Origin: Sanguibacter inulinus
GTDB taxonomy: Bacteria; Actinomycetota; Actinomycetes; Actinomycetales; Cellulomonadaceae
Length of the DNA: 48,185 nucleotides
Assembly: GCF_013415325.1 (NCBI RefSeq)
Contig: NZ_JACBYE010000032.1
Coordinates: forward strand, 1 to 48,185
Direction of reading: 5' to 3'
Below are positions 1 to 48,185 of the stretch, piece by piece. Every line of letters begins with the position of its first letter. The stretch's first letter is position 1. A program made the translations under genes and the position numbers. The notes under the pieces were generated by a model. The model ran no database searches and was not told the origin of the DNA. It saw nothing but the letters and a program-made list of their open reading frames with translations.

Positions 1-238
1 GCCCCGCACCCCCGCTGGCCCCCGACGGCGCCTCGACACCCTCGGGCAGGGACACCGTCACACCGTCGGGCAACGAGCCTGCCGACGCGTCGTCGGTGCC
101 GGGCGTCTCGGTCGACGCACTCGTGGTCGCCTCGTCCGAGGTGGCCGGCGTCGACGAGTCCTCCGACGAGCAGCCTGCGAGCATGCCCGCGGCGAGCGTC
201 GCCGTGAGCGCGAGGGTCGTGGTCCTGCTGTGCCTCAT
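1..238 (-). CDS. Lipoprotein, N-terminal part (cut by window edge)
   Basis: The reading frame opens at an ATG at 238 and runs off the left edge, so only about 79 residues are visible. The N-terminus has basic residues (MRHSRTTT), a short hydrophobic stretch and a lipobox LAGC followed by SSEDSS, the usual pattern of a lipoprotein processed by Lgt and LspA and anchored to the outer face of the membrane. After the Cys the visible part is a Ser/Thr/Ala/Gly-rich linker. It starts 40 bp after the pepA stop on the same strand, so co-transcription is plausible. The functional domain lies outside the window and I do not assign a role. Confidence 0.75.
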   Translation of the reverse strand, partial: MRHSRTTTLALTATLAAGMLAGCSSEDSSTPATSDEATTSASTETPGTDDASAGSLPDGVTVSLPEGVEAPSGASGGAG

Positions 239-278
239 GATGGTCTCCGTCCGTCGGGTCTGCGGGATGGTGCGGTGC

Positions 279-1817
279 TCACTCGGCCGGTGCTGCGAAC
301 CCGAGCGCGAGATCGATGAGCAGCCGGGTGCCGAAGCCCGTCGCGCCGCGCGGGCGCCAGGACTCGTCGGTCTCGGACTGCATGGTGCCGGCGATGTCGA
401 GGTGCGCCCACGGGATCCCGTCGACGAACTCCGCGAGGAACAGCGCCGCGATGGTGGCCCCGGCGTACTTGCCGCCCATGTTGGAGATGTCGGCGACGTC
501 GGAGTCGAGCTGCTTGCGGTAGCGCTGCTCGAGGGGCAGCTGCCACACCTGCTCGTCGGTCGCGCGGCTCGAGGCGAGCACGGCGTCGACGAGGGTCTGG
601 TCGTTGCCGAGCACGGCCGCGGTCGACTGCCCGAGGGCGACGAGCGCAGCGCCCGTGAGGGTCGCGATGTCGACGATCGCGTCAGGCTGCTCCTCGGCCG
701 CGAGGGCGAGGGCGTCCGACATCACCAGGCGCCCCTCGGCGTCGGTGTTCTTGACCTCGACCGTCGTACCGTTGCGGATGGTCAGGACGTCGCCGAGCTT
801 GACTGCCGAGCCCGACGGCATGTTGTCGGTGCACATGAGGTACGCCGTGACGGCCGTGCGGCAGCCGAGCGCCTCGAGGGCCGTCAGCGCGGCCAGCGCG
901 GCGGCAGCCCCGGACATGTCCATCTTCATGGCGAGGTGCATGGGGTCCGAGGGCTTGAGGCTGATGCCGCCCGAGTCGTACATGATCCCCTTGCCGACGA
1001 GGGCGAGCGTGCCCTGCGGCTCGACGGGTGCGCCGTCGGCGTCGGTCGGCACGTAGCGCAGGCGGATCATCCGCGGCTCCTCGGTGCTGCCCGCGTTGAC
1101 GCCCAGCAGCCCGCCGCAACCGAGCTCGATGAGCCGGGCCTTGTCGTAGGTCTCGACCTCGAGACCGTGCTCCGGGCCGATGCGCTCGGCCAGGTCGGCC
1201 AGGTCGGTGGCTGTCAGGTGCCCGGGGGGCGAGTTCGCGAGGTCGCGTGCGAGCTCGGTCGCCGCAGCCACGACCATGCCGCGCTCGGCACCTGCGGCCA
1301 CGTCGGCCCTGTCGGGCTCGGGGGCCACGATCTCCAGGCTCGTCAGCGGGACGTCCTTCGGCGCGGACTTGAGGGCCGAGTAGCGGTAGCGCGCCAGCAG
1401 CGCACCCTCGACGACGGCCTGGCCGGCAGCCTCGGCGTCGACGTCGGTCTCGGCCGGCAGGTGCAGGGCGATCGACGCGTAGCGGCCAGCGGCCCGGGCG
1501 AAGGCCGCGGCCGCGTCGCGGAGCTCGGCGGCGCAGAGCTCGTCGGCGTGCCCGATGCCCACGGCCACGACGGTCACGCCGTCGCGGCGCGGCATGACGA
1601 CGGTCTGGCCGACCCGTCCCTCGAAGTCCACGTGAGCGAGCGCGTCACGTCCCACACCGAGCTCGACGGGTACCTCTCCCTCGAGCCCGACCGGGTACCC
1701 GACGGCCTCGGCGTCGCCCAGGATGTCGAGGACGGAGACCGTCAACGACTCGAGGGCTCCCCTCGACGGCGTCGGGGTGAAGCTCTCGGGGATCAGTCTG
1801 TGCTCGGCGGTGCTCAT
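279..1817 (-). CDS. pepA: Leucyl aminopeptidase (M17 family)
   Basis: Cytosolic dizinc aminopeptidase that releases N-terminal residues from peptides. The 512-residue protein has the M17 layout: a variable N-terminal domain (about 1-180) and a C-terminal catalytic domain. The metal and active-site residues are visible: Lys276 and Asp281 in VGKGIMYDSGG, Asp300, and Asp359/Glu361/Arg363 in the family signature NTDAEGRL. The frame is open up to 1874, but the family N-terminus begins at MSTAEHRLIPE, which has AGGA upstream, so I start at 1817. A probable lipoprotein gene follows 40 bp downstream. Length and motifs are normal for the family. Confidence 0.95.
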   Translation of the reverse strand: MSTAEHRLIPESFTPTPSRGALESLTVSVLDILGDAEAVGYPVGLEGEVPVELGVGRDALAHVDFEGRVGQTVVMPRRDGVTVVAVGIGHADELCAAELRDAAAAFARAAGRYASIALHLPAETDVDAEAAGQAVVEGALLARYRYSALKSAPKDVPLTSLEIVAPEPDRADVAAGAERGMVVAAATELARDLANSPPGHLTATDLADLAERIGPEHGLEVETYDKARLIELGCGGLLGVNAGSTEEPRMIRLRYVPTDADGAPVEPQGTLALVGKGIMYDSGGISLKPSDPMHLAMKMDMSGAAAALAALTALEALGCRTAVTAYLMCTDNMPSGSAVKLGDVLTIRNGTTVEVKNTDAEGRLVMSDALALAAEEQPDAIVDIATLTGAALVALGQSTAAVLGNDQTLVDAVLASSRATDEQVWQLPLEQRYRKQLDSDVADISNMGGKYAGATIAALFLAEFVDGIPWAHLDIAGTMQSETDESWRPRGATGFGTRLLIDLALGFAAPAE

Positions 1818-1975
1818 CGGTGTCCGTCCTCGTCGTCGGTCTGGCGGGCAGCACTGGTCGGGTCGAGCCCGCACGACGGCACAGGCGGCTCCGCTCGAGC
1901 GGACGGTGTCCGCCCTCGACGAGCCGCAGAACCCCTGGTCATCGTGTCCTGGTGATGCCCTGGTTCCCTCGAAGC

Positions 1976-3529
1976 CTAGAACGGCCAGAAGACCGGCACA
2001 AGGAAGGTGGCCACCGAGACGAACAGGACGGTGAGCGGGAGACCGAGCCTCCAGTAGTCCCCGAACCTGTAGCCGCCCGGCCCGAAGACCATCGTGTTGG
2101 CGGGTGTCGCGACCGGCGTGAGGAACGACGCTGCCGCTGCGACGGTGACTCCCATGAGCATCGGGAGCGGCGAGAGACCGGTGTCGAGGGCCACGGCCAC
2201 CGCGATGGGACCGATCACGAGGGCTGTCGCCATGTTGCTGATGAGCTGACCCAGGATCACCGTGACGACCACGATCCCGAGCAGGAGCAGGTGGGGGTTG
2301 TCAGCCCCGACGGCCTCGACGAGGCCGCCGGCCATGCTGTCGGCCAGCCCGGTGCTCTGGATCGCGACCGAGAGCGGGATCATCCCGCCCACGAGGATCA
2401 GCGTGGTCCACGAGATCGAGCGGTGTGCCTCGGTGACCGTCATGACGCGCAGCAGGACCATCGCGCAGGCCGCGAGGAGCGCGGCGACGGCTGCCGGGAC
2501 CGCACCGGTCGCGAGCAGGAGGACCATGCCGAGCACGATGCCGATCGCGACCCTGGCACGAGCGCCCATCGGTGCGGCCTGCCTGCGCAGCAGCTGCGGT
2601 GGGTCCACGACGATCACGTCGGGGTCGGAGGTCGTGAGGTCGAGGGCCTCCCAGGTCCCCTGGAGCAGGAGGGCGTCCCCGGCCACGAGCGCGGTCCGCC
2701 CGACGTCGTCACCGCCCCGCTGGATCGCGGCGATCACGAGGTCGCCCGAGTCGGTCACCATGCCGGGGAAGGCCTCGACCCCGATGAGCGACGACCGCGG
2801 GGAGACGACGACCTCGGTGACTCCTGTGTCGCTCGCGAGCAGCGCGTCGTCGGGCAGGTCGTACTGCTGCGCGAGCAGCCTGCCATGACCGCTGAGGTCG
2901 CGTGGCAGGGCGGCGGGCGTCCGCACAGGCAAGAGCCGCGGTCCGAAGAGCACCACGACGAGGATGGTCCCCAGCACGAGCGGGAGCCCGACGAGCGTGA
3001 AGGAGAAGAACCCGAAGGGCTTCTCGCCAGCACCGACCGCGAGCTCGGAGACGAGCACGTTGACGGGGGTCCCGGTGAGCACGAGCAGCGACCCGGCGTG
3101 CGCGCCGAAGGCGAGCGGGACGAGGAACTGCGACGGCGAGAGCCCCAGGCGCACGGCCGTGACGACGACCATCGGCAGCAGCGCCGCGACAGCCCCGTTG
3201 ACGCTGATGAGCGCTGTCACGAGGGCGACGAGGGCCATGAGCAGCACGACGAGCCGACGTCTGCTGCCGCGCGCCCTGTCGACGAGCTGCTGCCCGGCCC
3301 ACGCCGTGACACCTGAGGCCTCGAGCCCGTCGCTCACCACGAAGAGCGCAGCGATGAAGATGATGACAGGGTCGCCGAAGCCTCCGAAGGCCTGCTCGAG
3401 CGACACGACTCCGGTGGCCCAGAGCGAGAGTGCGACCCCGATCGCGACCAGGCCGACAGGGACCCTGTTCCAGACGAAGACCAGCACTGCGACCACGAGG
3501 ATCACGATCGTCACTGTCATGTCGTCCAC
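1976..3529 (-). CDS. SLC13-family anion/dicarboxylate permease with TrkA_C-like domain
   Basis: A 517-residue polytopic membrane protein of the DASS/ArsB-NhaD (ion transporter) superfamily. Hydrophobic helices fill residues 1-210 and 310-517. Between them, residues about 225-305 form a soluble segment (TGVTEVVVSPRSSLIG... ALLLQGTWEAL) resembling a TrkA_C/RCK regulatory domain, a common insertion in bacterial SLC13 permeases. Likely substrates are sulfate, phosphate or di-/tricarboxylates; the sequence does not distinguish them. The GTG at 3529 is preferred over ATG 3520 because TACTGT lies exactly 7 nt upstream, consistent with a leaderless mRNA. A 20-bp-arm terminator separates it from DAHP synthase. 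Confidence 0.85.
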   Translation of the reverse strand: MDDMTVTIVILVVAVLVFVWNRVPVGLVAIGVALSLWATGVVSLEQAFGGFGDPVIIFIAALFVVSDGLEASGVTAWAGQQLVDRARGSRRRLVVLLMALVALVTALISVNGAVAALLPMVVVTAVRLGLSPSQFLVPLAFGAHAGSLLVLTGTPVNVLVSELAVGAGEKPFGFFSFTLVGLPLVLGTILVVVLFGPRLLPVRTPAALPRDLSGHGRLLAQQYDLPDDALLASDTGVTEVVVSPRSSLIGVEAFPGMVTDSGDLVIAAIQRGGDDVGRTALVAGDALLLQGTWEALDLTTSDPDVIVVDPPQLLRRQAAPMGARARVAIGIVLGMVLLLATGAVPAAVAALLAACAMVLLRVMTVTEAHRSISWTTLILVGGMIPLSVAIQSTGLADSMAGGLVEAVGADNPHLLLLGIVVVTVILGQLISNMATALVIGPIAVAVALDTGLSPLPMLMGVTVAAAASFLTPVATPANTMVFGPGGYRFGDYWRLGLPLTVLFVSVATFLVPVFWPF

Positions 3530-3536
3530 ACGCGTG

Positions 3537-3542
3537 ACAGTA
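3537..3542 (-). promoter_or_regulatory. -10 box of leaderless SLC13 gene
   Basis: TACTGT lies 7 nt before the GTG at 3529, with no Shine-Dalgarno sequence between them. Confidence 0.55.
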
Positions 3543-3576
3543 CCGCGCGGGTACCCCTGGCGGACCAGTCTCGGGG

Positions 3577-3620
3577 GACGAGGTCAGGAGGGCCGGTCGC
3601 CCGGCCCTCCTGACCTCGTC
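3577..3620 (-). terminator. Strong hairpin terminator after DAHP synthase
   Basis: Two perfect 20-nt complementary arms (3577-3596 and 3601-3620) enclose a 4-nt loop. It lies 20 bp past the DAHP synthase stop and upstream of the SLC13 promoter. There is no U-tract, as is usual for GC-rich actinobacteria. Confidence 0.85.
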
Positions 3621-3639
3621 GTCCAGTCCAGCGCGGGTG

Positions 3640-4725
3640 TCAGCCCCGGCGGGCGCGAGAGGCTGCGGCGAGCTCGTGCAGCAGCTCCGCCGTGGTGTCC
3701 CAGTCGATGCACGCGTCAGTCACGGACTGCCCGTACACGAGCCCGCTCGGCGCAGGCTTCTGAGCACCGGCGACGAGGAAGCTCTCCATCATGATCCCGG
3801 AGATCCCGCGGTTCCCGGCGGCGACCGAGCCGGCGATCTCCCGGACGACCTCGGCCTGACGCACGTGCGACTTGCCGGAGTTGCCGTGGCTCGCGTCGAT
3901 GACCAGACGCCGGCCGAGACCCGAGGCCCCGACGACGTCGAGCGCGTCGGCGACCGAGGCGTCGTCGAAGTTCGGGCCCGAGCGACCGCCACGCAGGATC
4001 ACGTGGCAGTCGGGGTTGCCCGTCGTCGCGACGGCCGCGGCTCGGCCCTCGGAGTCGATCCCGAAGAACGTGTGCTCGGCGGCCGCCGTCACGCAGCCGT
4101 CGACAGCCGCCTGGACGTCACCGTCGGTGGCGTTCTTGAAGCCGATGGGCATCGAGAGGCCCGAGGCGAGCTGGCGGTGCACCTGGCTCTCCGGGTTCCG
4201 GGCGCCGATCGCACCCCACGAGACGGCGTCGGCGATGTACTGCGGGCTCGTCGGCTCGAGGAACTCGCAGGCCGCCGGGACACCCTCGTCGAGGACGCCG
4301 AGCAGGACCTCGCGGGCGAGGCGGAGCCCACGGTTCACGTCGAAGGACTCGTCCATGCCGGGGTCGTTGATGAGGCCCTTCCACCCGACAGTGGTGCGGG
4401 GCTTCTCGAAGTACACCCGCATGACGACGACGAGGTCGTCGGAGAGCTCCTGCGCGAGGGGCGCGAGGCGGCGGGCGTAGTCGAGTGCTGCGGCGGGGTC
4501 GTGGACCGAGCAGGGGCCGACGACGACGAGCAGGCGCTCGTCCGTGCCGTGGACGACGTCGCGGACGTCACCGCGGCTGCGCTCGACGAGCTCCGCGCTG
4601 CGCTCGGAGAGGGGCAGCTCGGCGAGCATCGTCGCCGGGGCGGGCAGCGGGTCGAGGGCGCGGATGCGCAGGTCGTTGGTGCTGTGAGCGTCGATGAGAG
4701 CGTCCAGTGACGAGTGGGCGGACAT
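3640..4725 (-). CDS. aroG: 3-deoxy-7-phosphoheptulonate (DAHP) synthase, class I
   Basis: First committed step of the shikimate pathway: PEP plus erythrose 4-phosphate gives DAHP, leading to Trp, Tyr and Phe. The 361-residue protein matches the class I AroF/G/H type: VVGPCSVHDP with metal-ligand Cys72, KPRTTVGWKG, GARNPESQVHRQ, DASHGNSGK with the metal-ligand His, and a C-terminal GQSVTD-CIDW segment. The regulatory N-terminal extension (about 1-45) is retained. ATG 4725 follows a purine-rich stretch (GGAG). A leader of about 245 nt upstream carries a short aromatic-codon ORF and a terminator, suggesting attenuation by aromatic amino acids. Which isozyme (F, G or H) cannot be told, so the symbol is approximate. 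Confidence 0.93.
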   Translation of the reverse strand: MSAHSSLDALIDAHSTNDLRIRALDPLPAPATMLAELPLSERSAELVERSRGDVRDVVHGTDERLLVVVGPCSVHDPAAALDYARRLAPLAQELSDDLVVVMRVYFEKPRTTVGWKGLINDPGMDESFDVNRGLRLAREVLLGVLDEGVPAACEFLEPTSPQYIADAVSWGAIGARNPESQVHRQLASGLSMPIGFKNATDGDVQAAVDGCVTAAAEHTFFGIDSEGRAAAVATTGNPDCHVILRGGRSGPNFDDASVADALDVVGASGLGRRLVIDASHGNSGKSHVRQAEVVREIAGSVAAGNRGISGIMMESFLVAGAQKPAPSGLVYGQSVTDACIDWDTTAELLHELAAASRARRG

Positions 4726-4835
4726 GGGGGCGGGTCTCCGTTCGGGGGTCTGACGAGGGCTGCGGCTGAGAGGGGGTGGTCTCAGACGGAGCCGTGCAGG
4801 CCACGAAGATCCGGGGTGCGGAGTCGGCCCGTCTG

Positions 4836-4876
4836 AAAAGACGAAGGACCCCGACGCGCGTCTGCGTCAAGGTCCT
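4836..4876 (-). terminator. Attenuator terminator in DAHP synthase leader
   Basis: Reading the minus strand, AGGACCTTGACGC (4876-4864) pairs with GCGTCGGGGTCCT (4857-4845) as 13 consecutive pairs including two U-G wobbles, closing a 6-nt loop. It is followed at once by UCGUCUUUU. This is the only terminator seen here with a real U-rich tail. It lies 110 nt before the aroG start codon and after the leader ORF, as expected for an attenuator. Confidence 0.75.
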
Positions 4877-4879
4877 GTG

Positions 4880-4936
4880 CTGGCTCCGGTGGTCGGTTGG
4901 TCAGGCGTACGCCCGCTCGGCCCCACCAGGAGCCAG
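4880..4936 (-). promoter_or_regulatory. Upstream hairpin overlapping the leader ORF (pause/competitor stem)
   Basis: CTGGCTCC-T-GGTGG (4936-4923) pairs with CCACC-GGAGCCAG (4892-4880): 13 pairs with one bulged U. The 5' arm begins at codon 12 of the leader ORF, two codons after the Phe codon, and the leader stop lies inside the loop. A ribosome stalled on the Trp/Tyr/Phe codons would mask the 5' arm. I could not identify a convincing antiterminator stem by eye. Confidence 0.6.
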
Positions 4937-4969
4937 CGTAAAGCGCAGATACCAACGATTTCCGGTCAC
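4901..4969 (-). CDS. Aromatic leader peptide (22 aa) for DAHP synthase attenuation
   Basis: A 22-codon ORF starts at GTG 4969 and ends at TGA 4901. Residues 6-10 read W-Y-L-R-F, putting all three aromatic amino acids within five codons (TGG TAT ... TTT), and Tyr21 adds a fourth. There is no Shine-Dalgarno sequence, but TAGCCT lies exactly 6 nt upstream of GTG, which fits a leaderless leader mRNA. The ORF overlaps the 5' arm of one hairpin and is followed by a U-tailed terminator, then aroG. An 82-codon ORF in another frame also covers this stretch and is probably chance. Function is inferred from arrangement; leader-peptide attenuation is known for actinobacterial trp and leuA genes. Confidence 0.65.
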   Translation of the reverse strand: MTGNRWYLRFTLAPGGAERAYA

Positions 4970-4975
4970 AAGGAG

Positions 4976-4981
4976 AGGCTA
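4976..4981 (-). promoter_or_regulatory. -10 box for leader/aroG transcript
   Basis: TAGCCT (TAnnnT) ends 6 nt before the leader GTG. No clear -35 is seen. Confidence 0.5.
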
Positions 4982-5059
4982 GCACGGGTGCATCGCGGAC
5001 GAGACGAGGCGTCTCACGGCGCTTCGCCACTCGAACGCTCTCGAGCCGCTCCCAGGGTT

Positions 5060-5458
5060 CTACCTCGTCCGCCGAGAAGCCGCCTCCACCAAGGCCTCAG
5101 CTGCTCGCAGCGCTGCACCACGGTCAACACTCCCGAGCAGACGCTCGCCGTAGTGACTGGCAGGTTTGAACGAGACGAGCTTCCTCAGGTGCTTGCCCAG
5201 ATCGCTGTCGACCCTGCCTAGGAGATCCGCGGCGCTGCGGTGATCTGTGCCTGAGTACCTCTCGCCCAAGGCTGACAGGCAGATCGCGTCGCCAGCGGCG
5301 ATGCCGGCGAGCACCGCGAGTCCGACACACACGTTGACCGTCGCGCCTTCCTCAGACTCGACGAGTCGAGCCACCTCTAGGTAGGTGCCAGCGATGCCTG
5401 CCCGCTTCTTGGCCTGTCCTCGATCACCAGGGCGCGTCGTCAGCTTCTTGGGAGTCAT
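5060..5458 (-). CDS. HEPN-domain protein (putative toxin of MNT-HEPN pair)
   Basis: A 132-residue, mostly helical protein starting MTPKKLTTRPG at ATG 5458. Its start overlaps the stop of the upstream nucleotidyltransferase gene (ATGA, 5455-5458), so the two are translationally coupled. It resembles small actinobacterial HEPN proteins paired with nucleotidyltransferases: an N-terminal helix AGTYLEVARLVES, a central AVLAGIAAGDAICLSALGERYSGTDHR segment, and a SHYGERLL motif. R-YSGTD-H fits the Rx4-6H catalytic motif of HEPN ribonucleases, though whether it is active is unknown. In characterised MNT-HEPN pairs the NTase neutralises the HEPN RNase by AMPylation. The frame is open to 5533, but that lies within the partner gene. 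Function is inferred from family and context. Confidence 0.7.
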   Translation of the reverse strand: MTPKKLTTRPGDRGQAKKRAGIAGTYLEVARLVESEEGATVNVCVGLAVLAGIAAGDAICLSALGERYSGTDHRSAADLLGRVDSDLGKHLRKLVSFKPASHYGERLLGSVDRGAALRAAEALVEAASRRTR

Positions 5459-6090
5459 CGCTCGCCCTCGCCGAGTGCGAGGACAAGTTCGCGCGGTCGA
5501 GGGCCGACCACGGTGCGCGCGTCCGCTGCCCACGTCGCCACGAGCGGTTCACCGGCCCGGACCACGGCGCGAAACCGTGTCATCGAGAGGACGAGCGTCT
5601 CGAGACGGTTACCCGTCCACCTCAAGACCTGGTCTTCGAGATCCTCTACCTGATCACTCCACCGGGCATCATGGATGTCCACCTCGTCATCGACGATCAC
5701 CATCAGGTCGATGTCGCTCGAGGCCGTCGCCTCGGCGCGAGCATGAGAGCCGAAGACTGAGACGTGGGCAGGAAGCGGGGCGAGACTCTCGCACCTCCGG
5801 GTCAACAACGAGAAGAACTCTTCGCCTGCGTTCATCGCCGCAAGGACCGCCGGCGCCAGGAGGTGCTCACGGTTGAGGCTGTACAGAGATCCTGTGTTGG
5901 ACTGCTCCGCACGCACCAGACCATGCTCGACCAGGCGGTTGAGTACCGCATGCTGTCCTGCGCGGGTCCCACGGCTGGACAGGCGGGCGATCTGGGTCGC
6001 GCTGAGACCTGACGCAGTACCCGCCAAGACTTCGAGCACAGCAGAGTCGAGGCTCGGGATCAGCGATCGCAGCGGGGCGGCAAGGTCCAT
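5455..6090 (-). CDS. Nucleotidyltransferase with N-terminal wHTH (MNT antitoxin-like)
   Basis: Residues about 15-85 form a winged helix (SATQIARLSSRGTRAGQHAVLNRLVEHGLVRAE) followed by a wing-like YSLNREHLLA. Residues about 105-200 form a minimal nucleotidyltransferase with the GSxARxxxxxxSDIDL signature (VFGSHARAEATASSDIDLMVIVDD), including the metal-binding Asp pair. The partner downstream is a HEPN protein with a 4-nt overlap. The built-in DNA-binding domain and the inverted repeats at its promoter suggest autoregulation. Starts at 6126, 6102 and 6090 are possible. I choose ATG 6090 because TTGACA (6124-6119) lies 17 bp upstream of CATGCT, which is 7 nt from this ATG. Confidence 0.75.
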   Translation of the reverse strand: MDLAAPLRSLIPSLDSAVLEVLAGTASGLSATQIARLSSRGTRAGQHAVLNRLVEHGLVRAEQSNTGSLYSLNREHLLAPAVLAAMNAGEEFFSLLTRRCESLAPLPAHVSVFGSHARAEATASSDIDLMVIVDDEVDIHDARWSDQVEDLEDQVLRWTGNRLETLVLSMTRFRAVVRAGEPLVATWAADARTVVGPRPRELVLALGEGER

Positions 6091-6153
6091 GCTCACGAGC
6101 ATGCAAGTATCTCTACACAGTGTCAACTATTTCGACGATGTGTAGAAATAGTT
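6088..6153 (-). promoter_or_regulatory. Promoter with three nested inverted repeats (MNT-HEPN operator)
   Basis: AT-rich island in a GC-rich genome. (1) Perfect 9-bp arms AACTATTTC (6125-6133) and GAAATAGTT (6145-6153) with an 11-bp spacer. (2) Arms TATCTCTACACA (6108-6119) and TGTGTAGAAATA (6139-6150) match in 11 of 12 positions. (3) CATGCTC/GAGCATG (6088-6103) is a perfect 7-bp repeat around two candidate start codons. A minus-strand TTGACA lies at 6124-6119. The likely binder is the wHTH of the downstream NTase. Confidence 0.65.
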
Positions 6154-6170
6154 TTACGGTCGTCGACGAG

Positions 6171-6902
6171 TCAGATCGTCACCCTGCGCATCTGCGAGCG
6201 GTAGACCAGCACGTAGGCCGCGGCGACCACGAGAGCCACGAGCATACGCACGGCGTTCGGGTCGAGCGCATCGGGCAGCCATCCGCCCCCATCCTCGGCG
6301 AGGATGTCCATGACGAAGAAGACCGGTGGGATGGCCGGCACGAGTGCGACGGTCCCCCAGACCCCGCCGAGCCGCTGGTACGCCATCCCGACGACGAGCC
6401 CCGCGCAGGCCCCCACGAGGAAGACGAGCAGGTACACGACGAACAGGCCGGGGAGGTCGGCGACGCTGTCGTACATCGTCTGGCTGATTCGGCGCACCTC
6501 CCACCCCGCCGCCCGGGCCACGAGCGACTCGACCCAGAGCAGCAGCACCATGACGAGGGCGTAGACGACCGCCATCAGCGAGGCCACCGTGACGTTCGCC
6601 CTGAAGAAGGACCGCCGTGTCATGCCGGCGGCGACGTGCGCCTCGAGCTGACGCAGGCTGAGGGCGATCGCCATCGCGAAGCTGAACCACATTCCGGCCT
6701 GCACCCCGAAGGCGATGGTGCTCGTCCCCGCCTGGTCGAACCTGTCGTCGCTCAGCAGGACAGAGGTGCCCACGGCGAGGACGAGCACGACGCCCCAGAA
6801 CCACGCCGCCATGTACAGGTGGGACCACAGCAGCCATTCACCGGCGCGGCGGGCCTGGCTCTTCCGCGCGGGTGCGCGGCGCGGTGCCTCGACTGTGCTC
6901 AT
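6171..6902 (-). CDS. ABC transporter permease of YtrA-type operon
   Basis: A 243-residue integral membrane protein with about six hydrophobic helices (residues 28-50, 62-85, 107-130, 152-180, 186-205, 215-235) and a basic N-terminus. Its ATG at 6902 overlaps the stop of the ATPase gene by 4 nt (ATGA). With the ATPase and the GntR/YtrA-type regulator it forms a three-gene operon like those induced by cell-wall-active antibiotics in Firmicutes and Actinobacteria. The substrate is not known from the sequence. There is no clear terminator after it; the MNT-HEPN promoter begins within 20 bp. Confidence 0.8.
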   Translation of the reverse strand: MSTVEAPRRAPARKSQARRAGEWLLWSHLYMAAWFWGVVLVLAVGTSVLLSDDRFDQAGTSTIAFGVQAGMWFSFAMAIALSLRQLEAHVAAGMTRRSFFRANVTVASLMAVVYALVMVLLLWVESLVARAAGWEVRRISQTMYDSVADLPGLFVVYLLVFLVGACAGLVVGMAYQRLGGVWGTVALVPAIPPVFFVMDILAEDGGGWLPDALDPNAVRMLVALVVAAAYVLVYRSQMRRVTI

Positions 6903-7834
6903 CGGTCGACCTCCTCGGCGTGGTGGTGCTCGGGACTGCCTGCGGGCTCTGCGGGAGCCGCAGACCTGTCGGTCAGATGGACGAAGAGGTCCTGCAGCGG
7001 CACCGGGCCCAGCTCGAGGCCGGCGCTGCGGACCCGGGCGTGCGCGTCCTGACCGAGCATCCCGACGAAGGTGACCTGGGCGGTCCCGCCGAGCACGGTC
7101 CGGGCCAGCACGTCGATGCCGAGCTGGGCGACCACCTCGTCCACTGCGGAGGCAGACCCCGTGAGGGTCGAGCCCCGGGCCTGGAGCGACTCGGCGCTGT
7201 CGGTGAGCAGGACCCTGCCCCTGTGCAGGATCGTCACGTGCTCGAGCACCCTGTCGAGCTCGCCGATGAGGTGGCTGGACAGCACGATCGTGCGCGGGTG
7301 CTCGACGTAGTCGACGAGCAGCGACTGGTAGAACCTGTAGCGCGACGGCGCGTCCATGCCGAGGTACACCTCGTCGAGGATGGTCAGCGGCGCCCTGGCG
7401 GCGAGGCCCAGGCTCGCGCCGACCGCAGAGCGTTGCCCACGGGACAGCGACTCGACCTTGGTGCGCATCGGGACCTCGAGCTGGTCGAGCATCTCCTCGG
7501 CGTAGGCGCGGTCGAAGGAAGGGCGCATGCTCTCGACGAAGTCGAGGTTGATCTTGACGTTCTCGTCGCCGAGCACGTCACCGCTCTCCCGGACGAAGCA
7601 CGTGCCCTCGAGGACCCGCTCGTTCTCGAAGGGGTCTTCGCCGTCGACGAGCACCTTCCCGTGGGTCGGACGGCGGAAGGCCGCGAGGAGCGAGAGCAGG
7701 GTGGTCTTGCCGGAGCCGTTGCGGCCGAGCAGGCCGTGGACGACACCGGGTGCGAGCGTGAGGTCGACCCCGCTGAGGGCGGGGCGGTCGAAGTCGACCC
7801 CCACACCGCGCAGCTCGACGCTGAAACCTGTCAT
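6899..7834 (-). CDS. ABC transporter ATP-binding protein
   Basis: A 311-residue cytoplasmic ATPase starting MTGFSVELRGVGVDF at ATG 7834, which overlaps the regulator stop (ATGA). Walker A is GLLGRNGSGKTT. The signature is LSRGQRSAVGASLGLA, a diverged LSGGQ. Walker B reads LTILDEVYLGMD, followed by the switch His in LSSHLIGEL. A C-terminal region (about 215-311) carries small-domain features of the YtrB/CcmA-type drug or bacitracin ATPases and ends His/Glu-rich. Together with the 243-residue permease it should form an exporter or resistance transporter. The frame is open upstream to 8239, but that part is a shadow of the regulator gene. Confidence 0.88.
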   Translation of the reverse strand: MTGFSVELRGVGVDFDRPALSGVDLTLAPGVVHGLLGRNGSGKTTLLSLLAAFRRPTHGKVLVDGEDPFENERVLEGTCFVRESGDVLGDENVKINLDFVESMRPSFDRAYAEEMLDQLEVPMRTKVESLSRGQRSAVGASLGLAARAPLTILDEVYLGMDAPSRYRFYQSLLVDYVEHPRTIVLSSHLIGELDRVLEHVTILHRGRVLLTDSAESLQARGSTLTGSASAVDEVVAQLGIDVLARTVLGGTAQVTFVGMLGQDAHARVRSAGLELGPVPLQDLFVHLTDRSAAPAEPAGSPEHHHAEEVDR

Positions 7835-8232
7835 GACGGAGCCTCCTGGCTGAGGTTCTGGACGGTCTGGGGTGCCGTGGTGGCGGTGCCGGCGATGTAG
7901 CGCTGGATCTCGTCGGTGGTGATCCCGAGGAGCGCGGCCCGCTCGAGGACCGGGGCGAGCTCGTCGGCGAAGAAGTCTGCCCGGCTGGCGGCGCGGAGCC
8001 GCTCGGCAGCTCCGTCGGCGACGAACATGCCGACGCCGCGCTGCTTGTAGAGGACCCCGTCGTCGACGAGGAGGGCGAAGGCCTTCGCGGCGGTCGCCGG
8101 GTTGATGCGGAAGGTCGTCGCGTACTGGGTCGTCGACATGACCTGCGTCCCCTCCGGGAGGGAGCCGGCGAGGACGTCTCGCCGGATCTGGTCGGCGATC
8201 TGAAGATAGATCGGGTCTCGTCCGTCGAACAC
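7831..8232 (-). CDS. GntR-family regulator, YtrA subfamily
   Basis: A 133-residue transcription factor. Residues 4-72 are the GntR winged helix (DPIYLQIADQIRRDVLAGSL, then TTFRINPATAAKAFALLVDDG and a wing KQRGVGMFVADGA). The short helical C-terminus without a FadR or HutC effector domain is typical of YtrA. I start at GTG 8232 because GGGAGG lies just upstream. Starts at 8274 or 8265 would include the operator's edge. It heads the operon with the ATPase and permease, overlapping the ATPase by 4 nt, and is probably an autorepressor acting at the palindrome 42 bp upstream. Confidence 0.88.
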   Translation of the reverse strand: MFDGRDPIYLQIADQIRRDVLAGSLPEGTQVMSTTQYATTFRINPATAAKAFALLVDDGVLYKQRGVGMFVADGAAERLRAASRADFFADELAPVLERAALLGITTDEIQRYIAGTATTAPQTVQNLSQEAPS

Positions 8233-8274
8233 GCTGCACCTCCCTCGCTCTCGGACAGCGTTCATCCGCCTCAC

Positions 8275-8300
8275 TGGTTCATTACTCCACTAATGAACCA
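8275..8300 (-). promoter_or_regulatory. YtrA-type operator/promoter
   Basis: Perfect 10-bp inverted repeat TGGTTCATTA / TAATGAACCA around a 6-bp spacer, 42 bp upstream of the regulator's GTG. On the minus strand the inner part contains TAATGA, a possible -10. The size and placement fit a GntR/YtrA dimer site. Confidence 0.75.
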
Positions 8301-8411
8301 TGTAACCGTCGTCGGCGCAAGTGCCCCGTCCCCGCTGAAGCGCCCGGAGGGCGGCCGACCCTGCCGCTTCGGTATTCTCAGGGCTCACTGCGAGGGGACA
8401 GGGACCCGAAG

Positions 8412-8879
8412 ATGAGAGCGATACGAGGGAGCGTGCTGGTGATGACGGTCTGTGCAGGCCTGGCGCTGTCGGGCTGCGAGACACCCGACGGCGCCGAGGC
8501 GTCAGCAGCGAGCCAGCCCCCGGGTCGCGACGTCGTCGTGGCGGACGACGCCACGGTCTGCTCGGCACTGAGCGACGTCATGACGATCGTGGACAACGCG
8601 GACCTCGGTCTCGCCGAGGGACGTATGGCAGAGCCGGAGAGGGAGGGGTGGTACCAGCTCGCGACCCGCGTCCTCGCCCGCATCCCTGCGAGCGACGACG
8701 CTGTCCTGAGCCAGGGGCTCGCGGACCTGCGCGCGACGACGCCACCCGTCGCAGCAGGCGCGAAGGGCCCGTCTGAGGGGATCGGCTCGCCCGCATGGCA
8801 CGACACGCTCGCGTCGGTCGCCGAGACCTGTGCGGCAGCCGACGCCGAGCTGGCCGTCCAGTCCTTCACCGGCGGCTGA
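8412..8879 (+). CDS. Small secreted lipoprotein of unknown function
   Basis: A 155-residue protein. The signal peptide MRAIRGSVLVMTVCAGLALSG ends in the lipobox LSGC (Cys22), so it is probably membrane-anchored outside the cell. The mature part is soluble and helical with two further Cys residues, in DATVCSAL and VAETCAAAD, which might form a disulfide. I do not recognise a family. It is transcribed away from the YtrA operon, its ATG follows GGGAC, and a bidirectional terminator separates it from asd. Confidence 0.75.
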   Translation: MRAIRGSVLVMTVCAGLALSGCETPDGAEASAASQPPGRDVVVADDATVCSALSDVMTIVDNADLGLAEGRMAEPEREGWYQLATRVLARIPASDDAVLSQGLADLRATTPPVAAGAKGPSEGIGSPAWHDTLASVAETCAAADAELAVQSFTGG

Positions 8880-8939
8880 CCGCCCGAGGGGCACGTCCAT
8901 CGTTCCCCGCACCGTCACCACGCCACGGGGGCAGACGCA

Positions 8940-8979
8940 CGACACCCCTGCAGCTGCCGAGGCAGGCGCAGGGGTGTCG
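8940..8979. terminator. Bidirectional terminator between lipoprotein gene and asd
   Basis: Arms CGACACCCCTGC (8940-8951) and GCAGGGGTGTCG (8968-8979) are perfectly complementary, and the interior contains a second small hairpin CTGCC-GA-GGCAG. It lies between two convergent genes. Confidence 0.85.
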
Positions 8980-9030
8980 AGAGGCGTGTCCGCCCGTCAC
9001 CACCTGGAGACGGCGTCGCGAGAGGCGTCG

Positions 9031-10134
<1,104 letters not shown>

Positions 10135-10253
10135 CTACGAAGCTAATGGGTGTCAGGCGCGTCCTCCGGCGAGGGCCGGTGCGGTCAGACAGGGCACGCC
10201 CCGACCGACCGGCATCTCGCAGGTCGTCCGGGCCGGTGCGAGCGGCGCGCGGC

Positions 10254-10772
10254 TCAGCGGCCGGTGCCGCCGTAGACGACGGCCTCGGCCTCGGTGTCGA
10301 GCTCGAAGGCCGTGTGCACGGCGCGGACGGCCGCGTCGAGGTTGTCCTCGCGCGTGACGACCGAGATGCGGATCTCCGAGGTCGAGATCATCTCGATGTT
10401 GACGCCCGCGTCGCGCAGCGCACCGAAGAGCTTGGCCGAGACCCCGGGGTGGGACTTCATGCCCGCGCCGATGAGCGAGAGCTTGCCGATCTGGTCGTCG
10501 AGCTGGATCGACTCGAAGCCGATGGCCTCGCGGACGGCGTTGAGCGCCGTGGTCGCGATCGGGCCGTCCTCCTCAGGGAGGGTGAAGGAGATGTCGGTCC
10601 GCCCGGTCGAGGCGACCGAGATGTTCTGGACGATCATGTCGATGTTCGCGCCAGCACCCGCGACAACCTCGAAGATGCGTGCCGCGGTGCCCGGGACGTC
10701 GGGCACACCGACGACGGTGATCTTGGCCTCGCTGCGGTCGTGGGCGACCCCGGAGATGATCGGTGCTTCCAT
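10254..10772 (-). CDS. lysC: Aspartate kinase beta subunit (internal in-frame start in lysC)
   Basis: An internal ATG ([17 protein letters not shown]) with AGAGG 5 nt upstream would give a 172-residue product containing only the two ACT regulatory domains. Corynebacterium glutamicum lysC makes an overlapping beta subunit of about this size from the equivalent site, and it joins alpha in an alpha2-beta2 enzyme. The Shine-Dalgarno sequence is seen; use of the start is inferred. Confidence 0.6.
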
Positions 10773-11552
10773 GACGACCTCTTCCTCGTTCGGTGCTGCG
10801 GCGTCGACGACGGCGACGGGAGTGTTGGTGACCAGGGTCCCGGGGGCCCCGGAGAAGGACGACCTGACGTGGACCGGGACGTCGTAGCGGCGGGCGTACT
10901 CGACGCAGCGCAGGGCGAGGATCTTCGCGCCGCTGGCCGCCATCTCGAGCATCTCCTCGTAGGTGATGCGGTCGATCTTGCGGGCGCTCGGGACGATGCG
11001 CGGGTCGGCCGTGAAGACGCCGTCCACGTCGGTGTAGATCTCGCAGACGTCGGCGCCGAGGCCGGCGGCGAGGGCCACGGCCGTGGTGTCCGAGCCTCCG
11101 CGTCCGAGGGTGGTGACGTCGTTCGTGCTCTGCGTGACGCCCTGGAACCCGGCGACGATCGCGACGGAGCCCTTCTCGATCGTCTCGCGGATGCGCCCGG
11201 GGACGACGTCGACGATGCGCGCCTTGCCGTGCACGGCGTCGGTGATGACACCGGCCTGCTGCCCCGTGAAGGACTTGGCCTTGACGCCGAGGTTGTTGAT
11301 CGCCATCGCGAGGAGCGACATCGAGATGCGCTCGCCCGCGGTGAGCAGGATGTCCATCTCGCGCGAGGGCGGGATCGGGGTGATCTGCCGGGCGAGGTCG
11401 ATGAGCTCGTCGGTCGTGTCCCCCATGGCCGAGACCACGACGACCACGTCGTGCCCTGCCTTGCGGGCCTCGCTGATGCGCTTGGCCACGCGCTTGATGC
11501 TCTCTGCGTCGGCGACCGACGATCCGCCGTACTTCTGCACGATGAGTGCCAC
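10254..11552 (-). CDS. lysC: Aspartate kinase, alpha subunit
   Basis: Phosphorylates aspartate as the entry to Lys/DAP, Met and Thr synthesis. The 432-residue protein has the N-terminal kinase motif VQKYGGSSV (5-13), a catalytic domain to about 250, and two C-terminal ACT domains (about 265-335 and 345-420) that in actinobacterial enzymes bind Lys and Thr for concerted feedback. The GTG start at 11552 is preceded by GGAG. The gene lies between DUF5063 and asd. An internal in-frame start at 10772 probably yields a separate beta subunit, as in Corynebacterium. Confidence 0.96.
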
Positions 11553-11798
11553 TGTGCTGCTCCGTTACGTAGCTGGTCCCGTCGATCTAAACGTCCACCA
11601 GGTGCTGTCCGAACGGTTCGAGTGTACGACGCGGGGCGACGGCGTCCAGCCGCGGTCCACGACAGCCGTCCGCACCCCGGACGACTGCGAGACGACCGGG
11701 CACGGTGGGCCGCACCGCGCCACCCGGGAGGCACGGGCGGGCCGGAGACTGACCGGTCCGGGGGCCGCTCACCAGCCCGACCCGAGCCGGCGCCGGGG

Positions 11799-12401
11799 TC
11801 AGTCCTCGAGCGCCTCGAGCTCCGCCTGGACGACAGGGTCGTCGAGGACGTCGGTCCGCAGGTGCCCGAGGATGAGCGCGAGGACGCGGACCGCGCTCGC
11901 GCCACGGTCTCCCCACGACGTGAGGTAGGAGAACTGCCACCACCAGAGCGCCTCGACCACGTGGCCGGCCTCGTAGTGCTGGAGCCCCTGGCCGAGGGCA
12001 GCGGCGACGGTCGCGAGGTCGGCCGAGAGCTCGGCGTCGCCCGTCGCGTCGCTCAGCACGGGGTCGACGACCTCGGTGTACCCGTCGATGCCCTCGAGCA
12101 CGAGCGCGAGGCCGATCCGGAGCGGGTCGACGTCGGTCTCCTCGCCGTCGTCGGGCTCGGACCGCGTCGGCGGCACGACGTCGACCATCGCACCGAGCCG
12201 CGCGCCGGCGCCGAGCACGTCGGAGGTCGCGAGCAGCAGGAGCGGGATGGCGGCCTCGGGTGCGACGCCTGTCGCGACGTCGACGCAGGTCTGCAGGAAC
12301 CGCTCGGCCTGCGGCGCGAAAGCGGCGGCGACCTCGCGGACGTCCGTGCCGGGCGTCGAGCCGGCGATGGGTGCTGCTGGGGGCTGGGTCTGGTCAGGCA
12401 C
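11799..12401 (-). CDS. DUF5063 family protein
   Basis: A 200-residue acidic cytosolic protein. The conserved parts are a central [23 protein letters not shown] helix and a C-terminal [32 protein letters not shown] block typical of DUF5063. The gene sits between recR and lysC, as in many actinobacteria, and its start overlaps the recR stop by 8 nt, so it is translated from the recR transcript. No function is known for the family; the context gives only co-expression with recombination/replication genes. Confidence 0.8.
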
Positions 12402-12993
12402 CGACGACCCTCCGTCCTTCGAAGGCGCGTCCGAGCGTCACCTCGTCGGCGTACTCGAGGTCACCTCCGACGGGCAGGCCCGAGGCCAGACGCGTGACGC
12501 GCAGACCCATCGGGCCGAGCATCCGGGCGAGGTAGGTGGCCGTGGCCTCGCCCTCGACGTTGGGGTCCATCGCGAGGATGACCTCTTGGACGGCGCCGTC
12601 GGCGAGCCGGGTGAGCAGCTCTTTGATGCGCAGGTCGTCGGGGCCGACGTTGTCGATGGGGTTGATGGCGCCGCCGAGCACGTGGTACTTGCCACGGAAC
12701 TCGCGGGTCCGCTCGATGGCCACGACGTCCTTGGCCTCTTCGACGACGCAGATCACGGCGACAGACCGACGAGGGTCCTGGCAGATGCGGCACTGCTCGG
12801 ACTCGGCCACGTTGCCGCAGATCTCGCAGAAGCGGACCTTGAGCTTGACCTCGGTCAGGGCCTCGGCGAGCCGGCGCGCGTCTTCGGCATCGGCTGCGAG
12901 GAGGTGGAACGCGATCCGCTGCGCGCTCTTGGGCCCGATGCCGGGAAGCCGGCCGAGCTCGTCGATCAGGTCTTGGACTGCGCCTTCATACAC
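12394..12993 (-). CDS. recR: Recombination mediator RecR
   Basis: DNA-binding ring protein that with RecF/RecO loads RecA on SSB-coated gaps. Its 199 residues show the full layout: helix-hairpin-helix [20 protein letters not shown] (about 13-32), a four-Cys zinc finger (Cys56, 59, 68, 71), a Toprim domain ([15 protein letters not shown] ... [14 protein letters not shown]) and the C-terminal Walker-B-like [13 protein letters not shown]. It follows dnaX with a 53-bp gap, a conserved pairing in bacteria. The purine-rich AGGGG before ATG 12993 serves as the ribosome site. Confidence 0.96.
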
Positions 12994-13046
12994 ACCCCTA
13001 GCCTACGTGCGCGCGAGCCCGGCGCGGACCTGCGTGGCGCGACGGC

Positions 13047-15734
13047 TCAGACCTGGCCGTCGACGATCTCGTCGACGATGGTCCCGCCGAGGATCTGCGT
13101 GACGAGCGGGACACCGACCAGCCCGGACGACACGAGGTCTTCGTCGTCGGGCTGCGGGTCGTCGACCACCTGCGCGCGGGCCTGCTCAGCAGCACGGCTC
13201 TCGGCGACCCGACGCTCTGCGGCCTGTCGCGGGGTCTCGCCCGGGAGCGCGTCGCCGCCGGTCTGCGTCGTGGGCTGGGCAGCCTGCTGGGCACCGGCGG
13301 CGCTCGTCTGGCGGCCGTCGGACGCGGGGCGCGCGCCGCGGTCGGGCTGACGGTCGCGGACAGGTTCGGGTCCGTGGTCGTAGTCCTCCGGCGGCTCTTC
13401 GCCGTAGCCGGGCGGAGGCTCTTCGGCGGTCCCGCGCCGCTCGGCCGGGACGGCGCCGCGCCCCGGGCCGTCGTGCTGAGCCGACGGGCTCGACGGGCTG
13501 CTGGGTGCGGCCGGAGCTGTCGACGCCGCCGGGGCGGAACTCTGGGCACCCTGAGCTGCAGGAGCACCCTGCTGGGCCGGTGCAGCGGCCGGGGCAGAGA
13601 CCGTCGCGACGGGCACGTCCCACGAGGCCGCCGCCGCGGCCGGGTCGACGCCCGCCGGTCCGGCCGGTACCTGCGCGGGAGCGGCCGAACCTGCGGCCGG
13701 TGCCGGTGCAGCACGGCCGGGCTCTTCGATCCCGCCCTCGACGCGGACGTCGAAGCCGAGGGTCTCGCGCACGGCGCGCTGGACGAGCTCGGCACCGGGG
13801 CCGTTGCGGAAGGTGGTGGCAAGGCCTGTCGAGGCGAAGGTGAGCCTGAGCGTCGTGTCGGAGAGGTCGGCGACCTGCGCGTTCTGCGCGATGAGCGCCC
13901 ACGTCGACTTCCGCATCCGGCTCAGGGTGTCGAGGACCTCGGGCCACCGACGGCGGAGCATCTCGGCCGACTGCGCGGACTGACCACCGGCTGCGGCGGC
14001 AGGCTGCTGCGCGTGCTGGACGGGCTGGTGGTGCGTGGGCTGCTGCGGCGCCGTCTGGTGCTGGACCTGGGTCGGCGCGGACTGCGTCGGAGCTGCGGCT
14101 GCTGCGGGGGCGGGCGCGGACTGCGGTCGGGGCTCTTCCTGGGGAGCAGACGCAGCCGGGCCGGGCTCGTCCGAGCCGTGCTCGGCCGTCGCCGAGGCTG
14201 GCCCGGCGGTCGCAGCCGGTGAGGAGGGCTCGACCGGAGCCTCTGCCACCTGCTCCTGCGAGGTCGAGCCCGTCGGGAGGTCTTCCCACGGCGGGACGCT
14301 CGCCGGGCGAGCGGCGGCAGAGTCGGCAGCCGCAGCCGGGGTCGTCTGCGAGGGACCGTGCTCCTGCGCGCCAGCAGCCGGTACGCCCGGCGCGCTGGTC
14401 ACGGGTGCGCCGACCTCCGGTGCGGTGCTGACCTGTGGTGCTGCCATCGGTGCGACCGCTGCGGGAGGGGTGACCGCGACCGGCGGTGCAGCCACCTGCG
14501 GGGCCTGGACCGGCGCGGAGACACGCGCTGGAGCAGGGGTGCTCAGCCCGACGGGCGCTCCGGCAGCCGCGCCCCGCTCGAGGCGGTCGAGACGCGCCGC
14601 GATCCCTGTCGCGGTGTCGTCGACGGCCGGCAGCAGCAGACGCGCGCAGAGCAGCTCGAGGTGCAGGCGCGGCGAGGTGGCGCCGCTCATCTCGGTGAGC
14701 GCGGCGTTGACCACGTCGGCCGAGCGCGAGAGCTCTGCGGCGCCGAGGTTGGTGGCCTGGGCCTGCATGCGGGCCAGCTGGTCGGCCGGGACGCTGCGCA
14801 GCACGGCCTGGGCGGCCTCGCCCGAGACCGACAGCACGATGAGGTCGCGCAGGCGCTCGAGCAGGTCTTCGACGAAGCGGCGGGGCTCGTGCCCTGTCGC
14901 GACGACGTGGTCGACCACGCGGAACATGCTCGCGCCGTCGCGGGCGGCGAGCGCCTCGACGACGTCGTCGAGCAGGGTGACGTGCGTGAAGCCGAGCAGC
15001 GAGACGGCACGCTCGTAGTCGAGAACACCGCCCTCGGCACCGGCCATGAGCTGGTCGAGCACCGACAACGAGTCACGGACCGAGCCGCCGCCGGCACGCA
15101 CAACGAGCGGCAGCACTCCCCCGCCGACGGCGATGTTCTCGCTCGTGCAGAGCTCGCCGAGGTACGTCTGGAGAGTCTCGGGCGCCACGAGCCTGAAAGG
15201 GTAGTGGTGGGTCCGCGAGCGGATGGTGCCGATCACCTTGTCGGGCTCGGTCGTGGCGAAGATGAACTTCAGGTACTCCGGCGGCTCTTCGACGATCTTC
15301 AGCAGGGCGTTGAAGCCCTGCGCGGTGACCATGTGGGCCTCGTCGAGGATGAAGATCTTGAAGCGGTCGCGGGACGGCGAGAAGGTCGCGCGCTCGCGCA
15401 GCTCACGGGCGTCGTCGACACCACCGTGGCTGGCCGCGTCGATCTCGACGACGTCGAGGCTCCCGGGGCCGCCGCGGGCGAGCTCGACGCAGGACTCGCA
15501 CTCGCCGCACGGTGTGTCCGTCGGGGTCTCGGGGGTGTTCTTCGCGCAGTTGAGGATGCGGGCGAGGATGCGGGCGGAGGTCGTCTTGCCGCAGCCTCGT
15601 GGGCCGGAGAAGAGATAGGCGTGGTTCACGCGGTCGGAGCGCAGAGCCTGCCGGAGCGGGTCCGTCACGTGCTCCTGACCGATGACCTCGGCGAAGTTCT
15701 CGGGACGGTAGCGGCGGTACAGGGCTGTGCTCAC
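13047..15734 (-). CDS. dnaX: DNA polymerase III gamma/tau subunit
   Basis: Clamp-loader ATPase of the replisome. The N-terminal 370 residues are the conserved AAA+ and domain III region: Walker A GPRGCGKTTSARILARILNC, a zinc module of four Cys around residues 64-79, Walker B FILDEAHMVT and the SRC-like IGTIRSRTHHYPF. Residues about 390-600 form a Pro/Ala/Gln-rich linker, then a second conserved domain (RRRWPEVLDTLSRMRKSTWALI... about 610-680) as in tau domain V. The C-terminus is another long Ala/Pro-rich tail. At 895 residues it is longer than most bacterial DnaX. The GTG at 15734 lies 6 nt after TAAGGT, suggesting a leaderless mRNA. Confidence 0.95.
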   Translation of the reverse strand: MSTALYRRYRPENFAEVIGQEHVTDPLRQALRSDRVNHAYLFSGPRGCGKTTSARILARILNCAKNTPETPTDTPCGECESCVELARGGPGSLDVVEIDAASHGGVDDARELRERATFSPSRDRFKIFILDEAHMVTAQGFNALLKIVEEPPEYLKFIFATTEPDKVIGTIRSRTHHYPFRLVAPETLQTYLGELCTSENIAVGGGVLPLVVRAGGGSVRDSLSVLDQLMAGAEGGVLDYERAVSLLGFTHVTLLDDVVEALAARDGASMFRVVDHVVATGHEPRRFVEDLLERLRDLIVLSVSGEAAQAVLRSVPADQLARMQAQATNLGAAELSRSADVVNAALTEMSGATSPRLHLELLCARLLLPAVDDTATGIAARLDRLERGAAAGAPVGLSTPAPARVSAPVQAPQVAAPPVAVTPPAAVAPMAAPQVSTAPEVGAPVTSAPGVPAAGAQEHGPSQTTPAAAADSAAARPASVPPWEDLPTGSTSQEQVAEAPVEPSSPAATAGPASATAEHGSDEPGPAASAPQEEPRPQSAPAPAAAAAPTQSAPTQVQHQTAPQQPTHHQPVQHAQQPAAAAGGQSAQSAEMLRRRWPEVLDTLSRMRKSTWALIAQNAQVADLSDTTLRLTFASTGLATTFRNGPGAELVQRAVRETLGFDVRVEGGIEEPGRAAPAPAAGSAAPAQVPAGPAGVDPAAAAASWDVPVATVSAPAAAPAQQGAPAAQGAQSSAPAASTAPAAPSSPSSPSAQHDGPGRGAVPAERRGTAEEPPPGYGEEPPEDYDHGPEPVRDRQPDRGARPASDGRQTSAAGAQQAAQPTTQTGGDALPGETPRQAAERRVAESRAAEQARAQVVDDPQPDDEDLVSSGLVGVPLVTQILGGTIVDEIVDGQV

Positions 15735-15740
15735 CCCGCC

Positions 15741-15746
15741 ACCTTA
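15741..15746 (-). promoter_or_regulatory. -10 box of leaderless dnaX mRNA
   Basis: TAAGGT is followed by 6 nt and then the GTG start of dnaX. Confidence 0.55.
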
Positions 15747-15804
15747 GACGGTGCACCTGACAGGTCCGAGCCGCGGTCCAGACGCCACCAGCAGCCTCCG
15801 GCAC

Positions 15805-15855
15805 GACGACGGCCGGCCGTCCCCCGCACGAGGCGAGGGACGACCGGCCGTCGTC
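15805..15855 (-). terminator. Terminator after metI
   Basis: Arms 15805-15823 and 15837-15855 pair over 18 of 19 positions (GACGACGGCCGG then CGTCCC with one mismatch). It lies 17 bp past the metI stop and upstream of the dnaX promoter. Confidence 0.8.
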
Positions 15856-15871
15856 CTGGGTGCTGCCGGGC

Positions 15872-16531
15872 TCAGCGGTGCAGAGCCCTCTTGGCGAGCC
15901 AGTTGCCGAAGTACTGGGCGACCTGGACGATCGCCACGATGACGAGCACCGCAGCCCAGGTGACCTCGTCGTTGAACTTCTGGTACCCGAAGCGCAGCGC
16001 GAAGTCTCCGAGACCGCCACCGCCGATCGCACCGGCCATCGCCGACATGTCGATGACCCCGACGAACAGGAAGGTGTAGCCGAGGATCAGCGGCGCGAGG
16101 GCCTCGGGGATGAGCACCGACCAGATGATGCGGAACCGTGAGGCGCCCATCGCGCGGGCCGCCTCGACGACGCCCGGGTCGAGGGCGACGAGGTTCTGCT
16201 CGACGATCCGCGCGAAGGCCACGGCCGCCATGAGGGTCATCGGCAGGATCACGGCCTGGACGCCGATCGTCGCGCCGGTGACCTCGTAGGTGACCGGACG
16301 GATCGCCGTGACGAAGATGATGAACGGGATCGGCCGCACGAAGTTCACGATCACGTTGAGCACGTTGAACACGACGGGGTTGGACAGCAGGTTGCCCTTG
16401 CGCGTCGTGTAGAGGCCGAGGCCGATGAGGAGCCCGACGAGCCCACCGAGGAGCATCGTCGCCGAGACCATCTGGAGGGTCTCGCCGAGGGCTGACCACA
16501 GGCGTGGGCCGAGCACAGACCAGTCGGTCAT
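15872..16531 (-). CDS. metI: Methionine ABC transporter permease
   Basis: A 219-residue membrane subunit of the D/L-methionine importer. It has five hydrophobic helices (about 20-45, 60-85, 92-115, 150-175, 190-212) and the EAA coupling loop VVEAARAMGASRFRIIWSVLIPEALAPLI. The sequence matches MetI closely (FVRPIPFIIFVTAIRPVT, AGAIGGGGLGDFALRFGYQKFN). Its ATG at 16531 overlaps the metN stop by 4 nt. It pairs with MetN and receives substrate from MetQ, encoded further upstream. Confidence 0.95.
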   Translation of the reverse strand: MTDWSVLGPRLWSALGETLQMVSATMLLGGLVGLLIGLGLYTTRKGNLLSNPVVFNVLNVIVNFVRPIPFIIFVTAIRPVTYEVTGATIGVQAVILPMTLMAAVAFARIVEQNLVALDPGVVEAARAMGASRFRIIWSVLIPEALAPLILGYTFLFVGVIDMSAMAGAIGGGGLGDFALRFGYQKFNDEVTWAAVLVIVAIVQVAQYFGNWLAKRALHR

Positions 16532-17805
16532 CGCGGGTCTCCCTCGGTGGTCGGTCGCTGGGTTCGGGGCTTGTCGAACCTCGGGGCGCCAGGGCTCAGC
16601 GCCCCGGAGCCCGAGGCTCCTGCGAAGGTCGCGCCGGGCGCCGGGTAGGCGACGTCGAGCGCCGGGTCGTGCGGTGACGAGCCGTCAGCGCTGCCGGTCC
16701 CACCGTCAGCCTCCGGGGCCGGTGCGGCCGCGGCGTCGGCGGCCCGCGGGTCGACGAGCGGGTGGGCTGCCGTCCCGAGGTCGGTCACGTGCGTGTAGCC
16801 GCGCAGCGTGGCGATGCACTGCTCGATCGCCGCCTCGTCGCCGACGAGCTCCCAGGTGAGCGAGCCGAAGGGGCGCTCGCTCACCTCGGAGATCCCACCG
16901 AAGACGACCGTGCCCTGCACGTCGTTGTCACGCAGCACGTCGGTGATCCGTCCGCCGGAGGAGCCGTCTTCGTGAACGACGACGGTGACCAGTCGGTGCG
17001 GGTGGCGGTGACGCAGCCGCTCGAGCACCTGCGTGCTCGGCCGGTCTTTGACCGTCGCCCCGACGAACCGGCGCGTGGCGCGGTGCTGCGGGTCGGCGAA
17101 GACCGGGTACACGTCGCCGGACTCGACGACCTTGCCCTGCTCCATCACCGCGACCCTGTCGCAGATCGACTTCACGACATCCATCTCGTGCGTGATGACC
17201 ACGACGGTGATCCCGAGCTCCCGGTTGACCTTCTTGAGCAGCGCGAGGACGTCCTGGGTGGTCTCGGGGTCGAGGGCGCTCGTCGCCTCGTCAGCCAGCA
17301 GGATGCTCGGGTTGGTCGCGAGCGCGCGGGCGATCCCGACGCGCTGCTTCTGGCCGCCCGACAGCTTGTTGGGGTACTGCTTGGCTTTGTCCGCGATACC
17401 GACGAACTCGAGGAGCTCGGCGACACGGGCCTTCCGCCTCGCGCGGTCCCAGCCCGCCACCTTGAGCGGGTAGGCGATGTTGCCCGCGACAGTCCGGGAG
17501 GACAGCAGGTTGAACTGCTGGAAGATCATCCCGATGCCCGCGCGGACAGCGCGCAGCTGGCTCTCGGACCGCCCTGTCAGCACGGTGCCGTCGACCTCGA
17601 CGGTCCCGCCGGACACTGTCTCGAGGGCGTTGATGAGGCGCACGAGGGTCGACTTGCCAGCACCGGAGTAGCCGATCACCCCGAAGATCTCGCCCTTGCG
17701 GATCTCGAGGGTCACGCCGTCGACGGCGTTGAAGGGGCCTGAGCTGCCCTTGAAGGTCTTGGTGACGTCGGTGAACCTCACCATGGCGGTGTGGCTAGCG
17801 CTCAT
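16528..17805 (-). CDS. metN: Methionine ABC transporter ATP-binding protein
   Basis: ATPase of the methionine importer. The 425 residues include Walker A GYSGAGKST, signature LSGGQKQRVGIARAL, Walker B ILLADEATSALD, the switch His in ITHEMDV, and a C-terminal NIL domain (about 270-350, FGSLTWELVGDEAAIEQCI...) that in E. coli MetN binds methionine for trans-inhibition. A Pro/Ala-rich tail of about 65 residues after the NIL domain makes it longer than the usual 340 or so residues and looks disordered. The start at 17805 has GGAG 8 nt upstream. It overlaps metI and is separated from metQ by a terminator. Confidence 0.95.
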   Translation of the reverse strand: MSASHTAMVRFTDVTKTFKGSSGPFNAVDGVTLEIRKGEIFGVIGYSGAGKSTLVRLINALETVSGGTVEVDGTVLTGRSESQLRAVRAGIGMIFQQFNLLSSRTVAGNIAYPLKVAGWDRARRKARVAELLEFVGIADKAKQYPNKLSGGQKQRVGIARALATNPSILLADEATSALDPETTQDVLALLKKVNRELGITVVVITHEMDVVKSICDRVAVMEQGKVVESGDVYPVFADPQHRATRRFVGATVKDRPSTQVLERLRHRHPHRLVTVVVHEDGSSGGRITDVLRDNDVQGTVVFGGISEVSERPFGSLTWELVGDEAAIEQCIATLRGYTHVTDLGTAAHPLVDPRAADAAAAPAPEADGGTGSADGSSPHDPALDVAYPAPGATFAGASGSGALSPGAPRFDKPRTQRPTTEGDPR

Positions 17806-17906
17806 GCGCTGCTCCGTTCGGCAGGGATGGGGACGGTCGATCGTGGCACGTGCACGCGTCTCGCGCTCGGTGCGCGGTGCGGACCTGTGGGGCGAGGCGT
17901 GGAACG

Positions 17907-17946
17907 CACCGAGGGTGGACCGGCGCTGGCCGGTCCACCCTCGGTG
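17907..17946 (-). terminator. Terminator between metQ and metN
   Basis: Perfect 17-nt arms (17907-17923 and 17930-17946) around a 6-nt loop begin 11 bp after the metQ stop. metNI lies downstream on the same strand, so the hairpin would lower metNI relative to metQ or force separate transcription. Confidence 0.85.
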
Positions 17947-17956
17947 CTCTCAGGCG

Positions 17957-18862
17957 TCAGCCCTTGAGGTTCGACTCGATCTCGTCGAGGTAGCCCTGGA
18001 GCGTCGCGCCGTCCTGGTCGGCGATGACGGCGCTGCCGCCCGACGCCTCGAGGAGAGCGTCCTGGACCTCGGGCGAGTGCGAGATCTCGATGAGCTTGAG
18101 GAAGGTCTCGTCGTCCTTGTCAGCCGCGCGGGACACCCACACGTTGATGTACGGACGGGCGCCCTCGGCCTCGGCCGAGTCCTGGTAGAGCGCGTCGTCC
18201 GCGGCGAGGCCGGCGTCCTTGATGAAGTCGTTGTTCACGACGGCACCGTCGATGCTGTCGAGGTTCACAGCGGTCTGCGTCGCGTCGACAGGGGTGACGG
18301 TCACGGTCGACTCGTCGGCGAGGACGTCGAGCTCGGTCGAGACGGACGAGCCGCCGTCCTTGAGCTTGAGCAGGCCGGCGTCCTGGAGGACGAGGAGCGC
18401 ACGGGCCAGGTTGGTCGGGTCGTTCGGGATCGCGATCTCGGCACCGGCCGGGATCTCCTCGACCGAGGAGTACTTGGAGGAGTAGAGGCTCAGCGGGTAG
18501 ACGGCCGTCGCGCCGATCGGTGTGAGGTCCTCACCGGTGTTGGTGTTGTACTCCGCGAGGTACTGGAGGTGCTGGAACTGGTTGAGGTCGATCTCCTCCG
18601 ACGTCAGCGCGGCGTTGGGGAGGTCGTAGCTGCCCAGGTCCTTGATCTCGACGGAGATGCCCGCGGCCTCGGCCTGCTCCTCGAAGACCGACCACTGGTC
18701 GTCGGCCGCGGCGTTGACGACGCCGATGACCACAGGGTTGGACTCGTCGCCCTTCGCGGCGTCCGAGGACTCGTCCGAGCCGCAGGCGGCGAGGCCGAAG
18801 GTCAGTGCTGCGACGAGGCTGGCGGCGCCGAGGGTGCGGGCCGTACGGGTGGAGCGAGACAT
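17957..18862 (-). CDS. metQ: Methionine-binding lipoprotein
   Basis: Extracytoplasmic binding protein for the MetNI importer. The 301-residue precursor has a basic N-terminus (MSRSTRTART), a hydrophobic stretch and the lipobox LAAC (Cys27). The mature part belongs to the NlpA/MetQ family (SVEIKDLGSYDLPNAALTSEEIDLNQFQHLQYL..., AIPNDPTNLARALLVLQDAGLLKLKDG, NNDFIKDAGL). A GGAAGGA ribosome site precedes ATG 18862. The NlpA family also contains other substrates, but the adjacent metNI supports methionine. The upstream leader is long and structured. Confidence 0.93.
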   Translation of the reverse strand: MSRSTRTARTLGAASLVAALTFGLAACGSDESSDAAKGDESNPVVIGVVNAAADDQWSVFEEQAEAAGISVEIKDLGSYDLPNAALTSEEIDLNQFQHLQYLAEYNTNTGEDLTPIGATAVYPLSLYSSKYSSVEEIPAGAEIAIPNDPTNLARALLVLQDAGLLKLKDGGSSVSTELDVLADESTVTVTPVDATQTAVNLDSIDGAVVNNDFIKDAGLAADDALYQDSAEAEGARPYINVWVSRAADKDDETFLKLIEISHSPEVQDALLEASGGSAVIADQDGATLQGYLDEIESNLKG

Positions 18863-19351
18863 GGTGGTCCTTCCGGGTGGTGCGCAGGTCTGTGCGCATC
18901 GAGGAGCAGCCGACGGCTGCGAGCGTGTGCTGTGAGGTGTGGGGGCGCGTCGTCACGGGCGCGGGGCCCGGGTCGTGCGTGGTCGCTGTCGTCAGGCGCC
19001 GCGGGGCGGGCCGTCGTCACGCGGAGGGCGTGGACAGGGAGAGCGGGGCGTGCGTGTCGCACGGCTGGTCACCGGGGTCGTCCCCGGTCCGGGTGGGTCG
19101 CCAGGTCAGCGACAGCACCCACCGGGCATCGACGACATCGAGGCGCTACGACAGCACATCATCGGGCGGCGCGGTGCGCAGGCCCGGGTGACGGTGGCGT
19201 AGGTCGAGGTGAACATGCCTCCATGATGGGGCGGCAGATGCGGGCAGCACCAATTGCTGGACCAGAAATCTCACGATGCGAACGTTTGAGCGGTCGCCTG
19301 CTGAGATGAACCCGGGCCAAGCTCGCAAAATGCCCGATCGGGCGCGCAAAA
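18863..19351 (-). other. 489-bp gap upstream of metQ; structured, no gene seen
   Basis: Minus-strand hairpins sit at 19071-19125, described separately. A 21-codon ORF starts at ATG 19224 (MEACSPRP...), with nothing beyond position to mark it as a leader peptide. I searched by eye for SAM-I and SAM-IV core sequences and did not find a convincing match. The 3' end of the SRP RNA with its TTTT lies at the far side. Confidence 0.5.
19071..19125 (-). promoter_or_regulatory. Tandem hairpins in metQ leader
   Basis: Minus strand: CCGGTGGG (from 19125) pairs with CCCACCCGG (to 19089; one C bulged), enclosing GTCGC-TGACCTG-GCGAC. It is followed directly by ACCGGGG-ACGA-CCCCGGT (19088-19071). They lie about 210 nt before the metQ start and 230 nt after ffs. 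They could be a regulatory leader or a late terminator for ffs read-through; no U-tract is present. Confidence 0.5.
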
Positions 19352-19439
19352 GACCCCCCGCACACCCATCAGAGCTCACCTGCCCTTGCTGCCTTCCGGC
19401 CCTGGGGGAGTTCAGTGAGATGACGCCGCACGAGGGGTC
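19352..19439 (-). ncRNA. ffs: Signal recognition particle RNA (small, 4.5S-type)
   Basis: The minus strand contains the conserved SRP tip CAGGGCCGGAAGGCAGCAAGGGCAG with the GGAA tetraloop and the asymmetric internal loop. The terminal arms GACCCC (19439-19434) and GGGGTC (ending 19352) pair to close the rod. At about 88 nt it matches the short actinobacterial form (Streptomyces scRNA is 82 nt). TTTT directly after the 3' end fits termination. It binds Ffh for co-translational membrane targeting. Ends are estimated to a few nt from pairing. Proximity to tRNA-Ser and dnaX is conserved in actinobacteria. Confidence 0.9.
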
Positions 19440-19635
19440 AGCCCCCAGGTTAACCCAGCCGCCCGCCGGGAGGTAAATCGGCCGCGCGCCAGACCGTGAC
19501 GAGGCCGAGACGAGGCCTCGACAGACCTTGTCGGGAGTGACCCCCACCACGTCCGACCCCGTCGAGGCCTCACGATTCGGCCCCACGGCAGATCGTCCGG
19601 TACTCTCGTGACGCTGGCCTCGGCCGGTGCGTGCT

Positions 19636-19720
19636 GGAGGATTCGCCTAGTGGCCTATGGCGCCGTCTTGGAAAGGCGGTTGGGTTAACGCCCTCGGGGG
19701 TTCGAATCCCCCATCCTCCG
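19636..19720 (+). tRNA. tRNA-Ser (anticodon GGA)
   Basis: The acceptor arms GGAGGAT and ATCCTCC pair, followed by discriminator G. The anticodon loop CTTGGAAAG gives GGA, reading UCC/UCU. A long variable arm (class II) and the T-loop GGTTCGAATCC are present. The length is 85 nt; CCA is not encoded. Confidence 0.95.
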
Positions 19721-19728
19721 CAGCAGAC

Positions 19729-19761
19729 GAAGCCCCCTCCCGGGATCCGGGAGGGGGCTTC
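19729..19761 (+). terminator. Terminator after tRNA-Ser(GGA)
   Basis: Perfect 15-bp stem, GAAGCCCCCTCCCGG against its complement, with loop GAT, 8 bp after the tRNA. Confidence 0.9.
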
Positions 19762-19857
19762 GTCATCCCAGGACGTCTCGGCCGCCTGCCGTCTCGACGC
19801 CCACGGCTCCGCGGGTCGCCCTCTGCCCCTCACGAGCCCCCGGTGGTTCAATGAGAC

Positions 19858-21987
19858 GTGGCCGCACACGAGGCACCCCCTGACATCTGGGGCGGCTCGC
19901 GCCCGAGCTCGGCCCAGACCGGCCTCCTCATCGCGTCGGCGCTGACCTCCGAGACCTTCGCCCCCTCGCTCGCCCCGCGCAGCGCAGTCGACCAGGGCCT
20001 CGTGACAGGCCTCTCGGTCGCCTCGCACTATCTCGTCGCGGTCGCCGCGCAGGACGCCCTCTCCGGCCTCGCCGAGCGCCTGGTCGGCTCGACCTTCCTG
20101 GTCGGCTCTCCCTGGCTCCCCGAGCAGCACCGCACCCGGGTCCTCGAGATCTCCGTCGACCTGCTCGCCGTCCCCGTCGGGACCAGCCTCGCCCTGCTCG
20201 TCCCCGCAGCACCCCGAGAACGCACGGTCCGCGCACTGGCACGGTTCGCCGCGTGCCGTGTCGCGCTCTCCGGAGCGGCCGGAGCGTCGCTCGACCTCGG
20301 CCACGCCGGCGCAGTGCACCTCGACCGTGCCCTCGGGCTGAGCGGCACCTTCGCGCGCGTCCCGCTCTCCGTCCCGCTGGGTGCAGGCGTGGCCTACGTC
20401 GTCGAGCGCAACAGGTCGCACCAGCAGCTGCCCACCCCGGACCTCGGGTCAGTCAGCTCGAACTCCCGTCTCGTCTCTGTCCTCGTGGCGGGCGGGGTCG
20501 TCGTCGGGCTCAGCGGTTTTGCAGCCGCGGAGGGGCTGCTCACCCGCAGGCTCGGCGACGCCCTGCACGAGGTCCTGCCCGGCACCACCGGATTCTGGCG
20601 GGTGGTGGCGCGGGGCGCGAGCCTGGGCGCGGTCAGCACAGCGGGGGTCGCCCTGTGGGACCGCGCTATGCAGCGCATCGAGACCGCCACGCTCACCGAC
20701 GAGGCCAAGACCGCCGGGCTCGACCCGACGACGGTCACCACCTCGACCGTCAGCGGCTCCGGCCGCAGCCTCGTCCCGTGGGCCACGCTCGGACGAGAAG
20801 GACGCCGTCACGTGCTGTCGCGGGTCCCGACCCGGCCAGCCGCCGCGGGGGGCACGGTCGACGCACCCGAGGACGCCGGCGCACCACCGCGCCCCTTCGT
20901 CGACGCCCTCGTCGGACCGGCCACGGACTCGCCCGACTTCTCGATCGAGACCGTCATGGGCCGCCCCGCCGTCGCCGAGCCTGTCCAGGTGTACGTCGGC
21001 CTCGACAGCGCACCGACCCCGCGGGACAGGGTCGACCTCGCGCTCGCCGAGATGGAACGGCTCGGCGCCTTCGACCGCTCGCTGCTCGTGCTGGTGTCAC
21101 CGACCGGGACCGGCTACGTCAACTACGTCGCGCTCGCGGCCGTGCAGTACCTCGCGCTCGGTGACGTCGCGACAGTGACCATGCAGTACTCGAAGCGTCC
21201 GTCTCCGCTCTCCCTCGGCAAGGTGTCCGTCGCCCGCGAGCAGAACCGGCGCCTGTGGATGCGCATCGTCGCGCGGCTGCGCGAGATGCCCGAGCACCGC
21301 AGGCCTCGGGTCGTCGTGTTCGGCGAGAGCCTCGGGGCGCTGACGAGCCAGGACGTCTTCGTCGACTGGGGCACGATCGGCCCGGCGGCCCTCGGGATCG
21401 AGCGGGCGCTGTGGGTCGGCACGCCTCGCACGAGCCGGTGGATGACCGAGGTCACGACGCCCGACAGGCTCGAGGTCGACCCCGACACCGTGGTCGTCGT
21501 CAACGACTACCCGCAGCTGGAGGAGCTCGGGCCGGAGCGGCGCGCCAGGCTGCGGTACGTGCTGGTCAGCCACGACAACGACGGCGTGACACGGCTGGCC
21601 CCCGACGTCGCCTTCTCCAGGCCCGACTGGCTGAGCCCCGAGGCCCGCACACCCCGGCCTGCGCCTGTCTCGTCGGACGTCCCGGTCAGTCCGCGCGGGA
21701 CGCCGCCGTGGGCCCGCTGGCGCCCCGTCACGACCTTCTTCCAGACGCTCGTCGACATGAAGAACGCCCAGGCACCGGGCCCCTACCGCGCTTGGGCGCA
21801 CGACTACAGGCCCGACCTCCTCCGGTTCGTCAGCGCCGTCTACGACCTCCCCGCGGACCCCGAGGTGCTGCGCAGGCTCGACCACGTCCTCGAGGCCCGC
21901 GAAGAGCTGCGCGAGACCCTGATCGCCCACGCCGAGGAACGGCGTCGTGCCGCCGAGGAGCGCTCGCCCACTACAGTGGCGCCATGA
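19858..21987 (+). CDS. Membrane alpha/beta-hydrolase (Abhydrolase_9 type)
   Basis: A 709-residue protein. The N-terminal half (about 1-330) has hydrophobic segments (LLIASALTSETFAPSL..., LLAVPVGTSLALLVP, LVSVLVAGGVVVGLSGF) like the Abhydrolase_9 N-terminal membrane domain. The C-terminal half (about 360-690) is an alpha/beta-hydrolase-like domain with the nucleophile elbow GESLG (in VVVFGESLGALTSQDVF) and an SPTGTGYVNY motif. Substrates of this actinobacterial family are unknown; a lipid or cell-envelope ester is a guess. It starts at GTG 19858 and overlaps the next gene by 4 nt (ATGA), though that gene may also have its own promoter. Confidence 0.8.
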   Translation: MAAHEAPPDIWGGSRPSSAQTGLLIASALTSETFAPSLAPRSAVDQGLVTGLSVASHYLVAVAAQDALSGLAERLVGSTFLVGSPWLPEQHRTRVLEISVDLLAVPVGTSLALLVPAAPRERTVRALARFAACRVALSGAAGASLDLGHAGAVHLDRALGLSGTFARVPLSVPLGAGVAYVVERNRSHQQLPTPDLGSVSSNSRLVSVLVAGGVVVGLSGFAAAEGLLTRRLGDALHEVLPGTTGFWRVVARGASLGAVSTAGVALWDRAMQRIETATLTDEAKTAGLDPTTVTTSTVSGSGRSLVPWATLGREGRRHVLSRVPTRPAAAGGTVDAPEDAGAPPRPFVDALVGPATDSPDFSIETVMGRPAVAEPVQVYVGLDSAPTPRDRVDLALAEMERLGAFDRSLLVLVSPTGTGYVNYVALAAVQYLALGDVATVTMQYSKRPSPLSLGKVSVAREQNRRLWMRIVARLREMPEHRRPRVVVFGESLGALTSQDVFVDWGTIGPAALGIERALWVGTPRTSRWMTEVTTPDRLEVDPDTVVVVNDYPQLEELGPERRARLRYVLVSHDNDGVTRLAPDVAFSRPDWLSPEARTPRPAPVSSDVPVSPRGTPPWARWRPVTTFFQTLVDMKNAQAPGPYRAWAHDYRPDLLRFVSAVYDLPADPEVLRRLDHVLEAREELRETLIAHAEERRRAAEERSPTTVAP
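21972..21977 (+). promoter_or_regulatory. -10 box inside end of hydrolase gene
   Basis: TACAGT lies 6 nt before ATG 21984, so the small downstream gene may also be made from its own leaderless transcript. Confidence 0.45.
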
Positions 21988-22280
21988 TCTTCAAAGGCGT
22001 GGGCGACGGTCGCCCCTACCCCGACCACGGTCTGGTGAGCACCAAGGACTGGGCTGCGGTCCCTCCCCGGCAGGTCCGCCTCGAAGAGCTCGTCACCACC
22101 AAGCGCGAGCTGAATCTCGACAATCTCCTCGCAGAAGACTCCACGTTCTACGGCGATCTGTTCGCCCACGTCGTCCAGTACAAGGGCATCATGTACCTCG
22201 AGGACGGCCTGCACCGCGCGGTGCGAGCCGCCCTCCAGCAACGTGCGCTGCTGCACGCACGTGTCCTCGTCCTGGACTGA
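21984..22280 (+). CDS. Small conserved actinobacterial protein, ParB-like (often labelled VapB-type antitoxin)
   Basis: A 98-residue protein beginning MIFKGVGDGRPYPDHGL. The family is widespread and highly conserved in actinobacteria (PPRQVRLEELVTTKRELNLDNLL, then EDSTFYGDLFAHVVQYKGIMYLEDGLHRAVRAALQQR). The DGLHRAVRA stretch resembles the DGxHRxxA motif of ParB/sulfiredoxin-fold proteins. Automated annotation often calls it a VapB-family antitoxin, but no toxin gene is adjacent, so I do not adopt that function. Its ATG overlaps the hydrolase stop (21984-21987). It precedes the LytR_C gene by 24 bp. Confidence 0.75.
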   Translation: MIFKGVGDGRPYPDHGLVSTKDWAAVPPRQVRLEELVTTKRELNLDNLLAEDSTFYGDLFAHVVQYKGIMYLEDGLHRAVRAALQQRALLHARVLVLD

Positions 22281-22304
22281 CCCGCACTCAGAGAGGCTTG
22301 ACAG

Positions 22305-22985
22305 ATGACTACGCCGGATGACGTCCAGCGCGCCCGCACGCAGCGCCGACGGCGCAAGCACGAGCGACAGGCGCTCGTCTTCGGCCTGCTCATCGCCTTC
22401 TTGGCCGTGTCGGGGCTCGCCGCGGCCGCCGTCTACACGGGAGCCGTCGACGCGCCCTTCGACCGCGGCTTCAGCGAAGAAGAGGTCGTCCGGGACCAGG
22501 TGGCGGCCCAGCCCTGCCTGCCCGACGGGACGCTGCCCGTGCCGTACCAGCAGATCACCGTGAAGGTCCTCAACGCGACGAACCGCTCCGGCCTCGCCGG
22601 TCAGGTGTCCGACGCGCTCGCCAGCCGCAGCTTTGTCATCAGTGCGACCGAGACGCAGGAGGCGAAGCTCAACGACGTGCGCATCTCCTTCGGCACCCAG
22701 GGCCTGGCCTCCGCCTACACCCTCGCAGCGCAGTTCCCCACGGCCAACCTGTTCTACGACGCCCGTGAGGACGCGAGCGTCGACGTGGCACTCGGAGAGT
22801 CGTTCACCGAGCTCGTCCCGGCCGAAGAGGTGGGCCTCGCGGCCGACTCCCCCATGGCGTCGGTCGACGGGTGCCGCTCCCTCGACAGCCTCACCCCCGA
22901 GCCTGTCGTCGTGCCCACCCCGCCGGCAGAGGAGGGCGCACCCGCCGAGGACGCGCCCGCCGAAGAGGCACCGGCTGCAGGCTGA
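22305..22985 (+). CDS. LytR_C-domain membrane protein
   Basis: A 226-residue protein with a basic cytoplasmic N-terminus (RARTQRRRRKHERQ), one transmembrane helix (about 23-46), and an external domain of about residues 80-165 (ITVKVLNATNRSGLAGQVSDALASRSFVI...) that matches the LytR/CpsA/Psr C-terminal domain (LytR_C). The catalytic LCP domain is absent. The tail is Pro/Glu/Ala-rich. Stand-alone LytR_C proteins are common in actinobacteria and may bind wall polymers, which is inference. AGAGG precedes ATG 22305. It probably shares a transcript with the two upstream genes. Confidence 0.85.
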   Translation: MTTPDDVQRARTQRRRRKHERQALVFGLLIAFLAVSGLAAAAVYTGAVDAPFDRGFSEEEVVRDQVAAQPCLPDGTLPVPYQQITVKVLNATNRSGLAGQVSDALASRSFVISATETQEAKLNDVRISFGTQGLASAYTLAAQFPTANLFYDAREDASVDVALGESFTELVPAEEVGLAADSPMASVDGCRSLDSLTPEPVVVPTPPAEEGAPAEDAPAEEAPAAG

Positions 22986-23006
22986 CGCCTGATGGCGTGA
23001 CCGGCC

Positions 23007-23051
23007 GATCGACTGATCGACTGATCGACTGATCGACTGATCGACTGATCG
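23007..23051. repeat. 8-bp tandem repeat, 5.5 copies
   Basis: Exact repetition of GATCGACT, ending GATCG, with every copy identical. It lies between the LytR_C stop and the terminator. Perfect identity suggests recent expansion or slippage. Confidence 0.95.
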
Positions 23052-23062
23052 TCCGTGGGAAG

Positions 23063-23111
23063 AGCTCCGGGCTGGGCACGGGCGCAGTGCGCCTGTGCCC
23101 AGCCCGGAGCT
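23063..23111. terminator. Bidirectional terminator between LytR_C gene and uracil permease
   Basis: Perfect 17-bp arms AGCTCCGGGCTGGGCAC (23063-23079) and its complement (23095-23111), with further GGCGCA/TGCGCC pairing inside. The flanking genes converge. Confidence 0.88.
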
Positions 23112-23158
23112 GTCTCGGTTCGTCCCGAGCCCGTGCTCGGTTCCTCCCGAGCCCTGCC

Positions 23159-24469
23159 TCAGCTCTTCTCGAGCTCGACCCCTGCCGGAGCCGACGCGGG
23201 CGACGCGGCTTCCTGGCTGGTCCCCCGCCACCGCGCCAGCGCGCGCATGAGGTGGTAGACGACGAGCGTGACCGCTGTGCCGATCGCGATGCCCTCGAAG
23301 GCGAGGTCGCCCGGCGTCCAGCTGAAGTTCGCGATGCCGACCACGAGCGCGACGGCAGCGGTCGTGAGGTTCACGGGGTCGGAGAAGTTGACTTTGTTCT
23401 GCACCCAGATGCGGGCACCCAGCATGCCGATCATGCCGTAGAGCAGGGTCGAGGCACCGCCGAGGACCCCTGCGGGGACCGAGGCGATGGCCTCGCCGAA
23501 CTTCGGCGAGAGGCTCAGCAGGAGCGCGCCCGCGGCGGCGACCCAGTATGCGGCAGTCGAGTAGACGCGGGTCGCGGCCATGACGCCGATGTTCTCGGCG
23601 TAGGTGGTCGTCCCCGAGCCGCCACCGACACCGGCGAGGCTGGTCGCGATGCCGTCGGCGAGCAGCGCGCGCCCGGCCAGGTGGTCGAAGTCCTGCCCTG
23701 TCATGGCGGCGACGGACTTCACGTGGCCGATGTTCTCGGCGATCAGCACGAGGACCACAGGGACGAACAGACCGAGGACCGACACCTGGAAGGTCGGCGT
23801 GGTGAACTCGGGGAACCCGACCCACGAGGCCGTCTCGACCTTGCTGAAGTCGACCTCGCCGCGGACCACGGCTGTCACGTAGCCGACCGCGACACCCAGC
23901 AGGATCGCGAGCCGTCCGAGGATCCCGCGGAACAGCACCGTGGCGAGGATGATCGCACCGAGGGTCACGAGGGCCGTGACGGGCGCCTGCTCGAAGTTCG
24001 CCTTGGCAGCCGGTGCCAGGTTGAAGCCGATGAGCGCGACGATCGTGCCGTTGACGACAGGCGGCATGAGCGAGTTGATCCAGCGCGCCCCGGCGAAGTG
24101 GACGATCACGCCGACGACGGTGAGCGTGAGCCCCGCGACGAGGATGCCGCCGACGGCGACAGACTGGCCGCCCGAGGCTGTCGCGGCACCGATCGGCGCG
24201 ATGAAGGCGAAGCTCGACCCGAGATAGCTCGGCAGGCGGTTGCCGGTGATCAGCAGGAAGACGACGGTGCCGACAGCCGAGAAGAACAGCGTGGTCGCCG
24301 GGGAGAAGCCCGTGAGGATCGGGACCAGGAAGGTCGCGCCGAACATCGCGACGATGTGCTGCAGACCGATGCCGATCGTCAGCGGCCAGGCCAGCCGCTC
24401 GCCGGGGGCGACGACGTCCGTCGGGCCCATGTGCTTGCCGTCACCGTGGATCGTCCAACCAAAGCTCAC
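23159..24469 (-). CDS. uraA: Uracil/xanthine permease (NCS2 family)
   Basis: A 436-residue nucleobase:proton symporter with 12-14 hydrophobic segments. Family motifs: LPSYLGSSFAFIAPI, LMPPVVNGTIVALIGFNLAP and the substrate-binding region AENIGHVKSVAAMTGQD ... GGGSGTTTYAENIGVMAATRV. NCS2 contains uracil and xanthine/urate transporters; the TTYAENIG sequence is of the UraA type. I place the start at GTG 24469 because AGGAG lies 8 nt upstream; the frame is open to 24514. A perfect 26-bp palindrome sits 57 bp upstream of the start. upp, for uracil salvage, is elsewhere in the window, not adjacent. Confidence 0.88.
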   Translation of the reverse strand: MSFGWTIHGDGKHMGPTDVVAPGERLAWPLTIGIGLQHIVAMFGATFLVPILTGFSPATTLFFSAVGTVVFLLITGNRLPSYLGSSFAFIAPIGAATASGGQSVAVGGILVAGLTLTVVGVIVHFAGARWINSLMPPVVNGTIVALIGFNLAPAAKANFEQAPVTALVTLGAIILATVLFRGILGRLAILLGVAVGYVTAVVRGEVDFSKVETASWVGFPEFTTPTFQVSVLGLFVPVVLVLIAENIGHVKSVAAMTGQDFDHLAGRALLADGIATSLAGVGGGSGTTTYAENIGVMAATRVYSTAAYWVAAAGALLLSLSPKFGEAIASVPAGVLGGASTLLYGMIGMLGARIWVQNKVNFSDPVNLTTAAVALVVGIANFSWTPGDLAFEGIAIGTAVTLVVYHLMRALARWRGTSQEAASPASAPAGVELEKS

Positions 24470-24525
24470 CGTGTGTCTCCTGCGTCCGTGACTCGCCGGC
24501 TGGTGCCGGTCCACGGAGCAGACTA

Positions 24526-24551
24526 CTGCGGGGGTCCTAGGACCCCCGCAG
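24526..24551 (-). terminator. Palindromic terminator between LLM oxidoreductase and uraA
   Basis: A fully palindromic 26-bp sequence with arms CTGCGGGGGTCCT. It ends 92 bp past the oxidoreductase stop and lies 57 bp before the uraA start. It may terminate the upstream gene or lie in the uraA leader. Confidence 0.65.
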
Positions 24552-24643
24552 CCGTCTCGGTCCTCTCGCAGTGTCAGGCGCCCTGCCGGTGCCGGCGCGT
24601 CTGCAGGCGCGAGCCGGTCTGGGCCTCAGGCGACCTGGGGGCG

Positions 24644-25564
24644 TCAGCCGATCTGCGGTGCGACCTCGCGGGCGACGAGGTCGAGGTGCTCGAGGTCGGC
24701 CATGTCGAGGACCTGCAGGTAGACGCGTGAGGCTCCGTGCTCGGCGAGCGTCCCGAGACGGTCGACGACCTCGCTCACGGTGCCCGCGACACCGTGCTCG
24801 CGGAGCTCGGCGGGCTCGCGGCCGATCGCGGCGGCCCGGCGGGAGAACTCGGCCTCGTCAGCGCCGACGCACATGACCAGGGCGGCGGAGTAGGTGAGGT
24901 CGTCGGCCGGGCGACCGGCCTCCTCGCAGGCCGCGCGCACGCGCGCGAACATCTGCGGGATGTCGTCGATCTCGGGGAAGGCCGCGTTGAACTCGGTGCC
25001 GAAGCGCGCGGCGAGGGCCGGTGTGCGCCTGGGACCGTTGCCGCCGACGATCACAGGGACCGGGCTCTGCACGGGCTTGGGCAGCGCTGGCGAGTCGGTC
25101 AGCGTGTAGTGGGTGCCGTCGAAGGAGTACTTCTCGCCTACAGTCGTGGACCAGAGGCCCGTGATGATCTCGAGCTGCTCTTCGAGCATGCCGAAACGCT
25201 TGGCCGGGAACGGTACGCCGTAGGCGGCGTGCTCCTCCGCGAACCATCCGGTGCCGAGACCGAGCTCGACGCGCCCGCCGCTCATCTGGTCGACCTGGGC
25301 CACCTGGACGGCGAGGAGCCCGGGGTGCCGGAAGGTCGCGGAGGTGACGAGGGTGCCGAGCTTGATGCGGCTCGTCTCACGGGCCAGCGCCGCGAGCGTC
25401 AACCACGCGTCGGTCGGCCCGGGGAGGCCGTCGCCGCCCATCGTGAGGAAGTGGTCGGAGCGGAAGAACGCGTCGAAGCCGAGGTCCTCGGTGGCCTTGG
25501 CCACCGCGAGGATGTCGTCGTAGGTCGCGCCCTGCTGCGGTTCGGTGAAGATGCGGAGGTCCAT
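24644..25564 (-). CDS. LLM-class (luciferase-like) flavin/F420-dependent oxidoreductase
   Basis: A 306-residue TIM-barrel protein of the bacterial luciferase family (cytosolic). The start MDLRIFTEPQQGATYDDILAVAKATEDLGFDAFFRSDHF and the SGGRVELGLGTGWFAEEHAAYG motif match actinobacterial TIGR03560-like members, usually presumed to use F420 or FMN. The substrate is unknown. It begins at ATG 25564, exactly 6 nt after TAGGCT, consistent with a leaderless mRNA. It lies between an unrecognised membrane protein gene and uraA, all on the same strand but probably separate units. Confidence 0.88.
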   Translation of the reverse strand: MDLRIFTEPQQGATYDDILAVAKATEDLGFDAFFRSDHFLTMGGDGLPGPTDAWLTLAALARETSRIKLGTLVTSATFRHPGLLAVQVAQVDQMSGGRVELGLGTGWFAEEHAAYGVPFPAKRFGMLEEQLEIITGLWSTTVGEKYSFDGTHYTLTDSPALPKPVQSPVPVIVGGNGPRRTPALAARFGTEFNAAFPEIDDIPQMFARVRAACEEAGRPADDLTYSAALVMCVGADEAEFSRRAAAIGREPAELREHGVAGTVSEVVDRLGTLAEHGASRVYLQVLDMADLEHLDLVAREVAPQIG

Positions 25565-25570
25565 GCGACC

Positions 25571-25576
25571 AGCCTA
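25571..25576 (-). promoter_or_regulatory. -10 box of leaderless LLM gene
   Basis: TAGGCT, then 6 nt, then ATG 25564. Confidence 0.55.
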
Positions 25577-25672
25577 CGGCGGCTGACGAGGCCCGTCCTG
25601 GCCGTGCCAGCCCCTGTCCGCGGCCGACCCCGAGGACGCGCCCCCCCTACGCCGCAGCCGCGCGAGGTGCGG

Positions 25673-26926
25673 TCAGCGGCCGAGGCCGCGCAGGCGACGG
25701 GGGACGGCGAGGTCGGCCAGGTTGAGGACGGTCAGCGCGACGAGCGCGCGTCCGAGCACCCGCCGCCCGCGGGAGCCAGGCGCCCCGGGTCCGCGCAGGG
25801 CGACCGCGGCACCGACCGCGCAGAGCACGGTCTCGGCTCCGGCGAGGACCCAGTACGCGGTCGGCCGCTCGATCCACAACCGCTGGAGGTCGTTGAGATG
25901 CCCGGGTTCGGTGGGGACCGTCGTCACCGAGGACCACAGCGCGCGGACGAGCGGCTGGGACTCGATGCGGCGGACGTCGGGCAGGTCTGCCGGGGGGAGC
26001 CATCCTTCGGCGACCTCGGCGGCCTCGACGGGCAGCCCGAGGAGCCGCATGAGCGCCGTGAAGGGGTCGTCCGCGTCGGCGTCGTCGAGCAGGGTGGTGA
26101 GCCTGTCGGTCTGCGCAGGGCTCAGGTCGAACTGCTGCGCGATCTCGTCGGCGTCAGCCGTCGGAGCACTGAAGTAGTCGTCGACGAGGCTCAGCACGCC
26201 CGAGGCCGAGTCGGAGCCGCCCGAGGGGTCGACCCGGAACCAGCGTGGACCCCACTCGTGGGCGGTGACCATCTGCCCGCCACGGACCAGGCCCATGCGA
26301 CGCCACGGACCGTTGCGCTCGAGCCCGATGGTCGGGGTGCTCGTGGGGCTGGTGACGACGGCCTCGAGGTCTGCTGCAGGCTCGACACCGGCGATCACGG
26401 AGATGCCGTCGACCTGCGCGAACCAGAGGTCGGCTCCTGTGAGGTAGGCGAGACGGGGCACTTCGGTCGAGCGGATGCGCCCGACGACAGCTCCGGCGCG
26501 CGCCTCGATCACCAGGCCGACGGCGTCGTCCCCGGGGGTCTCACCCGGGATCTCGAGGTCGGTCGCGATCCGGCACGCGACGTCGAGGGCCCGCGCGAGG
26601 TAGGCGGCGACGTCGTCGCTCGACAGTGTGGGGTACGGGCCGTCGACGGGGTTCTCGTCGGGGGCCCATCGGACGATGCGTCCGTCGCTCCAGCCGACGG
26701 TGCGTGCGACGACCCACTCGGGAGCGCCGAGCACAGCACCGTCCATGAGGTCGGCCGGGACGCCGAGCTGACCGAGCACGTCGGCGACCTCGCCGACGGT
26801 CGCGGCGGGCACGTGCTCGATGGCCTCGAGCGGGAGGTCGGCCTCGCCTCGCGGGTCACGAGGTTCCACGGCGATGAAGAGCGGGACGAGGGCGAGCTGG
26901 TCTGTTCCGGACGTGACGTCGTGCAT
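25673..26926 (-). CDS. Unrecognised protein with C-terminal membrane helices
   Basis: A 417-residue protein starting MHDVTSGTDQLALVPLF. Residues 1-340 are soluble and acidic, with no motif I can name (SPAQTDRLTTLLDDADADDPF, AEVAEGWLPPADLPDVRRIESQPLVRALWSS). Residues about 350-415 hold two hydrophobic helices (YWVLAGAETVLCAVGAAVAL and a second near LGRALVALTVLNLADL), so the bulk may face the cytoplasm. The frame continues upstream to 27121, and the added part would be four Cys-rich 7-residue repeats produced by a 21-bp DNA repeat. I regard that extension as non-coding, but it is not excluded. Codon use is ordinary for the region. Confidence 0.65.
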   Translation of the reverse strand: MHDVTSGTDQLALVPLFIAVEPRDPRGEADLPLEAIEHVPAATVGEVADVLGQLGVPADLMDGAVLGAPEWVVARTVGWSDGRIVRWAPDENPVDGPYPTLSSDDVAAYLARALDVACRIATDLEIPGETPGDDAVGLVIEARAGAVVGRIRSTEVPRLAYLTGADLWFAQVDGISVIAGVEPAADLEAVVTSPTSTPTIGLERNGPWRRMGLVRGGQMVTAHEWGPRWFRVDPSGGSDSASGVLSLVDDYFSAPTADADEIAQQFDLSPAQTDRLTTLLDDADADDPFTALMRLLGLPVEAAEVAEGWLPPADLPDVRRIESQPLVRALWSSVTTVPTEPGHLNDLQRLWIERPTAYWVLAGAETVLCAVGAAVALRGPGAPGSRGRRVLGRALVALTVLNLADLAVPRRLRGLGR

Positions 26927-26950
26927 GCTCCGAGTCTCACACACGGTGCG

Positions 26951-27067
26951 CGGGTCGCACGACCGGTCGGGCGGGTCGCACGACAGACCGAGCGGGACGC
27001 ACGACCAGCCGAGCGGGACGCACGACCGGCAGGGCGGGCGGGCACGACCGGCAGGGCAGGCGGGCAC
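26951..27067. repeat. Degenerate 21-bp tandem repeat, about 5.5 copies
   Basis: Units begin at 26951, 26972, 26993, 27014 and 27035, with a partial unit from 27057. Consensus: CGGG(T/A)CGCACGACC plus a variable end. Period 21 keeps the minus-strand frame open (SCVPLGW-type 7-residue repeats). It is located upstream of the 417-residue gene. Confidence 0.85.
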
Positions 27068-27127
27068 ATGGGTCTCGGACGCGAGGTCTGGCAGAGGCGA
27101 CGACGTCCCTGGGCTGGACACGACAGA

Positions 27128-27165
27128 GCCCCCGCCACCGACCCGGGTGGGTCGGTGGCAGGGGC
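27128..27165 (-). terminator. Terminator after LppX/LprG-like lipoprotein
   Basis: GCCACCGACCC (27134-27144) pairs with GGGTCGGTGGC (27149-27159), extended by GCCCC/GGGGC outside one mismatch. It lies 104 bp past the lipoprotein stop. Confidence 0.8.
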
Positions 27166-27268
27166 ACAGGTCTCGCTAGCTGCTCACCCGGGGTGCCACC
27201 GACCAGGTCGGCGGCCCACGGAGCGGGTCAGCGTCGATCGCGCACCAGGGCGCGCGTGCGGGTGAGTC

Positions 27269-28129
27269 TCAGAACAGCGGCTCGGTCGAGATCTCGTCCT
27301 CGCCGGGGGCCGTGATGCCGAAGTCCTCGCCCCAGCCGGAGAAGGTCATGTCGACCGTGGCGCCGGCGATCTCGCTCGTCGTGCGGACCATGCGGTCCTG
27401 GTCGTCGATCCAGTACTCGTAGGTGAGCTCGGGCGGCAGGGTGCCGCCGGCAGCCTCAGCCTGCTCCTTGAGGTCACCGGTCACCTTGGTGGTGTCCACG
27501 ACGACCGTGTACTGCTGCGCCTGGACGCCGTCGACGTCGACGGGCTCGCCGACCTTCTCGACCTTGGTGAACGCACCCTCGAAGCCCTCGAGGCTCTTGG
27601 TCGGGTCGAGCTGGCTCTCGATGCCGTCGAACTGCCCGGCGAGCGGGTTGCTCTCGTCGGCCGGGTCGATCTTGACGAACTTGCCGCCGCTCATGTCACC
27701 GAGGTTCATGTAGAAGATCGCGTCGACGATGCGGATCTCCATGGCGACACCCTGGGCGTCCATGGTCATCGACATGTTCGTGGTGCTGTCGACGAGCTCG
27801 ACGTCGGCCGAGATGGTGCTCGAGGTGCCCGCAGCCTCCGTCGTCATGTCGAGGCTGTACGAGCCTGCCTCGATCGTGGCGGCCGTGAGGCGCTCCGCGA
27901 AGTCGTCCGTGGTGAGGTCGCCCGAGGCCGAGCCGGAGTCGTCGGCCTCGTCCGCACCGTCGGTGGCGGCGTCGTCGGTCGCAGCGTCGTCGGAGGAGGG
28001 GTCGGACGACCCGCCGCCGATGACGGACGAGGTGTCCTTGGTGTCGGTCGAGTCGTCCGAGCAGGCCGTGAGGCCGAAGACGCCGATCGAGGCGACTGAC
28101 AGGACGGCGATTCCGCGTGCGATGCGCAT
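27269..28129 (-). CDS. LppX/LprAFG-like lipoprotein
   Basis: A 286-residue secreted lipoprotein. The signal peptide ends in LTAC (Cys about 23), followed by an Asp/Ser-rich linker of about 45 residues. The mature domain (about 75-286) has the alternating beta pattern of the LppX/LprG fold (AATIEAGSYSLDMTTEAAGTSSTISADVEL ... IVDAIFYMNLGDMSGGKFVKID ... QAQQYTVVVDTTKVTGDLKEQ). Mycobacterial relatives carry lipids across the envelope; whether this one does is unknown. ATG 28129 follows AAGGAG; the longer frame to 28261 lacks a signal peptide at its start. It is monocistronic, with a terminator downstream. Confidence 0.8.
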   Translation of the reverse strand: MRIARGIAVLSVASIGVFGLTACSDDSTDTKDTSSVIGGGSSDPSSDDAATDDAATDGADEADDSGSASGDLTTDDFAERLTAATIEAGSYSLDMTTEAAGTSSTISADVELVDSTTNMSMTMDAQGVAMEIRIVDAIFYMNLGDMSGGKFVKIDPADESNPLAGQFDGIESQLDPTKSLEGFEGAFTKVEKVGEPVDVDGVQAQQYTVVVDTTKVTGDLKEQAEAAGGTLPPELTYEYWIDDQDRMVRTTSEIAGATVDMTFSGWGEDFGITAPGEDEISTEPLF

Positions 28130-28476
28130 GTTTCTCCTTCGTCGAAAAGCTGTGGTCCACCGGGGGCCGGCACTGCCATGAGCAGAGGACCGAGAGACGT
28201 GGCCGGCTGCGGTCTGGCTCGCAGGGTGTGCACCCGGTCGTCTCCTGGGGGGTGTCTTCACAGTAGCCGGGGAGGCGCTGACGAGGGGCGGCTCGCGATG
28301 GGCAGAAGTGCCTGGGGAGAGGTCCCCGGCGGGCGGCGACGGAGGCGTCGGGACGCGTCAGACTGCCCCGGTCAACCCGGGGTCGTGCGGTCCGCGGGAG
28401 GCCGTGCGGCGAGGCGAGCGGAGGCGAGGGACTGAGCCGGGCCGGTCTCGCCTGGGCGACGGGTGGAGAGACAGCA
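28130..28476. other. 347-bp intergenic region, no gene seen
   Basis: Divides the lipoprotein gene from the tRNA-Ser(CGA) terminator. The lipoprotein promoter should be here, but I see no clear -10/-35 pair. ORFs crossing it lack ribosome sites and normal codon use. Confidence 0.5.
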
Positions 28477-28520
28477 AGAGCGGCTGCTCCTGTCGATCTC
28501 TCGACGGGTGCAGCCGCTCT
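28477..28520 (-). terminator. Terminator after tRNA-Ser(CGA)
   Basis: AGAGCGGCTGC (28477-28487) pairs with GCAGCCGCTCT (28510-28520), and inside GTCGA pairs with TCGAC. It lies 8 bp beyond the tRNA 3' end. Confidence 0.88.
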
Positions 28521-28528
28521 CACGGTGG

Positions 28529-28615
28529 CGGTAGCGGTGAGATTCGAACTCACGGTGGACTTTCACCCACACACGCTTTCGAGGCGTGCTCCTTAGGCCG
28601 CTCGGACACGCTACC
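28529..28615 (-). tRNA. tRNA-Ser (anticodon CGA)
   Basis: On the minus strand GGTAGCG pairs with CGCTACC, then discriminator G. The anticodon loop CCTCGAAAG gives CGA (reads UCG). A long variable arm and the T-loop GTTCGAATC are present. The length is 87 nt; CCA is not encoded. Confidence 0.95.
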
Positions 28616-28684
28616 TCGCGCTGAACAGTACCTGGTGGAGCGCCGATCGGTAAAATCGCCTCTGCTCGCGGGCCTGCTGAGCCC

Positions 28685-30244
<1,560 letters not shown>

Positions 30245-30251
30245 GGCTCTC

Positions 30252-30257
30252 AACCTA
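30252..30257 (-). promoter_or_regulatory. -10 box of leaderless POT transporter gene
   Basis: TAGGTT, then 7 nt, then ATG 30244. Confidence 0.55.
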
Positions 30258-30386
30258 CGCTTTTGGTGCAGGACCACCCGGTGACCATGGTCCTGCGGCT
30301 CGGCCGCAGACCGTGCAGGTCGTCCCGGTGCGGCCCCTCTCGTCACTGTCCGCCCCCTTGACGGCCCGTGCCACCGCAGATAGTTT

Positions 30387-30413
30387 CTACATCGTTGTAC
30401 TACGACGATGTAG
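30387..30413 (+). promoter_or_regulatory. Operator palindrome upstream of GH43 gene
   Basis: Perfect 9-bp arms CTACATCGT (30387-30395) and ACGATGTAG (30405-30413) with a 9-bp spacer, in an AT-richer patch 45 bp before the GTG start. It fits a dimeric sugar-responsive repressor (LacI or similar), but no regulator gene is adjacent. Confidence 0.65.
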
Positions 30414-30457
30414 GCCACGGCGGTCGACGACGACCGCACGACAGATCGGACCTTCGC

Positions 30458-32251
30458 GTGCACCACAGACTCCGGCGGTCGACCGCCACCCTGATCACCG
30501 CAGCCGCCCTGGCCCTCGGGCCCGTCGCGCTCGCCGCGCCGGGCTGGGCGGCCGGACCTACGGCCGCTCCCGCCGCCCAGCCCGTGGCCGCCGTCGCCGC
30601 CGAGCCTGCGGACGACCCCCTGGGAGGCAAGACTCTCGTCGGCGAGACCTCGCCGATCCACGACCCCGCCCTGGTCGTGGACGACGACGGCACCTGGTAC
30701 GCCTTCTCGACAGGACGGGTCGGCCGGGAGAACGGCGGGACCATCCAGATCGCCACCTCCCACGACGACGGCACCACCTGGGAGTACGCCGGGACGGTCT
30801 GGGACGAGATCCCTGCGTGGATCGACGAGCACTTCGCCGACGGGGCGCTGCCCGACAACCTCTGGGCCCCCGAGGTGTACGAGCACGACGGCACGTACTA
30901 CCTCTACTACTCGGCGTCACGCTTCGGGACCGACGACTCGCTCACCGCGCTCGCGACCAACGTGACGCTCGACCCGGCCGACCCCGACTACGAGTGGGTC
31001 GACCAGGGTCTCGTGGTCGAGTCCCCGGTCTCCGGGCTCCCGGGCGACGTGAGGTTCAACGCGATCGACGCGGGGATCGTCGAGGACGAGGCAGGGAACC
31101 CCTTCATGGCGATCGGGTCGTTCTGGTACGGGATCTTCCTCGTGCCGCTCGAGTGGCCGAGCGGCAAGCCCGTCGACGGCTGGCAGGCGCAGACCGTCAA
31201 CATCGCCGACAGGTTCATGCCGGGCAACCCGGTCGAGGCGCCGTACATCACGCACCGCGACGGCTACTACTACCTCTTCGTGTCCTTCGGTGCGTGCTGC
31301 CAGGGAGCCGACTCGACCTACGAGGTCGCCGTCGGACGCTCCGAGTCCGTCACCGGGCCCTACCTGGACCGCGAGGGCAAGGACATGTACGGAGGCGGCG
31401 GCACCATCCTGCTCGAGGAGCACGGCGCCGTCGTCGGGCCCGGCGGGCAGTCGGTCTTCGGCGACTACCTGGCCTTCCACTACTACGACGCCTCGAACGA
31501 GGAGATCCCGTACTTCCCCACGCTCGGCATCCAGCGGCTCGACTGGGTCGACGGCTGGCCCGTCGCCGACCAGCGCGTCGAGCTGCCGACTGTCGTCACC
31601 GGGCCCGACGACGTGACCGTCGCACCTGGGTCGACCGCGACCTTCACGACCACCACGGCGGGGATCCCGTCCCCGGTCGCCGAGTGGGAGACGTCGACCG
31701 ACGGAGGATCCACGTGGACCGCGGTCGACGAGCAGCCGCGGACGGTGCCTGCGGGGGCAGCGCCTGTCGCTGCGGGCGGTGGGACCTCAGACGGGGACCC
31801 GGCGCTCGCCGCGGCTGCCGACGGTGTCGCGACCTCGACCCTCGAGCTCCCCGTCGCCAGCGCCGAGCAGGACGGGACGCTCGTGCGGGCCCGGGTGACC
31901 AACGCGCACGGGACCGCAGCCACCGCGACAGCGACCCTCGCCGTCGCTGCACCGCAGCCGCCTGTCATGCCTGGCGAGCCTGCGCCTGAGGTGCCCGGGC
32001 CGACGGACAGCCCGGTTCCTGGACCTGGCGACGGAGCAGCCGTCCCGCCCGCACCGGCGACAGGTGAGGGCGCGGCCTCCGGGCAGGCGGGCACAGGCCA
32101 GGCCGGCGTGCGCCAGCAGGCCGGGTCGACGCGGACCGGCGCCCTCGCCGAGACGGGCACCTCGCCGGCGCAGGCCGTGGCAGGAGCCCTCGGCCTCGGG
32201 CTGCTGGGCGCTGCCGCCGTGGTCCTCGCGCGCCGACGGGACCGGGCCTGA
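30458..32251 (+). CDS. Secreted, wall-anchored GH43 glycosidase (arabinan endo-1,5-arabinosidase-like)
   Basis: A 597-residue extracellular enzyme. A signal peptide (VHHRLRRST... AALALGPVALAAPGWAA) is followed by a five-bladed GH43 domain (about 50-375): catalytic base Asp69 in SPIHDPALV, pKa-modulating Asp204 in FNAIDAG, and candidate acid Glu260 in VEAPYITH. The NLWAPEVYEHDGTYYLYYS segment is typical of arabinanases. An Ig-like domain (about 380-500) precedes a Pro/Gly linker and a sorting signal LAETG (563-567), hydrophobic helix and RRRDR tail, as for class E sortase substrates. I use GTG 30458, since starting at 30368 would put the operator in the gene and spoil the signal peptide. Exact glycan specificity is inferred. 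Confidence 0.85.
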   Translation: MHHRLRRSTATLITAAALALGPVALAAPGWAAGPTAAPAAQPVAAVAAEPADDPLGGKTLVGETSPIHDPALVVDDDGTWYAFSTGRVGRENGGTIQIATSHDDGTTWEYAGTVWDEIPAWIDEHFADGALPDNLWAPEVYEHDGTYYLYYSASRFGTDDSLTALATNVTLDPADPDYEWVDQGLVVESPVSGLPGDVRFNAIDAGIVEDEAGNPFMAIGSFWYGIFLVPLEWPSGKPVDGWQAQTVNIADRFMPGNPVEAPYITHRDGYYYLFVSFGACCQGADSTYEVAVGRSESVTGPYLDREGKDMYGGGGTILLEEHGAVVGPGGQSVFGDYLAFHYYDASNEEIPYFPTLGIQRLDWVDGWPVADQRVELPTVVTGPDDVTVAPGSTATFTTTTAGIPSPVAEWETSTDGGSTWTAVDEQPRTVPAGAAPVAAGGGTSDGDPALAAAADGVATSTLELPVASAEQDGTLVRARVTNAHGTAATATATLAVAAPQPPVMPGEPAPEVPGPTDSPVPGPGDGAAVPPAPATGEGAASGQAGTGQAGVRQQAGSTRTGALAETGTSPAQAVAGALGLGLLGAAAVVLARRRDRA

Positions 32252-32285
32252 CCCCTCGGTGCCCGGGACGGCGACCGCACTGCGC

Positions 32286-32377
32286 CGACGTCCTCCGCGG
32301 AGCCGACGTCCTCCGCGGAGCTGACGTCCTCCGCGGGGCTGACGTCCTCCGAGCGCGCCGGTGTCCTCCGAGGGCGC
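32286..32377. repeat. Degenerate 18-19-bp tandem repeat, about 5 copies
   Basis: Units CGACGTCCTCCGCGGAGC at 32286 and 32304 are identical. Those at 32322, 32340 and 32359 diverge progressively, and a degenerate sixth may run on to about 32400. Core: GACGTCCTCCG. It lies between the GH43 stop and the sirtuin promoter. Minus-strand reading gives EDVxxA repeats. Confidence 0.88.
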
Positions 32378-32430
32378 AGGTGTTCTCGGAGGGCCGAAGG
32401 ATCTCGGAGGCCGCACGGCCCGTGCGGTCG

Positions 32431-32436
32431 TAGCCT
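32431..32436 (+). promoter_or_regulatory. -10 box of leaderless sirtuin gene
   Basis: TAGCCT, then 6 nt, then GTG 32443. GGAGAG lies too close to act as a normal Shine-Dalgarno sequence. Confidence 0.55.
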
Positions 32437-32442
32437 GGAGAG

Positions 32443-33474
32443 GTGGACCATGCACAGCCCGAGACACCCTCATCCCCCTCCCTCGCAGACCAGCCGCTCG
32501 CCTCGAGCGCCGTCGACGCCGCCGAGCTCCCGCAGGACGCGACGCCAGCCGCCGCCGGAGGTGGTCGTGGCCCGCGCTCGGCTCCGAGCGAGGTGCCCGA
32601 GCAGCGACAGTCCCGACCGTCGCCGCGCCGCGACCACCCGGACCCGTCGGAGCAGGACCTCGCCGCGCTCGTCGACCTCGTCCGTGGCCGGCGGGTCGCC
32701 GTGCTGACAGGCGCCGGTGTCTCGACCGACTCCGGCATCCCCGACTACCGCGGCCCGGACTCGCCCCCGCGCAACCCGATGACGTACCAGCAGTTCATCG
32801 GTGACGAGGCGTTCCGTCGCCACTACTGGGCCCGCAACCACGTCGGGTGGCGGCACGTCGAGCGCACCAGCCCCAACGCCGGGCACCGGGCGCTCACCCG
32901 TCTCGAGCAGGCGGGCCTGCTCACCGGGATCATCACGCAGAACGTGGACACCCTGCACGTCGTCGCCGGCTCGACGACGGTCGTCGACCTGCACGGCAGC
33001 TTCGACAGGGTGGTCTGCCTCGACTGCGGGCACGTCGTGTCCCGCGAGTCTCTCGCGGAGCGCCTCGAGGCGGCGAACCCCGGCTTCGTCGAGTCGATCG
33101 GCGACGTCGCGGACATCGAGATCGCACCCGACGCCGACGCCGTGATCGAGACCACGGCCCACTTCCGCCCCGTCGCCTGCGAGGTCTGCGGCGGCACCCT
33201 CAAGCCCGACATCGTGTACTTCGGCGAGATGGTGCCCAAGGCGCGGGTCGCACGAGCCTTCGAGATCGTCGACGAGGCCGACGTGCTGCTGGTCGCGGGC
33301 TCGTCGTTGACGGTCCACTCGGGCCTGAGGTTCGTCAAGCACGCGGCGAAGGCAGGTACGCCCGTGGTGATCGTCAACCGCGGCGAGACGCGCGGTGACC
33401 CGCTCGCGACGCTCACCATCGACGCGGGCGCGACCCAGACCCTCGAGGCGCTCGCCGAGGCGCTGCTCGACTAG
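32443..33474 (+). CDS. NAD-dependent protein deacetylase, Sir2 family (class II-like)
   Basis: A 343-residue sirtuin that removes acyl groups from protein lysines using NAD. Visible motifs: GAGVSTDSGIPDYRG (90-104), TQNVDTLH (165-172), catalytic His184 in DLHGSF, zinc Cys pairs 192/195 and 246/249, and GSSLTVHSGL plus VIVNRGET near the end. The DYRGPDS...PMTYQQF version is of the SIRT4-like class II. Residues 1-70 are a low-complexity, probably disordered extension. That extension depends on GTG 32443, which is supported by TAGCCT 6 nt upstream; a start nearer the domain is possible. It converges on tadA with a 36-bp gap. Confidence 0.9.
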   Translation: MDHAQPETPSSPSLADQPLASSAVDAAELPQDATPAAAGGGRGPRSAPSEVPEQRQSRPSPRRDHPDPSEQDLAALVDLVRGRRVAVLTGAGVSTDSGIPDYRGPDSPPRNPMTYQQFIGDEAFRRHYWARNHVGWRHVERTSPNAGHRALTRLEQAGLLTGIITQNVDTLHVVAGSTTVVDLHGSFDRVVCLDCGHVVSRESLAERLEAANPGFVESIGDVADIEIAPDADAVIETTAHFRPVACEVCGGTLKPDIVYFGEMVPKARVARAFEIVDEADVLLVAGSSLTVHSGLRFVKHAAKAGTPVVIVNRGETRGDPLATLTIDAGATQTLEALAEALLD

Positions 33475-33510
33475 GCCCCGTCTCGCGATCCACGGCCAAG
33501 GCCGCTCGAC

Positions 33511-34053
33511 CTACCCTGCTCGACCAGCACTTCCCGGCTGGTCTCCGCCGACGTCCCAGGCGTCGTCGCGCCGGTGCCCTGCGAAGAAGTCGAGCAGCAG
33601 CGCTGCGCACTCCTCCTCGCGGACACCGCCGAGCACCTCGACCCTGTGCGTGCTGCGACGGTCGCGGACCAGGTCCCACACCGAACCCGTGGCGCCGGCC
33701 TTCTCGTCCCACGCCCCGAGCACGAGCCTGGGCACGCGGGCCAGCATGGTCGCCCCTGCGCACATAGCGCAGGGCTCGAGCGTCACGACGAGGGTGCAAC
33801 CGGCGAGCCGCCACTCGCCGAGGGTCTGCGCCGCGTCACGCAGCGCGAGCACCTCGGCGTGAGCGGTCGGGTCACCTGTCGCCTCGCGGGCGTTGTGCCC
33901 GCGGCCCACGACCTGCCCGTCCGGCCCGACGACCACGGCTCCGACGGGGACGTCCCCCGTGCGCAGGGCCAGGCGGGCCTCGTCGATCGCCAGGCCCATC
34001 AGCCGGTCCAGCTCAGGGCGTGGCACCGAGCGAGACGGCGTGCGGGAGGTCAT
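33511..34053 (-). CDS. tadA: tRNA-specific adenosine deaminase
   Basis: Converts wobble A34 to inosine in tRNA-Arg(ACG). The 180-residue protein carries the zinc deaminase motifs HAE (His65, Glu67 in DPTAHAEVLALRDA) and PCAMC (Cys95, Cys98 in LEPCAMCAGATMLARVPRLVLGAWD), and the DVPVGAVVV segment. TadA is usually 150-170 residues; the extra length is a short N-terminal and C-terminal tail. I start at ATG 34053, 7 nt after TAGGCT, with no Shine-Dalgarno sequence, suggesting a leaderless mRNA. It is divergent from upp, an arrangement common in actinobacteria. Confidence 0.93.
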   Translation of the reverse strand: MTSRTPSRSVPRPELDRLMGLAIDEARLALRTGDVPVGAVVVGPDGQVVGRGHNAREATGDPTAHAEVLALRDAAQTLGEWRLAGCTLVVTLEPCAMCAGATMLARVPRLVLGAWDEKAGATGSVWDLVRDRRSTHRVEVLGGVREEECAALLLDFFAGHRRDDAWDVGGDQPGSAGRAG

Positions 34054-34060
34054 GGCGGCG

Positions 34061-34066
34061 AGCCTA
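34061..34066 (-). promoter_or_regulatory. -10 box of leaderless tadA mRNA
   Basis: TAGGCT, then 7 nt, then ATG 34053. Confidence 0.55.
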
Positions 34067-34156
34067 CCGGGGCTCGGCCCGGGCACCACGAGCGCGACGG
34101 GCCGTCGCCGAGCGGCTCCGGGTCCGAGGTCGCACGCAGCCGGTCGGGCGACGCTG

Positions 34157-34162
34157 TAGGTT
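34157..34162 (+). promoter_or_regulatory. -10 box of leaderless upp mRNA
   Basis: TAGGTT, then 6 nt, then ATG 34169. Confidence 0.55.
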
Positions 34163-34168
34163 GTCACC

Positions 34169-34807
34169 ATGCGCTTGCACGTCGCCGACCACCCTCTCGT
34201 GGCCCACAAACTCACCGTCCTCCGTAACAAGGAGACGGCGTCCCCGACGTTCCGCCTCCTCGTCGACGAGCTCGTCACCCTGCTGGCCTACGAGGCCACC
34301 CGCGAGGTCGCCACCGAGCCCCACACGATCAGCACCCCCGTCGCAGAGACCGTCGGCACGAGGATCGCGGACCCGCGTCCCCTCGTCGTCCCGATCCTGC
34401 GCGCCGGGCTGGGCATGCTCGACGGCATGACCCGCCTGCTCCCGACAGCCGAGGTCGGGTTCCTGGGGATGCAGCGCAACGAGGAGACCCTCGAGGCCGT
34501 CACCTACGCGAACCGCCTCCCGGACGACCTCACCGGCCGTCAGTGCTTCCTCCTCGACCCGATGCTCGCGACCGGCGGCACGCTCGTCGCCGCGATCGAC
34601 TTCCTCTTCGACCGCGGGGCGCGCGACGTCACGGCCGTGTGCCTGCTGGCCGCACCCGAGGGCCTCGAGATCCTCGAGAAGGCCGTCGGAGACCGCGGAG
34701 ACGTCAAGGTGGTCGTCGCAGCCGTCGACGAGCGTCTCGACGAGAACGCCTACATCATCCCGGGCCTCGGCGACGCGGGCGACCGCCTGTACGGCGTGGT
34801 CGACTGA
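34169..34807 (+). CDS. upp: Uracil phosphoribosyltransferase
   Basis: Salvages uracil with PRPP to make UMP in the cytosol. The 212-residue protein shows the full family pattern: [23 protein letters not shown] at the start, [13 protein letters not shown], the PRPP-binding loop [11 protein letters not shown], and the C-terminal uracil-binding [18 protein letters not shown] 34169 is preceded by TAGGTT at 6 nt, so a leaderless mRNA is likely. A perfect palindromic terminator with a short T-run follows 23 bp after the stop. It works with a uracil permease such as the UraA-like one at 23.2-24.5 kb. Confidence 0.96.
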
Positions 34808-34829
34808 CCGTCCCGGTCCCAGCACACGA

Positions 34830-34863
34830 CGACGGGCCGCACCCCATGGGGTGCGGCCCGTCG
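34830..34863 (+). terminator. Terminator after upp
   Basis: A perfect 34-bp palindrome with arms CGACGGGCCGCACCCCA, followed by CTGTCTTT. Confidence 0.9.
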
Positions 34864-35266
34864 CTGTCTTTCCCCGGCTTGGAGCAGCCTCCTGACTCCC
34901 GCCGGTCGCCTCGCGGTACCGTCCCACCGTTGTCTGGTGATCCGGTGGTCTGCTACTCACTGCGCTGTCAGGAGTCGGGAGTCGGGAGCCGGGAGCCGGG
35001 AGCCGGGAGTCGGGAGCCGGGAGTCCCACCCTCCGACTGCCGCTCGGTCCGACAGGTGAGACTTCTAGGGATGGGCCTGGTCGATCGCCGTGCGGTCTGA
35101 GACTCTGCGCGGGTGACCAGCCCACGCCCGACAGTCGACCCCACCTCGCAGGTGCTGGTCGTCGTCCCCGCGTGCGGCCGTGCGTGCTGTCGGTCCTGAC
35201 CTCTCCCCGAGCCCAGGACCGATCCTTCCTGCCACAGGTGCAGGACCCGCACACCCGGAGACAGCC
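34864..35266. other. 403-bp intergenic region; holds 7-bp repeats, no gene seen
   Basis: Contains the GGAG(T/C)CG array described separately. The remainder should hold the promoter for the downstream regulator. No ORF here has both a ribosome site and normal codon use. Confidence 0.5.
34971..35026. repeat. 7-bp tandem repeat, 8 copies
   Basis: Eight consecutive units of GGAG(T/C)CG (the last ends CC), differing only at the fifth base. Located between upp and the OmpR-type regulator gene. Confidence 0.95.
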
Positions 35267-36022
35267 ATGACGGCGACCGCAGACCTCGCAGCACCCTCAG
35301 TCACACGTACCCCCACATCGACGTCCACCGCGCAGGACATCACTCGAGGCGACGCCGGGGCACCACGACCGCAGCAGGGCTTCGTCCTGTGGGTCGGGGT
35401 CGCCCCGGACGGGCGCGACCAGCGCACGGCAGAGATCGTCGAGCTGGCCGAGGCACTCGGCGAGCTCGCCCGCGAGCTGTTGCCCACGGCCGAGACCTTC
35501 ACGGCACTCTCGCTCGGTCAGACGTCCGGAGGGAGGGGCGGCGGGCGGACAGGAGAGCTCGGTGCGCTCCGCGACAGGCTCGCCCACCTCCAGCTCGTCG
35601 AGCGCACACCTGCGGTGCAGGACAGGGCGCCGGCGTCCGCAGCCGGGTCCGACGCGGTGCAGCCTGCCGCAGCGGGGTACGACGCGGTGCAGCCTGCCGT
35701 CACGGCACCGCGGCTGTCGATCGACCTGCCCTCGCGTCGGGTCTCGGTGCACGGGGTCGAGCAGCGGCTGACCTACAAGGAGTTCGAGCTGCTCGCCTAT
35801 CTGGTCACCTCCGCGGGACGCGTGGTGCCGCGCAGCGAGCTGTTCGCCTCGGTCTGGCAGTCCCGCGCGACCGAGCCGGGGTCACGCACGATCGACGTCC
35901 ACGTCCGGCGGCTGCGCGACAAGCTCGGCCTGCAGGTCGAGATCCTCACCGTCCGCGGGGCGGGGTACAGGTTCGAGCCGTCCCCGGACGTCTCGGTCGT
36001 CCAGGTCCGCCAGGCGGGGTGA
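35267..36022 (+). CDS. OmpR/PhoB-type winged-helix regulator without receiver domain
   Basis: A 251-residue protein. The C-terminal 80 residues are a Trans_reg_C winged helix: LSIDLPSRRVSVHGVEQRLTYKEFELLAYLVTSAGRVVPRSELFASVW, then the recognition helix SRTIDVHVRRLRDKLG and the wing ILTVRGAGYRFE. There is no phosphoacceptor receiver; the N-terminal 165 residues are low-complexity around an alpha/beta segment (GFVLWVGVAPDGRDQRTAEIVELAEALGELAREL). Two near-identical copies of DAVQPA occur just before the DNA-binding domain, from a DNA duplication at about 35650-35700. I use ATG 35267, preceded by GGAG. No histidine kinase is nearby. Targets are unknown. Confidence 0.85.
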   Translation: MTATADLAAPSVTRTPTSTSTAQDITRGDAGAPRPQQGFVLWVGVAPDGRDQRTAEIVELAEALGELARELLPTAETFTALSLGQTSGGRGGGRTGELGALRDRLAHLQLVERTPAVQDRAPASAAGSDAVQPAAAGYDAVQPAVTAPRLSIDLPSRRVSVHGVEQRLTYKEFELLAYLVTSAGRVVPRSELFASVWQSRATEPGSRTIDVHVRRLRDKLGLQVEILTVRGAGYRFEPSPDVSVVQVRQAG

Positions 36023-36263
36023 GGCTGTCCCCAGAGGTATAGCCGCACTCAGGTCACCCCTAGGCCGTCCATCCCTCGCGACCGGCTCCCAGACGCAGAC
36101 AGCCGGCCCACCAGAGGTGGACCGACTGTCGGTGCTGTGTCGCTGCGCGCGGGTGGGGGCCGACGCGTCCGAGCCCGGCGAGAGGTTCAGGACGCTGGCG
36201 CGCTGCGGGTCCCAGCAGGTGCGCTCGTCGTGAGACTGCGCAGGTTCGAGGACCTCGGTGAGG

Positions 36264-36569
36264 TCAGCGTGCTGCGTAGGTGAGGCAGTCGGCGAGGTCG
36301 TCCGTCGAGGCGCCCGCACCGATGCGGATCGAGGAGGCCGAGCACTCGAGCGCGACGTTGTGCACGCACTCGGAGCGCTGGCAGGCACCGACCTGGCCGA
36401 CGACCTTGTCGAGGCCGCCCTTGGCGCTCAGCGGGATGAAGGTGACGCACTCGGCGGCACCGGCGTGGCCGGCGACGGTCACGGCACCGGCGTGGCAGCC
36501 GTCGTGGTTGTATCCGCACGACGCGACGGAACACTCGCTGACGTGGGGCAGATCGAGAAGTGCACTCAT
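36264..36569 (-). CDS. DUF1540 protein with two Cys-rich repeats
   Basis: A 101-residue protein made of two DUF1540 units. The first has Cys13, 18, 25 and 41 (ECSVASCGYNHDGCHAGAVTV...ECVTF); the second has Cys63, 68, 76 and 94 (ACQRSECVHNVALECSASSIRI...DCLTY). The four-Cys pattern suggests metal binding, which is inference; the family has no established function. ATG 36569 follows GGAGG at 4 nt. The upstream region is unusually AT-rich and probably holds a strong or condition-specific promoter. A weak hairpin around 36100-36122 may terminate it. Confidence 0.82.
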   Translation of the reverse strand: MSALLDLPHVSECSVASCGYNHDGCHAGAVTVAGHAGAAECVTFIPLSAKGGLDKVVGQVGACQRSECVHNVALECSASSIRIGAGASTDDLADCLTYAAR

Positions 36570-36878
36570 GATTCCTCCAGCTGTGATGACGATGCTCTCG
36601 GTGGCACGCGGGGGTTCTGACGTGCTTTCTCGACCACCGTAGACCGCTCGAGAAATGCTGTATAGCAAGCAAGGACTTACTTACCCGGCGCCATTTCTCA
36701 TGCGAATAGCGCACATTGTTGTTGCTTAAACGGCCTGACCTGGTGGTTGACCGGGGCGGCCCAGGCGGTGTCCGGACGACGTCCGCGCACGAGATCTGCG
36801 CACCTCCCCCGCACAGCCCAGACCCCCTCGCGACCTGCACCGGGACCTGCACCGGGACCTCGCACCTACGATGGAGGC
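36570..36878. other. 309-bp divergent promoter region with AT-rich patch
   Basis: Divides the DUF1540 gene (minus) from the SanA-like gene (plus). The stretch 36645-36730 is far richer in A/T than its surroundings and includes, on the minus strand, TATACA (36664-36659), a good -10 candidate for the DUF1540 gene. No gene is seen. Confidence 0.5.
36867..36872 (+). promoter_or_regulatory. -10 box near SanA-like start
   Basis: TACGAT, then GGAGGC, then ATG 36879. The spacer also contains GGAGG but only 1 nt from the start codon, so the leaderless reading is favoured. Confidence 0.45.
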
Positions 36879-37595
36879 ATGGCATCTCCCCGACCTCCAC
36901 GCCCCTCGTCCGGTGGTGTCGTCGGGATCCTCCGGAGCCGACGGGCACGAGTCTGCCTCGGCGTCGTCGCCGGTCTGGCGGTCCTCGCCCTGGCCGGGCC
37001 CGTGGTGTTCGTGCAGGCCCGAGCCGCTGACCACATGTACTCGGCCGACGACGTCCCCGCGACGCCCGTGGCCCTCGTCTTCGGGGCCCGGGTGTACGAG
37101 GACGGCACCCCGTCGCAGTTCTTGCGGGCGCGTCTCGACCTCGCCGCGGAGCTCTACGCAGCAGGCTCGGTCGAGGTCCTCCTCGTCACCGGGGACGGAC
37201 GCCCCGACCACCACGACGAACCTGCGGCGATGAGCAGGTATCTCGTCGAGCAGGGTGTCCCCGAGACGGCGATCGTCCAGGACCCCGCGGGATTCGACAC
37301 CTACGACTCGTGCGTGCGCGCCGACGAGGTCTACGGGGTGCGTGAGCTCACCGTCGTCACGCAGAGCTTCCACCTCGCCCGCGCGGTGACGACCTGCCGC
37401 TCCGTGGGGATCGAGGCTGTCGGGGTCGGTGACACCACGGTCAAGTCACGACGGACGACCTGGGCCAAGACCACCGTGCGCGACCAGCTCGCTGCCATGA
37501 AAACCGTCGTCGACCTGGTCACCGACCGTCAGCCGCTCCTCGGCCCACCCGACGACGCCGTCCAGGAGGCACTGGCCGACAGCCCTACGCCCTGA
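36879..37595 (+). CDS. SanA/YdcF-like membrane protein (DUF218)
   Basis: A 238-residue protein with one N-terminal transmembrane helix (about 25-47, CLGVVAGLAVLALAGPVVFVQA) and an external DUF218 domain: VALVFGARVYEDGTPSQFLRARLDLAAELY, VLLVTGDG, then YDSCVRADEVYGVRELTVVTQSFHLARAV with the conserved Ser-Phe-His. This pattern matches SanA, which affects envelope barrier function and vancomycin sensitivity in enterobacteria. Biochemical activity is not established. The start at 36879 is set by TACGAT at 6 nt; the frame is open to 36747. It converges on hspR across a long inverted repeat. Confidence 0.85.
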   Translation: MASPRPPRPSSGGVVGILRSRRARVCLGVVAGLAVLALAGPVVFVQARAADHMYSADDVPATPVALVFGARVYEDGTPSQFLRARLDLAAELYAAGSVEVLLVTGDGRPDHHDEPAAMSRYLVEQGVPETAIVQDPAGFDTYDSCVRADEVYGVRELTVVTQSFHLARAVTTCRSVGIEAVGVGDTTVKSRRTTWAKTTVRDQLAAMKTVVDLVTDRQPLLGPPDDAVQEALADSPTP

Positions 37596-37623
37596 CCTCA
37601 GCCAGCCGGCGGTGGGCGACCGT

Positions 37624-37691
37624 CGAGATCGTGACTTCGGAACGAGATCGTGCCGGAGAAGGATCGATCTCGCTCGGAAGTCACGATCTCG
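37624..37691. terminator. Long imperfect inverted repeat between SanA-like gene and hspR
   Basis: 27-nt arms (37624-37650 and 37665-37691) match at 25 of 27 positions. Each arm holds CGAGATCG at both ends around GTGACTTC. The convergent setting suggests a bidirectional terminator, but the arm length and internal symmetry are unusual. Confidence 0.7.
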
Positions 37692-37705
37692 TCTAGTTCG
37701 CAGCG

Positions 37706-38176
37706 TCAGCGCTGGGGGCGCCAGAGGACGAGGGCAGCGCGGTCGTCGGCATCGACGACGGTCTCGGTGCCGCGTCGCCAGCCGACCCTGCGCAACCGGC
37801 GTCCGCCGCGGACGGCGACGACGTCACCTGAGGACGCAGCCGTGAAGATGCGCGAGCCCGGGTCTGCGGCGGCCGCCAGCAGCTCGACGCGGTGCTCGAG
37901 CTCGCGGACCTGCGTCTCGAGGTCGAGGATGCGCTTGATGCCGGCGAGGTTGATGCCCTCGTCCTGGCTGAGCCGCTGGACCTCGACGAGCTGGTGGATG
38001 TCGCGCCGGGAGTACCGACGACCGCGCCCGGGCGAGCGCCGGGGCGAGACGATGCCGAGCCTGTCGTACTGCCGCAGGGTCTGCGGGTGCATGCCGGCGA
38101 GCTCGGCGGCCCGGGAGATGACGAAGAGAGGCTCGTCGTCCCGGGGCGCCGGGTCGCTCGTCCCACGGTGCGCCAT
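37706..38176 (-). CDS. hspR: Heat-shock repressor HspR (MerR family)
   Basis: Represses the dnaK operon by binding HAIR sites, with DnaK as corepressor. The 156-residue protein has a MerR winged helix (FVISRAAELAGMHPQTLRQYDRLGIVSPRRSPGRGRRYSRRDIHQL, about 18-65), a coiled-coil segment (INLAGIKRILDLETQVRELEHRVELL) and a basic tail. It is the last gene of dnaK-grpE-dnaJ-hspR, starting 3 nt after the dnaJ stop, with AAGGAG overlapping that stop. Two HAIR sites lie upstream of dnaK. Family and context agree. Confidence 0.95.
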   Translation of the reverse strand: MAHRGTSDPAPRDDEPLFVISRAAELAGMHPQTLRQYDRLGIVSPRRSPGRGRRYSRRDIHQLVEVQRLSQDEGINLAGIKRILDLETQVRELEHRVELLAAAADPGSRIFTAASSGDVVAVRGGRRLRRVGWRRGTETVVDADDRAALVLWRPQR

Positions 38177-38179
38177 GGT

Positions 38180-39172
38180 CTACTCCTTCGCTCGGGCCAG
38201 GAGGTCTTCCCGGACGTTCTCACCGCCCGTGGCGGCGGCGAAGGCCTCGACCGCCTCGCGGGCTGCCTTGGAGAGCTTCTGCGGGACCGCGACCTGGACG
38301 GTGACCAGCAGGTCACCGGTCTGCTTCGCGGTCTTGACGCCACGGCCCTTGACGCGCAGCACGCGCCCGGACGGGGTGCCCTCGGCCACCTTGACCTTGA
38401 CTGTCGAGCCGTCGAGGGTCGGGACCTCGAGCTGGGTACCGAGCGCGGCCTCGGGGAAGGTGATCGGCACGGTGATCCGCAGGTTGTGCCCGTCGATGCT
38501 GAACACCGGGTGCGGGGTCACCGTCACGGCGACCACGAGGTCGCCGGCGGGTCCTCCGCCGGTGCCCGGACGGCCCTTGCCGCGCAGGCGGATCTTCTGG
38601 CCGTCGCGCACCCCGGCCGGGATGCGCGCGGTCATCTGGCGCCCGTCGACCGAGAGCGTCACCGTGCAGCCCTCGACGGCCTCGCGGAAGGGCAGGGTCG
38701 CAGCCGTCGTGAGGTCCTGACCGGCCTGGGCTCGCGTCTGGGGGCGGAACCCGCCCTGTGCGCCACCGCCGCCGAACATCGAGCTGAGGATGTCGTCGAA
38801 GCCGTCGGGCATGCCGCCACCGCCGGTCGAGTACTGCTGGCGACCGCCGCCACCTCCGCCGAACATGCCGCCGAAGACGTCCTCGAAGCCTGCCGAGCCA
38901 CGGCCGCCCGAGCCTGCGGAGAACCTGGCTCCGCCGCCGGCCATGGCGCGCACGGCGTCGTACTGCTGACGCTGCTCGGGGTCGGAGAGGACGGAGTACG
39001 CCTCGCCGATCTCCTTGAACTTCGTCTCGGCCTTCGGGTCGCCGGAGTTCTGGTCCGGGTGGTGCTGGCGCGCCAGCTTGCGGTACGCCTTCTTGATGGA
39101 CGCGTCGTCGGCGTCCTTCGAGACGCCGAGCGCGGCGTAGAAGTCTTTCTCGATCCAGTCCTGACCGGTCAA
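38180..39172 (-). CDS. dnaJ: DnaJ-type co-chaperone lacking the zinc finger
   Basis: A 330-residue J-protein that stimulates DnaK ATPase. The J domain is at about 9-75 ([37 protein letters not shown], with the HPD motif). A Gly-rich region follows (about 85-155), then two C-terminal beta-barrel domains (about 160-310; [19 protein letters not shown]). The CxxCxGxG zinc finger of classical DnaJ is missing, with only one Cys left in this region, so it is a CbpA-like type B J-protein. The start is TTG 39172 with GGAGA upstream. A terminator separates it from grpE. Confidence 0.93.
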
Positions 39173-39293
39173 GGCGTCTCCTCTCCTCGTGACGTGAGCG
39201 ACGCCTGTGTGCTCACTCGTGAATGCTGTCTGAAAGATGTGGGCCGGCGTGGGCCGGCAGGCCGTGTCCGCGGTCGGCGGGCCACGGCCGGAA

Positions 39294-39327
39294 CCCGGGT
39301 CTGGTCGCTGTGGCGACCAGACCCGGG
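39294..39327 (-). terminator. Hairpin inside the heat-shock operon, between grpE and dnaJ
   Basis: Perfect 15-nt arms CCCGGGTCTGGTCGC (39294-39308) and its complement (39313-39327) around a 4-nt loop, 13 bp after the grpE stop. dnaJ-hspR lie downstream on the same strand. It may be a partial terminator or an mRNA processing/stability element. Confidence 0.8.
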
Positions 39328-39339
39328 ATCAGCGGTGTG

Positions 39340-39899
39340 TCAGGCCTCGGGGCCGACGACGGCCACGCGTGCGGCTCGCACGACGCGGTCGCCGATGCGG
39401 TACCCGACCTCGACGACGTGCTGGACCGTGGTGGTCTGCGCGTCGGGCGAGGTCTGGTGCATGAGCGCCTCGTGGACGGCGGGGTCGAACTCCTCCCCCA
39501 CCTCCCCGTACTGCTCGACACCGAAGCGGGTGAGCGTCGCGACGAGCTTGTCCGCGATCGACTCGAAGGGACCTGTGAGGTCTCCCGCCTGGCGGGCCCG
39601 CGAGACGTCGTCGAGGACGGGGAGCAGCCCGACGAGCAGCTCCTCGATGCCCCGTGCACGTGCCGCCTCCTGCTCGCGCTTCGCGCGCTTGGAGAAGTTC
39701 ACGTACTCCGCGTTGAGCCGCTGGAGGTCCGAGAGGCGGTCGGCCGACTCGGCCTGCGCCTTCTCGAGCTCCGTGAGCTCGGCCGCGGGTGCGGGTGCTG
39801 CGTCGACGTCGAAGGCCTCGGCGGAGGGCTCGAAGTCGAGACCTTCCAGGGGGTCGTTGCCTTCGGGCGTGTTCTCGGCGCCCGTGCCCTCGTGGCTGG

Positions 39900-39903
<4 letters not shown>
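39340..39903 (-). CDS. grpE: Nucleotide exchange factor GrpE
   Basis: Releases ADP from DnaK. The 187-residue protein has an acidic disordered N-terminus (about 1-40), a long helix ([39 protein letters not shown], about 42-85) used for dimerisation, and the beta-wing domain with the conserved ending [25 protein letters not shown]. Its ATG overlaps the dnaK stop by 4 nt (ATGA, 39900-39903), coupling translation of the two. Typical length for actinobacteria. Confidence 0.95.
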
Positions 39904-41759
<1,856 letters not shown>

Positions 41760-41832
41760 GGGTGATGCCTTCCTTCCGAGCGGCGGCCGGGTCGCGGTGC
41801 TGGTGCACCTGCGTCGCCCGTCCGACGAGCTG

Positions 41833-41853
41833 ATTGAGTCTGTTCCACTCAAG
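41833..41853 (-). promoter_or_regulatory. HAIR element 1 (HspR operator)
   Basis: ATTGAGT-N7-ACTCAAG matches the HAIR consensus CTTGAGT-N7-ACTCAAG at 13 of 14 positions. Confidence 0.9.
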
Positions 41854-41895
41854 TCTGCACCCGGCTCGATCGGAGAGCAAGCCGTCGGGGTCAAA

Positions 41896-41916
41896 CTTGA
41901 GTCTGCTTGGCTCAAC
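41896..41916 (-). promoter_or_regulatory. HAIR element 2 (HspR operator)
   Basis: CTTGAGT-N7-GCTCAAC matches the HAIR consensus at 12 of 14 positions. Its left end is 63 bp from that of element 1, about six helical turns. Confidence 0.8.
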
Positions 41917-41986
41917 CTTGGATCGCTCGATCGTATTCCCGCCCGCGCTGGCGCGGCTACGACGCTGCGCGCGCAGTGGTCGCCCG

Positions 41987-42019
41987 GCTGGGCGCGGCGG
42001 GTTCACCGCCGCGCCCAGC
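41987..42019 (-). terminator. Terminator after cold-shock multidomain gene
   Basis: Perfect 14-bp arms GCTGGGCGCGGCGG and its complement with a 5-nt loop, 52 bp past the gene's stop. Confidence 0.85.
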
Positions 42020-42071
42020 CCGCCCGACCCGCTCGTCGCGGCCCGGGAACGGTCAGGACGTCAGGCCTCGC

Positions 42072-43022
42072 TCAGGCCAGGTCGACCCGGTCCGCCTGCG
42101 GCCCGCGGTCGCTCTGCCGAACCTGGAAGCGGACCCGGTCGCCCTCGTACAGCTCCTGCCCGTCCCGCACGACCGAGACGTGCACGAAGAGGTCGGGGCC
42201 GCCGGAGTCTGGCGTGATGAAGCCGAACCCGCGGTCCGCGTCATAGCGCGCCACGACACCCTCGCCGCCGCGCGCCGGGGTGCGAGACGCCTCCGGACGC
42301 CGTGACGAGTCGCGGCCCGGGGCGCTGCGCGCACCTCGGCCCGTCCCGCCCACGACCCGGACGTCCTGGGCCTGCGGACCCCGGTCGCCGGGGACGACGC
42401 TGAAGCTCACGCGCTCGCCCTCGACCAGCTCGGTGGCACCTCCGGTGAGGGACCGGGCGTGGACGAAGGCGTCCGGCTCGCCGGAGTCGGGGGTGACGAA
42501 GCCGAAGCCCTTGCCCGCGTCGTACCAGCTGACTGTGCCGTCGGCGCCGTCAGCGCCGCTGGGGCCCGCAGCCTGCACGCTGGCGGCCTGGGCGCCGAGC
42601 GGCAGGAGGTGGTCCGCCTGCGGCCCCTTCTCGCCCTCGACGACAAGGAACGCGACCCGCTGCCCCTCGGCGATCACACCCCCGCCGACGATGGCGGAGC
42701 TGTGCGCGAAGATCTCGGCGCCTCCGCCGTCGGGCGTGACGAAACCGTAGCCCTTGGCCGGCTCGTACCAGGTGACGGTGCCGAGCTGGCCCAGGGCCGC
42801 GTCGACGGCGACGTCACCGGTGATCTTGACGCTACGGGCCTGCGGGCCACGGTCGCCTTCGCCGATCTCGAACTCGACGGACTGCCCCTCGCGGAGCGAC
42901 TGCGTCCCGTCGTCGTTGCCGACGATCTCAGACGCGTGCACGAACAGGTCCTCGGCGTCGTCGAGGGCTAGGAAGCCGAACCCTCGCTCGGCGTCGAACC
43001 AGCGGACGGTTCCCTGGGGCAT
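42072..43022 (-). CDS. Protein with four tandem cold-shock domains
   Basis: A 316-residue protein made almost entirely of cold-shock (OB-fold, RNA/ssDNA-binding) domains, at about residues 4-67, 81-141, 162-226 and 255-316. Each has RNP1 and RNP2: RGFGFL/LFVHAS, KGYGFV/IFAHSS, KGFGFV/AFVHAR and RGFGFI/LFVHVS. All four share the GDRGPQA-type ending (GEKGPQA in the second). Bacterial CSPs are normally single domains of 65-70 residues, so this is a four-fold expansion; the linker before the fourth domain is basic and disordered. Start ATG 43022 (MPQGTVRWF) with GAGGAG upstream. A role as RNA chaperone is inferred; it lies beside the dnaK operon but is a separate unit. Confidence 0.92.
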
Positions 43023-43106
43023 GACGGACTCCTCATGTTGACGATGGTTGCTGCTCCCAGTCTCCCTGATGGCGGTCCGGTCCCGGAGCACCACCGCAAG
43101 CCGGAC

Positions 43107-43122
43107 ATGTATACGCTTACAT
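43107..43122 (+). promoter_or_regulatory. LacI-type operator upstream of GH3 gene
   Basis: On the minus strand it reads ATGTAAGCGTATACAT, close to the LacI-family pattern TGTAAGCGCTTACA with a central CG. It lies 66 bp before the GTG start. No LacI gene is visible nearby. Confidence 0.6.
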
Positions 43123-43187
43123 CAGACCTCCGCGCCGTCTCCGCTCCCACTGCGGCCCCGGCGACCCCTCGGACCGAAGGACCTGAC

Positions 43188-45044
43188 GTGCCCACTCCCC
43201 TGACCACCCTGACCGCCCCCGACGGGACAGTCTTCCGCGACCTCGACAAGGACGGCGTCATGGCGCCCTTCGAGGACCCGCGCGAGCCCGTCGAGGCCCG
43301 GGTCGACGACCTCCTCGGTCGCATGACGCTCGAGGAGAAGGCCGGTCTGATGTTCCAGACGGTCATCGAGACCAGCCCGGACGGCTCCCTCGTCGAGCAG
43401 ACCGGTGCGATCAGCAAGTCCCCGACGACCGTCGTGGTCCAGGAGAAGCTGCTCAACCACTTCAACGTGCACGTGCTGCCCGAGGGGCGCCTCGCGGCCC
43501 GCTGGCACAACAACCTGCAGGCCCTCGCCGAGCAGACACGCCTCGGCATCCCAGTGACGGTCTCGACCGACCCGCGGCACGCCTTCCACGAGAACACCGG
43601 GGCGTCCTTCGCAGCCGGGTTCTTCTCGCAGTGGCCCGACTCCCTCGGCCTCGCGGCGATCGGCGACGCCGAGCTCGTCCGCGAGTTCGCCGACGCCGCC
43701 CGCCAGGAGTACCTGTCCGTGGGTATCCGCGCTGCGCTGCACCCCTGCGTCGACCTCGCGACGGAGCCTCGCTGGGCCCGCCAGCTCAACACCTTCGGTG
43801 AGACATCCCAGCTCGTCAGCGACTTCACGGCCGCGTATCTCGACGGGTTCCAGGGACCCGGCGGAGAGCTGACCGCCGAGTCGGTCGCCTGCACCACCAA
43901 GCACTTCCCGGGCGGCGGACCGCAGAAGGACGGCGAGGACGCTCACTTCCCCTACGGCCGCGAGCAGGTCTACACGGGCGGGACCTTCGAGGAGCACCTC
44001 GCCCCCTTCAAGGTCGCCCTCGAGCACAAGACCTCGGCGATGATGCCGTACTACGGCATGCCGGTGGACCTCGTGGTCGACGGCGAGAAGATCGAAGAGG
44101 TCGGCTTCGGCTACAACAAGCAGATCGTCACCGGCCTGCTCCGCGAGAAGATGGGCTTCGACGGGGTGGTCGTCACCGACTGGGAGCTCGTCAACGACAA
44201 CAAGGTCGCGACGGGGCAGGTCCTGCCCGCCCGCGCGTGGGGTGTCGAGCACCTCGACGCACCGGGGCGCATGGAGAAGATCATCCACGCGGGCTGCGAC
44301 CAGTTCGGCGGCGAAGAGTGCCCCGACCTGCTGGTCCAGCTGGTCCGCGAGGGACGCGTCACCGAAGACCGCATCGACGCGTCCGTGCGCCGTCTGCTCC
44401 GCGTGAAGTTCGAGCTCGGGCTCTTCGACGACCCCTACGTCGACGAAGATGCCGCTGAGGCGATCGTCGGCCGCGCCGACCTCGTCGCCGCCGGCCTGTC
44501 CGCACAGAGCCGCTCGGTCACCGTCCTCAAGAACGGTGACGTCGACGGCCGTCCGGTCCTGCCGCTCGGCGGTGACCGGCGCGTCTACGTCATGGGCATG
44601 TCCGCCGAGGAGGCCGCCCGCCTCGGGACCGTCGTGACCGACCCGGCCGAGGCCGACGTCGCCGTCGTGCGCGTCAACGCCCCGTGGGAGCACCGCGACT
44701 CGATGTTCCTCGAGGCGTACTTCCACCAGGGGTCGCTCGACTTCTCCGCCGAGACCGTCGCTGAGATCACGGCGCTCGCCGCACAGGTGCCCGTCGTCCT
44801 CGACGTCATGCTCGACCGCCCGGCGATCCTCACGCCGCTCGTCGACGTCGCGACGGCGATCGTCGGGACCTACGGCACGTCGGACCCCGCGCTGGTGGCC
44901 GCGCTCACCGGTGAGGTCGCGCCCGAAGGACGCCTGCCGTTCCAGCTGCCCCGCTCGATGGAGGCCGTCGCGGCGTCGCGCCCGGATGTCGCGTCCGACA
45001 CTGCGGACGCCGTGTTCGAGGCAGGGCACGGGCTGCGGATCTGA
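43188..45044 (+). CDS. GH3 family beta-glucosidase-like hydrolase
   Basis: A 618-residue glycoside hydrolase family 3 protein. The N-terminal barrel (about 15-370) contains VDDLLGRMTLEEKAGLM, the KHFPGGGPQKDGEDAHF loop and the nucleophile Asp331 in GFDGVVVTDWE. The C-terminal alpha/beta sandwich (about 400-610) contains RSVTVLKNGD and VVRVNAPWEHRD. It has no signal peptide, so it is probably cytosolic and acts on imported oligosaccharides. I choose GTG 43188 because AAGGA lies 7 nt upstream; the frame is open to 43035, but ATG 43107 overlaps the operator. Substrate (beta-glucoside or beta-xyloside) is undetermined. Two terminators follow. Confidence 0.9.
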   Translation: MPTPLTTLTAPDGTVFRDLDKDGVMAPFEDPREPVEARVDDLLGRMTLEEKAGLMFQTVIETSPDGSLVEQTGAISKSPTTVVVQEKLLNHFNVHVLPEGRLAARWHNNLQALAEQTRLGIPVTVSTDPRHAFHENTGASFAAGFFSQWPDSLGLAAIGDAELVREFADAARQEYLSVGIRAALHPCVDLATEPRWARQLNTFGETSQLVSDFTAAYLDGFQGPGGELTAESVACTTKHFPGGGPQKDGEDAHFPYGREQVYTGGTFEEHLAPFKVALEHKTSAMMPYYGMPVDLVVDGEKIEEVGFGYNKQIVTGLLREKMGFDGVVVTDWELVNDNKVATGQVLPARAWGVEHLDAPGRMEKIIHAGCDQFGGEECPDLLVQLVREGRVTEDRIDASVRRLLRVKFELGLFDDPYVDEDAAEAIVGRADLVAAGLSAQSRSVTVLKNGDVDGRPVLPLGGDRRVYVMGMSAEEAARLGTVVTDPAEADVAVVRVNAPWEHRDSMFLEAYFHQGSLDFSAETVAEITALAAQVPVVLDVMLDRPAILTPLVDVATAIVGTYGTSDPALVAALTGEVAPEGRLPFQLPRSMEAVAASRPDVASDTADAVFEAGHGLRI

Positions 45045-45051
45045 CTCCCAT

Positions 45052-45125
45052 CGGGGCCGGTCGACTGCCGACCGGCCCCGAGCGGCGACCCGGACCACGG
45101 GCACGAGTCTCTTGGCTCGTGCCCG
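45052..45125 (+). terminator. Double terminator after GH3 gene
   Basis: Hairpin 1 (45052-45080) has 12-bp arms CGGGGCCGGTCG and its complement. Hairpin 2 (45098-45125) has arms CGGGCACGAG and its complement. Confidence 0.85.
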
Positions 45126-45245
45126 GAGGTGCCGGGTCGTCGTCCCGCTGCCGATCCGACAGATCGCGAGCTGAGTCCGCCCGGCCCGCACCGGGGTTCC
45201 ACGCTCGGGACCGGTGGTCTCCACAGTCTGTCCGCACGTCGCTCG

Positions 45246-45251
45246 TATCAT
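45246..45251 (+). promoter_or_regulatory. -10 box of leaderless small membrane protein gene
   Basis: TATCAT, then 6 nt, then ATG 45258. Confidence 0.6.
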
Positions 45252-45257
45252 TCAGCC

Positions 45258-45707
45258 ATGACCAGTCGTGACCTGCGCCGAGCCCTCTCCACAGCCGTCG
45301 TAGCGGTCCCCGTCATGACGATCGTCGGGTGGATCCTGGGACTACCCGCGTGGAGCCAGGCCGACCCGCCGCCGAACGCCCTCGTCGGCGCGGCGTGGGG
45401 TGCGGTGGTCGGCGTGGTCCTCAGTCTCGTGTCCGCACTCGTGGCCTCGGTCCGGGAGTCTCTCTGGGCCGCTCCTCCTGCCGGAGACGACAGTGCGGCG
45501 TACCGGACGGAGCAGCGGGCGGTGCGCGATGCGGTCGTGCGCACCTTCCCTACGGCTCTCACGGTGCTCGCCGTCGCCGCCGGGATCAGCGCTCTGTCCC
45601 CCGCTGTCGTCGGACGGCTCGCGCCGGCCGTCGGGGTCGTCGTCGTGATCGTGCTGTTCCGCGCGCGGGTGGCGACCAACCGCAAGGACCTGTCGCTCGA
45701 CGAGTGA
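45258..45707 (+). CDS. Small membrane protein of unknown function
   Basis: A 149-residue protein with four hydrophobic segments: about 11-30 (STAVVAVPVMTIVGWILGL), 42-63 (LVGAAWGAVVGVVLSLVSALVA), 95-112 and 116-134 (VVGRLAPAVGVVVVIVLF). It has basic and acidic ends (MTSRDLRR; RKDLSLDE). I do not recognise a family. ATG 45258 is set by TATCAT at 6 nt; the frame is open to 45129 but without support. It converges with the metal exporter gene. Confidence 0.7.
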   Translation: MTSRDLRRALSTAVVAVPVMTIVGWILGLPAWSQADPPPNALVGAAWGAVVGVVLSLVSALVASVRESLWAAPPAGDDSAAYRTEQRAVRDAVVRTFPTALTVLAVAAGISALSPAVVGRLAPAVGVVVVIVLFRARVATNRKDLSLDE

Positions 45708-45805
45708 CCTCGGGTCGGGCGAGAACAAGCACGGGCCTCATCCCGGTCCTGGACCGACCTGCCGCCCGCAGACGAGCCACGCCCTCCGCCGAACCAGCCA
45801 GCCGA

Positions 45806-46687
45806 TCAGCGGTCTGACGACGATCCCCCGCAGCAGGAGCAGCCGCCATCGCCTGACCCGGTGACTGCCGAGCCCTCTCGGGACGAGTCGGCCGCCACGT
45901 CCTTGGCCAGCAGATCGGGCCGGTCTGTGAGCCCGCCGGGCTGGACGGCGAGCACTCGGGGACGGTCGGCGAGCCGGGTGTCTGCGCCTGCAGCCGGTTC
46001 CTCCCTCCCCTCATCCGGCACGGCGGTCTCGCACCCGTGCAGCGACGCCCCCGGAGCGCAGCACCCGTCACCACGCCAGGCCTGAACACCTTCCCGTACG
46101 GCGATGGCCGCGATGACCAGCGCCGCGATCGGGTCGGCCCACGACCAGCCGAGCAACGAGTTGAGCAGCAGCCCGACGAGCAGGACTGCCGAGAGATAGG
46201 TGCAGAGCAGAGTCTGCTGAGAGTCGGCGACAGCCGTCGCAGAGCCGAGCTCGCGACCTGTGCGGCGCTCGAACCACGAGAGGAAGGGCATGACGGCGAG
46301 GCTGACCGCCGCGAGGACGATGCCGACGGTCGAGTGGTCGGGGTCGCTGCCGCCGAGCAGGGTGCGCAGGGCGTCGACCGACACGAAGAGCGCAAGACCG
46401 AAGAACGACAGGGCCACCACCCGCAGCGCGACGCGCTCACGGGTCTCCGGGTCGGGGGCGCTGAACTGCCAGGCGACAGCAGCTGCGGAGAGCACCTCGA
46501 CGATCGAGTCGAGGCCGAAGCCGACGAGGGCGGCCGAACCAGCGACGGTCCCTGCCGAGATCGCGACGACAGCCTCGATGACGTTGTAGGTGATGGTGAC
46601 CGCGACGACCCAGCGGACGCGGCGCTCGAGGACGCTGCGTCGGGCAGCCGTCAGCGGAGCAGGCGCTGTGCGCACGTGGGTGCTCAC
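45806..46687 (-). CDS. Cation diffusion facilitator (metal exporter) with Cys-rich tail
   Basis: A 293-residue CDF-type transporter with five to six helices. The conserved acidic site in helix 2 is GLDSIVEVLSA. The later motif ATAVADSQQTLLCTYLSAVLLVG replaces the classical HxxxD, as in the CDF subgroup paired with ArsR regulators. The C-terminal 85 residues are not the usual metal-sensing fold. They are low-complexity with Cys clusters (GDGCCAPGASLHGCE and GGCSCCGG), likely metal-binding. GTG 46687 overlaps the ArsR stop (GTGA), so the genes are coupled; the longer frame to 46717 lies inside arsR. Likely exports Cd, Pb, Zn or Co; the ion is inferred from the CmtR-like partner. Confidence 0.85.
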   Translation of the reverse strand: MSTHVRTAPAPLTAARRSVLERRVRWVVAVTITYNVIEAVVAISAGTVAGSAALVGFGLDSIVEVLSAAAVAWQFSAPDPETRERVALRVVALSFFGLALFVSVDALRTLLGGSDPDHSTVGIVLAAVSLAVMPFLSWFERRTGRELGSATAVADSQQTLLCTYLSAVLLVGLLLNSLLGWSWADPIAALVIAAIAVREGVQAWRGDGCCAPGASLHGCETAVPDEGREEPAAGADTRLADRPRVLAVQPGGLTDRPDLLAKDVAADSSREGSAVTGSGDGGCSCCGGSSSDR

Positions 46688-47016
46688 GAGCAGGTGCACC
46701 CGTCGTCGGAGCAGCACGCCGGGTCGACGCGCAGCACCAGCTCGAGGAGGTCGCCGAGCGCGGGCCCGAGGTGCGCGTCGGTCAGGGTGTAGCGGGTACG
46801 GCGACCGTCGGGCTCACCCTGGACGAGGCCGCAGCCGCGCAGGCACGCCAGCTGGTTGGACATGACCTGCCGCGAGACGCCGAGGGCCTCGGCCATGTCC
46901 CCCGGGTACGCGGGGCCGTCACGCAGGACGAGCAGGATCCTGGCGCGCGTCTCGTCGGACAGCGCGTGCCCGAGACGCGCGAGCGCGGCGGTGTGGTTGA
47001 GGGTGACGGTCTCCAT
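46684..47016 (-). CDS. ArsR/SmtB-family metal sensor, CmtR-like
   Basis: A 110-residue winged-helix repressor. The start METVTLNHTAALARLGHALSDETRARILLVL and the recognition helix SRQVMSNQLACLRGCGLV align with Mycobacterium tuberculosis CmtR, which binds Cd(II)/Pb(II) through Cys57, Cys61 and Cys102. The equivalents Cys58 and Cys62 are present here, and the C-terminus DPACCSDDGCTCS supplies more Cys ligands. Metal binding should release the promoter of this gene and the overlapping exporter. ATG 47016 is 6 nt after TACAGT, indicating a leaderless mRNA. The exact metal is inferred. Confidence 0.88.
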   Translation of the reverse strand: METVTLNHTAALARLGHALSDETRARILLVLRDGPAYPGDMAEALGVSRQVMSNQLACLRGCGLVQGEPDGRRTRYTLTDAHLGPALGDLLELVLRVDPACCSDDGCTCS

Positions 47017-47022
47017 GCAGCG

Positions 47023-47028
47023 ACTGTA
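47023..47028 (-). promoter_or_regulatory. -10 box of leaderless arsR-type gene
   Basis: TACAGT, then 6 nt, then ATG 47016. GATACA and TGTA half-sites nearby may serve as operator but are not clearly symmetric. Confidence 0.55.
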
Positions 47029-47129
47029 CAGGCGGTCGTGTATTCACGGAACCCTGTATCGCCGGACGGGGCTACGGACGGACGATCCTTCGAGGCCGCA
47101 CCCCGGACAGAAGCCGGCTGCCTCGGCGC

Positions 47130-47311
47130 CAGGTCGCACCGCCTGCCCCAGGCCGCACCGTCCGCGCCCAGGTCGTACAGACACGCCAGATCGGAGGCTC
47201 GCGATGCTGCATCTCGCGTGTCTGTACGACCTCGCAGCTGGGCGTACGACCTCGCGGTTGGCTGGCCGACCTCGCGGTGAGGTGTGCGACCACCGGGTGG
47301 GCGTGCGACCT
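47130..47311. repeat. Array of AGGTCGCAC-type motifs arranged as a large inverted repeat
   Basis: Left half: AGGTCGCAC (47131), AGGCCGCAC (47150) and AGGTCGTAC (47170), about 20 bp apart. Right half: the reverse, GTACGACCT (ending 47232 and 47252), GCCGACCT (47272), GTGCGACC (47291) and GTGCGACCT (47311), again about 20 bp apart. The centre holds perfect 17-bp arms, 47170-47186 and 47216-47232. The region lies in the 309-bp gap upstream of the ArsR-type gene and downstream of the last membrane protein. No gene is seen in it. Confidence 0.8.
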
Positions 47312-47325
47312 CGGGGTGACCGGGG

Positions 47326-48185
47326 TCAGGCTGGTCGGTTCACCCGGCCCGCCCGAAGCGCGATCCGGTCTGTCGCCACCAGGCACAGGGCGCCGAGCAG
47401 CACGCACGGCACCAGCACCCCGAGCGGCGCGACGAGGCCGAAGGGCACGGGGGCCAGCTCCTGCGCCGGGGTCGCGGCGGCACGGACGAGCATCGGGGCC
47501 GAGGTGTCGGAGCCGTAGGACACGACGAGCGGCCAGAGGTACTGCTGACCGTGGACCCACGCCACGACGAGACCACTGAGGCCGGCCAGACCGAGGACCG
47601 GGGCGACGGCAGACCGCACCGCGCCGTCCACCCCGGCGTCCCGGCTGCGCCGGAGGTCGGCGAAGACGAGCGTGAAGAGCACGAGGAGCGGGACGCTGAC
47701 CCACAACGGCGAGACCAGTCCTCGCAGCGTCCCGAGCGTGCCCTCGTCAGCACCAGCCTCGAACAGGGCGGGCAGCAACGACGTCGTGCTGACGAGGACG
47801 AACGGCGAGAAGGCCAGCAGCAACCACTCGCTGCGGCGTCCGGCGGGCCGCAGGTACCCGATGCCGAAGCCGCCGACGACGGCGAGACCCACGACGATCA
47901 GACCGGTGAGCGCCGAGGACAACCACGTAGTGATCTGGAGCGTCGTCGAGTCGATCGACGGTGCGACCTCGGTCTCGAGGATCCCCTGCAGCCACGGCCA
48001 CGCCACGACGACCGAGGCCACGGCGAGAGCAGAGACGAGGACGACCGAGAGCACCGAGGCGACAGACGTCCGCGACTCCGTGCCGCCCCCGGCGCCAGAC
48101 GCACGGCTGGCGCCCGCCGCCGACTGCACCCCGGCCCCGGCCGAGACCGAGGGAGAGGTGGAGGCGGAGGTGGCTACCGCAGAGG
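47326..48185 (-). CDS. Membrane protein, N-terminus outside window (permease-like)
   Basis: At least 285 residues. The frame stays open to the right edge, so the start is probably beyond it, though GTG 48129 is possible. About six hydrophobic helices are visible, after a Ser/Ala/Gly-rich N-terminal stretch. Part of the sequence (LFEAGADEGTLGTLRGLVSPLWVSVPLLVLF, then VAWVHGQQYLWPLVVSYG) loosely resembles the EAA loop and the WNDFLWPL region of MalG-type sugar ABC permeases, but conservation is weak and I do not assign that function firmly. Downstream of its stop lies the AGGTCGCAC motif array. Confidence 0.6.
   Translation of the reverse strand, partial: SAVATSASTSPSVSAGAGVQSAAGASRASGAGGGTESRTSVASVLSVVLVSALAVASVVVAWPWLQGILETEVAPSIDSTTLQITTWLSSALTGLIVVGLAVVGGFGIGYLRPAGRRSEWLLLAFSPFVLVSTTSLLPALFEAGADEGTLGTLRGLVSPLWVSVPLLVLFTLVFADLRRSRDAGVDGAVRSAVAPVLGLAGLSGLVVAWVHGQQYLWPLVVSYGSDTSAPMLVRAAATPAQELAPVPFGLVAPLGVLVPCVLLGALCLVATDRIALRAGRVNRPA

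Follow-up and report, generated by a model that had tools for sequence, protein, structure and literature searches.

A leader upstream of the class I DAHP synthase gene of Sanguibacter inulinus was identified as a probable ribosome-mediated transcription attenuator, a reading to which we assign a probability of roughly 0.78. It would be a wider, mostly tri-aromatic variant of the aroR-aroF attenuator of Corynebacterium glutamicum, which was reportedly described by Neshat et al. in 2014, and judging from its sequence it most likely switches the pathway on at a shortage of aromatic amino acids. The sensing half of this model is well supported, and we infer the switching half, namely how the state of the leader prevents termination. 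Aromatic biosynthesis begins with DAHP synthase, and the joint control of one gene by three end products is an old question; it becomes testable with a conserved leader in which all three amino acids are encoded.

In the window (the whole stretch of S. inulinus DNA that was analyzed, 48,185 nucleotides), all features of the leader are located on the minus strand. The leader peptide ORF (4901..4969; translation MTGNRWYLRFTLAPGGAERAYA) has a GTG start and 22 codons. Its aromatic core is RWYLRF, with adjacent Trp (TGG) and Tyr (TAT) codons at 4949..4954 and a Phe (TTT) codon at 4940..4942. A -10-like hexamer, TAGCCT (4976..4981), is found 6 nt 5' of the start codon. In the minimum-energy fold, hairpin I joins a 5' arm within the ORF (segment a, 4921..4937) to a 3' arm located 3' of the stop codon (segment c, 4879..4896) through approximately 16 pairs with one bulge, and it starts at the third position of the codon that follows Phe. 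It is followed by a terminator hairpin of 13 consecutive pairs (4845..4876) with a U-rich but imperfect tail (UCGUCUUUU, 4836..4844), and then by hairpin III (4781..4837), a region of conserved complementarity. An alternative helix, P:Z, would pair GUUGGU over the Arg-Trp-Tyr codons (segment P, 4951..4956) with ACCAAC after the stop codon (segment Z, 4896..4901). The gene presumably controlled (3640..4725) was identified as a class I DAHP synthase by TIGR00034 (484.6 bits) and Pfam DAHP_synth_1, and its ATG at 4725 is 110 nt from the U-rich tail. These elements had been noted in an earlier, sequence-only reading: its short GTG ORF with W, Y, and F, its hexamer, and its second hairpin with a U-tail at that distance from the gene were all recovered, and the start it gave for the first hairpin agrees with the folded hairpin I to within a base or two.

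The 134-nt leader folded at -66.2 kcal/mol, compared with -50.3 +/- 4.1 kcal/mol for shuffled sequences, and none of 200 shuffles folded as well. No match to the leader was found in Rfam 15, either in the window at gathering scores or among six leader loci at E <= 1, and hence no T-box or riboswitch was called. The Rfam matches in the window were found elsewhere, and consisted of a bacterial small SRP RNA (19346..19442, minus strand) and a tRNA (19636..19720, plus strand). A type II DAHP synthase (TIGR01358, 666.6 bits) is encoded on another contig of the same genome (L244, G000:C109:28163-29470).

Within the Cellulomonadaceae (in the GTDB sense), a class I DAHP synthase was found in 102 of 221 genomes. 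The leader was present at 98 of the 104 upstream regions of these genes, or in 98 of the 102 genomes with the gene. The conservation of the ORF and its aromatic codons in close relatives, which the sequence-only reading had named as a check, was thereby established, and a chance ORF was ruled out. The six places without a leader included two extra DAHP synthase copies in one genome that carries the leader elsewhere; the other four were in genomes that are 65-79% complete, two of them with less than 500 nt of sequence. In all 98 family leaders, a TAnnnT box ends so close to the start codon (6-8 nt upstream) that a Shine-Dalgarno sequence would not fit between them, and from this position of the -10-like box we infer that the leader peptide is apparently leaderless. 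A covariance model (R1) was built from 50 of the 98 leaders, for which matches are obtained by construction; in a search of 220 family genomes it recovered the same 98 genomes, with 98 matches at E <= 5.4e-19, and the next match was at 6.2e-7.

Similar leaders precede DAHP synthase in several other actinobacterial families. In a search of 396 genomes of the order, R1 had 27 matches outside the family at E <= 1.2e-6, and all 26 that were read (G318, at 4.2e-7, was left out) precede DAHP synthase. Five weak matches (L239-L243, E of 1.8e-6 to 2.4e-5) appeared by eye to be tRNA genes or ordinary terminators, and matches weaker than approximately 1e-6 were not counted for this reason. Additionally, of 80 loci fetched by protein similarity, 34 actinobacterial loci were examined, and 24 of them carry the leader. 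Two of the 24 are the family members Isoptericola chiayiensis (L002) and Puerhibacterium puerhi (L003). The 22 distant leaders are from Streptomyces, Tsukamurella, Mycobacterium, Mycolicibacterium, Williamsia, Dietzia, Gordonia, Rhodococcus, Nocardia, Antrihabitans, Amycolatopsis, Glycomyces, Catellatospora, Kribbella, Paractinoplanes, and Micromonospora. The filter identified no leader at ten of the 34 loci (L008, L009, L012, L013, L016, L018, L019, L021, L031, and L074).

A second model, R2, was searched against 394 genomes of the class and had 58 matches at E <= 1e-4 in 57 genomes; four were already in the set, 47 were read, and seven were left out. Among the 47 matches read, 38 precede a class I DAHP synthase and nine precede other genes, three of which were identified with Pfam as DAHP-synthase-like (L277), a chorismate mutase (L288), and a Trp/Tyr-type tRNA synthetase (L282). 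At L282, a leader-like ORF (VLTRRVYPNGSGVS...) with a TAnnnT before its start and a hairpin is located approximately 150-330 from the 5' end on the minus strand, where it precedes the tRNA synthetase gene. Leaders of a related type, which have similar hairpins and one or two Phe but lack Trp, were observed at L277, L278, L283, L285, and L286, and each is followed by a short, DAHP-synthase-like gene (by Pfam for L277 and by eye for the others). Further leaders were noted at L279 and L284. At eight loci of Rhodococcus, Nocardia, Amycolatopsis, and Antrihabitans (L023, L025, L026, L030, L032, L034, L039, and L065), DAHP synthase is preceded by an aromatic leader (YFWF, YWF) whose hairpins lack a clear U tail; these leaders possibly follow a different mode of control.

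The core of the leader peptide varied while W, Y, and F stayed, which indicates that a composition is kept rather than one sequence. All three residues were present within residues 2-14 in 144 of 146 leaders, where the most frequent cores were WYWRF (83 leaders), WYAYF (14), YWRF (12), and YFWF (7), and others included FYW and WFSY, so that both the order and the spacing of the aromatic residues vary. A further 36 DAHP synthase leaders included 19 with all three, 16 without W (14 in family f38, mostly RRYPYF, and two in f45), and one without F within the counted residues. Trp in the leader is hence not universal.

The choice of codons was strict. The family leaders had 98 TAT and no TAC codons for Tyr, and 96 TTT and one TTC for Phe, and the 22 distant leaders had 22 TAT, one TAC, 23 TTT, and seven TTC; both sets were found by protein pattern. 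Leaders found by covariance models are biased to the letters of the models. The reverse was observed in 30 DAHP synthase genes (two TAT and 139 TAC, 12 TTT and 189 TTC). Both Tyr codons are usually read by one tRNA, and the same is true for Phe, so that a selective charging of isoacceptors would not explain the bias. These strictly U-ending codons, rare in the neighboring gene, are a puzzle; codon bias in attenuation leaders is discussed in the accessible text of PMC1183508.

In the proposed mechanism, the transcript would start on the leader start codon or no more than two bases from it, as the position of the -10-like box suggests, and a ribosome would therefore load on the bare 5' end and translate through the Trp, Tyr, and Phe codons. 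With an ample supply of all three charged tRNAs, translation would continue to the stop codon, hairpin I and then the adjoining terminator would form, and transcription would end near 4836. During a shortage of one aromatic acid, the ribosome would pause on the codon for that acid and thereby shift the choice between two crossing helices: pausing at Phe would block hairpin I directly, and pausing at Trp or Tyr would block P:Z. A larger share of RNA polymerases would then continue into the DAHP synthase gene. A separate pause site for each aromatic acid, as the sequence-only reading had suggested, would be plausible. If the ribosome is assumed to cover approximately 12 nt from the A-site codon onward, the 5' arm of hairpin I is occluded by a ribosome stalled at Phe, the last aromatic codon, but not by one stalled at Trp or Tyr of the S. 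inulinus leader; the latter would block P:Z.

The pairing of these segments was examined in 41 representatives, about one per genus. The eight leaders without a clear U-tailed terminator were left out, as were L228, L229, and L232, where the terminator finder picked a wrong or extended hairpin; the 41 still include L165 with a wrong terminator call and L005 and L233 with extended ones. The arms of hairpin I outpaired swapped arms in 38 of the 41. Hairpin I is almost invariant within the family and showed no covariation there; between families, one pair changed from CG to UA in 10 of 53 sequences, and arm variants recognized by eye included GCUGGCU/AGCCAGC, GUCGGCU/AGCCGAC, and GUUGGCU/AGCCAAC. 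The P:Z helix, which joins the Arg-Trp-Tyr region to bases after the stop codon and crosses hairpin I, differs in its letters by family (GUUGGU...GGCG/CGCC...ACCAAC; GUUGG.AUGCGU/ACGCAUCCAAC). It outpaired swapped partners in 36 of the 41 and shuffled ones in 38 of the 41, with segment P badly placed for L176, L226, and L233. The S. inulinus leader was average in this respect, as its P:Z exceeded shuffled but not swapped partners. Within the family, P:Z had nine double-change cells versus 2.0 in shuffles, while the number of its pairs with double changes (three) was matched by 71 of 500 shuffles. On this comparative evidence, hairpin I and P:Z are crossing helices that coevolve.

The same observations bear on the strongest alternative, in which Phe, the last aromatic codon, is the only residue sensed, and the Trp and Tyr codons are kept for their RNA pairing with the post-stop segment. 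It would account for the coevolution of P:Z and for the modeled footprint, where the Phe stall alone reaches hairpin I. It is also in line with the review PMC11802643, the accessible part of which describes ribosome stalling at the C. glutamicum aroF leader when Phe is limiting and reports that Tyr has no effect, although PMC7356990, likewise available in part, attributes control of aroR to both Phe and Tyr. However, W, Y, and F were retained together in nearly all of the 146 leaders despite changes in their order and in the surrounding letters, and the leaders of group g10 lost one Trp while keeping the other. Sensing of Phe alone is a real possibility, but we consider it less probable than an attenuator that reads all three residues.

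The terminator on which the attenuator reading depends was well conserved. In an unfitted alignment of 50 family leaders, 96.7% of its cells were paired, with 28 double-change cells versus 4.0 in shuffles, and among 53 wider sequences all 12 of its 12 pairs showed double changes; the latter alignment had been fitted to the model, and such fitting favors the structure. Compensatory changes, which the sequence-only reading had proposed to look for in both stems, were thus seen for the terminator in the family and beyond, and for hairpin I only between families; a leader with Trp, Tyr, and Phe codons and a terminator before DAHP synthase proved to be conserved.

No antiterminator was identified by folding, covariation, or swap tests, and the 5' arm of the terminator paired with upstream segments no better than controls in the 41 leaders. 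The earlier failure to find one by eye was hence not an oversight, and the S. inulinus leader holds no convincing antiterminator in its own sequence. A pairing of c with d (GCC:GGC) looked good in the folds of 64 family leaders, with a mean of 4.3 pairs at the Phe stall and 5.3 one codon later, and was rejected as it failed the covariation, swap, and shuffle tests. The P:d pairing of ribosome-free folds was likewise rejected by the swap and shuffle tests, and RNAalifold on prefixes returned only local hairpins. In transcripts cut before the 3' arm of the terminator, upstream pairing of the 5' arm was greater at the Phe stall than at the first aromatic stall in 35 of 41 leaders, though shuffled arms did as well (real exceeded shuffled in 20 of 41). 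A weak or kinetic antiterminator could still be present. Of the features that define an attenuator, an ORF with end-product codons before a biosynthetic gene, an intrinsic terminator between the two, and a stall-sensitive hairpin overlapping the ORF were found, whereas an antiterminator exclusive with the terminator was not. Control of termination with no visible antiterminator is the second puzzle of this leader.

Segments beyond the terminator figure in another alternative, in which the leader acts on translation or on the stability of the DAHP synthase mRNA rather than on termination: the position of the ribosome would set whether c pairs with a or with a segment located past the terminator hairpin (f), and hairpin III would change accordingly. 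Pairing above shuffled controls was observed for c:f in 37 of 41, for hairpin III (f1:g) in 30 of 37, and for the terminator tail with f1 in 31 of 41. Eight leaders have a hairpin with no clear U tail, and aroR is called a translational regulatory leader peptide in the accessible text of PMC7356990. On the other hand, c:f exceeded swapped partners in only 27 of 41, every pair of the terminator hairpin has changes on both sides, and there was little sign of Shine-Dalgarno pairing, with real exceeding shuffled in 23 of 41 for f..g:SD, 26 of 41 for last48:SD, 14 of 41 for P:SD, and 18 of 41 for a:SD (although 10 of 41 a:SD pairings were in the top tenth of shuffles, where approximately four were expected). 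Sequestration of the Shine-Dalgarno sequence by f or g was accordingly unsupported, and this alternative is unlikely. The least probable one, a structured RNA that is bound by a protein or tRNA and carries an incidental ORF, would explain the high nucleotide conservation, synonymous sites included, but it is strongly disfavored by the lack of an Rfam match and by a start, frame, stop, and set of aromatic residues that are kept while codons come and go and the order of W, Y, and F changes.

A more far-reaching form of the attenuator reading, which we regard as rather doubtful, would be an RNA element, widespread in actinobacteria, in which a single leaderless leader peptide integrates signals from all three aromatic end products. 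Its codons may be position-coded, with the earlier ones acting on the codon/post-stop helix and the last on the crossing hairpin I. It would operate with no classical antiterminator, perhaps with c moving between a and f, and may have been re-tuned through its aromatic codons before other genes of the aromatic pathway (Phe without Trp before a DAHP-synthase-like gene, and Tyr before a Trp/Tyr-type tRNA synthetase gene).

In the trpL and pheL leaders of E. coli, stalling at end-product codons controls a terminator, an antiterminator is present, and the leader is initiated from a Shine-Dalgarno sequence. In contrast, the leader described here has no antiterminator that could be found and looks leaderless. 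With aroR-aroF it shares an aromatic leader peptide before a DAHP synthase gene. The C. glutamicum aroF leader contains Phe-Tyr-Phe according to the accessible text of PMC4046766, while most leaders in this study add Trp, a comparison that is based on the description of aroR and not on its sequence; no named Corynebacterium locus was among the 80 loci fetched by protein similarity.

The sequence-only reading had regarded a leaderless leader peptide as unusual for attenuation. This view was contradicted by Streptomyces lividans, where seven of eight leader peptides are leaderless (PMC8079986), and by the leaderless ilvB leader peptide of Corynebacterium diphtheriae (PMC5784534), as stated in the accessible parts of both reports. 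Much as the S. inulinus leader appears to be, trpL, ilvL, and leuL of S. lividans and ilvB of C. diphtheriae are described there as leaderless short ORFs with regulatory codons, several of them followed by hairpins and a U-rich stretch. They differ in their amino acids and genes, and none of the eight is placed before DAHP synthase in the available text of PMC8079986. In the LEU element of actinobacterial leuA, regulatory codons pair with the leuA Shine-Dalgarno sequence (PMC1262725, in its accessible part). The leader described here similarly has regulatory codons within an RNA helix, but the partner is a segment after the stop codon, and pairing of aromatic codons with the Shine-Dalgarno sequence was not seen in the P:SD comparison. 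The same 2005 survey of RNA regulation in actinobacteria reported, in the text available, no conserved structures upstream of Phe or Tyr operons. A literature search whose coverage excluded most subscription journals returned no description of this leader outside Corynebacterium.

On the 5' side of the S. inulinus leader, the minus strand encodes a nucleotidyltransferase-like protein (5455..6126), with a weak match to the MntA antitoxin (NF047752) and PADLOC matches to PDC-M05A and PDC-S09. Its small partner (5060..5533, minus strand) had no match in NCBIfam, Pfam, or PADLOC. The two ORFs are possibly a toxin-antitoxin or defense pair.
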